This document shows positions 1-64,000 of a stretch of DNA of 64,000 nucleotides, one piece after another. Numbering within the stretch: position 1 is the stretch's first letter; every line of letters starts with the position of its first letter. The translations under genes and the position numbers were made by a program. A model generated the notes under the pieces. The model searched no databases, was not told where the DNA came from, and saw only the letters and a list, made by a program, of their open reading frames with translations. Source of the DNA: Hyalella azteca (taxonomy: Eukaryota; Arthropoda; Malacostraca; Amphipoda; Hyalellidae); contig NW_025936579.1 of the NCBI RefSeq assembly GCF_000764305.2, positions 64,769 through 128,768 on the forward strand. The letters run 5' to 3'.

Positions 1-2700
1 AACCAAGTATGTAGCCGAATTTGGTCCCACAATTACTCGAGTTTTGAGCATCATTTGCGCATACGATAGATGTTGGAGTCGCACTCGTTCTGCTGCTTAT
101 ATGCTGCTAAATTGCTCCATTATCCAGCGTGTTGCATCGTTATATCAAGCCAATGAAATGTTTATTGTTCCATGCGTTACTACATCGATCGTCTGCTGTA
201 CCACATACATATTCTACGTGTTTCGTGTAAGTTGTTCTTCCTTCTCGATAGACTTGTCGGAATTATTCTGTGCATGTGTCGTAACTTCGAGTGAGGTTGT
301 AAGTATTTCTGAGTTCTCATTAAAATTCATGTAATGTTTGAAATAACTATCATGTACCTCATAATTGTCGTAATTGTTTTGATACCATAGTGCTACCTTT
401 GTATTCCCTGAATTCTTCCTTACACTTATCAATCTCCGTAACAGTTTAAATCAAAGCATGCATTTTGAAAAATTTTAAAGATCTCACTCGGCTAATTAAT
501 GCGTTGTTTTGAATGCTAAGTCTGTTTTTCACTCCAGCAAGAACCTCGCCTGCCGCCCATCCTTCTGCTTTTCTGGAGACTCTCACTGTGTGTTTTTGTG
601 ACCAATTCCGTCTTACGAAACTCCTGAATTTCTCTTTGGCTGATGAAGCTCTTGTTTTTCCTAAAGACTGCAACTTCCTGACGAGGCACTAGCGATATGA
701 AGAATTGCGACGGCCGCTAGAACATTGCTTCCATATTATTATTATTATTATTTCTGATGAAAACTCCCTAATTATTGTCGTATTTGATGCTGTGCATTTA
801 TATTTACTATGTTTCCCCATTGTCGTCACAGACAAAATTGTGCAATGTATTGTGCGATGCAAAACATGTAATGGATTGCAGTGACATGCAATCCCTTGTC
901 AATACAATAAGACGTAGTGAATTTCGAACCTTAATACTAGTTAAAAAACCGACTCATTGTTGTTATCAGAGGCTAGAATTTTTTATATGATTAAATGTTG
1001 CATCCCTAACCATCCGGAAATAAATAAATAATTTCCTTTATGCGAGCGTCTATAGCAGTGAACAACATATAAAAGATGACTCAGCTGCCGTGGCTTGCTG
1101 CGCTAAAGCTGATTTGCCGCAAGTTCATCCCCCGTGCGGAGCGACAATCCATGGAGGTAATTATTATGCGGGAATTTTAAGCTGGCAGTTGAGCGCTTTG
1201 TTTAAAATGTTAATGCGGGATCCTGACTTGCCTTCAGAGCGGTGGCTCTAATTAAGCCTGAGAGGCTCGTAGCGCTGATGCCTTCAGTGTTCCTCTCCTA
1301 CTTGATTGCCCTATTGAACATTTTTTATTGCTGAACTGTAATATTTAACTATATCGAAACTCTACTTTAGATCCCAACAAATTTTGAATTTGAATGGGTT
1401 CATTATTAATGAAAAGCGAATTTGTACCTACAGGCAGAGAATGAGGAATAATCATGAATGAGAAACAATGGTAAAATTGCTTCTTGATATATACCCTGAA
1501 AAATATTCTTCGTTATATGTGGGAAGAACGTTGATTTTTATGGTCTGTAAATATTTAGATCATTATTTTCTGTGAACCGTACTCGTACCTTCTAATAATT
1601 TTAGAAGTTACTAAATTTCAATTTTATTATTCAATTCTTGTTTTTGAGGCGGTAGAACTTAGAAGCGTTATTTTGAGTTTTTGTTGCGTAGAGCAGCTCT
1701 TTTCACTCGTCGGTGCTCAGGTGCACGTGGATTGGTATCGTGAGCACGAGATAGTTTAATATTGGTTGTAAACACCGTAGATTTTGTTCAAATCGGTTGT
1801 TCGTGCTCTTTGTCTCTTGATATATTTTCGTCTAGCAAGCAGCTAGATTTCTTGTTTCATACGTTTTAAAATTGCTCTAGAATGATCGCTAAATTTTATT
1901 GAACTTTAGAAAAATATTTAAGTTTAATTTTAATTTGATTGGAATTTTTAGAAGTGGAAGTTTTTCGTGTCATTTTAACAGTTTAAGTTTATGAGTTCAA
2001 TGTTCTTTAATTTGTTGTTATGTGTTAGCATTTTTCATGTTTAATTGTATTGAAACATCGGGAACGTCATCAATATGCTGGCTGCTGCCGTTTCTCTGAA
2101 TATTCGATAGCACCAATCACTGAATGGAACGTGAAATAGAAGTCACTTAAGCTGATCAGGCTACAGAGACTTTGTAGGCAATTTATTAGATTGTTATCCG
2201 CCAGTATTCTCAATCACGATACTGATTTACTGTCGCTCTTTGTTTGCATTGAATTTTGTTTGTAAATGTTTGTTGTTTAATTTTTTCAATCTTTTTTTTA
2301 CATTAATCAATTTATCAATCCTGTAAACTTTGCGCTGCGAAATTAACGAAAATGAATATTTGTGATTCACTATCAGCCCTGAGGATTTTCTAATAATGAG
2401 GAAAGAACATATTTGCCTTCTATCAGCAAATTTGTGTATAGAATGTGAAGCGGGAGAGTAACCATGGCACGATTCAACACTCTAAGCTTATAGCTTCAAC
2501 GTTAAGCTAAGTTTACGGATTGGATATATTAGGCACAGTAATAAAACTATCAATTGAAAAGTACGGCAATTACCTAACTTAGTGATTTTACTGCTTTGCC
2601 TCGCGAAATGCTAATGTGCAGTAACATACTGACCGTTAGTTCTAGAAAATTTTTTGTTTTTATTTTTCACTGGCTGAGCATTTTCCCTTTACGTGCATTG
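1..2700. other. AT-rich non-coding stretch with a GC-balanced island
   Basis: I see no convincing gene. Open frames are at most 96 codons and read like chance. A short ATT-run microsatellite lies near 737-752. Positions about 1065-1290 are less AT-rich than their surroundings and look like a possible conserved non-coding block, but only by composition. A TATAAAA at about 1069 has no good initiator downstream. Confidence 0.5.
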
Positions 2701-2835
2701 CCTCGTTAGTTAAGGATGAACTCCGTATAATCGTAAAGCTGATAACACTTACGACTTACGATAACATTTATTATAACACTTACGATAACACTTATTCCGT
2801 ATAACTTAAAGCTGATAACAGCTAAGAATTACTCG
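2700..2835. repeat. Degenerate local duplication (GATAACACTTACGA-type)
   Basis: The block CCGTATAA...AAAGCTGATAACA at about 2725 recurs at about 2796. Between the two lie several copies of ATAACACTTACGA. This is a small imperfect tandem duplication with no sign of coding. Confidence 0.6.
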
Positions 2836-4265
2836 ACTTCTAAAACGTTCTTGAATTTGCAATTTTGAAGCTAAATGCTCTTCTGTCTTTTAAATTGTTG
2901 TTCCCGTACTGCAAATTACTGCGCATGATACAGGTTTATAATTGATTATTCTAATCCCATGCTAATTTGGTCTGCAGCTGGCTGTTGCTCTTATCCATGT
3001 TAATGCTCCGACAGCTTAGCTTTTTCTAATGCATATCTCTAAGAATAAACATTGTTTGAATTTACTTCAAAGTCCGCAGCCTTTCTAAAATACTGCGGCG
3101 CAACTCTAATCCCCATTTGTCTAAGCTATTATGCAAATGTTGCAGTGTTCTGTTTAAACTCTTCATGGCTTATCTGTACCTTGCTACGTGACCTCGCAGA
3201 CATTTTTTCTTATGAATGCGAATTTTAAGATGGCGTCATCACCATCGCACTCGGCGCAGAAGTTATCTGGCCTGAGCACAGTTATGAGCGTTTGGTATCC
3301 TGCTTGGTATTCCTGTGGGCTGTGCAGGTTCAGAGCCTTAGTCCAAATTAATCAAGGAAAAAACTTGATTCAGGGCATTAATGGAAGGCGTGTATTAGAC
3401 ACCGGACTAAGCAGAGATGGTTGCTGAGAACAAACGAAAAAACGCTCAACCTGACGGATTTGAGCGAAGTTTGTTTTTGCTCGCTAATTTTCTTGCTTCG
3501 CGCGCGCATTCTGCGTGAATTGTCGTAGCTAATGATACGACGATGGTAACTTTTCACCTGGCATCTGAAGTTGATATAATGTAGATTAAACTTAATTAAC
3601 TATAGTAATAAACGATAATTTCAGTGAATTTTGATTGGAGTTGTAGTTGGTTGTGTAGAGTTGGCAATAACGAGCTTAGTGACGGTTACTGAATTGTATT
3701 GATTTATTTACGAAGTGAATTACGAAGTGAAAGTATTTCCATATGGCATTCATTGTTTAAGCTTTAGTAGGTACCTTTCCACATTTGGTTACTTAAGATT
3801 AAAGCTCGGTAACCTGGAGTTATGGTTGGCAACATGAATGGCAACTTTTGTCAGGTTATAACCTTTTCTGTATGTAGATTGCCGAAAAACTTCCACTTTT
3901 ATGGAGTTGCTGCGCTAGAATATTTTCTGAGCAGTTTTCTGAGTATTAAAATGAAGCCAATAACTAACTAGTCGACATTTCTGCACATCTAAATTATGAT
4001 GAAATTTCATTACCATCAACCATTGTGGTAAACAAGAAAACAACCACGTATACAAATTCGTATGTATGATTAACTCTAGGATGCTTGTTTGAGATGACGA
4101 TATTTTATTTAGATCTTTTTATTTCGAGTAACCAGATACATTTATTTGTCAGTATTTCCGTCCGCAGTGGCTGTAATGGCGCGTAATGGTTCTCTATCCG
4201 GCAATAACGAAGTTAACAAGGATAAATAATAACAACACATGGAAAGATTTAACCTATATTTTAAA
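2836..4265. other. Non-coding stretch, nothing recognised
   Basis: AT-rich with scattered GC-balanced patches, for example about 3060-3540. The only frame above 75 codons, at 3188-3427 on the plus strand, has no recognisable domain, and I do not call it a gene. Confidence 0.5.
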
Positions 4266-4267
4266 AA

Positions 4268-4405
4268 ATCCGACCCAGACCTAAGTACAGAAATTGAGCG
4301 GAGTTATCGCTATTAGCACGAAATAATACTTGAACAATAGTTCTGATGCAGACCTAAACACAGGAATAGGACAGAGTTATCGTCGATAGCAAGGTATGGT
4401 ACTGA
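4268..4405. repeat. Diverged tandem duplication, ~75-bp unit
   Basis: The segment around 4270-4330 (GACCCAGACCTAAGTACAG, then a GAGTTATCG motif) recurs at about 4343-4405 (GATGCAGACCTAAACACAG, then GAGTTATCG). The copies differ at many positions, so the duplication is old. Confidence 0.65.
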
Positions 4406-4611
4406 CTGCTCATTCTTTGCTAAAATACCCGCCTCTACAGAAATAATAGAACTGCCTAACTTGAGTTTTCCCAAACTAGTACATCATCGGGTTCGGGACT
4501 GAGACACCAGGGGGCAGAGGGCTGATTGACTTTTTAACTAGTTCCGCCTTAGTTATTGTTAATCGACGGCCTCGCGGGATCTGCGTGACTCCTTGGCTTA
4601 GCGTCCTCTTT

Positions 4612-4862
4612 TACTATGGCGAGAGTTGATAGAAGATTCTCTGAAGAATGTCGTGTGGTTGTCGATTTCTAACGCATCCGCTGTTGTATTGTCCGTGATC
4701 TTCGCTCCAGCGCAAATTGGTGTTTGCGGGTGTCTTCAGAATCCTGTCCGTGGTCCTGCGCTGCTGGTCACCAATCTTTCTTACTGCGGCGAGAGCTAAT
4801 AGAAGATTCTCTGAAAGATGTCGTGGCGTCGTTCACTTTCGTCATGTTTTCCTTGGCAGTTG
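4612..4862. repeat. Diverged tandem duplication, ~165-bp unit
   Basis: GATAGAAGATTCTCTGAAGA at about 4628 recurs as AATAGAAGATTCTCTGAAAG at about 4797. The flanking sequence (GGCGAGAG... and ATGTCGTG...) also matches. The two copies give rise to overlapping short reading frames with no domain I recognise. Confidence 0.7.
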
Positions 4863-6780
4863 CGTCTCGTACTTCAACACTACACTGACCACCAATTCGG
4901 TCACAACGTCAACTGCAGACTGCCTGGCTCACGACTGAATGCTGATTCACGCCCCGCTTCTTATTTACCCCGCAACCCGCAACGTAGCGGCGCTTTGATT
5001 TTACCCTAAACAACCAAGAGTTTTCCCCCATGAACAGGAACAACCACTTCGCCCTGTATCTTGCTATTTTCATTTTCCCCCAAGTCCTCTAATCCTAATC
5101 CTAATTCCTACTCTAATCATACACATCTAATCGGACACCTGCGAGTCCACGCCCCACCACGAACTGCCAGTTTTCGTTGAAGGCCAAGATTGACTTCCCT
5201 CAGCTTCGCCTCCGGCCGCATGGCCATTCCCTTATTATTCGCCCCAGCTGTAGAGCTGGATGAAGGGCGACATATCATAGCCCGCACAAACAACTTCTCT
5301 TCTACAAGGTGCAACTTAGCCAGCAAGTCGTGAAGGGCCAGCCAGTGATGGATCACTCGCAGTTGATGTCTTCAGTCCTTGGCCAATTGTCTGGTGTCAG
5401 ACATCGTCAATTGTATAGGCATGATACTCTGGCTTGCATTGTTGGATGGGAATGGTTAGAAAACTTTCATCGAGTAGGTTTATTTAAAAAATTTTAAATT
5501 ATGCTTTACCGCATTTTCGCCTAGAGTTAAACTGATTGTCTTTTCTGTAGTGTTATATTTTCCAGTGTCTCTACATCACAAACTGCTTATCTAGCAGCGG
5601 CTTCTTTCCGTTTCCTCGCACTGTTATTTGTGCTGCTGTTTTAGGCGTATACATGTCTAAGCAGTTATTCCTGTTACAGCATCTATTACAGGTTTGCAAC
5701 TGCTATTTCAGCGGCTGTTTGCCAAGTCCGTTTGTTTACGCCGGCTCGACGCACCCTCTCCATGGACTCGCAGAATTTACTGAGCTCTCATTGTCGATTC
5801 TCTTTGTGGCGCTACGAGGAAGTACGCCGCTTGGAATACGCTTCAAAAAACGTCATTAATGTACCCCTCATGTTGACATAAGCGCTCAGGCTTGTTGGCG
5901 CTCACTTCCTACAAGCTCCCAGCAATTTTTTCTCTCACGTCCATTGTCGACTTGCGGCCCAGCCTGAACTCCTTCAAAATTGAACCAAAGCTGTTCCGGC
6001 CAACAGTCTCACTGCTCAAGCCAATATAATTGTTATTATTATTTTATTATTAAAATTAACTCAAAATGAGTTCAGTATTGTTGTAAATTTTCACTGGTCG
6101 TCGCAATGGACAATCTTCGGCTACTATTCGAGCCAGACTAGAGGAGAGCGACAAAAGGAGCTGATTTGTATTATTCTTCGTATCATTGAGGGTTTTGATG
6201 CAGAAAAAATTTCTAGGCATTAAAATTTTTTTATTGCTTATAGTTTATATCAGGATATTTTTCAGTTTAGTGCGTGATTTTCTTGTGTTTTATGTTATAT
6301 ATGCATGAAAAGACTAAAATTGAAGAATATAATTGAGAATATTCTAGTTTATAAGAAAAAAATATTAAAACAAGAATTAGTTAGTGGAACATTTTATGCT
6401 ATGCATTTACACTGCAGTTCATCTTCACTTGGCTGAAAATTCGAGAGGAAGACTTTTATACTGTTGTATATTTACTCAATTGTTGAAATAATTCACAATT
6501 AACTTACTTATGTGTGCTACTACGAATCCCTGTCGTTGCCATGAATAAGCCAAACATGTTATTATAGAGGAGATCGCACTTGCTGTCAGTGCCATTCATA
6601 TGTATAAATAAGTCGTTGTGCCTAACATTATGAAGCAGGTATTGATGTTATGGTTGCTGAGACTTCCAGGTAATCCATCCTATCTCCAGTCAGTCGGTGT
6701 TGTTGTTAAAGAACACTAATATTGCTGATTCTACAGTTTCTAATCTATTCCTGTTGTTAGAGTTCAAAAACTAGTTATGA
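4863..6780. other. Non-coding stretch with a C/T-rich patch
   Basis: Positions 4950-5400 are relatively GC-rich and include a short CTAATC-rich run near 5090-5115. Open frames exist on both strands here (about 5117-5356 minus and 5309-5497 plus), but they overlap each other and match nothing I know. The remainder to 6780 is AT-rich without a recognisable feature. Confidence 0.45.
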
Positions 6781-6910
6781 TTGAAGGACCTTCTCACTCA
6801 TGCAAATTTTAAAAGCCCATCCACTGCCAGTGCAAGTGGTGGATCCACTGCCAGTGCATTACCAGTGCAAAATCCAAGCATTTTCGTTGATGTAACTTCG
6901 CCTGAAATTT

Positions 6911-7346
6911 GTTTAAATGCTAGCTGTGTACTTTTTGAATTGCAGCACGCCAAAAATATGTTTAAATGCTTGCTATGTACTTTTTGATTTGCAGCACTCC
7001 TACTGTAAAATACGTTTAAATGCTAGCTGTGTACTTTTTGAATTGCAGCACGCCAAAAATATGTTTAAATGCTAGCTATGTACTTTTTGATTTGCAGCAC
7101 GCCTAAAATACGTTTAAATGCTAGCTATGTACTTTTTGATTCGCAGCACGCCTAAAATACGTTTAAATGCTCGCTATGTACTTATTAATTGGCAGCACGC
7201 CTAAAATATGTTTAAATGCTAGCTATGTACTTTTTGATTTGCAGCACGCCTAAAATATGTTTAAATGCTCGCTATGTACTTTTTGATTTGCAGCACACCT
7301 AAAATATGTTTAAATGCTAGCTATGTACTTTTTGATTTGCAGCACC
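6911..7346. repeat. 49-bp minisatellite, nine copies
   Basis: Copies of GTTTAAATGCTAGCTATGTA followed by CTTTTTGATTTGCAGCACGC start at 6911, 6960, 7014, 7063, 7112, 7161, 7210, 7259 and 7308. All spacings are 49 bp except one of 54 bp. Most copies differ at a few positions. Every unit carries a pyrimidine-rich run ending in GCAG, which resembles a 3' splice site. Just upstream (about 6815-6875) is a smaller imperfect repeat of ATCCACTGCCAGTGCA. Confidence 0.95.
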
Positions 7347-7490
7347 TTTAGGAATACTTCCAAACATGAGCCACTGCACATGCCACATAACAAACAAGAA
7401 TTTGTAACTCCCACACCCGTTCATCCTGGCTACCTCTTAGAAACTCGTGAGTTCGGCTCAGCCCGCGTTTCATACGTCAGTACGAGTCAA

Positions 7491-8031
7491 TTAACCCTTT
7501 AGCGGGCAAGCATTGAAATATCCAGAAATTAAAATTTCAGAAACCATTTCAAGAAAGTAAGAAGTATTATACAATATATTTATTTAAATGAATTTTTGCA
7601 AATTTTGCCTATTGAAGGTTTAAATCGCACTTGAAGAATTCAATAAATGCGATCAATACACAAAATTTTTCTTTATAATTAAAATTCAGTTTATGCAAAT
7701 GAAAAATTAGAAACATAAAAATTTAAATTTAATTAAATTTAATCAAGTTGCCAAAATAAATAAAAATATATATTGATACTTCCAAATTTTGAAGAAAATG
7801 CGGAAAGAGCGTCAATTCCATTGTCCGAGTCAAAACCTTCATTTAAATTCTCATATTTCAATTGGTGGACTTTGCAGCTGGTGATGCTATAGATAGAACG
7901 ATGGTCAGATAATTAGTGATTGACTGAGGCATTATAAGGATGCCTCAAAAACAAACAGGAAGCCGTGGTGAGGCTTTTTGTGACGCGATTTTAAGTGATC
8001 ATATATGGTAACTTACCCGTGAAAGGGTTAA
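7491..8031. mobile_element. piggyBac-like non-autonomous element (TTAA-flanked MITE)
   Basis: The stretch is bounded by TTAA at 7491-7494 and TTAA at 8028-8031. Inside these lie terminal inverted repeats: CCCTTTAGCGGGCAAG on the left (7495-7510) and CCCTTTCACGGGTAAG, read from the opposite strand, on the right (8012-8027), matching at 13 of 16 bases. A TTAA target duplication with repeats that begin CCCTTT is characteristic of the piggyBac superfamily. The 533-bp interior is AT-rich and too short for a transposase, and I see no transposase motif, so it would need to have moved in trans. The TIR mismatches suggest an old insertion. Class assignment rests on the ends only. Confidence 0.75.
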
Positions 8032-9081
8032 TGATTGGAAAAAGATTCAGTCGTAGTGCGTTGCTCATTTTTCATTCAGAAAAACGATGTTGTAAAGGCA
8101 GCCTATGTCATTATAAGCACAACATCGACAGGTAAGCAAAATTCATAAAAAGTGATGAAAATAGGTGAGCGACTCTTAGAAGAAAATAACAATGAAGTAC
8201 CTATTTATTAAAAGCACTACAAACATGTTTTTCCAAAGGAACACGGAAGCAATATTGTTAGCTTTTTTCAATTTGGTTGAATTTATTTAATTCTCGACCA
8301 CACTTCCGGAACGAATTGTGTCCCAGATCCGATGTAGCTCGGTACAAGTCAAAAAGCCAAGATCGAGATAATGGAGTTTCATCAGCATTTATATTTACGA
8401 AGAAAAAAGATTTTAAATTTTCGTAAGTCATTAGGATCAGAGCGCTTTAATTAGTGAGGCTTCTCATTAAATTTCTCGTCGGAAGCTGAAGCGTCTTGAG
8501 GCTTCGTCCGAAGTAGAATAGCGAGGACTCTCCAGCCGCGGTATAGGACGCACTTGCCATTTTGTGCGCTTGGCAATGCGAATGAATAGAAAGATTGTAT
8601 CCGAAGATTTTCCTATTCTGAAACTGATATTGTGTTCTTTTTGAGGCTGATGATTATCTCGGGAAAAATTTTTTCACCTATTATAATTATTTTTGCGAGG
8701 AATTATTGATTTTGCGGGCTTTCTGTATTCATTGCCTCGAATTTAAATCATTGTTTGATAAAGAGTGAAGGGATTTTCTGAAAATAAAAATGAACTCATG
8801 CACTGTGTTTAGTGTTTTCTTTTAAGATGAATATATTCTTGATAAATTTATTTTAGTGAGCTATACTTTGAAAGTTTCGAGATTTATTTTTCCATCAGCC
8901 CTTATTTTGGTTAATGGAGCTTTATTTATATTTAATTATATACATATGTGTATTGAGTCTGTATAAACTTTTCAATGTTGCAATCACTCATTAGCAAATG
9001 CTCTGTTGTGGTAATAAATAATCCAAACTAGTGTTATAGAAAGCTTTTCTATTTTTTACAACACTTCTCTTTAACTTCTTC
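8032..9081. other. Non-coding stretch, nothing recognised
   Basis: AT-rich sequence with short open frames only. A GC-balanced patch at about 8500-8590 is the only visible compositional change. Confidence 0.45.
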
Positions 9082-9510
9082 TTGTTTGTTTGTTTGTTTG
9101 TTTGTTTGTCTCTTTGCTACAGATCTTATAATCGATATTTAACACACTGCTACCGGTCTAATCGATCTGAAAATTTGCACACTTTCGTAATGTTGGAAAC
9201 AATGCATGAATCAATTGACAAAATAAATAATTTTGAAAATATTAAAAATTTTATTTTTGATATTAAAAAAATTGAAAAAAATTGTCTGCTACATATCTTG
9301 TAATCAATATTTAACACACTTCTACCTGTCCAATCGATCTGAAATTTTGCATACTTGCGTAAAGTCGGAGACAATGCATGAATCAATTGACAGGATAAAT
9401 AATTTCGAAAATTTTAATTTTTTTTATTTTATAAATAAATTTTAAAAATTATTTTTTTTATATTTGATAATAAAATTAGAAATTCATTGTACATGTGTAG
9501 CATCGGAGAC
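9082..9510. repeat. (TTTG)n-associated repeat, two diverged tandem copies
   Basis: A (TTTG)n microsatellite at about 9084-9110 leads into a segment containing TTTAACACACTGCTACC, GATCTGAAAATTTGCA and CAATGCATGAATCAATTGAC. This segment recurs about 175 bp downstream (9290-9400) with scattered differences. The architecture of a GTTT run followed by a GATCTGAAATT motif is the same as in the nested palindrome at 29.7-31.7 kb. The ATGTGTAGCA-CGGA motif at about 9492 also resembles ATGTGTAGCAACGGA at about 29998. The two loci may carry related repeats. Confidence 0.7.
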
Positions 9511-10015
9511 ACTGGATTCTTTTGAAGTGTTGTCTTAAAAAGTAATTTTTAAACTCATATTATTCTCTTCACGAAACCCCAAGTATCTCTAACGTGAATT
9601 AGTGTATGTAAGTGTATGTGCCGCTGGCTTGTATATACTCCGTTTTTCCTGTAGCACCAGCTGTCCTGTATACTCCTTGCGTCAAGATGGAACTGGTGGA
9701 GTCATCCCGCTTAGTATTTTAGTGAAGCCTAAGACGTGCATGATGTCTTGTTCCGTCACTATCACAACATTTGCATGAATATTCTGTCACAGTCACATAG
9801 TCAGTTTCGGCCGCAGCGCATAACACAAGCCTCGAGACAGAATTTGCTATCTTTGAGGTTCGTCTTCATACCCCCAGGGATATGAAACTTTCATATGCTC
9901 TCAACATCAATAACATTTTCTGTTTAGAATTTTCAATAGCTGCGTCGGAAGCATCGTCAGTTAAATGGATTACTCGCATTTAAGATTCATGGATTACTTG
10001 CATTTAACACATTTG
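9511..10015. other. Non-coding stretch, nothing recognised
   Basis: No open frame, transposon end or repeat that I can support. Confidence 0.4.
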
Positions 10016-10017
10016 TT

Positions 10018-10240
10018 TGTCAAAACGTAGCGGTAAGAAGTGAGATGGTTACGCGAGAATCTTTATCAGACGAATCGTCTGTTTCCATGACGATGATGCC
10101 TTCGTTTATCATATCAAAGAGGTGAGAGGTGTGATGATTACGCTGCAAGCATCATTAGATGAATAAATGACGATGGTGCCTTTTCATGACGATGATGCTT
10201 TAGTTGTCATAACGTGGCGGCTTGATGTGAGTTAGATGGA
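10018..10240. repeat. Degenerate tandem repeat, ~90-bp unit
   Basis: A unit with GTCAAAACGTAGCGG..., GAGATGGTTACGC... and CATGACGATGATGCCTT is seen at 10018-10108. It repeats with heavy divergence at about 10109-10200 and starts again at about 10205 (GTCATAACGTGGCGG). An 82-codon minus-strand frame (10200-10448) begins beside it, but I recognise nothing in that frame. Confidence 0.55.
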
Positions 10241-13200
10241 AATGATCGAACTCCTCAATCAACTTCCCTAGATTCAGCGTCAGCGTTTGTGGATATCTGT
10301 GTTCAGATAACTCGTGATAAGAATTTCCAGTGCATATGATTGATTTTTTTTCATTAACAAAAATAATCAACGTAATCTTAGTTGAAGCGCACTGAAGAAT
10401 AACGTCTACTTTAGAGTGTGAATAATTTTCTAGATAATTTAAATCCATATCGAAAAAACTAACCGACTCTATTCAAACTTTCCTTTCATAAGTTTACTCG
10501 TATTTTTTTAGTATTCCGCTTCACAATTAATGTTTTGTTTCCAACGCTCCATAAATTTTGGTTAATTATATTCAAAACGTTTTCTTTTCAACTTGAAAAT
10601 TCGTTTGTAACTTCCTTTGTTGTGGAAGTTTCTATTTATACATTCAGATGAGGAAGTAAATCGTTGTTGATCTCAGTTGTATTCAGACTATTTCAAGAAA
10701 AACTTTTGTCAGGTCAGTCGATATTTTCATGTCGTTTATTATTGGACGGTCTGGACAATTCCTCGCCTGACATTCTTATAGAAATGATTTCCCTCTTATG
10801 AAGAGGAATTAAGTGACGGAAAATTCTGTCCATCCTGACTGTCTTTCTGAGGATTTAGTATTTATGTGCGTTCAAATATAGAAGTCATGGGAAATTTTTA
10901 AAAACCTTCTCATGTGGCAACGAAATTCATGTGTCAAATGCCCGGTAAAATGGTTGCTTATTTAATAGAAACATTCTATAGCGAAGACATCAAGAGGACG
11001 GCCTATTACCACGTTGTTTAAATTTTGCATAGGTACTGGTAAACTTGCATATAAATCATTTTTCTAGAGAATCATCTTGCACCATATCTGGTGAATTGAA
11101 TTTCTTTTTTTTTTTTCATGCGCGGATGTTTCGAAATGTTATTTTAGGTGAACATCGAGTTCAACTTTTCCTTTTATGCTGAATTCTGAAAAATATCAGC
11201 AGATCGGGGAGACATGTAAAAGTAAGGTCGCGCTTCTGTTATTTGATCGGTGGGCAGAAATTGGAGGATGTGTTTCCATTTTCCAGTATTTTGCCAGAAA
11301 AATAATGCGGATGTGTCGTTTTAAAGCCGCTATGTCCCGCTGTGAATTTTGAATTTCCGTTGTTGTTCCTTGGTTTTTCTCTTATTTGTTTAGGCTCGAT
11401 TAATTATGCAGGTTGATTATCATTACCTTGAATAGTTAAATTTCAGCTCCAGTGATTCTCTGCAATGGGACTGTAAGCTTTTGCGTTTGAATGCAATCAG
11501 CACGAAAGTTAAAGGTTCTGCAATTCATGAAAATGAAAATTCATGTTATACAGTCTTCATGTGAATTTTGTTGAATTTAGTGATTGCATTATTTTATTAC
11601 GACCTATTTTTGGGTACGAAGTTTTTAGTCACTTCACACTGTCTGTGCCATATTTCAGATTTTGATCTCCGAACAATGCTGTTTATGCCGTCTATCCACA
11701 TCTCTTTTGCTGGTAATGACCTTACAATTGCCAGTTTCGTGCTCATGATGCTTGCGTTTTGTGGTGCCTGCAACGCTGAATATTCAGCCTTCCTTGATAC
11801 GGTCCTGGACATCCGTACGAGGTACCGACAGAATCACCGTCGAGCCTCGGTCATTTACTTGGTCGGCAGCAGTCGCAAATTTGTCGATAAAGGATATGCG
11901 CTGCTAATATTGACCCTCAAGAAAAAATGGCTTGAACGCAATTGATTGCGAATCCTGATTTTTTTATGCAATTATGCATATGCGGATTTTTGTTGAGTAA
12001 TAAAAAATGAGAAATTTCACAACGGTTATCATGGTGCGGAAATGTTAGCCAAAGATGAAAAATGTTAATAATTTGAATGTTAATAATTCATTTTTTTATT
12101 TCATTTTGAGGTGGGTTGAACCATGTAGTGTTTAATTCACTTAATTGATGAAGAAAGACTCCGCGGCAGTCCATTCAAATAAATTTCGATTATATGATAG
12201 TGTTTCAACACGCGTTTATTATTGCTCTGATTTTGCAAAGATTCCTCCTTCTAAACTCGATTTTCGTAAAAGCTTAAGGAAACCTCGAGTCAAGCATTTT
12301 GAGCATTATCATCTAAAAAATATAATAATCTTGTGTTTGTGGTAAAAATGTTGGTCGAGACTCATTTGTGCCGTCAGTCACACTTTACTTGCATTAAAGC
12401 GCAGCGCGGTGAGAGAAGACCTGTGCCATGCAAGACTTGGTCAGGTTTGGTGCTGCGTATGGGAGAAGGGACAGTGATTGTTGGAAGAGCAGCTGCTCAG
12501 AACGCGGGTGTCTCTAAGATATTACTTTTATACTTGAGTCTGTATCTGTTTGCTATCACGAGATGGAATTAGATGTGATTTCCTTCTACAATTTTATTAA
12601 TTTTTCTTGAAATTGCGGTATCCATTAATTGTGCTTTAATATATCGGATACAATTTTCGTTGAGGAGTGCTCTCAAAGAACTTCGAACTTCTCTTAAATT
12701 CGTACACAATTTCACCGCATCTGAAAGTTATTTTTCCCAATTATACCTATAGCTATAGGGGATTATAAAGCTGAACAATACCACGAGTACATCGGCTGCA
12801 ACAAACCTTTAAAATTAAACAAGGTTCGAAGCAGAAGTATTTATTCGGCCATCACGACACTATAATTATTTTGGTTGAATGTCAACAACCGTTAGCATTC
12901 AGCATTCAATTGAGGAGGTAGTTAAGTATTTTAGTTAGTTTCGCTAGAATTTATGAAGTTTAGGCAGTAGGTGAAACACTTAATGGGGCAAGTTTAGCAT
13001 AGATTGAATTATTTGTGGATATGTTGTAAGTCTCTGAGTAATTTTAATGTGCCATTTATTGACTACTTATTATTGACTTGCTTCGTGTTGACATCATCGC
13101 TTGGCCGTCTTTTGCCTGATTTCGTATCAAATTTGTTTTGTGTTGAATTATTTGCTTAATGACTTTGTCCTCTATTCTGAATTTTCCGCAGGGCATTCAC

Positions 13201-15765
13201 TCCGCACTTTTCACGATTTATTTTGAACGAAGTAACACCCACGGATGCTACTGCAAAGGCTGTTGCAAAGCCGATGTCGGGATTTGCATTCGGCATGAAA
13301 CATGGACAATAATTCTGTGACTTTCTGTGCTAGTTTTCCCTATTGTTGAAAACTGGTCAGTGTAACCAGCACTCCTTTATGTTCGTATTTCTCTTTCCTC
13401 GGAAAATAAAGCAGCGCATATTCCAATTCCTTGCTGATTTTTGTCTTTTTTAGAACTTGCAGAAATAATATTGAACTCCTACAATTCAAAGTTTTCATTC
13501 GTCCACCTAGTGCAATTAAAAATTCTAGTCCATTTCAACTAATTGTTAGTTGTTTCGAAACTTTCCCCTCAAATCAAATACAAATCCTTTTAAAATCCCA
13601 ATTTGTCATCTGCGCGTATGTTTTATCTCTTCATAAAACATGTTACAGATTTCTATGAGCTCCACGTAAGTTCCCCTCATCTGATGGCAATTAAAGATAT
13701 GTCGAGCTACATAATAATGCAGCTGATCTCATTTAATGTAAATGAGACCGGTTGCATTATTCCCGATTTTATTATACAGGGAACATTTTTCCGATGAACT
13801 AATGAGACCGGAGCTGATCAGGCGTTCGTATTTTGTCTGATTGAAGCGAATGTTTTTTTATTCTGACTTTGTTTGTCGGGAAAAACTAACCCGTTACGAT
13901 TTATTGAAAAAAAGTTGGCAAAATTAATTTGGCCATGCAGAGCATTGACTGCTTTGTAATTTAATAGAAATTGTTTTCATGTAATGCTGTTGCCGAAATA
14001 TATAATTTAGTATCATTTAATTTTTTTCGCATTTAAAGTTTTCAGCTTGTACTTTAATCAGTAAGTTTCATTTTCGTTGATTCTTGACCGTTCGTGGACC
14101 ATGCAGTGTCATTAAGGTACGTTTCAACTTGTTACAAGGTTAACTTCATGTGTGCTTGTCATTTAGTCACTAGGTTCATGAAATGCATTATTTACTCGTG
14201 TCATAATGTTCTTTCGAGTAAGATTGCGTCATTATAGATGATTGTTTTATTATACTCTTACTTATGTTTATTTATTTGTTACTTTATGATATTTATTCTT
14301 TGTTTTGTTCTTTTTACATAGTTTGGATTAAATTCCTTGTTCTCTATCTACACTTTTTATGCATCCTGTTCGCCTTGGGCATGCGTGTTATGCACATGGT
14401 CTATTCCGTTAGAATCTTTGGTTTTAGTTTGGTGTTGCATGGCTCTCGGGTATAAAGAAGGAAATATTTAGTACCTGCATTTTAATCTTGAAGACTTGTT
14501 TTACCATGTACAACTGTTTTACATATTGTGACATATGTACGAAATAAATTATTTTAATCATCAGTTATAACTTATGTGCAATAATAAGTTTTATATTCTA
14601 AATTTTTACTATTGTATATTGTTCGTGTTAACGGAAACCGATTTTATCAATAATTAATTATCGGCAAAAAATCGTGTATTCAAAATCCTTAGTAACGAAT
14701 ATAAGTAACAGTTTTGATACTTGTTTATATATTCGTGTGAGGAAGATATTATAAAATAAAAATAAAAAAGAATTACTTTAAAAAATTTTGGAGGGTTCGT
14801 TGAAGTGTGCTTAATTATGGTACGCCTGGAGGGAGAACCTTGGTGACACGGGCATAAAAACAGTCGTGTGTAAAATTGGGAATCACATCGAAAATATATT
14901 GCAATGCCAGAATCAAGTTTAATATTTATCCTTGCATGTTTAAACAGCTTTGAAACGATGTTTCTTGTTCAAAATGCTTGATTTTCTTCATTATTTGTTG
15001 TTTGTACCTTGATATTTATTCGAAAGTAGCCTCGGCTCCTGACGATATAGACAGGTATGGTTTAGAAGATTCGCCTCTTGACATCAATGATAATATTGAT
15101 TTTTTGTTTATTATAGCATCAATAATGCTCTCAATAAATTATGTATCCAGAAGTGTGTACATTTCACTGTTATTTTCGTTGTTTGTGGGCTTCATCAGTT
15201 TCCGTACATAGAATATGTTCACAATCACAAGCGTTTATTTACTGTTCAGAACAATCTCTTTTCATTGTATGTCACTTGATTCCTTCTTGCCATTTTTAAA
15301 GCTTTCTCTGTGAAGCTCTTTCAGTTTTTCCTGTGCTGTCTCCATTTAATATGCCATTTGTATAAATGCTCGATAAATTTAGAACTGTATCACTAGAATG
15401 CATTTTCAGTCACTTTCGAAACTTTCTTGATTTCAGGCTTAAAATTGAATTAAATTGTGCAGTATTAATAAGTTGTCGTTACTATGAATTCGTAATAATC
15501 TAATTACGAATTTTATCGCTATATCTTACTATAAATTTTATCTTTAACTCATGCAGCTTTACGGTAGATATGTCACTATTTCCCATACATTGGGAGCGAC
15601 GTGATGCTCGCCTTTGAAGATTTTCACGCAGTTTTTTAAATGTTTTAGGCCGCGATAAAACTGCCAGTCACCATCACTGCCGTGGCTGACGGACCTTGAA
15701 GTGAATCTCTGTCCACTCTCACACGAAGCGCTACTAGGGAAATTTAATAAAGATGAAAATTCTTT
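10241..15765. other. Long AT-rich non-coding stretch
   Basis: I see no gene. A frame at 11676-11945 on the plus strand starts with a hydrophobic run resembling a signal peptide (LMMLAFCGACNA), but nothing downstream is recognisable and its length is within chance. Small perfect hairpins occur at about 13727-13747 (TCTCATTTA, loop ATG, TAAATGAGA) and 15487-15512 (AATTCGTAAT, loop AATCTA, ATTACGAATT). The 11-mer AATGAGACCGG occurs twice, 60 bp apart, near 13741 and 13801. Confidence 0.5.
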
Positions 15766-15767
15766 TC

Positions 15768-15887
15768 AGCTTTCATTAGCCTTCACTTTCAGCTTAGCTT
15801 TTATTAGCCCTCAGTTCAGCTTAGCTTTGATTAGCCCTCACTTTCAGCTTAGCTTTCATTAGCCCTCACTTTCAGCTTAGCTTTCAT
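15768..15887. repeat. 27-28-bp minisatellite, ~4.5 copies, split by a LINE
   Basis: The unit is GCTTTCATTAGCCCTCACTT plus TCAGCTTA, repeated about four and a half times. The array stops where the LINE 3' tail begins (about 15886). A further TTTCATTAGCCTTCAGCTTC piece appears on the other side of the LINE fragment at about 16281-16300, so the LINE apparently landed inside the array. Confidence 0.85.
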
Positions 15888-16280
15888 AACATAACAAAAC
15901 ATAGCGATGTCGGCGCTGAAGAATAGGCCTGATGTGGCCTGTCGCCGATTCTTACTTTTCATGACTTGTACAGTGTACACAGAAAATCTAAAATCGTGGC
16001 ATTTGACCGGATCTTTTCAGGACTTACGATAGTTAGAAATAGCTGCTCGACTTCCACCGGGTTTGATATGGTGCTAGGCATTTCAAATCTGAACATATGT
16101 TTTTCCATAGCTTCATCTAGTCTGTTCTTGAACGCGTTCATACTCGGAGCGCCAACGATGTAATTGGGGAGGCTGTTCCACATGTCGGTGATTCGAAGCG
16201 AGAAGAAATGTTATCGCGTGGAAAAGTTGCAGCGCAGTTTTTTACTTTATAGCCGTAGTGTTGGTTCTTGTTTCAAATTC
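15886..16280 (-). mobile_element. 5'-truncated CR1/L2-like LINE copy, 3' end
   Basis: This is a minus-strand fragment of the same LINE family as the copy at 42.9-44.05 kb. It holds the end of the polyprotein after the reverse transcriptase: MWNSLPNYIVGAPSMNAFKN and RFEMPSTISNPVEVE are plainly visible in the frame at 15959-16183, matching the corresponding plus-strand segment at about 43770-43910. The 3' end reads GCGATGTCGGCGC-type sequence on the plus strand, bounded by an ACATAAC-rich tail, which is (ATGTT)n read on the element strand. It lacks the polymerase domain and is a dead-on-arrival copy. TTTCAT flanks both ends, a likely target-site duplication, although the target is itself repetitive. 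Confidence 0.85.
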
Positions 16281-16300
16281 TTTCATTAGCCTTCAGCTTC

Positions 16301-17290
16301 GCTTCCATTAACTCGAGTTTCTTTGCTCTTTCCATTTATTCCTGGATGTCCCACGAGCCAACAAGCGTTTGTATCGTTAATGGCATAAATTAATTTAATG
16401 ATAAATAATACAGTGTTATCAGTGGTATGCTGCTTGTAATTCGTATCGTTGGGAGGCAGTTCGTATCAATGTGTGACCCTGTTTCTAAGCCCTCAATTCA
16501 GGCAGTATCATGGCCGTGGAACAACCTTTGAGGTCGTGAAGAACAATATCTCTGCACTTCAAGTCCTAAGAAAGTGTTGCAGTGGAAATATTTCGACAAA
16601 ATTACATTGTAAATATATTAATTTTCTTGAATTAGTTCCGTTTGACCTCGTACTTTTCCCCATTATGGGATATTTCTTGTGAGAAGAACTTACTTTTTGA
16701 CTATTTTCTGAAGAGCCCGCGTATCTGACTTCAATATTATTCCTGAATGAAAATAAACCATTTTATTTACACTTCATTTATCCCGAAGTTTCCACTTCAT
16801 CAGTAAAATACGAAATTTCATTTTATGATTCATGATATTGGTTTTGTCTTTTCTGTTTTTATTCGATGCTCGCACGGAATTCGAATCACTAGGGAACGCT
16901 CAGAGATTCCTGCAATAAAACACGCCATTTTGATAGCGACGTTTTCCATTTCGCCCGATGATTTTTATGAGAACGAAACCTCCCTGAAATTTTGATTGCT
17001 ACTCCACTGACCACTGCGCTTTTCAATGTAAACGAACAAGAGAAACGGACGGGAGAGATGTTACACTTGCTTGTTCACAATGTCTTACCAAATTCTGGTA
17101 TTCCAAGGTATTTTTAGGTGACACTCCATTTTCAAGCTGAATCTACAACAGCAGTGAAACATACTCGTAGATATCGATATCAGTGAATACATTGAAAGCG
17201 TAACAATAATTATTTATGATTGGTTTCATAGATACAGTTTAAAAGAATAGGATTGAAAATTTGAGCTTAGAGATATCAGATCAAATCACT
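16301..17290. other. Non-coding stretch, nothing recognised
   Basis: AT-rich. The 77-codon plus-strand frame at 16449-16682 has no recognisable domain. Confidence 0.45.
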
Positions 17291-17301
17291 TTATTTGACG
17301 T

Positions 17302-17790
17302 TACATGCTGGGCTGCCACCGCAGCAGCAGCGATATAAATAAAGGTCGTCGGTTACATCATTTGCAGCACACGCTAGGTTTTCGTCGCAGCGCTGGAATG
17401 GCATGGTTTTCAGCAACACCATCCGGAGCCACCTGACAGTTGTCATTATAGCGGCTGTGTCATGGTTTTCTGCAACATCACTTTGCTGTGCCATATGCCA
17501 GTTGTCATCACAGCTGCAGTCGCTTGGTATTAAACAATGCCACTTTATTCGGCGCCACATGCCAGTTGTCATCTCAGCTGCAGTGGAACGCAAGTCTTCA
17601 GCAACGTCAGTTCCTCCCATATAACATGCCAGGTTACCGTCACAGCTACAGTGGCATGAAGTCCTTCATTACCGCTACTCTATTCGACGTCACACGTCAG
17701 GTCGCCGCCACAGCTATACAGTGGAATGTAAGTCTTCAGCAAGTCCACTTCATTCGCCACTGCTGGCTGTGACCGCAGCTGCAGCGGCAT
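17302..17790. repeat. Diverged tandem repeat, ~65-bp unit, about eight copies
   Basis: Copies of a CCACATGCCAGTTGTCATCA ... CAGCTGCAGTGGCATG ... TCTTCAGCAACGTCACTT unit are found near 17302, 17369, 17429, 17491, 17555, 17622, 17689 and 17757, spaced 60-68 bp. Similarity between copies is moderate. Each carries a CAGCTGCAG-like palindrome. The overlapping 73- to 109-codon frames on both strands are by-products of the repeat, and I do not treat them as genes. Confidence 0.85.
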
Positions 17791-18340
17791 GAAAGGCGTT
17801 CAGCAGAGCGATCAGTGGACATCGGCTGTCCTTTAAAGGCCGCCTTGATTGTATCGAGACAGCCTTTAAATTGAATTTGATTCAAATAGTTCTGAGTGGA
17901 ACACGCGTGGCTGAAATACGTGTACAAAATTGGTTTATATCTTAACTGAATAGGGAGCGGTTTCAGACCATTATGAACCCTGATTTACAACACGGAGCAT
18001 TTATTTGCATTAATTAGAGTTTGAGAGTTGATGATGAGAGATGAGAGTTGAATAATTAGAGAGAGATGAGAGTTGAATTTTTCCATTTAATATGTGGCTC
18101 AATTCGTGTTTTGTCTTTCAAAACTGATAGAAATTACTTAACTTCGTTCATGTGATGAGCCAAACTAGGTCAAGTTGACCCACTCAAAAGCCATAAGTGC
18201 ATTGCTATTTGTAAAAGTTCTTACTCATTATTAACCGTGCCTACGGCAGCGTCTCCATAATACCAATATTATTAACTCTTTATTAACTACACTTGATTAA
18301 TTTATTAATTCATGCTTATCATTTATTGAAGCAGTCACCT
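17791..18340. other. Non-coding stretch with a GAGAGATGAGAGTTGAAT-like repeat
   Basis: AT-rich. A small imperfect repeat of AGAGATGAGAGTTGAA occupies about 18015-18080. Nothing else is recognisable. Confidence 0.45.
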
Positions 18341-18347
18341 GGACTAA

Positions 18348-18803
18348 TTAATATTGGTCCTTGGGTTGGAGCCACAACTCCCCGGAACGATGCATCGTAC
18401 GTTTGATGTCTCCAGGACTTAATTGTCGCTCATTGTTCCGCGAACTGTGCGCCATCCCGCCTGAACTGATGGAGATGCTCGAGTTCATCCAATCACATTT
18501 GTACGATAGAGATATGAAAGAATAACTCATTTTTAAATTACAATACCAATCAATGCTGAATATATGGTCTGAAATATAAGTAAAACTGTCTGAATAGGTT
18601 CTTCTGTCTACGAAATAACTGTAATATGTATTCACATCTTTTAACCTGCCGTCTGACTCTATCGAGTTTCTTTTACAATAACTATTATTATTAGTAGTAG
18701 TCGAAGAAGATATTCTCGTGCCGTTACCGAATCTAGCTACCTCGTCAGTTCGAAATCTTAAAGCATAATAATTATTACAAGCAATTGGTAAATTATAATC
18801 CAT
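18348..18803 (-). CDS. Open frame of 151 codons, doubtful gene
   Basis: This is the longest methionine-started frame outside tandem repeats and the LINE. The protein is rich in Ser, Asn and Tyr, with a run SISISSGGMAHSSRNNERQ and a C-terminal part containing DIKRTMHRSGELWLQP. I recognise no family, signal peptide or membrane segment. In DNA this AT-rich, the longest chance frame in 64 kb is expected to be of about this size. The 3' third (18348-18520) has more balanced base composition than the 5' part. I consider it more likely chance or a conserved non-coding block than a gene. Splice-supported transcripts or conservation would be needed to keep it. Confidence 0.15.
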   Translation of the reverse strand: MDYNLPIACNNYYALRFRTDEVARFGNGTRISSSTTTNNNSYCKRNSIESDGRLKDVNTYYSYFVDRRTYSDSFTYISDHIFSIDWYCNLKMSYSFISLSYKCDWMNSSISISSGGMAHSSRNNERQLSPGDIKRTMHRSGELWLQPKDQY

Positions 18804-18986
18804 ATTTGGATATATAATTCCATATTATAATCCAGGACCAATATTACAGATATTGAAACACAAATTGACTCATAAAAACGAATTGAAATGAAAAACACGA
18901 GATTTGAAATTACTATATTATTTTTATTCTTATATGCATTATTGTCTTGCACTGAGAGTTGTTCACACGTTGTTTAGCTTTTATTT

Positions 18987-19011
18987 TTCCGTTCCTTATA
19001 TAGGAACGGAA
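18987..19011. other. Perfect 10-bp hairpin
   Basis: TTCCGTTCCT, loop TATAT, AGGAACGGAA. It is an isolated perfect inverted repeat in AT-rich sequence. It could be a remnant of a small element or chance. Confidence 0.6.
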
Positions 19012-19535
19012 TTTTCCCATCCTTGTTGAGCTTGTATGTTCGTTTCAACTCTATATAGGATAGTAGGATAGTAACTGTGTTTTTTTCATTGATACGTTTG
19101 AAGTTTCTGAAGCCGTGACTTTAAACAGCTTTTATTCAAAGCCTGTTAGCGTGCCATCTGTTGACCGTCTGCATTGAAAAAAGTCGCTATACTTTTTTTT
19201 ACTCCAGGTTGGCTATTCATTTAAATTTATTAATCTTTGCTGTTTTAATTTTTCAGTGGGTTGCCTGTTCGTGAACAAATTCAGGGAAGATTTATCCCAA
19301 AATTTAATTTATATCTATATAAATAGCCCTCTGCTGCATCAGAAGTCGTGTATTTTTTCCCAACAACAAACAAAGCAAACAAAACTCGCAGTTAGTTGCC
19401 CTTCAAGGGAAAGTTTTCATAAAGCTAATCTCGAGCTTCTGACACGTGCTGCACCATCAGTTGCCCTACCGCCTCCGTAAAGATATTTCCACAAGGCACT
19501 TGACATTGGAACAAAAGTTCATTGAATTGGGTTTG

Positions 19536-19864
19536 AACGAAATCAACTCGTAATAACATTGTTTCAACGAAATCAACTCGTAATCAACGTTGTTCGAACG
19601 AAATCAACTCGCAATCAACGTTGTTTTACTGAAATCAACTCGTAATCAACATTGTTTCAACGAAATCAACACGTAATCAACGTTGTTTCAACAAAATCAA
19701 CACCTAATCAACGTTGTTTGAACGAAATCATCTCGCAATCAAGGACGTTTTACTGAAATCAAGTCGTAATCAACGTTGTTTTGACAAAATTCAACTCGCA
19801 ATCAACGTTGTTTTACTGAAATAAACTCTTAATCAACATTGTTTCAACGAAATCAACTCGTCAT
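19536..19864. repeat. 31-bp minisatellite, about ten to eleven copies
   Basis: The unit is GAAATCAACTCGTAATCAAC plus GTTGTTTCAAC. Copies vary (CACGTAATC, CTCGCAATC, TTTTACTGAA), and the array ends in CGTCATCTACG near 19870. It is non-coding. Confidence 0.9.
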
Positions 19865-19977
19865 CTACGTTTCAGCCTCGTTTGCCTGAAGGTTGCCATA
19901 CTTTTTGGCATTTCTCCGCCACCGCTTCAGGTCTGTGGTCTGCTCTGCTGAGGTCACCTAGACTGAGTTTAGTGCCA

Positions 19978-20155
19978 CTGCTATTATAACTATAAGTGCT
20001 ACTACTACTATAACTATAACTATACTCCTACTATAAGTATACTACTACTACTACTATAACTATAAGTGCTACTACTACTTTAACTATAACTATACTCCTA
20101 CTATAAGTATACTACTACTATAACAATAAGTGCTACTAATATTATAACTATAGCT
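19978..20155. repeat. ACT/ATA-rich higher-order simple repeat
   Basis: Runs of ACTACTACTATAACTATAAC alternate with ATACTCCTACTATAAGT and AAGTGCTACT in a roughly 60-bp higher-order pattern. Confidence 0.85.
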
Positions 20156-21995
20156 TTGTGCTTCTAGTTACTGAACGATTCAGGAATGATATAAGTTTCT
20201 TCTCTCGATCACCGACTTACTCTTGCTGATACGTAAAAGTTGAGATAATGTTCTTTATTATCGTACGATTTACCTATGTCGTTTCCTACTTCTTTTATAA
20301 CATTAGTTAAGATGTTGTAACTACTTCGCAATGTAGATCATCTATATAGACAGGAGAACCTTTTCACCATTCGTTTAGGGAAAAACGCGTGATTCGATTT
20401 ATATCAAGAGACAAATTTAAATTTTAATTTCCTCCTCTGGTATTACGACTCAGCCGCTATACTTCGTTGGCATCCGTTGTTCAGTCTCTGAGTGCAGACA
20501 ATTGTTTTCGTAAATACATCGCTAACAAAAATGAATGTTTTATTTTATTTTACACATTCTTTTCTTATATTATTTTGAGCTTTACCATAGATGGAAATCA
20601 TTAGAAAAAAATACAATTTCCAACCACTGGCCTAGCCGAATTTACCCTCGGTTATGATAGTGCCTCAGGATCACGAAGAGCAATCGTCATTGCAGGATTG
20701 TGCAGTCAACAGTTCATCATCAGTTCCGCCCCCTTGAAAAATTCAATGCTTTTGTTCGTCCTCTCGATCACAGCCGCACGGGGAGTATCTAGGCTACAAG
20801 ACACTTGAGACAAATTTGGTATTGACGATCCAGGCATTCAATTTGAAACATTTATTTAACTGGGGATATTTATGAGTGATACTCGGTTGTGTGAACAAAA
20901 CATAGTTTTTTTAGACAATTAAAGATAATGAAGCTGACTGTTTTTTCTCGTGAAACGAAAAGGACAAGCGATAGAAATTTAAGATAGAAAGAAATAGGTT
21001 ATATAAAAAACATTCATGATCAAAATTCCAGTATATGTTATAAAACACCGTACGCTTCTTTCTGAAAAGCAAAACGATCAAACTGCGAGGCCATACGCAT
21101 CAAAGAACCCTCTTTTATGTTGCAGAAGAAGCTCTACAGCTTCCCGTTCTTGGCCTCTGCCCAGTAATCTACGAGTAAGATTCCTTCAGGGCCGCTGGGT
21201 CGAGCAGCTTTTTGAACGGCCAATCTGGTGCCTCCTTAAGACGAGTCTCAAACGAACTTGTATTGGCTTCTCGCATCGCACTGGGAAGATGACCATATCT
21301 TTTACTTTTTATTGCCACTAGTTATATGTTTTGTTTTGTGTGTAACTAATACGCTGTCTATGAACTTTTCCACCCTCACAAGATGTCCATATATTGAAAA
21401 TTTTTATATAACATAATACATTGATCATTGTTAACCATGTCTATGACGTACCTCCTTCTCTTCATTAAACTTTTGTATCTTATTCTCTCAAAACGCGTTT
21501 TCAAATTTCGGCTCAGGGTCCCATAATTTTGAACGTCACATAAAATATATTTCTTGAAATTTTCTGATGCAGGTCAGCAAAAATTTGCTCAATTACAACC
21601 CATTTAATTAACTGATTTTATCATTTTACTTATTTAGTTTTTTTTCTCAAATCGTCGTTATGATCCAAAGATCATAACCATTTGGATCTGACAAATTTTC
21701 GTGTTAAAATATGGAATTGCCATCTGCCAATCTTGCTTTCCAATTATGATGGAATTTTTTATTCGTGCTCTATTTTCAAAAAAAGTTTGTTTTGTGAAGT
21801 AATTTATTCAAATTTCTTGTTATTTAGGAGTTTCAGTTTCCAAATGTTAATCACAAACATCATTTCATGTATCGTGGTTCACACGAAAGCTAGTTAAACA
21901 CCTGAATAATTTGTTCTTATTCTCCAACTCATCGCCTTCTTCAATCTGAAGGTTCTAGTTTAAAATGTTTTGCCCATTTGACGGCTCTCGAGCAA
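20156..21995. other. AT-rich non-coding stretch
   Basis: A 101-codon frame at 21016-21321 has no recognisable domain. A perfect 9-bp hairpin (GTTATGATC, loop CAAA, GATCATAAC) lies at 21657-21678. Nothing else is supported. Confidence 0.45.
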
Positions 21996-21996
21996 A

Positions 21997-22212
21997 ATGG
22001 GTCGCACCGCAGTATTTTCTCCAATATCCCTCAAGAAGTTTCCAAATCAGGGCAATTTTTTCCCACTCGATCAGTCTAATCTGAGTGATTTTCTCTCAAA
22101 AGCGTTGCAAGGTTTTCGATTGATTTTTTCTGTCGAGGAGTTCAGCAGCAGAGCGCTATTGCTTCAGCAAGGAGACATTCCGCTTAGACGCCTCGATGCA
22201 TTTTATCAGTAA
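21997..22212 (+). CDS. Exon-like open frame ending beside a splice-donor match (doubtful)
   Basis: A 71-codon frame starts at an ATG preceded by AGCAAA. The sequence around its stop reads TATCAGTAAGTT, so a GTAAGT donor match falls exactly at the end of the open stretch. Composition is more balanced than the flanks (residues include SPISLKKFPNQGNFFP and SVEEFSSRALLLQQGD). I recognise no family. It could be a first exon, or chance with a coincidental GTAAGT. Confidence 0.15.
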   Translation: MGRTAVFSPISLKKFPNQGNFFPLDQSNLSDFLSKALQGFRLIFSVEEFSSRALLLQQGDIPLRRLDAFYQ

Positions 22213-23200
22213 GTTAAATTTATTACTTAGCATATTAGGTAAAAAAGTGCAGTATTGTGTCGTGTAAACTTGATGTTTGACGAAGTGTTCGAAGCTATTT
22301 TGCATGACCGCTGCTATTAGTTTGAAAAAGGTTCACCTGCAATTCTAGTTCATGTTAATATTGATAATTTAAACTGTACAATTAATAACTACAAGTATAA
22401 ATAGCTGTTGTCAAGTGCAGCTTTATTTATGTTATAGTACTTTATTTATTTTAAATGTAATTATTTCGGTGCTATAGAATGCAATTTCTATCTCATTTAA
22501 TTCTAATTTTGTAAAGTCTCGTAGAAAATTATTGTTTGGACACTGGACATACTCGTTATCTCTCAAGCGGTTTCTTTTAAATCAATGCTTGCAGGTTAGG
22601 TTGCCAAACGCGATTTTCATACAAGAAAAAACGTAGCTGTTTAAAATTAACATCAAAGTTATACAGATTATATTTTCGATAAAGAAAATCTCAGATAGGT
22701 TGATTATAGAATTCAAATAATATGTATGAACTCGGCGACTGATCTTCACTATTTTGTTCCAGTTTTGTTCACTTGCAGGTCACCTGAGATTTGTGAAGGG
22801 GCTGTTCTATTTCCGCCAATCATTTACCATCGTGATTATTTTGTGTTGTATATTAATCAGTGTTAAATTCATACCTAAATATACACATTTTTTCTAATCT
22901 GTGAACAGGTGCCTAAATTTAAATTTTACTTGATTCGGTTGCATGGCTCTGGGTTCTTCTTGTAATGTCTCGTCTTGGATAATTTTATTTAATGTCTGGT
23001 ATTGGATAATTTTATTTATTTATATAATTTTATGTAACCAATTACTTACTGTTTGGGATCATTTATGAACGCAGACGGAGGAATAACGTATCTAAATTTG
23101 ATTTATAAATCAAACAAAGTAGTCGATAAAATGTGAAAATTTCTATTCTATTAGAAATGTTCATCATGCAAACATCACAAATTTACTCGTTGAAATAGGT
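22213..23200. other. AT-rich non-coding stretch, nothing recognised
   Basis: No open frame or repeat that I can support. Confidence 0.45.
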
Positions 23201-23204
23201 TCAT

Positions 23205-23304
23205 AATGATTATTTATTCACAATCATAACTAGTTATTCGCAATCATAATTAGTTATTCACAATCATAATTAGTTATTCACAAACATAATTAGTTATTTA
23301 CAAT
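23205..23304. repeat. 20-bp minisatellite, five copies
   Basis: The unit is CAATCATAATTAGTTATTCA, with single-base variants (CTAGTTATTCG, CAAACATAATT, TTTACAATA). It is nearly homogeneous. Confidence 0.9.
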
Positions 23305-24164
23305 ATCCAATCGATTGTTTGAAAAGAATAAATTCCTTCCTCGATTCAGCAGCGCGACAGATCAAGGTTCCGCCTCTGGAGCTCGAGTCGCTTCTGGTGG
23401 CCGTGATGGCAGCCCTAATGGCGGATTCAATTCAGCCCACTTTGCATATCAATGAATATTCCCGGCGCCCTCGACGCTATTATTGCCTTCCTACCTTCAT
23501 TCATTCCTTGCCTGCTCACTCGAGCGATGCACGACAACCTCGTATTAACACTTGGACTTCGGCTGTCCAGTGGCTCCAAATGTTAAGCATAACTCTCTTA
23601 GTTCTTGTTAGCTTACGTTAGTGAAAAGAAAACGTTAAATGAGGTATTGCGTTAATAGTTGTTATTGCTTTTTTTTGTATAATGTCAGAAAAATATTACT
23701 TGTATAGCCATTTTTGTCTGCAGACGGTATTTCTAGCTCCGACTGGTTGTTCGATTGTTCACATCAATATTCTAAGTGAACTGATGGTACTGCCTAATGA
23801 CGTGTATGAAGATCACTAAAAATACGCATTTTTTAAGACTAACCTTGTACCATAGCAAGTCATAACATGATGATATCAACATATACCCGACGTTGAAATC
23901 TCGTTATTTATCTTTGTGCCCATTTGTGCAAATTTTATATATTCCCTAAATTTGTTCCTCCTATAAAAATCATTTGATCATATGCATTTTACGTCCTCGA
24001 TACTCTAATGAAACATGATTTAAATCGAAAGAAATTTAATCCAGGTATATATATCTAACCTTTCTGGTCTTCCATTCTTCCATTCAGAGACATAGCCACA
24101 AAAAAAATCTCAGATCGATGCTAGCGCTTTTTGCGGATGAGAGTTTTCTTAAAACTGGCGCAGT

Positions 24165-24239
24165 CTGGCGACGCGTGCGTGTTATCAAACATGTTTGCCA
24201 CGTGCACAAGATGTGCTGCGCGTCTGCTGTCGCCGCCAG
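24165..24239. other. GC-rich imperfect hairpin, ~75 nt
   Basis: CTGGCGA at 24165-24171 pairs with TCGCC-GC-CAG at 24230-24239, with a small bulge. Just inside, ACGCG can pair with CGCGT near 24219-24223, and the loop contains AAACATGT. Size and shape are in the range of a microRNA precursor, but the seed matches no conserved microRNA that I recall. It may be chance in a GC-rich patch. Confidence 0.3.
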
Positions 24240-25496
24240 GCACAAAATTCAATCAATTTTAATACCCTATATGATTTGAAATCAGTGAAGCAAATTCACC
24301 GCGCTCGGTGATTGAAGAGTGTATAAGGTTGTTTTCGTGAGTTTTTCCTGGAGTTTTTACAGTCAAATTCTGATAGAGGCTGCATTTTTTTACCTCCTTT
24401 TTACCTTAACAGGATACGGTTCAGGCATAAATACCATTGCAATAAGTTTTTTATTATGTCGATATTTTTATTGTATTATTCACTCAAGTTCCGAGCATCA
24501 ATAATTAAAGGCTCAAAATTATTTTCAGTCAGTGAATCATGATGAAAGGAGTCAAATATGGCATGGGCATCTGTAAGCATTCCATGATGTTAGCTTTATT
24601 TTTGAATTTTGTGTTAGATTTATATATTTTAGCATTTGTTCACAACATAATATTTTTTTTTAAGATTCGCAATTTTTCACATTTCCTAAAGTGTTTTTTA
24701 TTTAATTCGAATTCCATTAAAGTAACAGTTTACGTTAACCGTCGGATGCAATTAACGTAATACTCGCCTGATGTATTTTTATTATCGCTGAAAGAAGTTT
24801 TTTTGTGCGAGTTTCTATTCGTTAAGAGATATCTGGAAGGGTCACTTTTCATTTATTAACTTGTTTTTGGCAATTTCAAATAACTGATGCCAGTTATTAT
24901 AAAAACAGTTCCAGGTAAAGAACTACAATCTCACTGTGAGTCTCTCGTAACATTTTTACCTACGGCCATTGTTTTTCTTTCTGTATTTCCTAAGACGGTT
25001 TTTTGCAAGGATTTTCTTCCCGGATTTCCTTCGCTGCCCTCGCAACCGTGTCGCTTGATCTACGCCATTAGTCACGGGATTAGTGAATCTTAACGTTCCT
25101 GCGCTAGTGAACTCAATCACTAGAATATTTTATATTATAAAAGCTGGTTTCTTTATTTATTTTATATTATATTCTGGTTTGTCTCTCAGAGTACAGAATT
25201 ATTTGGGTGTAAAGATCGTAATTATATTTAGAATAATTTTCCTTTTTCAAAGAAACTGTTGATTAATGAGATTATGGAGACAGATTCAGCATGATTTTTA
25301 AACTAAATTGATGCAGTCTACATGAAAATATTCGATAATTTAGGATTGGTCTCCTGTGAAAAGTATCTAATTAGAAATTAATTTGTTTCATATATAAAAA
25401 AAACTTTGTCGGCAACCGCAAAAAAAAAAAAATTCAACTCAGATTTTCATAAAAATGGCGAACGAAATTTCCTATGCTGTAGGCAAATCTGCGTGA

Positions 25497-25748
25497 TTTA
25501 TCAATGGATTATCTTTCTCAATATGTTGCTCTGCAGAGGAGAGCGGGTTTACAATCCAGCTTGGCAGCGATACCTTACGTAATTTTAACCCAAACGTCGT
25601 CCACGGAGACAACTCACACTTGATCTTCATTCAGTGCCGTATTTTTATTAACACTCAACTCGCTCCGTCTCAGCTTGAATTAAGTGCTGCCTCTTCCTGT
25701 TGTTTCCAAGGCATCAAGCTGGAAATAAATGGAGCTCTGTTGCGGGAA
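25497..25748 (+). CDS. Exon-like open frame without ATG (possible internal or last exon)
   Basis: An 84-codon frame with no initiator methionine is open from a TGA at 25494 to a TGA at 25749. About 45 nt into it is a good splice-acceptor match, TCTCAATATGTTGCTCTGCAG. After that the translation is varied and protein-like (GFTIQLGSDTLRNFNPNV, then SHLIFIQCRIFINTQLAPSQ). Composition is more balanced than the surroundings. I recognise no family. If real, it would be a terminal exon. Chance is a serious alternative at this length. Confidence 0.2.
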
Positions 25749-26035
25749 TGAAACTCGTCAGCGCTAGCGGGTGGAGTGTAAAATTATTGCCGGGCATAAA
25801 CTACGGCAAGAAGCCTAACTAAGTGTGATGAGAGTTAGTGTTAGGCGTTTGTTGAACATTGCATATCCGTACTTGAATAATCATCGTTCATAAATGGTTC
25901 TAATGTTGCAAATTATAATTTAGTGGATGGTTATAATCAATTAGATACGAAAGCAGTTGTTGTTGATTGGTCACTTATGACACTATTATACTTAGCTAAC
26001 TGAAAGGTATGCTCACATGAAATATATTAAAAAAT

Positions 26036-26172
26036 ATAACTCAGTACGCACTGCAGTGAGTGACAGAGAGCGCATTTTCTCAAAATCGACGAAAACGTGA
26101 AGTCACGGACGGACGGACATGACGAGCACAATGGGGCATTTTTTCCATAAATGAGAAAATGCGCCAAAAATA
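26036..26172 (+). mobile_element. MITE copy (CATTTATG family), left end missing
   Basis: AATATAACTCAGTACGCACT, CAGTGAGTGACAGAGAG and GGACGGACGGACATGACGAG are followed by the right terminal repeat CATAAATGAGAAAATGC. This matches the complete copy at 28146-28310 along its length, except that the left terminal inverted repeat is absent. Confidence 0.8.
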
Positions 26173-27570
26173 CTTGGCTTTGCTGCTAATAACTTATTTA
26201 CTAATATGAAATTGGTGAAGAGTGAGGGGATGTTATCCTTGTTAACCAGTGAACGGTCTTTGCCGACCTTCATTGAAAACTATCCTACTTCTCTTCTAAA
26301 TGTTTTTTCTTTATTTTGCGCTCGTCCGGAATTTCTCGCTTTATTTCGTCGTGCCTAGTTTGCGGAATCGATTTCCGCCCTCATCATCACCGTGGAAACT
26401 TCGAGGTGCCAAATAAGGTTTTCTTTTACTGTGACCTCGAAAATATTTCTTGGTGCCGAATCCAGCGTATTTTTAGCTTTGTTCATAAGAAATTTGCCAG
26501 ACCTGCCAACATATTTACACGATGATTCCAAGTAGCCGACGGTGCTCCAGAAAATCCTGGACGTGATATGGAGTCGCCTAGCGGCCGGGCATCCTAATTT
26601 GCTGGCGCTGTGAGAGCGAAGTCCCTTGCAAAATGTAATCCTGGGAGTAATTCGTGCTTAGAATCGTTTAATTTCACGCTTGCGCGCTTTTGAAACCTAT
26701 AAGCGCCTCTGGGCGGCGTCAAGTTATTCTTTTAGCTGGCAGTAAAACAAGACGCGGCTTCTCCACTTTCATGCCTACCGCTCTTTTGCTGAATGGATTT
26801 CATCGACTCATTTCAAAAGGTTTTACCTGCAGGGATCATTTTGTGGGCGTACTAGTTCCTTTAAAGAAAATATTTTTTGCATGTGAGTATGTTAATTTTT
26901 TGTAAATAATTTAAGTTTTGCGTATAGAGCTTTATCTTCCCTATGTAATTGTGCACTCACACTTGCTTTTAAATTGTACCCTCAACTTATGTATGCAAGC
27001 CCCTGCGTCACTATTCGTTACAAAACAAGCACTCGTACATGGCTCGATAATCAGGCTGCACTTGATTAAACACGCTAGATTTTTGCGCAGTTTTCAATCT
27101 CACTGAGACCTTTGCTGAACTTCGGAGATGATATTAGCCGTGTTTGCTTGGGTGTCATAGGCTCTGAAGTTTTCTCGGGAGAGTTCTTCCAGTTGCACTC
27201 TGCGTGATGACCTAACCCCGTAGTCCTGCTGGATTGAGAACTTGTATCGGGAAGTTTTGATGATGACGTGGCTCTGCTTTCGCTTCAGCGCCTCTCGCGT
27301 ATCTGCTTCGGCAGTTTTCTTCTTGGAGATACAATTCTGAGACGCCTTTACCGATGTAATGCTGGATGGGCTTGCTGCAACAATCGAAGGACTCAGGCGG
27401 TGCGATAAGTTATATTATTTAGGGCTATAATTTCAAGCATTCAACAATTGCACGTTATTGCACGCCGCTAGTCCTAGCAGAACGATGAAGGTATCATTCA
27501 TGGCATTGTGCTGAAGGGTGCCAATAATCGTGCGCTATTTGCACGGTGCCGAGAATTGTCTTAAATATCA
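26173..27570. other. Non-coding stretch, partly GC-balanced
   Basis: Positions 26320-26800 and 27100-27570 have balanced composition. The frames there (69-71 codons) match nothing I recognise. Confidence 0.45.
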
Positions 27571-27577
27571 CATTATT

Positions 27578-27674
27578 GACCCTGGAGCTGCGCACTGATT
27601 GGCTCTGGAGCTGCACACTGATTGGCTCTGGAGCTGCACTCTGATTGGCTCTGGAGCTGCACTCTGATTGGCTG
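27578..27674. repeat. 23-bp minisatellite, four copies
   Basis: The unit is ATTGGCTCTGGAGCTGCACT plus CTG, with variants GCGCACTG and ACACTG in the first copies. The array runs into the start of a 134-codon frame (27645-28049), which I consider chance. Confidence 0.9.
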
Positions 27675-28145
27675 CTGCGGCTGATTAGCTGCGAGTCCCA
27701 AGGAGTCGCGCGGTCTGAACTCCTCCAGTTTATGAGGGCAGGATGTAGAGCATTGGATCCTGCCTTACTTATGAGATCCTGGTTCCTCTGTTCAGATGAG
27801 CCTCGCAGCCCAACTAATTGCTGCTCCGCGACTCTATGTTGCTTGGAAGTCGAGTCCTGCTCATTGGTGTGTTTTCTGTCGAGATGTTCGGTTGAAGTTC
27901 GCTACTATAATTTTCTACTTTTGTTAACATTGCTTCATTTCACACAACTTCGGCCTATGCTGACTAATGTTGAGTTGAAATTGTTTTATGATTTCCCAGT
28001 TCGCATAACGTGTTCTCATGTAACTTTACAATTGTCATTTATATGTTGATTCCTGGTTTTTGTATAATTGTTGCTCCAATGATCTATTTCTTTCTTCCAC
28101 AATATATTTAAGTTGTCATTTTCGCCCTTGTTGGTTGATGAAAGC
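27675..28145. other. Non-coding stretch, nothing recognised
   Basis: A 134-codon plus-strand frame covers 27645-28049. Its first codons come from the minisatellite, and the rest is rich in Leu, Cys and Ser without a recognisable domain. Confidence 0.35.
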
Positions 28146-28310
28146 TTTTTAGCGCGTTTTCTCATTTATGAAAAAAATATAACTCAGTACTCACTGCAGT
28201 GAGTGACAGAGAGTACATTTTCCCGTCGACGAAAATGTGAAGCTACGGACGGACGGACATGGCGAGCACAATAGCGCCTTTTTTCCATAAATGAGAAAAT
28301 GCTCTAAAAA
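28146..28310 (+). mobile_element. Complete MITE (CATTTATG family) with ~25-bp inverted ends
   Basis: The left end, TTTTTAGCGCGTTTTCTCAT then TTATG (28146-28170), is mirrored at the right end by CATAAATGAGAAAATGC and then TCTAAAAA (28287-28310), with about two mismatches. The total is about 165 bp with no coding capacity. Inside is a perfect 16-bp palindrome, ACTCACTGCAGTGAGT (28189-28204), and a GGACGGACGGACATG motif. Two other copies lie at 26.04-26.17 kb and, inverted, directly downstream. Confidence 0.85.
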
Positions 28311-28430
28311 GGCGCTTATATGTGCTCGACATGTCCGTCCACCGTCCGTGACTTCGGGGTGAGAGAGCACGAGAAAATGAGCTCTCCGTCACTCACTACA
28401 GTGAGAACTGATCTAATTTTTTTCTCTTTA
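28311..28430 (-). mobile_element. MITE copy (CATTTATG family), inverted, abutting the complete copy
   Basis: Read from the opposite strand, this segment gives the MITE interior: TCTCACTGTAGTGAGTGACG, then GGACGGACATGTCGAGCACA. It lacks a clear outer terminal repeat. It joins the previous copy tail to tail, so transcripts across 28170-28430 could fold into an imperfect hairpin. Confidence 0.75.
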
Positions 28431-28493
28431 ATTTGATAGTGGCCTACAGTCGGCCATTTCCGTAAAATGATGAACGTGTTCATAGCTTGTGTT

Positions 28494-28880
28494 TCACATC
28501 ACATTCGTCATCAAATTATAGTCAGTTATTCTGATAGACATTTGTCCATAAAAAGAGCAGACCGCCTTTCCTCCGTTGGAATTGTTGACGAACAATTCCA
28601 TCTGACACATTGCTAATACAGTATCTGAGGTGACTGATAATAATTTCTCGACGGCAGCCAGAAGCCACATTATTTGTCTGAAAATCGGCAGGAAAATCAT
28701 GACAATATCCGCTGCAAATTGCGTCACTCGCGCTTGTCTATCCGCCAGGAATTGTCGTCGGGCTTCCTTGGTGTTGGCATGAAGGCAATATGAGGCACGC
28801 AATATTGTCATCGCAGGAGTGCAGGCAAATGTGGCAATCTTGCTGCTTGCCTCCTCCTTGATTGGCTCCAGTTCAGGCAC
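28494..28880 (-). CDS. Open frame of 128 codons, doubtful
   Basis: The minus-strand frame starts MPELEPIKEEASSKIATF and contains a hydrophobic run, FAADIVMIFLPIFRQIMWLL-like (about residues 55-75), that could be a membrane segment. A GAGGTAAGT splice-donor match lies on the same strand just before the ATG. Composition is balanced relative to flanking DNA. I recognise no family, and length alone does not separate it from chance. Confidence 0.2.
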   Translation of the reverse strand: MPELEPIKEEASSKIATFACTPAMTILRASYCLHANTKEARRQFLADRQARVTQFAADIVMIFLPIFRQIMWLLAAVEKLLSVTSDTVLAMCQMELFVNNSNGGKAVCSFYGQMSIRITDYNLMTNVM

Positions 28881-29655
28881 TTACCTCACGAGCACTCGAT
28901 GCGTGGCTACGTTCAATTCTGCACCTTGGCAACATGGCCCGCTTCTTGCAATGCGTGCTCCGCTGCTCGGTTGACGAGAGAAAAGTTTGATTTTTGGATC
29001 TAGGAATTGCAGTTTTTTTAATTTAACATTTAGATTTTTCATTTACTTCAAGTAGTTTCTCGCTCAGTTGGTCATTTCAGAAATCTGTATTGAAAATCAT
29101 TTCAAGATCTAAATTTTTTCCAATATATTATAAGTTTTATTCTGTACTCTCATCTTGGTAAATAAGCAATAATTATGTCTAGTTCGTGTCTAATAAAATT
29201 TTAAAGAAATGCCGATTAAAACCTTATGTGACTCCTGTAAATTGTTTTGGAATATAAGTCGATACACATGGATTGCTGAGTTAACTTCTTTCTTTAAAAT
29301 CCAATTTGTTGAAAATATAAATGTCAAAAGCATAATATTGCATTGAAAATCTGCTGTATGTTGCCGCGGAAAAAATATTGGAGATGATTTTGTAAGAAAA
29401 TATCCAACCTGTGCGCTGCCTAAGCTTTTTTATTTTTGCTCACAGATCGGTTTCTTCTTAGAAATTTCGACTAGTAGGTGAGTATCATTAACGAATGATT
29501 TAATATTGATGAGCATAGCTGTGTTACCACGAGACAGGTTTATTCATTTAATCGTCTGCAAATCTGGCTTCACTTTGTCCATGAAAATACGATCTTGTGC
29601 TGTGTTCTATAACTGATGAGTCTTTTTCGGTGATTATTCGTCACTATTATTGCCT
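28881..29655. other. AT-rich non-coding stretch, nothing recognised
   Basis: No open frame or repeat that I can support. Confidence 0.45.
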
Positions 29656-29657
29656 CT

Positions 29658-31761
29658 ATTTTTAACACGTTTTTCTTAGCTTAGCTTCGCGTTTGTTTGT
29701 TTGTTTGTTTGTTTATTTGTTTGTTTGTTTGTTTGTTGTTAATATTGACAACGAAAATTAGCCTACTTCTGATTGCTCTAGAGATCTGAAATTCAACATG
29801 CAGGCTATTTTCGCCTAACAATTTCAGATAAAATCATAAAAACTAGCAATTAGAGACCAAAATTAGCTTAATTGAGTAAAGTATATTTATATAGTATATA
29901 TATAGTATGACGTGCGGGCGCTGACGTTATAGACGAGCATGCGCTGACGCTTCGTATCATCGATACGCATCGAACTTTTTAAAAACCACGTTTTTCATGT
30001 GTAGCAACGGACTAAAAAGGAGAAAATAAAATACTTGAAAAAATACTTTTTAAAAAAACACGTTTTTCTTTTGGACTAAAAAGTAGAAAATAAATTATGG
30101 CTTGCCCCAAAAAACGTGGGTCGGGCTGTACGTTCACCATCAAATTTCCGAAATTTAAGTGTTGTATGCTTTTCGCTTTAATCATAAATCTGCCCGACAC
30201 ACGTTTTTTTGGGGCGAACCATAATTTATTTTCTACTTTTTAGTCCACAAGAAAAACGATTAAGACTTGATTAAGTATGAGTTGACGTACGTATTGATGA
30301 TACGCAGCGTTAGCGCCTGCTCGTCTATAACGTGAGCGCCCGCACGTCATACTATATATATACTATATATATATACTTTACTCAAAAAAACTAATTTAGG
30401 TCTCTAATTACTAGTTTTTATGATTGTATCTGAAATTGTTAGGCGAAAATAGCCTGCATGTCGAATTTCAGATCTCTAGAACAATCAGAAGTGGGCTAAT
30501 TTTCGTTTTCAATGTTAACAACAAACAAACAAACAAACAAACGCGAAGCTAAGCTAAGAAAAACGTGTTAAATAAAATACTTAAATTTTTTTTAAATAAA
30601 CACGTTTTTCTTTTGGACTAAAAAGTAGAAAATAAATTATGGCTTGCCCCAAAAAACGTGTGTCGGGCAGATTTATGATTAAAGCGAAAAACACACAACA
30701 CACGAACTTTGGAAATTTGATGGTGAAGGTACAGCCCGAAATCATAAATCTGCCCGACACACGTTTTTTGGGGCAAGCCATAATTTATTTTCTACTTTTT
30801 AGTCCAAAAGAAAAACGTGTTTATTTAAAAAAAATTTAAGTATTTTATTTAACACGTTTTTCTTAGCTTAGCTTCGCGTTTGTTTGTTTGTTTGTTTGTT
30901 GTTAACATTGAAAACGAAAATTAGCCCACTTCTGATTGTTCTAGAGATCTGAAATTCGACATGCAGGCTATTTTCGCCTAACAATTTCAGATACAATCAT
31001 AAAAACTAGTAATTAGAGACCTAAATTAGTTTTTTTGAGTAAAGTATATATATATAGTATATATATAGTATGACGTGCGGGCGCTCACGTTATAGACGAG
31101 CAGGCGCTAACGCTGCGTATCATCAATACGTACGTCAACTCATACTTAATCAAGTCTTAATCGTTTTTCTTGTGGACTAAAAAGTAGAAAATAAATTATG
31201 GCTTGCCCCAAAAAACGTGTGTCGGGCAGATTTATGATTAAAGCGAAAAGCACACAACACACGAACTTTGGAAATTTGATGGTGAAGGTACAGCCCGACC
31301 CACGTTTTTTGGGGCAAGCCATAATTTATTTTCTACTTTTTAGTCCAAAAGAAAAACGTGTTTTTTTAAAAAGTATTTTTTCAAGTATTTTATTTTCTCC
31401 TTTTTAGTCCGTTGCTACACATGAAAAACGTGGTTTTTAAAAAGTTCGATGCGTATCGATGATACGAAGCGTCAGCGCATGCTCGTCTATAACGTCAGCG
31501 CCCGCACGTCATACTATATATATACTATATAAATATACTTTACTCAATTAAGCTAATTTTGGTCTCTAATTGCTAGTTTTTATGATTTTATCTGAAATTG
31601 TTAGGCGAAAATAGCCTGCATGTTGAATTTCAGATCTCTAGAGCAATCAGAAGTAGGCTAATTTTCGTTGTCAATATTAACAACAAACAAACAAACAAAC
31701 AAATAAACAAACAAACAAACAAACAAACGCGAAGCTAAGCTAAGAAAAACGTGTTAAAAAA
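29658..31761. repeat. Nested giant palindrome ('palindrome of palindromes')
   Basis: The left arm (29658-30680) is the near-exact reverse complement of the right arm (30740-31761), symmetric about position 30710 with a 59-bp spacer. Each arm is itself a diverged inverted pair, giving four alternately oriented flank units around hairpin cores at about 30059-30258, 30600-30820 and 31160-31360. A flank unit runs TTAACACGTTTTTCTTAGC, TTCGCG, (GTTT)n, GATCTGAAATTC, AGGCTATTTTCGCCTAACAA, a TATATA-rich block and ATGACGTGCGGGCGCTGACG. The outer arms agree even in the interrupted microsatellite (six GTTT, one ATTT, four GTTT). There is no transposase gene. The short frames starting MACPKKR are present on both strands because of the symmetry, and I do not call them genes. 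It resembles a foldback-type element cluster or a very recent inverted duplication. Confidence 0.92.
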
Positions 31762-32003
31762 CTTTTTAAAAGACCACGTTTTTCTTGTGGACTAAAAAGT
31801 AGAAAATAAATTATGGTTCGCCCCAAAAAAACGTGGGTCGGGCTGTACGTTCACCATCAAATTTCCGAAATTTAAGTGTTGTATGCTTTTCGCTTTAATC
31901 ATAAATCTGCCCGACACACGTTTTTTTGGGGCGAACCATAATTTATTTTCTACTTTTTAGTCCACAAGAAAAACGTGGTCTTTTAAAAAGTTTTTTAAGT
32001 ATT
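31756..32003. repeat. Stand-alone hairpin core, same family as the palindrome cores
   Basis: The left arm contains CCACGTTTTTCTTGTGGACT, AAAAAGTAGAAAATAAATTA and CGCCCCAAAAAAACGTGGGT. It is mirrored after a loop of about 65 bases by the reverse complement, ending ...AAGAAAAACGTGGTCTTTTA. Arms are about 85-90 bp and nearly perfect. The loop (CACCATCAAATTTCCGAAAT and so on) lies in the same orientation as in the core at 30.06-30.26 kb. This suggests that the hairpin core is the elementary unit and the large palindrome is built from it. Confidence 0.88.
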
Positions 32004-32895
32004 TTATACCGTATTATTGACATTGAATTGAAAATCACATATTTTTCTTACAGAATCAACACTTCAATATCAACCGTCAAAGCAGCTGATCTGAAAATTC
32101 GATATTATCAGTGATATTTTTTCCAATTTTTAAAATATAATGATCGTCGTTGAATGTCTATAGTAAAGTTCACTTCCGAAGATCACATCCGAATTACAGT
32201 TTCTTGCTCGATACACATTACAAACAAATTATTTATTTCAGACGAGACACTAATATCGTTTTGAATTTTTTTTGTTAGCGATATAAAGCAGAAATCTAAT
32301 ATACGATTAGAGTTTTTCTTTGTACTTTTTATGTAATGTTTTAAGCATGATCCATTCGATGTAGAAGGTGCATTTGATTTTACCTTCTATTCTTATCTAC
32401 ACGTGCTCATTGTATGGAAATTTAACGAGAAAACTGCTGACTAAAGAGTATTTAGTATTTACTTTGAAGAGATCGATTACTTGTAGACTAGTTGCCTCTA
32501 TTTCGATCTGAAAGTAGACTTGTCAACTCATACTAAAATTAGAAACTTAATTTGACTGTTGATATCCTGTCGATATCAAGCTGTCCTGAGAATCGTGCTA
32601 TTTGGTTTGATTGCACAAAGTGTGGTCAAATATTATTTAAATTAAAATTTGACAACATTAATCAGGGCAGTGCGCAAAACTTCAACATGATGGAGATGTG
32701 GAAAAATTTACGCTCAGGCTCATATTTTATTCTGCCTGCTGAAATTTCGTCTGTACTTAGCAGTCGACCTCCGTGTTGAAGGTCGTTGGACTTTTGGGAA
32801 ATGACAAAATGACATTTGTTTAAAATATTGCTACAATCTTTGCTAGTAATCGTTCGTAAGATTGAATTATTTTTTGGTGACCGATATTGGTGAGT
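32004..32895. other. AT-rich non-coding stretch, nothing recognised
   Basis: The 75-codon frame at 32552-32779 has no recognisable domain. Confidence 0.45.
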
Positions 32896-32896
32896 T

Positions 32897-33375
32897 CATT
32901 GGTATGACCCAGAAACGACGATGCATTTGTCCCAGTGAAGAAGTCATTTATTTCCTAGGCGAAAAAATCTCAGCATGTCTGCAGCAATGACAAGGTTATG
33001 TTGACGGTTTGGTTCAATTGCCGTCTTGTGCACGCATCACAAACCATACCATTATAAATGAGTATTACTCGTGTACTACTTTTCCTTGCCGTTTTCACCA
33101 GCAAAATCTTGACAGCTCTGGCAACGGCTCTTTCTGTGCATTCAATTCAGGCTTTCTTAGCCACACACATTTTTATTGGGTCGTTCGGCCTCCTACTCAG
33201 GACACTCCGCGTAACTTTTTGGTTGTTAAACAAGATGAAAATGACGCTGAAACTTACTCAATTTGAGTCCAGAGGACATCTTGAGCAATGCGTCGGACCA
33301 GCTGAGCGTACACTGTGTTGCAGGTATGTTTGGATACGCTGCAACATTGAAGAGACTGCTTTGAAGGATAATAAG
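32897..33375 (+). pseudogene. Mariner-type transposase fossil
   Basis: Read across shifting frames, the plus strand shows a succession of mariner transposase landmarks in the right order. These are a YDPET start near 32903, a W(R)S..PRRK..MS stretch, a TVWFNC-like strand near 33010, NEYYS near 33055, LSV...FLATH near 33140-33175, a decayed PPTQDTPRNF in place of PPYSPDLAP..F near 33195, KMKMTLKLTQFES near 33232-33267, EDILSNASDQLS just after, and a terminal RDCFEG near 33350-33367. Tc1/mariner-family enzymes cut and paste DNA at TA sites with a DDD/E catalytic triad. Here the HDNA aspartate is not visible, the frame shifts repeatedly and stops interrupt it, so it is non-functional. The N-terminal DNA-binding part and the terminal repeats were not found. 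Confidence 0.7.
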
Positions 33376-33920
33376 TTTCGGACCACCAATTAAAACATAA
33401 GTTTCGGACCACCAATTTAATAAATATATACGAATACTAGACGAAAGTTTACACCTTGAAGCTCACCATATCTCGTGTATGGGTGAAATTCGCCTTTTCA
33501 GACTTCTGGAGGAAATTACGAGATTTTATGCAAGCTAGACCAGTAATCAATAGTAATACTTGGTTGAACTATTATTACGTTGGCGTTATTCTTTATGTCA
33601 GTGTAGTGCTCAGCACATGAATAATGTCCATCCATGGGTTTAAGACGAAACTTTCATTCAAAATTATCTGAAACGTTCTCGATATACTCATCAATTTCAA
33701 CTGTTCCGATTAATCTGGTAATTTTTGTCCGAATGATTTGAATACTGTTTAAAACTGTCAGGATTTTTACTGGTTAAAAAGACTATTAAAGGTTTTATTG
33801 CTATGTTTCTAAAAATGACTTTATCGCTATTAATGCAGGTTAATTTAGCATTGGAAGCATGTGTGCAATTTTTAAAATGAGGAGCAAAAATCTAGCCTTG
33901 AAATTTATTTTTACTCATTA
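33376..33920. other. AT-rich non-coding stretch, nothing recognised
   Basis: A short direct repeat, AAGTTTCGGACCACCAATT, occurs twice near 33375-33420. Otherwise nothing is supported. Confidence 0.5.
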
Positions 33921-33924
33921 AAAT

Positions 33925-34520
33925 GTACCACAGATGGTGGTACAAGAGGAGGGTGTACCACAGAAGATGTGGTGCAAGAGTAGTGTGTACCACAGAAGAT
34001 GTGGTGCAAGAGTAGTGTGTACCACAGAAGATGTGGTGCAAGAGTAGCGTGTACCACAGAAGATGTGGTACAAGAGAAGCGTGTACCACAGAAGATGTGT
34101 TACAAGAGTAGTGTGTACCACAGAAGATGTGGTACAAGAGTAGCGTGTACCACAGAAGGTGTGGTGCAAAGGTTGGGTGTACCATAGAAAGTTTGGTATA
34201 CAAGACTAGGTTTACCGTAGAAGGTGTGGTATAATTAAGTGTAGGGTTTACCACAGAACATGTGGTGTAGTAGTTGGGTGTATCACAGAAATTGTGGTAC
34301 ACAAGTAGGGTGTACCACAGAAGGTGTGGTACATGTGTTGAAAGTTCCACAGAAGGTGCGGTACATGAGTTGGATGTACCACGGAATCTGTTGTACTATA
34401 ATTGGATATACCACAGAGGGTGTGGTACAAGTGTTGGATGTACCACGGAAGGAGTGGTACTGCATGTAATTGGATGTACCACAGAAGATGTGGTACAAGT
34501 GTTGGATGTACCTCAATTGT
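33925..34520. repeat. 32-bp array of ~19 units, most with a hairpin
   Basis: The consensus unit is GTACCACAGAAGATGTGGTA plus CAAGAGTAGTGT. Starts fall at 33925, 33955, 33987, 34019, 34051, 34083, 34115, 34147, 34179, 34211, 34248, 34280, 34312, 34344, 34376, 34408, 34440, 34476 and 34508. Spacing is exactly 32 bp almost throughout, with 30, 37 and 36 as exceptions. Within a unit, GTACCACA and TGTGGTAC form an 8-bp stem around a 5-base loop, followed by a 10-12-base spacer that varies more. The last unit is truncated. Since 32 is not a multiple of three, the long-looking frames on both strands (up to 152 codons) are by-products. Despite the repeat-spacer look, this is not CRISPR: the spacers are too short and repetitive. 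Confidence 0.95.
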
Positions 34521-34940
34521 GCCTCAAACTACAGCGCCCACCTCCCAATTAACTAGCCGTCGGTCGAGGAGGTGCTAGCCCACTGCATAACGCTCGTGTC
34601 CGAGTATCAGTTCTACAATCACTTTCCTTTTACATTACAGCTTCTAAGATCTTCGCGCCTCGAAAAAAAATTAATTGCTGAGAACTTCGACCGTCCGTTA
34701 TTAGCCGAGCCACGTAAACTAGATAGCGGCTCGCTACCCGTGCAGAAATGGCAATCTGGTGCCGCTGTCCAAAATTTCATTGATTGAAGCCTTTTGACTA
34801 CAGTGGAGGTTGAATTCAAAATCGGAATGGTGTATGGATCATGTACTTGCATCGGAAATATTTGTGTAGATCATGCACAAAGGGCGTAATTCACAACTAA
34901 ATTAGGTGTACCGCAGAAAAAGTAGAAACATTTCTACATA
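34521..34940. other. Non-coding stretch, partly GC-balanced
   Basis: Overlapping frames on both strands (34572-34787 plus, 34619-34852 minus) match nothing I know. A perfect GTAGAAA-CA-TTTCTAC hairpin lies at about 34922-34938. Confidence 0.4.
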
Positions 34941-34942
34941 TT

Positions 34943-35050
34943 AATAACATAACATAACATATTGATCTCGGCGCTGAAGTGTAGGCCTGATGTGGCCTGT
35001 CGCCGATTCTTTTTCTTTTCGTGCCTTTTTACAGAAGATCTAATATCGTT
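34943..35050 (-). mobile_element. LINE 3'-end fragment (~105 bp)
   Basis: The plus strand reads AACATAACATAAC, then GATCTCGGCGCTGAAG, GTAGGCCTGATGTGGCCTGT and CGCCGATTC, matching the 3' ends of the LINE copies at 15.9 and 44.0 kb in reverse orientation. It is severely 5'-truncated and retains only the 3' end and the (ATGTT)n-type tail. Confidence 0.85.
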
Positions 35051-35520
35051 TCATTTAATTCATTTATATTTTTACACTTCTTAATTTTATTCGTTGAATA
35101 ATTATGCATTCTAGCACACCGGTAAATGAAAAATTAAAATTGGTTATACATTGATTTGTCGAATTTCTCTTGGAATATTTGAATGCTGTGACTTGTAGGA
35201 ATTTCAAAACATTTTACTAATAATTATTTCAAACATCAGGCTGGAATGTTATCTTGACTCTTGAACGCCTCTGTTCGTACAGAGTATGACGATAATAATG
35301 TCATGACATTCTGTTTCATTCGTCTTAATTTTTGTGCTGTACCATCCCCTTCAGTGAGACCTGCCATTGATTTCGTCAATTCTTGGAATTACCAGCGAGG
35401 TCCCAGAGTGCGGAAATTCTGAGACGTGCTCATGAAAAGATGCGACTCCCGCGTGTTCCTTCCCTCCATGGCCATGCAGGCTCGACTGGTCTCGACTGGT
35501 GAACGGTGTGTGCTCCATGT
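35051..35520. other. Non-coding stretch, nothing recognised
   Basis: AT-rich to about 35330 and then more balanced. No supported gene or repeat, apart from a CTCGACTGGT tandem pair near 35485. Confidence 0.45.
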
Positions 35521-35523
35521 GGA

Positions 35524-35870
35524 TCCATCATTAGGATATATGGAGTCTCGTGGTTAGGAGTTAGGATATATGGAGTGTCGTGATTAGGATATATGGAGGA
35601 TCCTTATTAGGATATATGGAGTATCATGATTAGGATATAAGTATGGAGTCTCGTGATAAGGATATATGGAGTCTCGTGATTAGGACATATGGAGTATCAT
35701 TATTAGGATAAATGGAGTCTTGTGATTAGGATATATGGAGTATCATGATCAGGATATATGTAGTCTTTTGATCAGAATAAATGGATTATGAAATCTCGTA
35801 ATTTAAATATATGGAGTCGAATGATTAAGAACAATGGAGTCTCATTTTTTGGATTGATATTCACGGTTTT
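35524..35870. repeat. ~23-bp minisatellite, about a dozen copies
   Basis: The unit is GATTAGGATATATGGAGTCT plus CGT, with variants GAGTATCAT, GAGTGTCGT and AAGTATGGAG. Order and identity decay toward 35870. Confidence 0.9.
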
Positions 35871-37740
35871 TCATGATTAGGCTGTCAGTTGTCCTCTTTT
35901 ATTTTTTATATAAAAATGTCTGTGTAAAAATCCTACGGTAATGTTATGAATGACACAGTCCTTTAAATTTGTTTATTCTTAACTACCGATTTTAAATCAA
36001 AGAACGGTGGTTATGCAAAAGGCCTTACAAAGGCCCATCACTGACCTCCTACCCGATCGAAACCAAATATATGCTATATATATAGATGTCCTTCAGACGA
36101 ATGCCACTCTGGAACACAAGAGTCTTTGCATCGGCATAAAAGAACCTACAATATTTATTTTAATACTTACTATGGCAATCGCTTTAGAAAGTGAGTTTTA
36201 GCTTTCATCATTACTTTAGGACGTTTGCATGAAGATATTATATGAGTGGTTTCTTTTTTAATGTTCTTTTTTTTTTGGTTCTTTTAATTTTGTGCGACCC
36301 ATGTCTGCATATTCAATCCATCACATTTCTGTATTTTGATAGGGGCAATATGAATTCTGCTGGAGAAACTTCTCCAATCTCTTCTCGACGAACTTTGTCA
36401 TAAAACGAGAAATGAAATTATACAAGGGCAAGCTTGCACTCAGGAGACGAGCGCACTTGTTGCAAGGCCGGTGTCTGGCATCATTTACTATGGAAACTGT
36501 GAGTTTTGAAAGTTGTAGACCGTCAACGGAATTTAATTTTTTTTCACCAAGATCTCCGTCAGACAACAATAATGTATGTTAGGAATTTATTTGAGCTATA
36601 GTTTCAATAAACGTAAAATTTCGGAAAGAAATTTTCAGAACTAAAATCTTGTGTGAGTTGAATTTAATTCTTTTTGCAAATTTCCACGGACATTGGTATT
36701 ATCGCTACAGAAAGAACTCGTATGCTATTTGCTGACATTAAGAATAAACCTTCATCTGGCCCGATATTTTGGTTCATAAATTAAATATAATACCTTCTAT
36801 CTTACGAATTTCGCTGCAAACGTGTGTATAATTACAATATAAATTCTCCTGTAGGCATTCATTCTTTATCAAATTGCCACGCAAAGGCAAGAAATTCTCT
36901 ATGCCCGGCAGCGGTGCCAGCTCGCTGTCCTCTAATTCCTGATTAATTCATATTGCTCTCATTATGCATGTCTAACTAGACAATGTTGGCTTGTATTTGC
37001 CTTATTATGTGGCCGCAGCTGCCGACCTGGATCATTTAATCAGACATCGTTCCTAGCGGGCTACTCGGGCCTTGTTCACCGCACGCGATGTTCAGAAGAA
37101 AGTGTAGGATATGAACGTGTTATTATACTGAAATTTGGTAATTTGTACAGTTTGCTGGTAGCAAAAATTATTGTAGGAAGTGTGCGGGTAATTATGACAG
37201 TAATTTGTACCGTTTATTTTGATCATTATTAGTTGTTTGATGTGCTTGATAATTTGATTATTTGACGCCTGACATGATTGTCGAGCCATGCGGGTTTTAT
37301 GATTGTCTTGAGATCGATATTGAATCTCCCGACAATCGTGTTGGCTAGCTTTTTATATTTTCATATTCTAACCGTTCGAATTATTACATCTCGATTCATT
37401 CTAGTTGTTTTGTGGACCACATGGAATTATGTGATACTATTTACTAGAATTGCATTGCTGCGAATTAAGTTTTTAATAAATAGTTCTTATATGAATATTT
37501 GAACATTTCCTGGATTTTATCGGGTGATCAGCGTTTGAATCCCTAGCTGTGCTTCGATGTGTTCGACGCTGACTCGTTCAAAGGTTCTTCTTTATATGTT
37601 TATATTGATTATAACGAAATTTTTTGTTACATCTAATTTTTTGACATAATAATAATGTAACATATCGTCTAAAAAGTACAATAATTTTAATGAGCGTTGC
37701 CAGTGCTTATTACTTGAATATGCAACACGACGAGTCAGTG
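35871..37740. other. AT-rich non-coding stretch with one GC-balanced island
   Basis: The frames at 36007-36201 (plus) and 36321-36569 (minus) match nothing I recognise. Positions 36890-37090 form a compositional island with several TAATTA/ATTAAT motifs beside GC-rich blocks, a look often seen in conserved non-coding DNA. This is only an impression. Confidence 0.4.
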
Positions 37741-37747
37741 TCACGCC

Positions 37748-37779
37748 TATATATAGGATCTCTGGCCGTAAAGTTCAGT
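37748..37779 (+). promoter_or_regulatory. Candidate RNA polymerase II core promoter (TATA + Inr)
   Basis: A TATATATAG box starts at 37748. A TTCAGTC initiator match, the arthropod-type TCAGT, places its A at 37777, which is 29 bp from the first T of the TATA box and the canonical distance. I see no clear DPE about 30 bp downstream. Eleven bases after the putative start lies an ATG opening a 34-codon frame. TATA and TCAGT are both short, so chance co-occurrence is possible, but spacing and sequence are both near ideal. Confidence 0.4.
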
Positions 37780-37787
37780 CGCTGCTG

Positions 37788-37892
37788 ATGAAAGTCTTGT
37801 TTTATGACCGCCTGCACAGCTCATCTGCACTTACTGCCTCCAGTGTCCCAACTTTCTGTGCGCAGAGCTTTACAATCTTCATTATTTTCTAG
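37788..37892 (+). CDS. 34-codon small open frame downstream of the candidate promoter
   Basis: The frame begins ATGAAAGTC (MKVLFYDRLHSSS) and ends PTFCAQSFTIFIIF before TAG. It starts 11 bp after the putative initiator. I recognise no family. The N-terminus is not hydrophobic enough for a signal peptide, and the C-terminal FTIFIIF is hydrophobic. It is listed only because of its position relative to the TATA+Inr pair. Confidence 0.12.
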   Translation: MKVLFYDRLHSSSALTASSVPTFCAQSFTIFIIF

Positions 37893-38730
37893 GATATCTT
37901 CTCGTAAACTATGTGCGCCATTTTTGTTTAAAATTTATGTTTTTTAGTGTTGGTTAACAAAGTTTTTGTTGGCTTGAGCTTTATACGCAAGTTTCATCGT
38001 CCTTGTGGAATTTTTATAAGTGGATTAAATCAAACTTTGAAACTACATCTGCTGTCGAAAAGCAATTATAACGCACGATACGCTAATTAAGGTTACACTA
38101 CGCTTGGTTACAATTTTTTGCGCGGCAATTATGCCTGAATTATCGCTTAGTAATGAATGTTATCATAGTGAACACGCATTATATGTACAGCATTTAGAAT
38201 AAATTCCTAAAGAAAGCAACTCGTTCTGGAACTGGATATGAAACTCCAGTATTTGGATGGTCTATCAATATATATGTAATAATATAATATGCAAGACAAG
38301 CTGCATATTACCCTCCCATATAAGCGAGAGAATGTAGCCAATAAGTGTACACGAAACCCCATGTAAGATGCAGCTCCTCGCTTCGAGACCTCCAACGTTA
38401 TTATGCGCCTCAATTAATGCGGTTACTTCAACGATTGACAGTCATGCGTTGACAGTCATGCGTGACCGAGTTCAGTCTACTCGTTTGTATTGGACTTGTC
38501 GTTGTCGATCTTAGGGAAACTAAATTGCAGCTGCCGCTGGTCGACCTCAAGAGATCAACGCCACGTTATCTGTTGTAAATTTAGACGAAACTTTTTTTGT
38601 TTTAATCGCACAGAAGGAAATAAACCTTTTGAAGGTTCATTCCACAGAACTAAATTTCTGTAATTCTACGAAGGAACATCAGTGGATGCCTATAGTTTGT
38701 TGACAATTGTTGCTGTGATGTTCCATCATT
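37893..38730. other. Non-coding stretch, nothing recognised
   Basis: AT-rich. A direct repeat of TTGACAGTCATGCG occurs twice near 38435-38462. Confidence 0.45.
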
Positions 38731-38735
38731 ATTTT

Positions 38736-38844
38736 CCCCTCAGGGGGGACTTCTGACGCGTGTCTGTGCTCGTCAGAAGTCATATGGGATTTCGCGCTCC
38801 TATAGGGGATTGTTCCTGAGCGCCCCACCGCTGAGCTCGCGGTG
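38736..38844. other. Cluster of four GC-rich hairpins (possible structured RNA)
   Basis: Four inverted repeats follow one another: CCCC/GGGG at 38736-38746; ACTTCTGACG at 38749-38758 pairing perfectly with CGTCAGAAGT at 38771-38780 across a 12-base loop; GCGCTC at 38794-38799 with GAGCGC at 38818-38823; and CACCGC at 38826-38831 with GCGGTG at 38839-38844. The region is clearly more GC-rich than the flanks. It does not fold as a tRNA, and I do not recognise a known RNA. It could also be part of a SINE-like or other repeat. Confidence 0.45.
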
Positions 38845-39860
38845 TCTGACTTCGGATCTCTCAGTTGTGGGGTTAAGTTATAATGTAGGTAGTATTCTTT
38901 TCATTTCCCTTCTCTGTCTCTCTAGTGCGGGCGGCCGACATCCCGTGTAAGCGACCTCTTGTTCGAGTGTCTTAGTTTCTGTTGCTTTTCACCTGTCCCT
39001 CCTTGTCACTTCGTCTCTTTGAGATGCTAACGCTGCTTCTCTCGAGCCAGCTTCAGCGGGCTGGACATCTGAGACCTTCCACCCCTTGTGGGTGATGACC
39101 TATTTTTGATTTGAGAAACTTTTGATAATTGAGACCTTCCACCTCTTTGGTGATGTTCAACATGACTTTCGGTGCGAGATAGCTTAATAACTGAAGCGCC
39201 AGTAAACATGTGGCCACTAAACTAACTAACTCCATCATTATTTCAACATATGTTGGTTTCATACGATTTATAAATCAATTTAGGGGCTTTGATTATAATT
39301 TTGTGAAATAAATATTGAGATACCGTCTCCAAAGTTCCAATGTAATATTGAAATTTCTAGAGATTCTCATTTTCTGCGCATGGGATAATAAAAACGTAAC
39401 TCGCCCTTGTTACCCCAGCTGGCGAAGCAAATTAATCCGAAATGCAATTCACTTCGCAAATATAAATTACAAATTTCTTGAATATTAAGCCATAAAATGC
39501 ACTATTCTTTTAAGAAAAAGTAAGGAGAAAATTTTCTACAAACTACTCAATAATCCAAGTTTGAGCATCTCTTATTTCACGAGAAATTGATTCTGCAGAA
39601 TTTCATTCAAGTCATTCCAAAAACAAGGGCAGACTCGTGTGCTGGCTATAATATTCACCAGCAAACGCTGAACACTTCCAGGTGAACATTAGAGACGCTC
39701 ATGTCGGATCTCATTGCGACGGTCTGGACCTGAAGGTCGTTCGCCACTGCAGTAAGCGGCGTCTCTTCAAGTAAATGAAGTAACTTAGGCTTAAATTCCC
39801 GCTCGATGGTCGAGCCTGTGCGCTGGTGCTGAACTGGTCTGGTATGACTCATAATGTGCT
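38845..39860. other. Non-coding stretch with a short direct repeat
   Basis: GAGACCTTCCACCCCTTGTG at about 39071 is partly repeated at about 39131 (GAGACCTTCCACCTCTTTGG), each followed by GTGATG. The frames on the minus strand (60-72 codons) match nothing I know. Confidence 0.45.
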
Positions 39861-39863
39861 CAG

Positions 39864-40055
39864 GTTCGTACAATGTTATTATGTTCGTACAACGTACTTA
39901 CTATATTCGTACAACGTGCTTATGTTCGTACAACGTGCTTATGTTCGTACAACGTGCATATATTCGTACAACGTGCTTATGTTCGTACAACGTGCATATA
40001 TTCGTACAACGTACTTATATTCGTAAGCGTGCTCATGTTCGTGCGACGAGCTTAG
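39864..40055. repeat. 19-bp minisatellite, about ten copies
   Basis: The unit is GTTCGTACAACGTGCTTAT, with starts at about 39864, 39883, 39905, 39924, 39943, 39962, 39981, 40000, 40019 and 40038. It stays open in all three plus frames, which explains the overlapping 60- to 103-codon frames with VQRAYVRTT-like repeats. I regard them as by-products. Confidence 0.93.
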
Positions 40056-42240
40056 ATTCCTTCATGTCTGGCATTGCTGCAGGCACCCCTGTCGTTATGA
40101 CAGCGCCAGATGACTTAATTGTCCATAAATTAAGCGTTTATGCTGCTATTGCAGGCTTATGCTAGCCAAATATTTAAATAATAATTTTTCGATTGATTTA
40201 GTAGTTTAGGTTATTTTTAGTAGTTTAGTTTTCAGAAAGTATGCGTTCTTTAAGATAATTCTACTTCTTTAATGACTCATTCGCTCTTTTTTCGAAAAAT
40301 CCGCGTTTGATAAATTTTCGACGTACATCAAATTTTCTCACGAGACTCGCTCAAGATGTTCATTTATGAAGCAGCGGTTGTGAATTGCGCTGAAATTAGA
40401 GACTTAATTTGTACTCGCGTTGCTCTGTGTCTTGGGAAGCATGTTATTAGTTTACTAGAATTGCAGTACTACGAATTATGTTCTTAATGAATAGTGATGC
40501 AGGACTCTAGACTGACAGTTCATAATAGAAGTTAATGAAAATAATTTTTGTAAATAACTTCTGTCGTCAGATTATTATCAATGAAGACAATTTTTTTGTA
40601 AATAACTTCTGTCGTCAGATTATTAGAGCAGAAATTGAGATACGCAACAATTGAATAATATTTCTCTATTTTGCACAGCTGTTCCGGCAACACTTGTACA
40701 ATAAATTTAAAGTTGTCAGTTGAGTAATAAGCTTAATTTTTTGTGAATAAATCTATCATTTTAACTATTCATATTTTGTCACAGACAAGTTTTTCACTGC
40801 TTTTGGTTTGCCGGTAAACGCGACTCAAAATTAGGAGATATTAGAAATTAATGCTGCAAAGAACTTTTCGGGTGAGATATCGTAAATTCTTTATTTATTT
40901 CTTAGTTTACTACCTTAACTTTTCTTAACTTTTGCATTACTCGAAGTCATTATTGCTCTCCATTGATCATTTCGTTCACATGATTCATTCAGGCTTTCAT
41001 CACACGCTCAACGTATTATCATGTCATCACACATCAAACACGTTTCGTAATGTTCTCCATACTTTATTCTCTGGTTTCATCACTGCTAAGATCTCACGCT
41101 TATCACATTTTCTTCCTCGTTCCATCATGTTTTCATTACCCACGCTTGAAGAGATTTCCTTCAGGCTCAGCAATTATCGAAGACGCGGCGCTTGCTCAAG
41201 AAAATAAAATTCTTCTCGTTGATGGGAAATTTCCCAGCCTATCGACACCTGACGCCGCACCGGCGCTCGTGTCTGTGGCTGTGAACATATTTCTGCCGGT
41301 GCTGGCTACTTGAATTAATCCTATTGCATTCGAATCCCGAGGTTAAATGCTAGCTTATGCTGAGAACGATGCTCTGATTTTGAATTTTTGAAGCAAAATT
41401 TTGAAAAAAATTGATTTGAGTGCATACATATATTTTTTTAAAATTTGATTATATTTATAGCCCGTGGTATTGCATCCAAATAATATTATTTTCAAGGTTT
41501 GAATAAACTTAACTATAATATTTATACTTATTTCGAGTCTAATAATGAATTGCATATTTTCAAAAGCTTGTGTGTTTGTGTAAAGACTAATAATGCAACT
41601 ATATATTGTGATCCGAGCTCGTTTTAACGAAAATTATCGTGTCGAGATATTGCCTGCAAATAATTGGGTATTAATATGTATCAGAATTCAATTCATAACT
41701 AGGGAATCTCACTAAAATGTTGAATGCGCGGGTGTAAAAACGTGAGCTTATGAGGAGCGTTCAGTTACACGGAGGAAAATATCTCCGTTAGGTCCCATTT
41801 TAAGATTTGTCCATCAAAGTATGTTCGTCAAAAAACTTAATATTGTCCAGGGTTATCAAGTGCGTTCCTCGATTCAAGTTGATATATCTACTGATCGAAT
41901 CATATTTATTTACCTCTTTGGGATGCTTTAGATTATCGCATTGAGTTTAAATATAATATCTTTTACTCAATTTATAACCAACTCTATAATGCACGTAGTA
42001 TTTACAACACAATAACCTGAGAGAATCCGGAGTTCATTTCCATACATGCTGGTCACGTTTTTAGCTGAATATTTTGAACGGCTAGAAGAAGAAATAGCTG
42101 TGATTTTTTTCTTATAAATTTGCTCATGCGAGTGAGCAGTAATGCTGATGTCTCAAAGGCTGCTCATTTTGAGCGCTCGTCCTGGACGAGAAATGAAAAA
42201 ATTTGCATCGTGAGCAGCGCTTCCTGACTCTCATCGCCGC
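40056..42240. other. AT-rich non-coding stretch with one short duplication
   Basis: A 65-70-bp direct repeat containing TTTTTGTAAATAACTTCTGT and CGTCAGATTATTA occupies about 40540-40625. Frames near 40932-41313 match nothing I recognise. Positions 41170-41300 are GC-balanced. Confidence 0.5.
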
Positions 42241-42249
42241 ACGCGCTGC

Positions 42250-42605
42250 GCTGGAGAGCAGCTTCGTGACTCGTCTGCCAGGCCTGACCTCTTCCATGAC
42301 TTAGCAACCAGCTTCCTGACTCGCCTGCCAGACCTGACCTCTTCCATGGCTTAGCAACCAACTTCCTGACTCGCCTGCTAGACCTGACCTTTTCCATGGC
42401 TTAGCAACCAACTTCCTGACTCGCCTGCCAGACCTGACCTCTTCCATGGCTTAGCAACCAACTTCCTGACTCGCCTGCCAGACCTGACCTCTTCCATGGC
42501 TTAGCAACCAACTTCCTGACTCGCCTGCCTGACCAGACCTCTTCCATGGCTTAGCAACCAACTTCCTGACTCGTCTGCCAGACCTGACCTCTTCCAAGGC
42601 TCGCA
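42250..42605. repeat. 50-bp minisatellite, about seven copies, exact period
   Basis: The unit is TTAGCAACCAACTTCCTGAC, TCGCCTGCCAGACCTGACCT and CTTCCATGGC. TTAGCAACCA occurs at 42301, 42351, 42401, 42451, 42501 and 42551, exactly 50 bp apart, with very few substitutions, so the array is young. Partial units flank it on both sides. Minus-strand frames (WLLSHGRG-like) are by-products. Confidence 0.95.
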
Positions 42606-42912
42606 GGTCTCGGGTCTTTCATTTCCATCGATCTGCGTAGCGGTCATCAGTTTTTTTGGTGAATTGGTTCGTGTTCTAATATTCAATTATTTTTTTGCTA
42701 CTTAATGTGAATAAATTTAGATGTAACAAAATATTCATGAACCTGATTTGCACCTACCTAATTTTTAACACGGAAGTGACCCGTTTATAACCGAAAATTT
42801 TGACCATTCTGATGGCGAACCCTTTTACTAAATTGATTGTGATCTACTTCAAGGAAATTTTGAGTCGGAAGACTGATATTTGATTTTGACGACTTACTTG
42901 AGTCGGAAGACT
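42606..42912. other. Non-coding spacer before the LINE
   Basis: TTGAGTCGGAAGACTG occurs at about 42859 and again at about 42899, ending next to the point where LINE coding sequence begins. Nothing else is seen. Confidence 0.5.
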
Positions 42913-42920
42913 GTAAGGTA

Positions 42921-43568
42921 ATGGAATCTGTTGTGAGGGATAGGATAATCGATCACTTGACTGTTCAACATCTATCAGACTTTCAACATGGCTTTATTGC
43001 CGGTAGATCCTACAGCACTAACCTCTTGTCTACGTCGAACGATTGGACTCGCCTGCTGGAAGGAAAGGAGCCAGTGGATGCAGTATACCTCGATTTCGCA
43101 AAGGCATCTGACTGTGTCCGTGACAGTGTTCTGTTACGTAAAGGGAAGTTCTTGGGAATAGAGGGAAACGTACTCCAATGGATCAGAGATTTTCTAGTAG
43201 GTAGACGACAACGTGTCAGTATTAACAGAACGGTGTCAGACTGGGCATCAGTGAGCAGTGGCGTGCCACAAGGAAGCGTTCTTGGGCCTATTTCGTTCGT
43301 TGCTTATATAAACGATCTGCCAGGAGCAGTGTCCAGCGTGTGCTCCATGTATGCCGACGACACGAAAGTTTCTAATACAGTGAAGGATGCGTCAAATAAA
43401 GCGCAATTGCAAGATGATCTTGACAGCTTAGTTAACTGGGCTGATACGTGGCAGCTACGCTTTAATGCTGACAAGTGTAGAGTACTTTTTCTTGGAAAGA
43501 ACAATGAACAGCAAGATTACAGTATGAGAAGACATGGCTTGCAACGAGAGAGTAATTTAAGATTATGA
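42921..43568 (+). pseudogene. LINE reverse transcriptase, partial (215 residues)
   Basis: This is the only long frame with clear homology in the window. Motifs in order: F.HGFIAGRSYSTNL at residues about 22-35; catalytic motif A VYLDFAKASD at about 55-64, with the conserved Phe of AFD changed to Ser; the fingers/palm segment ...WIRDFLVGRRQRVSIN at about 87-102; motif B SGVPQGSVLGP at 113-123; motif C YADD at 144-147; and a thumb segment NWADTWQLRFNADKC at about 172-186. All three catalytic aspartates of the RT are present. The N-terminal endonuclease and fingers are missing, and the start codon used here is simply the first Met in the remaining frame. The frame ends soon after the thumb because of an internal deletion. 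It is a fossil of a mobile element, not a host gene. Confidence 0.93.
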
Positions 43569-43910
43569 AGCTTCCAAGCCTCAGTTATCGACGTCTGCGT
43601 GGGGACCTCATTGAAGTATACAAGTATACTCATGGCTTATACAAGGTCACAGAAGGATTACTAGAATTTGAAACAAAAAACAACACCAGGAGCCACGGCT
43701 ATAAACTAAAAAAATCCGCGCTGCAACTTATCCACGCGACAACATTTCTTCTCGCTTGGAATCACCGACATGTGGAATAGCCTCCCCGATTCCGTCGTTG
43801 GCGCACCGAGTATAAACGCGTTCAGGAACAGACTAGATAAATCTATGGAAAAATATATGTTCAGATTTGAAATACATAGCACCATATCAAACCCGGTGGA
43901 TGTAGAGTAG
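43565..43910 (+). pseudogene. LINE polyprotein C-terminal segment, frameshifted
   Basis: The first part (43565-43780) reads KLPSLSYRRLRGDLIEVYKY and continues to a stop. A second frame, from about 43745, reads SLGITDMWNSLPDSVVGAPS and then NAFRNRLDKSMEKYMFRFE. Together they match the same region of the copy at 15.96-16.18 kb. This tail, ending just before the 3' UTR, is typical of CR1/L2-like elements in invertebrates. Its function is unclear. Confidence 0.85.
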
Positions 43911-44050
43911 CTATTTCAACCTATCTTCAGTCTTGAAAAATTCCGGTCAATCGACATGCTCTGTGAACAAGTCACGAAAAGTACAAGAATCGGCGACAGG
44001 CCACATCAGACTCATCAGCGCCGACATCACTATGTTATGTTATTTTATAT

Positions 44051-44815
44051 GAACAGGTGCGCAACAAAATTTTCACCTAAAAATGTATTTAAGTGTGTTT
44101 ATTTTTTCCTCCTGAGTTTCTCTGCAGTTCATTGCGTTGTCGTCTGTTCGCCTTGCTTACAATCCGACGTCAACTCCAATATAGTTAGGCGTCATTGAAA
44201 CACTCTGATCAGCCTGTGAGCTCACTTCACTTTCTGAAGTCTTTGAGAAATCATGCAACTACTGTGTCTTTGAGAGCCCCGCTGATTTGGAAAGTCTTGC
44301 AATTAGTGAGGTGTCGGAAGACTAGGAAGTTAGGCGATCAGTGTCAGCGATGGAATCCATCACCCCTCACTTGTGAGAACATGGAAAGCATCTCAAGTCA
44401 GGCGCTCGAAAGCAGTGGCTCTAAAAAGTTTTGTAATCGCAATGGTGCAGGACAGTCGATGCACGACCAATTAAATAGTACTGTACATTGATTGGTAATG
44501 AATAATTGTGAATAAATAGTGTTATTTGATTTTTATTTTGCGTGCTGCGTTAATAGTTAGAGATAATATATTAATATTATAATAATTAATTAGGGACAAT
44601 GACCTCTGCATGAATAGGATGGGAGCTTGGACCAGGTGAGGGGCGTGTAGCAACTGCTGCAAATTGTTGCCAGATTATCTTGGGTTAGGCAATAAACAGT
44701 TAAAAGCGGTAATAATAAGTGAGGTAATTCCAGTGATGTTTCAATTTTTTCCTTTTTCTTCCCTTAGAACAGTTCAAATAATAGCTGTGGATATTTGAAA
44801 ATTTATCTACATTTC
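44051..44815. other. Non-coding stretch, nothing recognised
   Basis: The 98-codon frame at 44195-44491 matches nothing I know. AT-rich after 44500. Confidence 0.45.
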
Positions 44816-44877
44816 ATATAAGCAGAATATAAAAATGTAGAGACATTTCATATTAGCAGAATATAAAAATGTAGATC
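44813..44877. repeat. 34-bp direct duplication
   Basis: ACATTTCATATAAGCAGAAT followed by ATAAAAATGTAGA is repeated immediately with two differences. Confidence 0.85.
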
Positions 44878-47560
44878 GTCTAAGACTCTAAGAATTGAAT
44901 TGAATGTCATGGCCCGTGCTTCGATCGTTCAGTGTTTTGACGGAAAATGATTCTCGTGCTGCTGCGAGTCCAGCAAGATTTAACGGTGCCATTACTTCTA
45001 TTGGCTGTAAATATTTAACAGATCGGGTTACACAATCCTATTGCCAATTAACCTCTTTTGTTTGCTCTGCAATTAAAGCTCTGGATCCGTTGGGTGTGAG
45101 CCCCAACTAATTTCTAGCATTTATTTAATCAATTACTAGGTCAAAATCAATAAATTTTCCTTTTACAAAACATTTGATCCAGAGGCCTCTTTCACCCTAT
45201 TATTCTGGATCTCGGTGAGAATAAAATATATTGAAATTTGTTACTTATTTTCAAAATTTATTCGCAATCACAATCACTAAATGATGATTCAATCCATTTA
45301 CTTCACATTCATAAATCTTGATCCCAGTCCTTTACCAATGGAGATTTGCCTTCGATGAGCCTTTATATAACGAAGATGTCCTTCATAGTTTGCGAGTTGT
45401 TAATTGAGACAATCTTCAGAGCATCGAAAAGTTTTCTGGATCATTTGCCACTGTATCAGCCTTCAACCACCTGCTCCTCATGGCCACCGAAGATACGCCT
45501 GTAAGATGTTCAGTACGGGACAGTGTGCACAGCCAGAAGTACGTCCGTTCTTCGGCAGGGATCTTACGTTCCATGTTATCGGAAGCCGATGAAGATAACG
45601 AGCTGCTGGGTCTGCCATCCAGGATGTCGGAGGCTTCATCGCTGCGCCATTAGAGGCATTAATGACACGTCATCGTGACATCTTAGCTCTGCTTTTCTTG
45701 TGCCAGAGCTTCCTCAGCGCTCTATAAAGCTTGCTATTCGACACTTTAGCTGACAATCTTCGATAATAAGATGGCTTCATATCGCCTTTCATGCACGTTC
45801 AGAGAAATTGTTAGCATTCAACTTACCGTGTGGAATTTCTCGCTGTACGATTAATTCACCGTTTTGATACTCGGTTGGCATTACAAATTGCATGACACTT
45901 GTCTTCTTCATTATCGAGTATCATTATCTAGTATCTACATCATTAATCTAGTTGATACTTGATTTATGATAATCTCTCTAAAACTCTTGTACTCACGTTT
46001 TACTTTTTTTCTAAACATTTCTGTGAATTCTCATCTATGTGCATTTTCCTTCGGCCTTGTTTATCCTTTTACGTTATTTCTAAGACGCTTTACGATGCCT
46101 TTGAGAACTTGTTCTCTTGGTTTCATTTTAAACTCCGGGGAATTTTCTGGTGCAAATCACATTTTTTCGTCTTTTGAGCCGTGTCCGGAAACTGGATTGA
46201 TGCTCAGCAACTGTTCCTTAACTGGTTACTTAGTTCTTACGTAATTAAAAATTTACTTTTGGGTAAACGACTGGCGACATCTTCGACTTGTCGAAGTAAT
46301 AAAAAGGCTTGTCAAGTTGGTTGCTGCATGTTAGCGCAACCATTTTTGAGAATGTGGTCCATGGCCTCGCCCAGCGTTATAATGCCTGCCCATAGCTTGC
46401 AAGTAAAGATCTTGCGAGGGTAAATTTAAGCTTCATTTAAAGGGGGCAAATTGGTTCGAAAATGTTCCTGCCTCAGAGTTAGTTACAACGCAGTTAGTTA
46501 GCAAAAGAATTCGTTTTGCTTCATAGACCGCCATTAGTGAAATGAACATGGCCCCATAAAAAATAATTTTGTGGTCTTCCCTTCAATTAAGAAGTCCATT
46601 TTTAGTGTAAATAAACTTCCCTAACTATTATAGAACCACTCACAGCTGTAGGATATCAAGAAATGCAAAAATTTATTTAAAAACTTCCAAGACCAACTGA
46701 ATTTTGACATCTTGAATTAGAATTGTATTTCTCATTGAATAAGTGAAATTAGGATTCTCCTAACTACGTATGTGTTAAAGTTGAAGTTATTTAAAATTCC
46801 AATAGTTGAATATGATGGATGGAGCAACATCCAAGCCTGAGATATGATACATTTTGTGGTTACGTGTATATATTTTTTTAACCCGCAAAATCACATTTTT
46901 CGGAATAGTGTAGATACAGGTGCTGTAAATCTTACTTGATAATTCACTGTTATATAGCATCATTAAGGAAGTTTCAGGGGATGAAGCAGTTAATTTCATG
47001 GTACCAATAAACTTTTTACCATATATTATTTGCACTAGCAATACTGCGCATGAAGGGAGCAGGAAATATTATTTAGCTAAAATTTCATCACTCACTCACA
47101 CGGCTTGACTAGAAATTGGGGGCGTTGAGACCCTAGGTAGGGACTTTTGCATCGGTCAGTCACGCAGCTCTTAGTCCACAGCTCTTGTTTCAAAAAGTGC
47201 AGTCAGCGCACCTAAGGCAATACATTATTCAATTGAAAATATAACAATTTTCTTTTATGTCCTAAAAACTCAATCCTCACATCATTGGTCTGCTTAAATC
47301 GCAAATTAACTATCTTTCATAAGCAAAGGAAGCTTCAATTACATTCACAATATCTTTATTTAAAAAATTATGAATGTTCTTGGCGTTTTCTGTGTCTTGA
47401 AACTCTTGAAGACCCTAACATTATCATGCTTGTTTAGAGACTTGAATACGTTAATTCAAAACCGAGAAATGAACATGGGTCCAAAATCGGAATTAAAAAA
47501 ATTATAACTTTTAATCGTTGGCGCTAATTGATCCATACATTTTTATCAATTTATTATTTT
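44878..47560. other. Non-coding stretch, nothing recognised
   Basis: Frames up to 92 codons (45959-46244, 46181-46423, 46787-47041 minus) read like chance. Positions 45470-45740 are GC-balanced. Confidence 0.45.
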
Positions 47561-47566
47561 ATTTTA

Positions 47567-47860
47567 TCAATTCTCAAAGCTATTCTTGCCAATCTCCTCT
47601 GCTTTCTCTGCCTCCTTAACAAATAAATATCTATTTGCAATTTCAATCACAGCCACAGCTGCCTTCCCACAATTACTCTCACCCTCCCTCACCTCCTCTC
47701 TCACAAACGCATCACATTCAACCATCGGGTGCTCTAAATATTTCCCTCCCACCACCTTCCCATATATATATTTTTCACTCGTTCCCCCTCCATCTGTACG
47801 TCCTTTCACACCCAGCGCCCCAACCTTCACACAAAATAGTTGCCTTGGTATAACTCTCAT
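47567..47860 (-). CDS. Protein-like 97-codon frame in a strand-asymmetric block (doubtful)
   Basis: The minus-strand frame begins MRVIPRQLFCVKVGALGVKG and continues with a charged, varied composition (KYIYGKVVGGKYLEHPMVE, then FVREEVREGESNCGKAAVAV). Just upstream on the same strand is TTATATTTACTACAG, a splice-acceptor-like match, two bases before GTAATG. The plus strand here is strongly pyrimidine-rich, so stops are rare in several frames, and overlapping frames of similar length exist on the plus strand. I recognise no family. It may be a genuine small exon or just a consequence of purine/pyrimidine asymmetry. Confidence 0.2.
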   Translation of the reverse strand: MRVIPRQLFCVKVGALGVKGRTDGGGTSEKYIYGKVVGGKYLEHPMVECDAFVREEVREGESNCGKAAVAVIEIANRYLFVKEAEKAEEIGKNSFEN

Positions 47861-48379
47861 TACCTGTAGTAAATATAAGTAGTAGCAGTTTTACTGAACT
47901 GTTGAATTACACGCAGAAGCCAGTTGAATATGCAAAAATAGCGCTGCATTCATGAATTTTTTATACTGTATCCAAGTAAAGAGGAACTGCAGCTGAAACG
48001 CATATAGACTAGAATCTTGGTATAGTTGGGCTGAATTAAGATGTTCTTTAACGCATGTTTTGTTGAATTAGAGTTGCTCTCTGGTCTTCAGCAAAGCCTA
48101 AATTAAAGAATGGAATGTTGTATAATATCACTTCTAAGTTTTCTTTATTTATAACCTATAATTTATTAAGGCAAATCGCTTATGATAATAATTTCGCTTT
48201 TTACCAATATTAACATGCATGGGTTGGACAAAATTGTGTTACAGCATCAATTCTCCGAGGCATTGACTCTTACGAATTGTGAATTTTTCCAAAGAAATTT
48301 TAGCTTATTTTTCAATTAAACCCTCTCTTACCCTCTTACAGTTGGACCCCAGTTACACCCTCGATCGGCCTTTTTAAAC
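47861..48379. other. AT-rich non-coding stretch, nothing recognised
   Basis: No open frame or repeat supported. Confidence 0.45.
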
Positions 48380-48382
48380 CAA

Positions 48383-48636
48383 TCTCAACGTATCTCATTC
48401 GGCCAGAGGTCGGAAATAATGTAAACGATGATTCGTCAATGAAAATCACATTTTCCCACTGCTCGATGAACCAATTCTGGATGTTTACACCACTTTAAAT
48501 GCTTTGACGCATGATTTTTGAGACCAGAGGTTTTCTAATTGCAACTTTTTCATAGAATCTAGATCTGTGCAACTCTCGGCGGATAGACGTTTTGTAAACT
48601 GGGTTTCTTTGCCGCGTTACAAAGGACAAATATAAT
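48383..48636 (-). pseudogene. Tc1-like transposase fragment
   Basis: Read on the minus strand, one frame with a single stop gives PVYKTSIRRELHRS (end of the helix-turn-helix domain), then RKPLVSKI, a stop, and then NIQNWFIEQWENVIFIDESS and FTLFPTSGRMRY. IDESSFT carries the first catalytic aspartate of the DDE domain. Homology stops near 48385, before the second aspartate. The DNA is similar to the inverted middle part of the Tc1 element at 60.2-61.4 kb, so both belong to one family. No terminal repeats are seen. Confidence 0.85.
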
Positions 48637-51600
48637 AAATTATTTTAAACATAACTCGTCACACTTTACCGCGTTACCATCGACAAATCTGGTAACTTAT
48701 TTTCCTCCTACTGGCCTGTCACTACAATAGTTGCCCCTGGTCCATGACTGCAGCTGCTCGCAAGAAACTTAATTAACAAGCTACGACGTGATGCTCGAAA
48801 AATCTGAAAAAAATCTTCGTCCAGTTCATTAACTCGAGACGCGAGTTTCTACCTGCTACAAAAATCCTTGACTGAATTGCCTGAAAAAAGAGGTCACGTC
48901 CTTTTATTTATTATCCTCGTTTGATCTTGTTTCGAAGTTCTGAGATTTTGTTCATCTTTCCTCGGTAACTTGAAGCTTAATTTTGAAAATTGTTTTTCAA
49001 AATGTTTATTGCACATTACAACATGTGCAATATATAAAGTTATTGAGAGAAATTAAACAGATACGTTTATAGTTCAAGACGAGTTCATATGTTTTTGATT
49101 GAAAATACAATTTTAAGATGGTGTCATGATTTTGCATTATGAAGGCCTATAATGACATTACTCCTGGAATTTTTCGTATGAATCTTTTGAGAATATGGAC
49201 GTATATGGAATTCTCCAGCGCCCCATCAGCAGTATTTAAGCTTTAGAAGAAATTCACGCGCTTCGGCATGATTTTTTTATGTAATTGTGTACATTGGATT
49301 TCAACAAATATGCGGATAGGTTCAACTGTTTTCAGTCATTTTAAATGGTTTGATTATTGAATGAAAAGGGCTCAAGAAAATTGTTTTCAATTCCTGTGAA
49401 TTTATTTCCTAGATTGCATTTGCGGTATCATTACAATGCATGATACTGAAGATTGAAATCGTTGAAATAATTGTTTTTTTAACAAATGCTCGTTGCACCG
49501 ACTGTCATTAACTTGCTTTGCTTTACGAAAGTCGTGTGGAAATGATGAACTATTTTTATAGGATGAGTTCTATGTGAAATATCTCCTGGAGTTTGGGATC
49601 ATTAATGGAAGTTATTGATAATATTGGTAACCAAGCCTTACATCCAATTTAATATTGAATTCACTTGATCAAATTGTCATTTGCCGGCTTGCATTATAAA
49701 TTGACTATACTCCACTACCTCGGTCGGGTTGGCTATGTGAATGAATAGCTTTAATTCGCTGAATAACGAAGTTCAAAAGCCGAGACGCTAATGAAAAGGC
49801 TGCGTGAAACTGATGCGCATGAGGGGGGTTTTCCAGGCGCTTGGTTCCATAGCAGAGATCTTTAGTCCTTGATGCTCTCTGGCCCACACTTCACCGTAAT
49901 TGGATCGCTTTCGTGCTCCAAAGAAAAATCACCGAATTTGCTACAAGTTTTCCACTCAATTGTTCCAACTTTTTCGACCGATGTTGCCCACTGAGCTGTG
50001 ATACCTGCGCATTCTAATTGGCTTCTCTGCCTATCTGAATTATAATAATTGTTAGTTCGCAAAAACTAAATTGAGATATATGAACTCGACCTGGAAATTT
50101 ATCCAGCATGCTTTAATTAACATTCAAGCTATGTTTTATTCTTTTAGTCAAATATTCCACAGTGAAGCTATTTTTACAGTTGCTGCTCTTTGTTGCAGAA
50201 TGGTAAATAAAAATGACCAGAATTCGCCTATATACATCTGTTAACATTAGAATTGCCTTCTATGATGCCGAGACTGTCTGTAACTATTGTAGTTTATTTA
50301 TATTTGACCATCTATAATGAATGATTTAAACTGGTGTTAATGTAAACAAATATGTTTACTGTAATGTGGTTAACGATGCGTTGGTACGGTTCTAATTAAC
50401 GCGCTATAACACGCAAGCCTGCTAGCCATGTACGAGTACTTCGATTAAAAATGTATAAGCCAATCATGATGCGTAGTTTTCTAATACCCGCATTGATGAA
50501 TTATTCATTCAAAAAATCGTTATTAAGCATGAATGAAAATTATTACAGATGTGGAACGAGTTTCGTTCATGGAATATAAACAGATTTTTTCGCCTGCTCA
50601 ATATACCTCAATTACACGATGTGCTCGCTTCCATGAACGCAATATGCGCGGCACAACACAACCGCTTTTTCGCCAACAGTGCCATTAAAATTTTGGCCTC
50701 TTTTATCCAGGCAAATAAGAGAGCGCCTTACTCGGAATAGGTTCATGTTTACAAATTGAGATCACTTCTGAGAATACTGCATGAAATTAGATGCATGCCG
50801 CCGCTGTTGTGCCGTACCGTATTCATGCATCGCGAGGTGTTCGCCCAGCCGCGTGGGTTGAAGACATTCAAATGTGGTTTTGCTGGGGCAGCCTTGGGGC
50901 CGTGATTCAATAGACCGTTTGAATGACATGGTGATGCCAACCAGCGTTCGTACAGCGCGACAGCGAAGAGGAAATACTGAGTAGCAATTGGAACGCAAGG
51001 CGCACTTTTCCCTATTCAACGACTTGATGTTCAACTTCTCATAACGTGGGGCATATTTGTTTAGATTCAGGCTAGAAACCACATCTTATTTTGAGTAGGC
51101 GTTTTAGTGTGTCCATCATATTTGCCTTATTGTATATAAGCCTGGTCAACTTAAGTTACGTAACGAAATTAAACATGCAGTTTAATAATTATAGCTTGCA
51201 AATTATCTCAATTCTAAGAGCTTGGTATATAGAGAATTAGAGATGGATATTTGAATATAACCATGCATGTGTCTTCCCTATTTTCAGCAAGAAATAATTG
51301 AATTATTTACCTTTGAAGCTGAATTTGTTTAGGTAGCTGATTTTTTATGTTACATTCCGGTACCGAATCCGTCTGAAAAAAAGCGTTTAAGTCGCGCCTA
51401 TTCATTCAAATGATCGAATGTATATGCTAAACGGTAATGAAAGATTTTGGGTTTTTATTTAAATAATATTTTTCACTTATTTCCATAAAGTCGTATTACA
51501 ATAAGTTTATTCAGCTCTATTTTATGCTAGTTGTAATAAGTGTACTGCAATAAGGTGCAAAGATGTGAATCCTCGGCTGCTTCTTCCTCTTGTATATTTT

Positions 51601-51905
51601 CATTCACGGCCGTGTTCCAAAATGATTTCCAGATAAACTTTGAATCGATTCCTTTTTATAAATTTGAAGGGTTAGATTTTCATGTTTATCTACTATATAT
51701 CATAAGTTTAAACATTGATAAAATTATTAACATAAGTTGTCTTGAATTATTCAGATTGCGCCTTATTATGTTACGAGAAGGAATTTTAAATGACTGACTA
51801 GCACAGGCGCTAGTCAATTGACTGCAATGAGAAAAATTGACAGTCAAAGTTTGTGTGACGTACCTTAAGTGTTCAAAACACTTGGAATGGATGCCGGCTC
51901 AGCGT
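48637..51905. other. Non-coding stretch with some balanced-composition patches
   Basis: Positions 49700-50050 and 50545-51080 are GC-balanced. Minus-strand frames there (49862-50062 and 50762-51082, up to 106 codons) are varied in composition, but I cannot assign them. Confidence 0.45.
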
Positions 51906-52332
51906 TGATCTCGTTGTGTTGTTGCTGCTGCCGCAAAGGTAAGACTTGTGTGCCGTTGTGTTGTTGCTGCTGCAGCAAAGGTAAGACTTGTGTGCCGTTG
52001 TGTTGTTGCTGCTCCAGCAAAGGTAAGACTTGTGTGCCGTTGTGTTGTTGCTGCTGCCGCAAAGGTAAAACTTGTGTGCCGTTGTGTTGTTGCCGCTGCC
52101 GCAAAGGTAAGACTTGTGTGCCGTTGTGTTGTTGCTGCTGCAGCAAATGTGAGACATGTGTGCCGTTGTGTTGTTGCTGCTGCAGCAAAGGTAAGACTTT
52201 GGTGCAGTTACAGACGCTGCTGATATTGCTGCATCCTGAGGACGATCCCGACGGCAATTTCGTTCGAGCTCCAGCTGGCTTCCGTTCTGGTCTCACTCCA
52301 TCATAGGGGAAACAAGAAACTAACAACAGCAT
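51865..52332 (-). CDS. 155-codon frame through the 42-bp array: possible repeat protein
   Basis: The minus-strand frame starts MLLLVSCFPYDGV, with AAAA just before the ATG. About 46 non-repetitive residues (including SGSSSGCSNISSVCNCTKV) are followed by about six to seven copies of the 14-residue unit QQQQHNGTQVLPLR. Each unit carries a poly-Gln run and an NGT sequon. The N-terminus is weakly hydrophobic but not a convincing signal peptide. The plus strand offers competing frames with CCCCCRKGKTCVPL repeats. The array alone explains the openness, and only the 46-residue head argues for coding. I recognise no family. Confidence 0.2.
   Translation of the reverse strand: MLLLVSCFPYDGVRPERKPAGARTKLPSGSSSGCSNISSVCNCTKVLPLLQQQQHNGTHVSHLLQQQQHNGTQVLPLRQRQQHNGTQVLPLRQQQQHNGTQVLPLLEQQQHNGTQVLPLLQQQQHNGTQVLPLRQQQQHNEINAEPASIPSVLNT
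51911..52206. repeat. 42-bp minisatellite, seven copies
   Basis: The unit is GTGTGCCGTTGTGTTGTTGC followed by TGCTGCCGCAAAGGTAAGAC and TT. GT of the internal GTAAGA motif falls at 51939, 51981, 52023, 52065, 52107, 52149 and 52191, exactly 42 bp apart. Since 42 is a multiple of three and the unit lacks stops in several frames, both strands stay open. Five of the seven units carry an identical AAAGGTAAGA, a very good 5' splice-site match; one has GTAAAA and one is degenerate. Confidence 0.95.
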
Positions 52333-53100
52333 TTTTATTTAGAAAAAATAAGTACCTATTTGAAAAGATTATGGAGGTGTCACATTGGTGGGGTCGCTTG
52401 AAGAAAGCCAATACACCCACGATCCTCCGCTATTAGGTTTGTAAATTTCAGATTTGATTCAGCGGTTTGATAAATAAATTTAAATTTGCTATGTTTTTGA
52501 GAAAAAAACTATGAATAAGTTTTTATCAAATTGCTTATTTATGGATTAAGGTGTAAGTGACTGTAAGAAAATACTAAGATCAAGTTGAATTCTCAATAAC
52601 AGGCAGATCAGAATTAGTGACCAGGCATTCCGCAACAATTGTCGTTCGGACACTGTAAACAACAGTGCCCGAAAATATACAAAGTCAATGATGTTAAAAA
52701 TACATAGAATATATTTCTTGTAATGTAATCCATAGAATATAAAAATAGAAGTGAAATTATTAAGAAAATAATTACAATTAAGCATCATGCACGTCTTATT
52801 TTTGGGAATTTCGTACAGCTATAATCGAAAAATAGTTTATTTGCTGATTTCTGATTGCTTCTCTATGGAAAATTTTAATTTTATGGATATTTGCTATAAC
52901 CAAGTCTCTGCTTTAACCATGCAGAATATTTGTATGTAATTAGCCTAATGAAAGGCATATCAGATCTCGGGAAGAAGCAAAGGTAGAATGCTTTTGTTGT
53001 CCAAACTTCGGGTATCTCGCCTGAGAATTGGCTTGGTGTCCATTAGAGCCCGAGTCACTGCTTTATCTTGACAAAAACCTGAGCAAGTTCGAGCTAATGT
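52333..53100. other. AT-rich non-coding stretch, nothing recognised
   Basis: No supported feature. The minus-strand frame at 52546-52788 reads like chance. Confidence 0.45.
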
Positions 53101-53105
53101 GGCGT

Positions 53106-53173
53106 TATATTTACCCTCATTCCAAAGAATGGCATCATTCTAAAGTGATAAGAATGCCATTCTCGTAAATATA
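53106..53173. other. Two-part hairpin, ~68 nt
   Basis: TATATTTAC (53106-53114) pairs with GTAAATATA (53165-53173). Inside it, AGAATGGCAT...TCT (53126-53141, with a three-base bulge) pairs with AGAATGCCATTCT (53151-53163) around a nine-base loop. The internal loop is very asymmetric, so this is a poor microRNA precursor. It could be a small MITE remnant. Confidence 0.5.
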
Positions 53174-53760
53174 GAGCATAAGAGCCGTTTGGCGGCCGTT
53201 TGAAACTTGGGAGCAGATATGGCAAATAACTCAAGCCATTGAGCTAGAATGCCAGTGTTCGAACTCGACGGCTTTTTCCCATCGAATGAGGATCAAATCG
53301 GGGAGGCGTATTTGAGTTTCTTGTTTATTTCGAAGTTGTATACAAACTTCAGACTAAATATTTTACTATATGAGGAGAAGACGGGTGAGTATTTATCAAG
53401 TCACATTCAAGGAATTGTTTAGACTGAACAAAACATTTTAGTGTATTGTGATTCGAGGTTAAATGAGTTTCGCTTTTTATTGAAAATAAATATATTAAAG
53501 TGGTAAGCGTTCATGGGTCAATTTTGGTGAATGAATTCTACCATGGTTATTCAGTTATTCATATATACTTATATCATGCTTGTCCACGCTGTACGGTGCG
53601 ATATTTGTACAAAAGGAATTTTAGCTACACATTTAAATTTCAAACAACAAGTTAATAGTACACGTACTGAAATTTGGCTGCAGGACAGCAAGCCGAAATG
53701 CATTTACAGAATCCTTCCTCGCTGAAAATAATTGTATATTTATCGCTAGCGGTCCATCGG
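53174..53760. other. Non-coding stretch, nothing recognised
   Basis: AT-rich. No supported gene. Confidence 0.45.
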
Positions 53761-53763
53761 GTT

Positions 53764-53905
53764 AGGGGCGGCCACCTATACACCGCCTATAGCATTGCCA
53801 CGAGGATTCACCATGCAGCATGAACTAGTCGTGGGCGGGAAGGATATTCCCGCGGGTGAAACGCAAGACACGCTTCTGGTGACGTACGGCCTGGATTAGA
53901 TTTGT
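53764..53905. other. GC-rich island with several short hairpins
   Basis: GGCGG/CCGCC flank CCACCTATACA. CCACGA near 53799 can pair with TCGTGG near 53829. GCGGGAA-GGATA-TTCCCGC, near 53835-53855, is a perfect 7-bp stem with a 5-base loop. A 28-codon plus frame (MQHELVVGGKDIPAG...) covers part of it. I recognise neither a known RNA nor a protein. The GC content contrasts strongly with the flanks. Confidence 0.4.
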
Positions 53906-55305
53906 GTCACTTTGACAGCTCAGTGCCAGAGATGTTCTGGCGTCAACGTCTTCAGAGAGGCCAAGCGGGTTCACCGAGAAGGTTTTGAACAGAAAAACTG
54001 AGGTTCTTGAATTCTCATTTCGCTGTTTAAATCTGGAGTGATTGCGTCTATATATGTCGTTAGTTTCTGAGTTGTTTGAAAATACTTCGTCTCTCGTTTG
54101 TTTTTTTTTCCAGGGGAATAAATCTTACGTTATTGTTGTTTCGTAATAGCTTTGTTCTCGTTTTGTTCGTTGTTCAGTAATTCAAGAAGTGCTATAACTA
54201 CTGCTGCTTTGTCGGTGAAGCAATGGAAGAAAAGGTGGGATTTTTTGGGCGTAAATCCTGTTTTTTTTATGCTATATTTATGGTGCTTAATTTTAATTTC
54301 CTCCACTGTACGAGAAGAAAAACTACTCTCTTATTGAGAAGGAACTGCTTATAATTTTATTCACCCTCCATGCTGCTAATAAAATTTTTATTTTCTGAGT
54401 GCTTGGTCGATGTTGCTTGCCGGGCAGAAATTTGGCATTTCTCGAATTTTTCAAACCATTTACGATTTCCGTGTTTCATGCTATGTTCCACTTTTACAAT
54501 TCGAATTCGTACTTAAAATAATGCAAGCTATAAAATTTGCCTTCAAAGACCAATTTTTTTAGTTTTCCTTGTTACGGAAAGTACAGCAAAAGTAATCTGG
54601 CTCATGTCACTAATTATGTTGCGTTTGAAGTTAATGGGTTTGTGCCAATTTGAAAAGCTATTCTATTGATTCGATTACGGAATAAAATTATTGCAATTTA
54701 AACTCCTTTTTGTAGGTGACTTCTCCTTCGAAAATCTCATCGCGATTGCCTGGTCCAGAAACGTCGTCAGGGTTATTCGTCACTCGGCAGAATGTTTACC
54801 GCGCAACAATATCCCCACCGCAGGTATTTGCTGGCGACCGTTTCCAGTGCAGATCCGATTACAGGGCGCACACTTAATTGCTCATATCCATTTCTGTGAG
54901 CTTTTGTCTCTCGGGAAAATGTTTGACTGCAGCAAATAGGCCGAGAATTCCGACCCGGGATATGGTCCTTATTTCTGCCACGTCGAACTCTTCAGTTTCA
55001 GAATTAGTATTGGACCCTCCTGTATTTGTTTTGGATACTACTGTATTTGTGTGGGATAAACCAACGTGATAAACGAGTGGTGACTAAATATTGAGGCCCT
55101 TAATTATATATGATGTGCTTTCGGGCAAAAATGTATTATCCCGCGGCGCCTATCGTTCATCAATCAACTTGAAATTATTCTGGTCGCCTTCAAGGAGCTT
55201 TTTGAATTTTTGAAGTTTCAGTGACCATGCAACGCTACCAAATCGTAAATTTTGAAACACTTGTATGACGAACAGTAACTTCATAGATTTTGCATCTTCG
55301 GGTGC
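53906..55305. other. Non-coding stretch, nothing recognised
   Basis: Frames up to 82 codons (54691-54939) have no recognisable domain. A small internal repeat GTATTTGTTTTGGATAC / GTATTTGTGTGGGATA lies near 55020-55060. Confidence 0.45.
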
Positions 55306-55374
55306 TTGCGAGATATCATTGGGATAAGTCCTCCATTTGCTTAAATTCGTTGCGTTTTAATACGTGTATGTTCA

Positions 55375-55565
55375 CATGGCCCATACATTTTGTTAGGAGG
55401 ATCCACAGCTATCACTCATGCAATGCTGTATGTTTGGAGGATACATGCACATATCCCATACGTTGTCTTCGGAAAACGTATATATCTAGCCCATACATCG
55501 TGTTAGGAGGAACATAAATTTGACAATATACATTGTTTTAGGAAGACCACATATGACACATACAT
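55375..55565. repeat. Degenerate ~60-bp repeat (CCCATACATTGTGTTAGGAGGA-like)
   Basis: CCCATACATTTTGTTAGGAG, CCCATACGTTGTCTTCGGAA, CCCATACATCGTGTTAGGAG and ATACATTGTTTTAGGAAGAC recur at about 55380, 55457, 55490 and 55530. Copies are irregularly spaced and diverged. Confidence 0.65.
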
Positions 55566-57125
55566 TGACTGAGCGCTGTCACCGAGTCGCCAGCTCACTA
55601 AATGACTTACGAACGTTGCTACGAGGATGAACGGCAGCTGAAATGCTGGCTATGCATGTAGCGCCTCGTTGTTATTGAGATTAAGTTATTCAAGGCACCT
55701 CTTCGCCTGACTGCCTTGATTGCTTAGCGAGAGAGCGGGTGTTTGTTGGGCAGTTGCTTGACAACTGAAGCGTCGGTGCCTGACTTGACTGAGTGGCTTC
55801 ATGGCAACCTGACTTAGCTTTTAGTAGTGAAATTCATGGGTGGATTTTCACAGACTTTTGAATTACAAATGGTTGGACGTGAACGTTTGTAAATATTATC
55901 GAATAGTTTAGTGCGGTGTAAAGATTTTAGGTTAGATATATTTTATTTTTGAATTATTAGGCTTTCACTATGTATATATATATATATATATATGTTTGTG
56001 CGTATGTATTATATATGCGTGTGTGTGTGTGTGTTATGCCACTTTTTTATTAATGAGAAGTAGACTTATAAGAATGTTTCAGCAAGCGCTTGAATCGAGA
56101 TTAGAGTGGAAATGAAAGGAGCAGTATATGACCGTGGACTTCAGAGCAACGTCACGTGGTCTAAGAAACAGGAGGTTAATGATTGCCTGTTTTCTAGTTC
56201 CATTGGAACGAGCATTTATTACGTGCACCTTAATATGATTTGCGTGCAATATAGTGTTTTAATGTATTTCTTCGTCTAGAAATGCACCAACGCTGGTCTT
56301 TTGCCGTTCCCATACAAAGGCAAGAGATTTTAAACATTCGGAAGGTGATTTTAAATTTGACCATTCTACTTCGTTAAAAATGTAAAAATGATATCGTTTT
56401 TGCTTTTATTCATCTTAATTTGTTTCTTCTGGACATGGCTTGCCCGTGTTATTTGTGCGGCGTTTAGAGGAGGGCTCATTCGATGGGAATTTGTTTGTGA
56501 AAGCTACGAGGTTATTCGTTCTGGCTTCTCATCAAACGTGTTAGCGTTCACTGCACGCCGCCAATTTACAGCGTTAGTTCTTGTTTAGGGCTCTAAATTT
56601 GTGTTGATTTTGTTATTACTCGTCTTAATGGACATTCTGTATTTTTAATAGTGATTCCGATAACATTTCAGGATTTAAATGTTTTATTACCAAAAAGATG
56701 ATAAAATTCAGCTTTGTTTTCCTTAACTTATAATGATGAGATGATGAGGTACATACATGTTTTCTACGTAGAGTTTCACGTCTTAGTTCAACAGTTAAAG
56801 TTATGTGTCTACATGTAAGGTAAGTTCAATATGAATTTGAAACGATTGGGAAATATATCCCTATGTATGACAGATCCATATTCATAAAAAATAGAACAAT
56901 ATGCAACGAAATCGGTTATCATTTTGTGTGATACAATAATTTTCCTTAGAACTAATCATTCTGATTACCAAGCATTTGAAATTTGACTTTTTTCGTAATC
57001 TTGATCAAATCTACTTATTCGAAAATAAATCCTGCTCCCACAGAGTTTCCTCTTCGGTTATTAGCAGCCAATGACGTGTCACAGGCATGGATTAACACGT
57101 TTTTTTTATCTTCATTTATATTTAT
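55566..57125. other. Non-coding stretch with microsatellites
   Basis: A (TA)n run at about 55973-55993 and a (GT)n run at about 56018-56034 sit close together. Positions 55570-55800 are GC-balanced. No gene is supported. Confidence 0.5.
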
Positions 57126-57129
57126 ATAC

Positions 57130-57560
57130 TGTAACTTGAATCAACAGGATCGTTTGGGGCATTTATGTAGTCGTCTATCCAGTCACTTGAATCAACATGA
57201 TCGTTTGTACATATAATATTGTCTTTTGAACCGTCGCTTGAACCATAATCGCTATTGATGGTAATATTGTCTTGTGTACAGTCGCTTGAACCATGAATGA
57301 TTGCTAGTGATAGTATATTGTCTAGTGATAGTGTTTGTCTATTGTCTAGTGATTGAACTCAAGTCGCTAGTCTATAGTGATGCTAGTGATAGTATATATT
57401 GCTTGTGTACAGTCGCTTGAACCATTAATGATCGCCAGTGCTCATAATATTGTCTTGTGTACAGTCACTTAAACCATAAATGATCGTTAGTGCTTGTAAT
57501 ATTGTCATGTGTGCAGTCGCTTGAATCATAAATGATTGCTAGTGATTGTAATATTTGTAA
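57130..57560. repeat. ~51-bp tandem repeat, seven or more diverged copies
   Basis: The unit is CAGTCGCTTGAACCATAAAT followed by GATCGCTAGTGATAGTAATA and TTGTCTTGTGTA. Recognisable copies begin near 57132, 57180, 57233, 57281, 57410, 57462 and 57513, with an irregular patch at 57315-57400. Confidence 0.88.
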
Positions 57561-59225
57561 AATTGTCGCTCGAGTCGGAATTCGACGTCAAAGGATTCGT
57601 CAACTCGTCTATGTCATTGGCTTGGACTAATTTTCTTTGACAAAAAAATTGCCTGATCCCAACTCAAAAAACAAGTTGAAAAAAATACCAGCGATTAAAC
57701 TAGCCATAAGAGGTTCCGTATGATTGGCAAAAAATTTTGTCTTAATGAAGTAACTGGTGACTTTTTATAATTAGATTTATTGGTTTAATTTTTTTTTTTT
57801 CATTTCGAAAATTGCATCTTATTGTTACTACTTATATAAAAAAATTCCAAAGCTCATGCGGGAATACAAAAAAAGAACCGCTGATAATTTTTCATTTAAG
57901 TTTTGTTTATCATTCGTTACGTTTATGAAATAAGAACAAAAGCAGCTTTTGTTTATGGTTACAGCCAAGACACAGCGCGCGAAGTTGCGGCAACAAGTAG
58001 GCCTGCTGGAATTGCACTTCATTCATTTTCATTTTGCACTTCATTTTTAATGCACTTCAGGTGAGCGGATGACGAATATTTTATGGTTGAATCGTTCATA
58101 GTAAAAATTTATTAATATTATCCACTATGTCTTGGCATTACTTTAGTTGTACATAATATTCATCGTGCACGATTGCTTCGTGCCTTAATACATTCGCCCT
58201 AATTTTTTGTTTCATCTACCATCTATGACGTCTTATGGTGAAATTTAAGGTTATGACTTATTTTGAATTCCTAATGGCTATATATTTTCATTTTATTTGA
58301 AAACTCTTCTTAGAAGTCATCCCTCTTTTTAATTGCGTATCTGCTATAATATAATATTCATTATTCTTACCCGAAACAGATTCTTGTTACGATGACGGAA
58401 TTAGTTTGCATTCCGAAACGAAGGAGGAGTTTTATATAAAAAAAGTATTCATTGTTTGTATTCAGTAAATTCCTGATTTATTCAACAAGTAAAAAGTTAT
58501 ATTTCTACCTTATTCTATTACGGTAGTGAAATTGAAGTTATTTCATCAATATTTACGCTATTTTTTATTTAAAATTGACAATTGCATCCGGGGTTGTTAA
58601 GTCCTAGTTATTAATAACTCCGAGCAATGACAGCTTCACCTGCTTGTTATTCCTTTTATTATAATAAAAAAGTATCCATTATAGTTATAACAACATTGAT
58701 TCTGATTCTCTTATTTTGATGATGCCATGTCAAAATAATCCCACTCATTTTTTAGCATTTTTTATCCTGCTGACATTCGGATAGTCTTTTGGAAGCAAAT
58801 GGCCAACAAGGAACCATTATTGATAAAATGATATGAAAATATATAAAAAGCCCGAAGTTGCGTTTTGTGTCTGGCGGTACCGTGAATTTAATATCTGTTT
58901 CCAGAACGAAGCCCAAGGGGGCTTTTTAGTGCGACTCTGCAATCAGCATGGCTGGCAGTAATTGAAATTTGAATAAGATTCATCGCACACATGGGGCCTT
59001 TCAACGCCGACGGGTAAGAGTTACCGCTCACACGCAGGCGGCAGCAATTCAGGCCGATGTCGCGGCAAGACTTATTCGGTCTCAGGGAATTCTTTTAAAT
59101 CTTAAGTGACAGACGTGCCGCTCCCTCTCACTCAAGTCGCTAGTTTGGTCAGGTTTCAAAGCAGCAGGGTTGGTACTTGTACACACAAAAAAGTTCTCTT
59201 CCACTGCGCCAAAATAATTGAGATT
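57561..59225. other. AT-rich non-coding stretch
   Basis: No gene is supported. Positions 58850-59110 are GC-balanced and may be a conserved non-coding block or an old repeat. Confidence 0.45.
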
Positions 59226-59237
59226 GTCATTGATGCA

Positions 59238-59340
59238 TTAGGAGAGGCCGAATAACGAGGCCGAAAGGAGAGGCCAAATAACGGCCTCTCTTAATAATTA
59301 ATTAGGAGGGGCCGAATAACGGGCTCTCCGAATAACGGCA
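59238..59340. repeat. GAGAGGCCGAATAACGGCCTCTC-type hairpin repeat
   Basis: GGAGAGGCCGAATAACG, GAGAGGCCAAATAACGGCCT, GGAGGGGCCGAATAACGGGC and CTCTCCGAATAACGGC follow one another. One unit is a perfect hairpin: GAGAGGCC at 59268-59275, loop AAATAAC, GGCCTCTC at 59283-59290. Confidence 0.8.
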
Positions 59341-60184
59341 CACTTGTGGAAATGAACAATTAAACAATTATTTTGCGAACGATTTTTTAATTATTGATAT
59401 TGATTACATGCTATAGGTGTGTTTAGTTTTTGGTTTCAACATTTCAATTTTTATATTTGTGGACTCTGACTTAGACGTTAATAATTAGTCTTAATCTCGG
59501 GGTTAAAAATAAGTTGTGGTGCGATTTCAAATGAACATTTCTACGGTGCTTGAATAATATTTGATGCGCAAATCAATGAAGCAAGTAGGGGCCGTTTATC
59601 AATACGAGGTACGTAATAGTTACTTACGTGAGACTGAACACCTCGTCATTTGAATCTCCCTAATTACGTTGCAATCCATAAGAAACGTGTGGCTAATTAG
59701 CGCTTACCCTGGAGTAATCTAAGATTAGATCCTAATGAAAATATCGGCTGAATCTTCGTTAAATGTCGTTGAAATATCCACTATTTACGAGCACTATAAA
59801 CAACGTTAGAACATTTGAAAGCTCCGTGATAAATTTTTTTAGCTTTTCTGAAGGGATTAGCTTAGCGTAGGAAGCAGGGGTTCTTGTACTGGCACGAGAA
59901 TGGCAGCCGAGTAAAGAATTAATTCTGATGCTCGCATTTTATATCACATTTGAACTGATGGAGGATTCTTTTTTCGCAGGAAACTGACAACACTCGGTTG
60001 CACTGTTAAAAGTAACTTCAAAGTCATTTCCAAGTAAGTCTCGCTTGTTAGATTAATTGCATTTACTCAATCTTTTCGCATTGATTCCACTTTGACAATT
60101 AAATCTAAAACCCTTTCTAGAATCGTTATTTGCGCTCAAAGCTAACTACTCGATATTTATATCTGGTTGTGTAACGAGCCCATT
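59341..60184. other. AT-rich non-coding stretch, nothing recognised
   Basis: No supported feature. Confidence 0.45.
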
Positions 60185-60609
60185 TACAGGATTTGAAGAA
60201 AATACGGGAAACACCAGATATTTTGATATCGTTATTTTTGAACATGTTATAAACGATGAAAACATGAAATCTTTTTTATGTTTTATTGTTGCTCTTAATT
60301 GATATTTCATCCTTGCACAGATATTTTTATTAAATTTTTGTGTCTATAACCTTACCTATAACTTATAATTGGCACACCTCTCTGACTTTCAAAGAAGCCC
60401 GTTGTTGATGGTGCCTGTACCCGAATGCTTGAAGTTTTACGTTTTTTATTATTTATTATTTTTATGTTTTTATTTTATTTGATTATTTTTGTTATTTTTT
60501 TGATGTTTTTTTATGCTCTACGTTTTTAGAGGTACTGTCTCAAATGCAATTACTGCTTTTGAAACAGCAGGATAAACGTCCTCAGCTAATCCCAGGTCTG
60601 GCCCAGGTC

Positions 60610-60755
60610 GAAGTTGTCTGAGAGAGACCGTTGGTAGCTAAATCGAACAGTGAGGGACAATCGAAAAGACCACGGCTGTTAAAATTACTTCAGACCTCAA
60701 TGGACACCTACAGAACCCAGTTTCCATAAAGAATAACCGCAGAGAGCTTCACAGA
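60610..60755 (+). pseudogene. Tc1 transposase, N-terminal DNA-binding block
   Basis: The plus strand gives ITSDLNGHLQNPVSIK-like sequence followed by RRELHRS, the second helix-turn-helix of Tc1 transposases, preceded by more decayed sequence with stops. It ends exactly where the inverted block begins, at about 60756. Confidence 0.8.
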
Positions 60756-61025
60756 TCAAATCATCACTGATCCCCCGCCATGAATTACGGTTGGTAGGAG
60801 GCAGTCGGAATTAAATGACTGTTTTGGCTGTCTCCAAACGTAAACTCGTCCAGAGGTTGGATATATGGTAAACGGTGATTCGTAAAAGAAAATCACATTT
60901 CCACTGCTCGATGGACCAATTCTAGACGTTTCTACACCACTCCAAACGCTTCCATAGAATCCAGCAGGGGTGTTGTTTCTTGAAAATCTGGCGGGCCAAT
61001 GATTTCTCTTCATTGAAGAATCAAC
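60756..61025 (-). pseudogene. Tc1 transposase, central block in inverted orientation
   Basis: On the minus strand the frame contains GNVIFFYESPFTIYPTSGRV and then YVWRQPKQSFNSDCLLPTV and HGGGSVMI, the start of the DDE domain. The first catalytic aspartate of the usual DES triplet is replaced by Tyr (YES). A one-base frameshift lies just upstream: in another frame KRLEWC and NWSIEQW-like remnants can be seen. The block is colinear with transposase only if inverted relative to its neighbours. Confidence 0.85.
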
Positions 61026-61311
61026 AGCCGTAACTATTTAGGAATATTGGAGGAGGAACATTCTAATGAAGTTGAGCATCTCATATGGCAACCACAATCA
61101 CCAGACCTGAATTTTATCGAGCGTTTATTACCGATTTTAGAGATGCATGTCAGAAGTCTATTCCCGCCTCCGTCGTCTTTAAAAGAGCTGAAAGAAGTTT
61201 TAACTGAAGAATGGGTTAAAATTCGTTTGCTAACAATTCACAATTTTCTGAATCAATACCTCGGAGAATTGAGGCTGTAATTGCCGAAAAAGGTGGACCT
61301 ACACCATACTA
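61026..61311 (+). pseudogene. Tc1 transposase, C-terminal block
   Basis: The plus frame reads YLGILEEEHSNEVEHLIWQ-like sequence followed by PQSPDLNFIERLLPILE, which holds the third acidic residue (Glu of NFIE), then SLKELKEVLTEEWVKI. The junction YLGILEE/EHSNEVE shows a deletion that removes the second catalytic aspartate. After about 61245 the frame shifts by one base and ends ESIPRRIEAVIAEKGGPTPY before a stop, a typical Tc1 C-terminus. Confidence 0.88.
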
Positions 61312-61364
61312 AAATATATTTTGTGGATTTCTAAAGTGTTTCCCTTATTTTGTCTAACCCCCTG

Positions 61365-62860
61365 TTATTGTCTAACAGCCAATAACAATTTTAGTGTTGA
61401 ATTACTTCCAAATATTCCTGGCTTCTATAAAAAATGTTTGCGTTCTGAACGTTCGATGTTTCAGTCCAACTAAGATCATTCGTGTAATTTAATGAAAGAA
61501 CAAAGGAAATGTGATAAGTTATTCAAAAAATAGAAGACAATTTTTAATTTTAATATCGGTTTTCCGGTTCTCGTCTTCGGTACTCCCTATAATTTGTGTC
61601 AGTTGACGATCAACTATTACCTAAGAAAACTAATGGAACGTGTGCGAAGAAAACGAATTGTTGCAAGGGAGGCTATTACGTGTTATTTGATTAACAGAAA
61701 AACTCCGATATTGCCGCACAGATGGTGTACACAGAGGAAAAGTTGTAATATGTGGGTTAAAATATGCCACTTTTATCTGTATTTTCGTGGTCGGATTATT
61801 TTTAGTGCGCAACCATATCCAGTGATACAAATTTTTGCTTTACTGCATCTCGCGCACGTGTTGTGGCCTCACGGCTCACGGTCAGCCTCACGCATACCAG
61901 TGTACGGCCTCTGATGATACTTCAACCTAAATGACATTCTTGTGTCCGGAGATTGAACTAAATTGATCTGTAGTTATTATATACTGTTGATATTATCAGG
62001 CTCCAAGTCTCCAAACTTCAAGGTTTAAAATCTACACTCTTAATTCAAGTTTAATTTTCTAGGATGTCGAGTTTCAAATTATGGACTTTCCTGTAAAAAT
62101 TAAAGTAAACTTATGCATAGGATGGTAGCATGAATAAACATTGAATTGCGAACGCTTTTGGATTGTCAAACAACACAGCAATAGTCTCCGCAGTTGTGGC
62201 TAGCAAATTGCAGGATTGTGTCGGACAGTAAATTGCATTAAAAATACTCAATTAACGTCAATGTGACTATTTTTGGATACGGTACTTTTGAGTAAATTAC
62301 AATCCCGTCATTGCCACCCATCACTGCTTTGGGACTTTATTTTGCTTTTCTCAGTCGCGCCTATCTTTATCATGCGAATGTGATTAATATTCTTATTTTT
62401 GCACAGGCAGGAGTAAAATGGCTAGCTTGCCTTGTTGATCACATCGTAAGTGACTGCTAGGCTAACCAATGGTTTGTTGTGAATTCTTGTTCCACAGTAT
62501 ATGGTCTCTTCTATGGTATCATCTTCTATGGTATGGCAGCCAACTTGCAATTGTGGTGATCCCGTGGTTGGCTGCCGTGGTGATCCTAGTTTACTGAGTA
62601 CTTTATTTCGGCTGATCGTGACTCAGCTTGTCGTGCAATTTCATGAAAGCTAAACTTGCGTTATGGGCTATTTATTACCAATAAGCTTGCTGATATTTGA
62701 TGTTTTACGGAATATGTGTCGCCTAACAAAACGATCGAGTCGCTCAATTATTCATAGGACACAATTTTGAACAATTAAATAAGGAATAATTACTGTCTTG
62801 GCAATGATTCTTCAAAATGTCAGAAACGTGCTTGAACGCGTGGTAAAACTGGTGTATGTG
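61365..62860. other. Non-coding stretch, nothing recognised
   Basis: The 106-codon plus frame at 61594-61914 has no recognisable domain. A TTCTATGGTATCATC-like short duplication lies near 62505-62535. Confidence 0.45.
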
Positions 62861-62865
62861 AAAAA

Positions 62866-63147
62866 TCAATCAACCTTCTTCTTAAATGAATATGTCGTCA
62901 GGAAAGTTGCATGGAGATGTGAAAACTGTGTTACGGCGGCTTGGGTAAAAGTTAAGGCGTGAATGCACGGTTGCACGTACTCAGCAGAGACTCGGTGTAG
63001 CTCCACATTTCCATGCATCAGAGGGCCGTTAATCTTCCATCCTACAAATGTTGTCATGCCTTGCAGCACACACTCGGTTAAAACGGACGGTTTATTGATT
63101 GATGATAAGGTGTAAACTGAAGACGGACAGCCACCCACCGATAACAT
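62866..63147 (-). CDS. 93-codon protein-like frame, unassigned
   Basis: The minus-strand frame starts MLSVGGCPSSVYTLSSINKP and continues with KINGPLMHGNVELHRVSAEY. Composition is varied and balanced. The NGP...VSAEYVQ run faintly recalls the central beta strands of some mariner-like transposases, which have a GP-F...V..RY pattern, but no catalytic motif is present and I do not rely on it. There are no clear splice sites. It may be a degraded transposase segment or chance. Confidence 0.18.
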   Translation of the reverse strand: MLSVGGCPSSVYTLSSINKPSVLTECVLQGMTTFVGWKINGPLMHGNVELHRVSAEYVQPCIHALTFTQAAVTQFSHLHATFLTTYSFKKKVD

Positions 63148-64000
63148 GTCAATGATTTACGATAACTTCATAAATTTCGTTATTTTCAATAGAATAGAAG
63201 AATCCTTCTTGGGAGTAATATTTGTGTTGTAACTTAAATTACATCTGCTCTCGTGCATAATTATGATCGTAAATCAACGAAAAAATACGCTGCCACGAAA
63301 ACACTACCCAGAAGACTGGAATTAATTTCACGCTAACCTTGTTTAGGTCTTCGGAGTCTGATCCCGAGCAAGGTGAGGTCGCCTGACCTATTGTGATCCT
63401 TGCCCTGATGCTGAACACACGCGAGGAGCAGATAGTAGTTATTAATATCCTTTTGTCTTACGCATGTATTCTGAACTACAATATTTCGGTGACTAGTTAC
63501 TTTGTGTCTATCTTATCTGGCATTAGTAAATACTTGTATACTTAGCGACTAATTATATTAGCAGTCGATGAAAGTCTTGATATGTCTTGGATCTGATGCA
63601 GTTAGTGTCAAATCTGTTAAAATTCGCTCTAATAATAAAGAAATTAAAACTTTAAGAAGTTATGTACAAGTAATAGCTTCTGTTTTGAATCGACAAAATT
63701 TGCCGAAAATTCATTGACTTTAATTCTAAAGAATCTAACTCATCCTTCGATGTGCCCATGAGAGGAGACTCTTCGCATAAAGAAACCGCTAATTATTCTC
63801 ACTGTGTCCTTGTTAGTCAAGATCTCCACTGCATTGCATTCCACACGCCTTTTTTCTGTTTTTTTTAGACTTTATATTTCAATAAAGTTGAACTGAATTC
63901 GATGTGCATTTGGAAGGATCTGCTCAAAAACTAAATGGGATAAATTATCGACGAATTGACTCCACTTCAACTCGTGGCCGACAAAAAAAGTAACGATAAA
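63148..64000. other. AT-rich non-coding stretch, nothing recognised
   Basis: No supported feature up to the end of the window. Confidence 0.45.

What the first reader, a model, noticed from the sequence alone, without database searches (positions are those of the whole stretch)
29658..31761. Nested 2.1-kb palindrome: four alternately oriented flanks around hairpin cores
Seen in the sequence: two ~1-kb arms are near-exact reverse complements about position 30710, with a 59-bp spacer. Each arm is itself an older, diverged inverted pair centred on a hairpin core. This two-level symmetry (inner level old and diverged, outer level nearly identical) is unusual. It suggests repeated rounds of inverted duplication of one foldback unit, or replication by a hairpin intermediate. 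Any transcript would form ~1 kb of dsRNA, like hairpin-RNA loci that feed endogenous siRNA in arthropods. That role is inference.
Basis: partly seen in the sequence, partly recalled or inferred. Interest (0 to 1): 0.78.

Follow-up and report, generated by a model that had tools for sequence, protein, structure and literature searches.

The report
Palindromic array of Helitron-type jumping genes
The 2.1-kb palindrome is real; it is best read as a local pile-up of several copies of one dispersed, gene-less jumping element of the rolling-circle (Helitron) type that carries a mirror image of its own tail, and nothing seen here shows a small-RNA role.

Summary
The palindrome is confirmed. Arms 29659-30680 and 30740-31761 match at 1012 of 1021 aligned positions around a 59-bp spacer. 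All 10 internal differences lie in 87 bp of the hairpin cores, none in the other ~934 bp. The array is longer than reported: F C F' C F C F' C, to about 32007.

In its own genome (519 Mb) the same repeat gives 1216 first-look candidates, 40 scored; I fetched 38 other loci. The ~620-bp unit has a 14-bp asymmetric inverted repeat, a (GTTT)n run and a 3' end mirrored into a 101-bp-arm hairpin. I found no target-site duplication and T-rich sites; younger copies sit in the T-run of older ones. A decayed 4.8-kb relative has both ends around a Helitron Rep domain (E 4.8e-26) and weak PIF1-like pieces. I read it as a non-autonomous Helitron2/HINE-type family.

The "older, diverged" inner pair is not a local duplication: 39 and 40 of 43 other copies are closer to its two members than these are to each other. 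Only the outer inverted duplication looks recent. An siRNA role is untested.

The parts
29659..30258 (+). Copy 1 (+): 5' end, (GTTT)n, F1, inner stretch and core hairpin C1; consensus positions 1-585; lacks the last ~35 bp of the 3' end
   Evidence: 89% to consensus; 5' end TTTTTAACACGTTTTTCTTAGC as in other copies
30222..30572 (-). Copy 2 (-): F2' flank, consensus 362-3; overlaps copy 1 by 37 bp in the right arm of C1
   Evidence: inner tail of type B; groups with the B clade
30571..30850 (-). Core C2, consensus 620-353: hairpin with 3'-end sequence on both sides, each abutting the 5' end of a neighbouring copy; holds the centre of the outer palindrome
30681..30739 (.). 59-bp spacer at the centre of the outer palindrome, in the loop of C2
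30848..31198 (+). F3, mirror copy of F2' (consensus 3-362)
31162..31760 (-). C3 and F4', mirror copy of C1 and F1 (consensus 585-1)
31756..32007 (+). Core C4 with 3' end (consensus 368-619), outside the finding's stated end
30132..30218 (.). Stretch that holds all 10 internal arm-to-arm differences; here C1 reads like C4, and C3 like C2 (conversion-like tract)

Best explanation
The locus is a composite array of copies of a dispersed, non-autonomous rolling-circle transposon family of the Helitron2/HINE type. SHOWN: the unit (~620 bp) starts TTTTTAACACGTTTTTCTTAGC, carries the 14 bp AACACGTTTTTCTT again, inverted, 31 bp inside its 3' end, ends AAGTATTTTATT, and holds an inverted copy of its own last 101 bp, so its 3' end is a large hairpin (the core). 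Sampled copies lie in T-rich places without a target-site duplication, some inside one another, and a decayed coding relative has the same ends around a Rep domain and weak helicase pieces. In the window, two copies of different lineages (F1 and F2') share one hairpin in opposite orientation; that block plus half of a neighbouring core stands a second time in inverted orientation, with the turning point in the loop of core C2. INFERRED: the units moved by Rep nicking and copying of one strand; the opposite-orientation joint arose by recombination or template switching between homologous hairpin arms; the outer inverted duplication arose by a replication template switch at a hairpin; one core was then overwritten from another (gene conversion). 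It most likely does nothing for the host.
For: 1216 first-look candidates in the own genome, 40 scored. 14-bp asymmetric inverted repeat, and a mirrored 3' end of 101 bp with 1 mismatch, in a consensus of 27 copies. No target-site duplication in 29 solo copies (mean longest shared word 3.86 bp against 3.47 in shuffled pairs); the base after the unit is T in 27 of 29. Insertion of one copy in another at AACACGTTTTT^CTTA, read on both sides in L011, L017 and L046. L060: family 5' end, Helitron_like_N 4.8e-26, PIF1-like pieces below cut-off, family 3' end within 4.8 kb. L059: a second Rep gene with ends of the same kind, its named relatives mostly insects and spiders. F1 and F2' closer to other copies than to each other. 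Arms identical outside one 87-bp tract.
Against: Of 19 Rep matches only two were read with wide flanks; the one with both family ends is decayed. Helicase pieces are below Pfam's cut-off. The shared-word mean is slightly above its control. The array's own right-hand neighbour base is A, not T. The AT-rich 3' palindrome may be composition. The 3' hairpin is far larger than those in the HINE passages read. Tail type and F tree agree only in part: 3 of 9 non-window members of the B clade carry the A1 tail, and two B-tailed copies fall outside it. Rolling-circle movement was not observed. An assembly error is not excluded.
Confidence: 0.85

Rival explanations
1. A true foldback transposon (FB/Galileo/Tetris kind): the F-C-F' block is one element with long terminal inverted repeats, moved by a cut-and-paste transposase.
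For: F-C-F' blocks are bounded by TTAA on both sides. L010 shows another F-C-F' block that shares one hairpin. Tetris also shares a stretch between outer and inner repeats (passages).
Against: 31 of the 38 fetched loci were usable as solo F-C units with asymmetric ends; flank copies on opposite strands occur in 2 of 38, and of these only L010 shares one hairpin. TTAA is part of the usual 5' end. No target-site duplication in 29 solo copies. A Helitron Rep gene lies between the same ends.
Confidence: 0.05
2. A hairpin-RNA locus: the array is transcribed and its ~1-kb duplex is cut into siRNAs that control the family or a host gene.
For: The array folds onto itself (MFE -1888 kcal/mol, no shuffled control); the single core has z -13.8.
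Against: No transcript or small-RNA data were available. The structure follows from the history of a transposon family and needs no selection.
Confidence: 0.07
3. Assembly or library artefact: the palindrome is a folded-back chimeric read or a false join of two family copies.
For: High-copy family in an assembly of 4890 contigs; inverted arms with a short spacer are a known library artefact (recalled).
Against: The arms differ at 10 sites in one tract, where each core matches another core rather than its mirror. Among listed matches of 500 bp or more on other contigs the best identity is 94%, so the arms are not two unrelated copies falsely joined.
Confidence: 0.1

Closest known systems
Helitron2 / FoHeli elements of Fusarium (PMC5148889, passages)
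   Same: Asymmetric inverted repeat with the 3' copy ~20-50 bp inside the end; Helitron2 insertion between TTTT and T or C, as at AACACGTTTTT^CTTA here; ATTTT at the 3' end (here within AAGTATTTTATT); self-insertion giving several 5' ends and composite copies.
   Different: Here the sampled copies are mostly non-coding, the 3' end is mirrored into a 101-bp-arm hairpin, and a near-perfect 1-kb palindrome has formed.
HINE / DINE-1, non-autonomous Helentrons (PMC4067079, section 5 and passages; PMC7492417, passages)
   Same: Subterminal inverted repeats of 11-15 bp, microsatellite on the 5' side, palindrome near the 3' end, insertion in T-rich sites without target-site duplication, dispersed and non-coding.
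   Different: The mite HINE 3' palindromes are given as 5-10 bp. No endonuclease piece was found in L060 behind the helicase pieces (frames listed, eight scanned), so the Helentron label is not established.
Tetris, a foldback element of Drosophila virilis (PMC4079207, passages)
   Same: Long inverted flanks, a shared stretch between modules, array formation.
   Different: Tetris has terminal inverted repeats and target-site duplications of 8-10 bp; in this family the solo copies show neither.

Membership tests
Helitron2/HINE-type rolling-circle element | Asymmetric (subterminal) inverted repeat of ~11-15 bp | tested here: met
   AACACGTTTTTCTT, 14 bp perfect: positions 6-19 of the consensus, and inverted with 31 bp between it and the 3' end
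Helitron2/HINE-type rolling-circle element | No target-site duplication; insertion in T-rich sites | tested here: met
   29 solo copies, 2 of 31 dropped as nested; internal pre-insertion site AACACGTTTTT^CTTA, both sides read in L011, L017, L046. Empty sites from chimeric flanks were not searched.
Helitron2/HINE-type rolling-circle element | Coding relative with Rep (HUH) and helicase between the same ends | tested here: met
   L060 3544-8366: family ends at 91-100%, PF14214 4.8e-26; helicase only by PIF1 pieces 0.0013 and 0.0077, below cut-off; decayed copy
Helitron2/HINE-type rolling-circle element | Short palindrome near the 3' end | tested here: inconclusive
   TTTTTAAAAA-type AT palindrome in the last ~30 bp of the consensus printed; may be only composition
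Helitron2/HINE-type rolling-circle element | Transposition by a single-strand or circular intermediate | not testable with these tools
   Needs experiment
Helentron (endonuclease-bearing) | AP endonuclease fused behind the helicase | tested here: inconclusive
   None among the L060 frames scanned; decayed copy, no genome-wide search
Helitron1 (canonical) | 5' TC ... CTRR 3', insertion between A and T | tested here: not met
   Ends TTTTTAACACG ... AAGTATTTTATT in the solo copies
Foldback TIR transposon | Long inverted repeats at the very ends and a fixed target-site duplication | tested here: not met
   Solo copies have asymmetric ends and no duplication
Hairpin-RNA / endo-siRNA locus | Small RNAs from both arms | not testable with these tools
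   No expression data

The most novel reading that the evidence does not exclude
The mirrored 3' end makes the element two-tailed: Rep can stop at either arm, and the displaced strand can prime its own second strand at the 3' hairpin. Transposition would then itself produce head-to-head dimers that share one hairpin (F-C-F'), as in the window and L010. A rolling-circle transposon would be making long palindromes as a product of its own replication, and these would seed further inverted duplication.
Probability: 0.12. Interest if true: 0.6.

Novelty: new variant of a known kind. Interest (0 to 1): 0.36.

Why it matters
It replaces a puzzling locus by a defined repeat family with a coding relative, known ends and a visible habit of inserting into itself. 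The mirrored 3' terminus, and two cases of inverted copies sharing one hairpin (window, L010), allow a test of whether hairpin-ended rolling-circle elements create palindromes. Long palindromes are fragile and can be sources of dsRNA (general knowledge), so such a family could be a recurrent source of both.

Tried and rejected
Rejected: TTAA target-site duplication around F-C-F' (TTAA belongs to the usual 5' end). An 8-bp duplication TATTATTG around the array (seen by eye; solo copies show no duplication). Old local inverted duplication for the inner pair. Known structured RNA (0 Rfam matches at the gathering threshold in the window). Phage or plasmid origin (two 29-bp matches at E 0.2, none). 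Exact-pattern scans of viral and bacterial collections found nothing (the own genome may be left out there).

Not done, because the genome search answered only twice: genome-wide count of the F2'/C1 joint, copy number by pattern, empty sites from chimeric flanks, COX1 to name the host. Weak or failed: the first target-site script anchored the 3' end wrongly in several copies and was replaced. In one search only flank sequences that covered the whole compared region were kept (47, four of them the window's), and the automatic labels of L024 and L042 (A2) are wrong, their tails read B. Ten window reading frames gave no Pfam match over its cut-off, three gave weak ones. The reverse-transcriptase fragment did not name the host. 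The 38 loci were taken from the best-scoring matches, so they are not a random sample of the family.

Full report
WHAT IS THERE. The finding's palindrome is in the sequence. Two arms of about 1.02 kb, 29659-30680 and 30740-31761, are reverse complements around a 59-bp spacer. Aligned, they agree at 1012 of 1021 positions with one internal 1-bp gap and one unmatched outermost base, and the 10 internal differences lie between 30132 and 30218. Outside that stretch there are 0 differences in about 934 bp (95% upper bound 0.3%), and 0 of 200000 random placements are so clustered. In the tract C1 reads like C4, and C3 like C2 but for one base (30105-30258 against 31822-31975 at 99%), which is what gene conversion between cores would leave. 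Beyond the stated end lies a fourth core, 31756-32007, so the array is F C F' C F C F' C.

THE FAMILY. The own-genome search (518,993,365 bases, 4890 contigs) gave 1216 first-look candidates, of which 40 were scored. I fetched 38 loci besides the window's own contig, chosen from the best matches, and mapped flank and core in each. In 31 of the 38 loci a solo unit could be taken: flank F at the 5' side, about 90 bp, then core C at the 3' side. A consensus of 27 of these 31 (L016, L018, L030 and L043, with doubled or neighbouring ends, left out) gives a unit of about 620 bp; the copies are 91-98% identical to it. The usual ends are TTTTTAACACGTTTTTCTTAGC at 5' and AAGTATTTTATT at 3'. The 14 bp AACACGTTTTTCTT stand at positions 6-19 and, inverted, 31 bp inside the 3' end. 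The last 101 bp are repeated inverted inside the unit with one mismatch, so the core hairpin is the element's own 3' end and its mirror image.

HOW IT MOVES. In 29 solo copies (31 less L016 and L043, which lie in their own family) no target-site duplication is seen: the longest shared word averages 3.86 bp against 3.47 for shuffled pairs; one copy each reaches 7 and 8 bp, lengths also seen in the control. The base before AACACG is T in 29 of 29, but those Ts may belong to the element; the base after AAGTATTTTAT is T in 27 of 29. At the window array that base is A. Several loci hold one copy inside another. In L011, L017 and L046 one can read the fragment AACACGTTTTT of an older copy, then a younger copy, then CTTAGC or CTTAAC, the rest of the older one; L020 and L025 show the right-hand joint only. 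The family consensus thus serves as its own empty site. PMC5148889 (passages) gives TTTT before T or C as the Helitron2 site and describes self-insertion and multiple 5' ends.

CODING RELATIVES. The Helitron_like_N domain has 19 matches in the genome. Of the ten loci returned (1.8-3.4 kb each), two hold family-like sequence, and these two were fetched with wider flanks. L060 has the family 5' end at 3544-3913 (93-100%), a Helitron_like_N domain (4.8e-26), two PIF1-like pieces below cut-off (0.0013, 0.0077), and the family 3' end at 7834-8366 (91-93%). L059 carries an open 650-residue Rep frame with a 5' end of the same kind (CACGTTTTTCTTAGC and a GTCT run) and a related 3' end. Of 154 relatives found for that frame, 120 were listed; the best is 61% identical (Polypedilum), and the named ones are mostly insects and spiders, with a few molluscs and a springtail. 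No endonuclease was seen in the L060 frames scanned, so Helitron2 fits better than Helentron; this rests on one decayed copy.

HISTORY OF THE ARRAY. The inner pair is not an old local duplication. F1 and F2' differ at 17 sites (92.7%), while 39 of 43 other copies are closer to F1, and 40 of 43 closer to F2', than they are to each other. In the tree F2'/F3 fall in a clade with support 0.88; F1/F4' fall beside copies of L011, L020 and L015 in a group without support above 0.85. Tail type and tree agree only in part, so copies look mosaic. F1 and F2' overlap in C1 by 37 bp that fit both the 3' arm of one and the inner arm of the other. L010 is a second block of opposite copies sharing one hairpin; the compared parts agree at 150 of 154 bases. 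The outer duplication then copied F1-C1-F2' and half of C2 in inverted orientation, with the turning point in the loop of C2. The order of events and the mechanism (template switch at a hairpin) are inference.

FUNCTION. The most likely answer is none for the host (inference). The RNA of the whole array would fold onto itself, but no promoter, transcript or small RNA was examined. An assembly error is less likely because of the conversion-like tract, but only reads can settle it.

LITERATURE. Read in passages: PMC4067079 (also section 5), PMC5148889, PMC7492417, PMC4079207, PMC3630058. In the listings of three searches (the last showing 8 of 21) I saw no title about palindromic arrays of Helitron2/HINE copies; that is a weak statement.

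Noticed in passing
window 42864-43568 (+): Reverse-transcriptase fragment (PF00078, 2.7e-22); best relatives are on short metagenome contigs at about 80% identity.
   Followed up: partly
window 26029-26081, 28172-28226, 28369-28423: Another repeat (CTCAGTAC..CACTGCAGTGAGTGACAGAGAG) in direct and inverted copies just left of the array.
   Followed up: no
window, e.g. 6899-7345, 19531-19871, 33924-34512, 42262-42601, 51912-52199: Many minisatellite arrays, with units of 31-50 bp in these examples (42 overlapping rows).
   Followed up: no
window 9048-9116: Short stretch (62 bp, 82%) resembling the 5' start of the family plus its GTTT run; mostly the microsatellite.
   Followed up: partly
L052, L053, L054, L057, L058 (own genome): Helitron_like_N matches inside single open frames of 1703-2694 residues, without a family match in the ~3.3 kb returned: perhaps other, larger Helitron-type elements.
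   Followed up: no
L010, L016, L018, L025, L030, L039, L046, L060: Doubled 5' ends: a second 5' terminus 11-85 bp downstream of the first, as after self-insertion.
   Followed up: partly
L060:4530-5190 and 8055-8270: A tandem repeat upstream of the Rep domain (RNLAVESAEGRNSRLEKQRERHQ repeats in one frame) and a tandem AGTCATGCTTGCTAA run inside the core loop.
   Followed up: no
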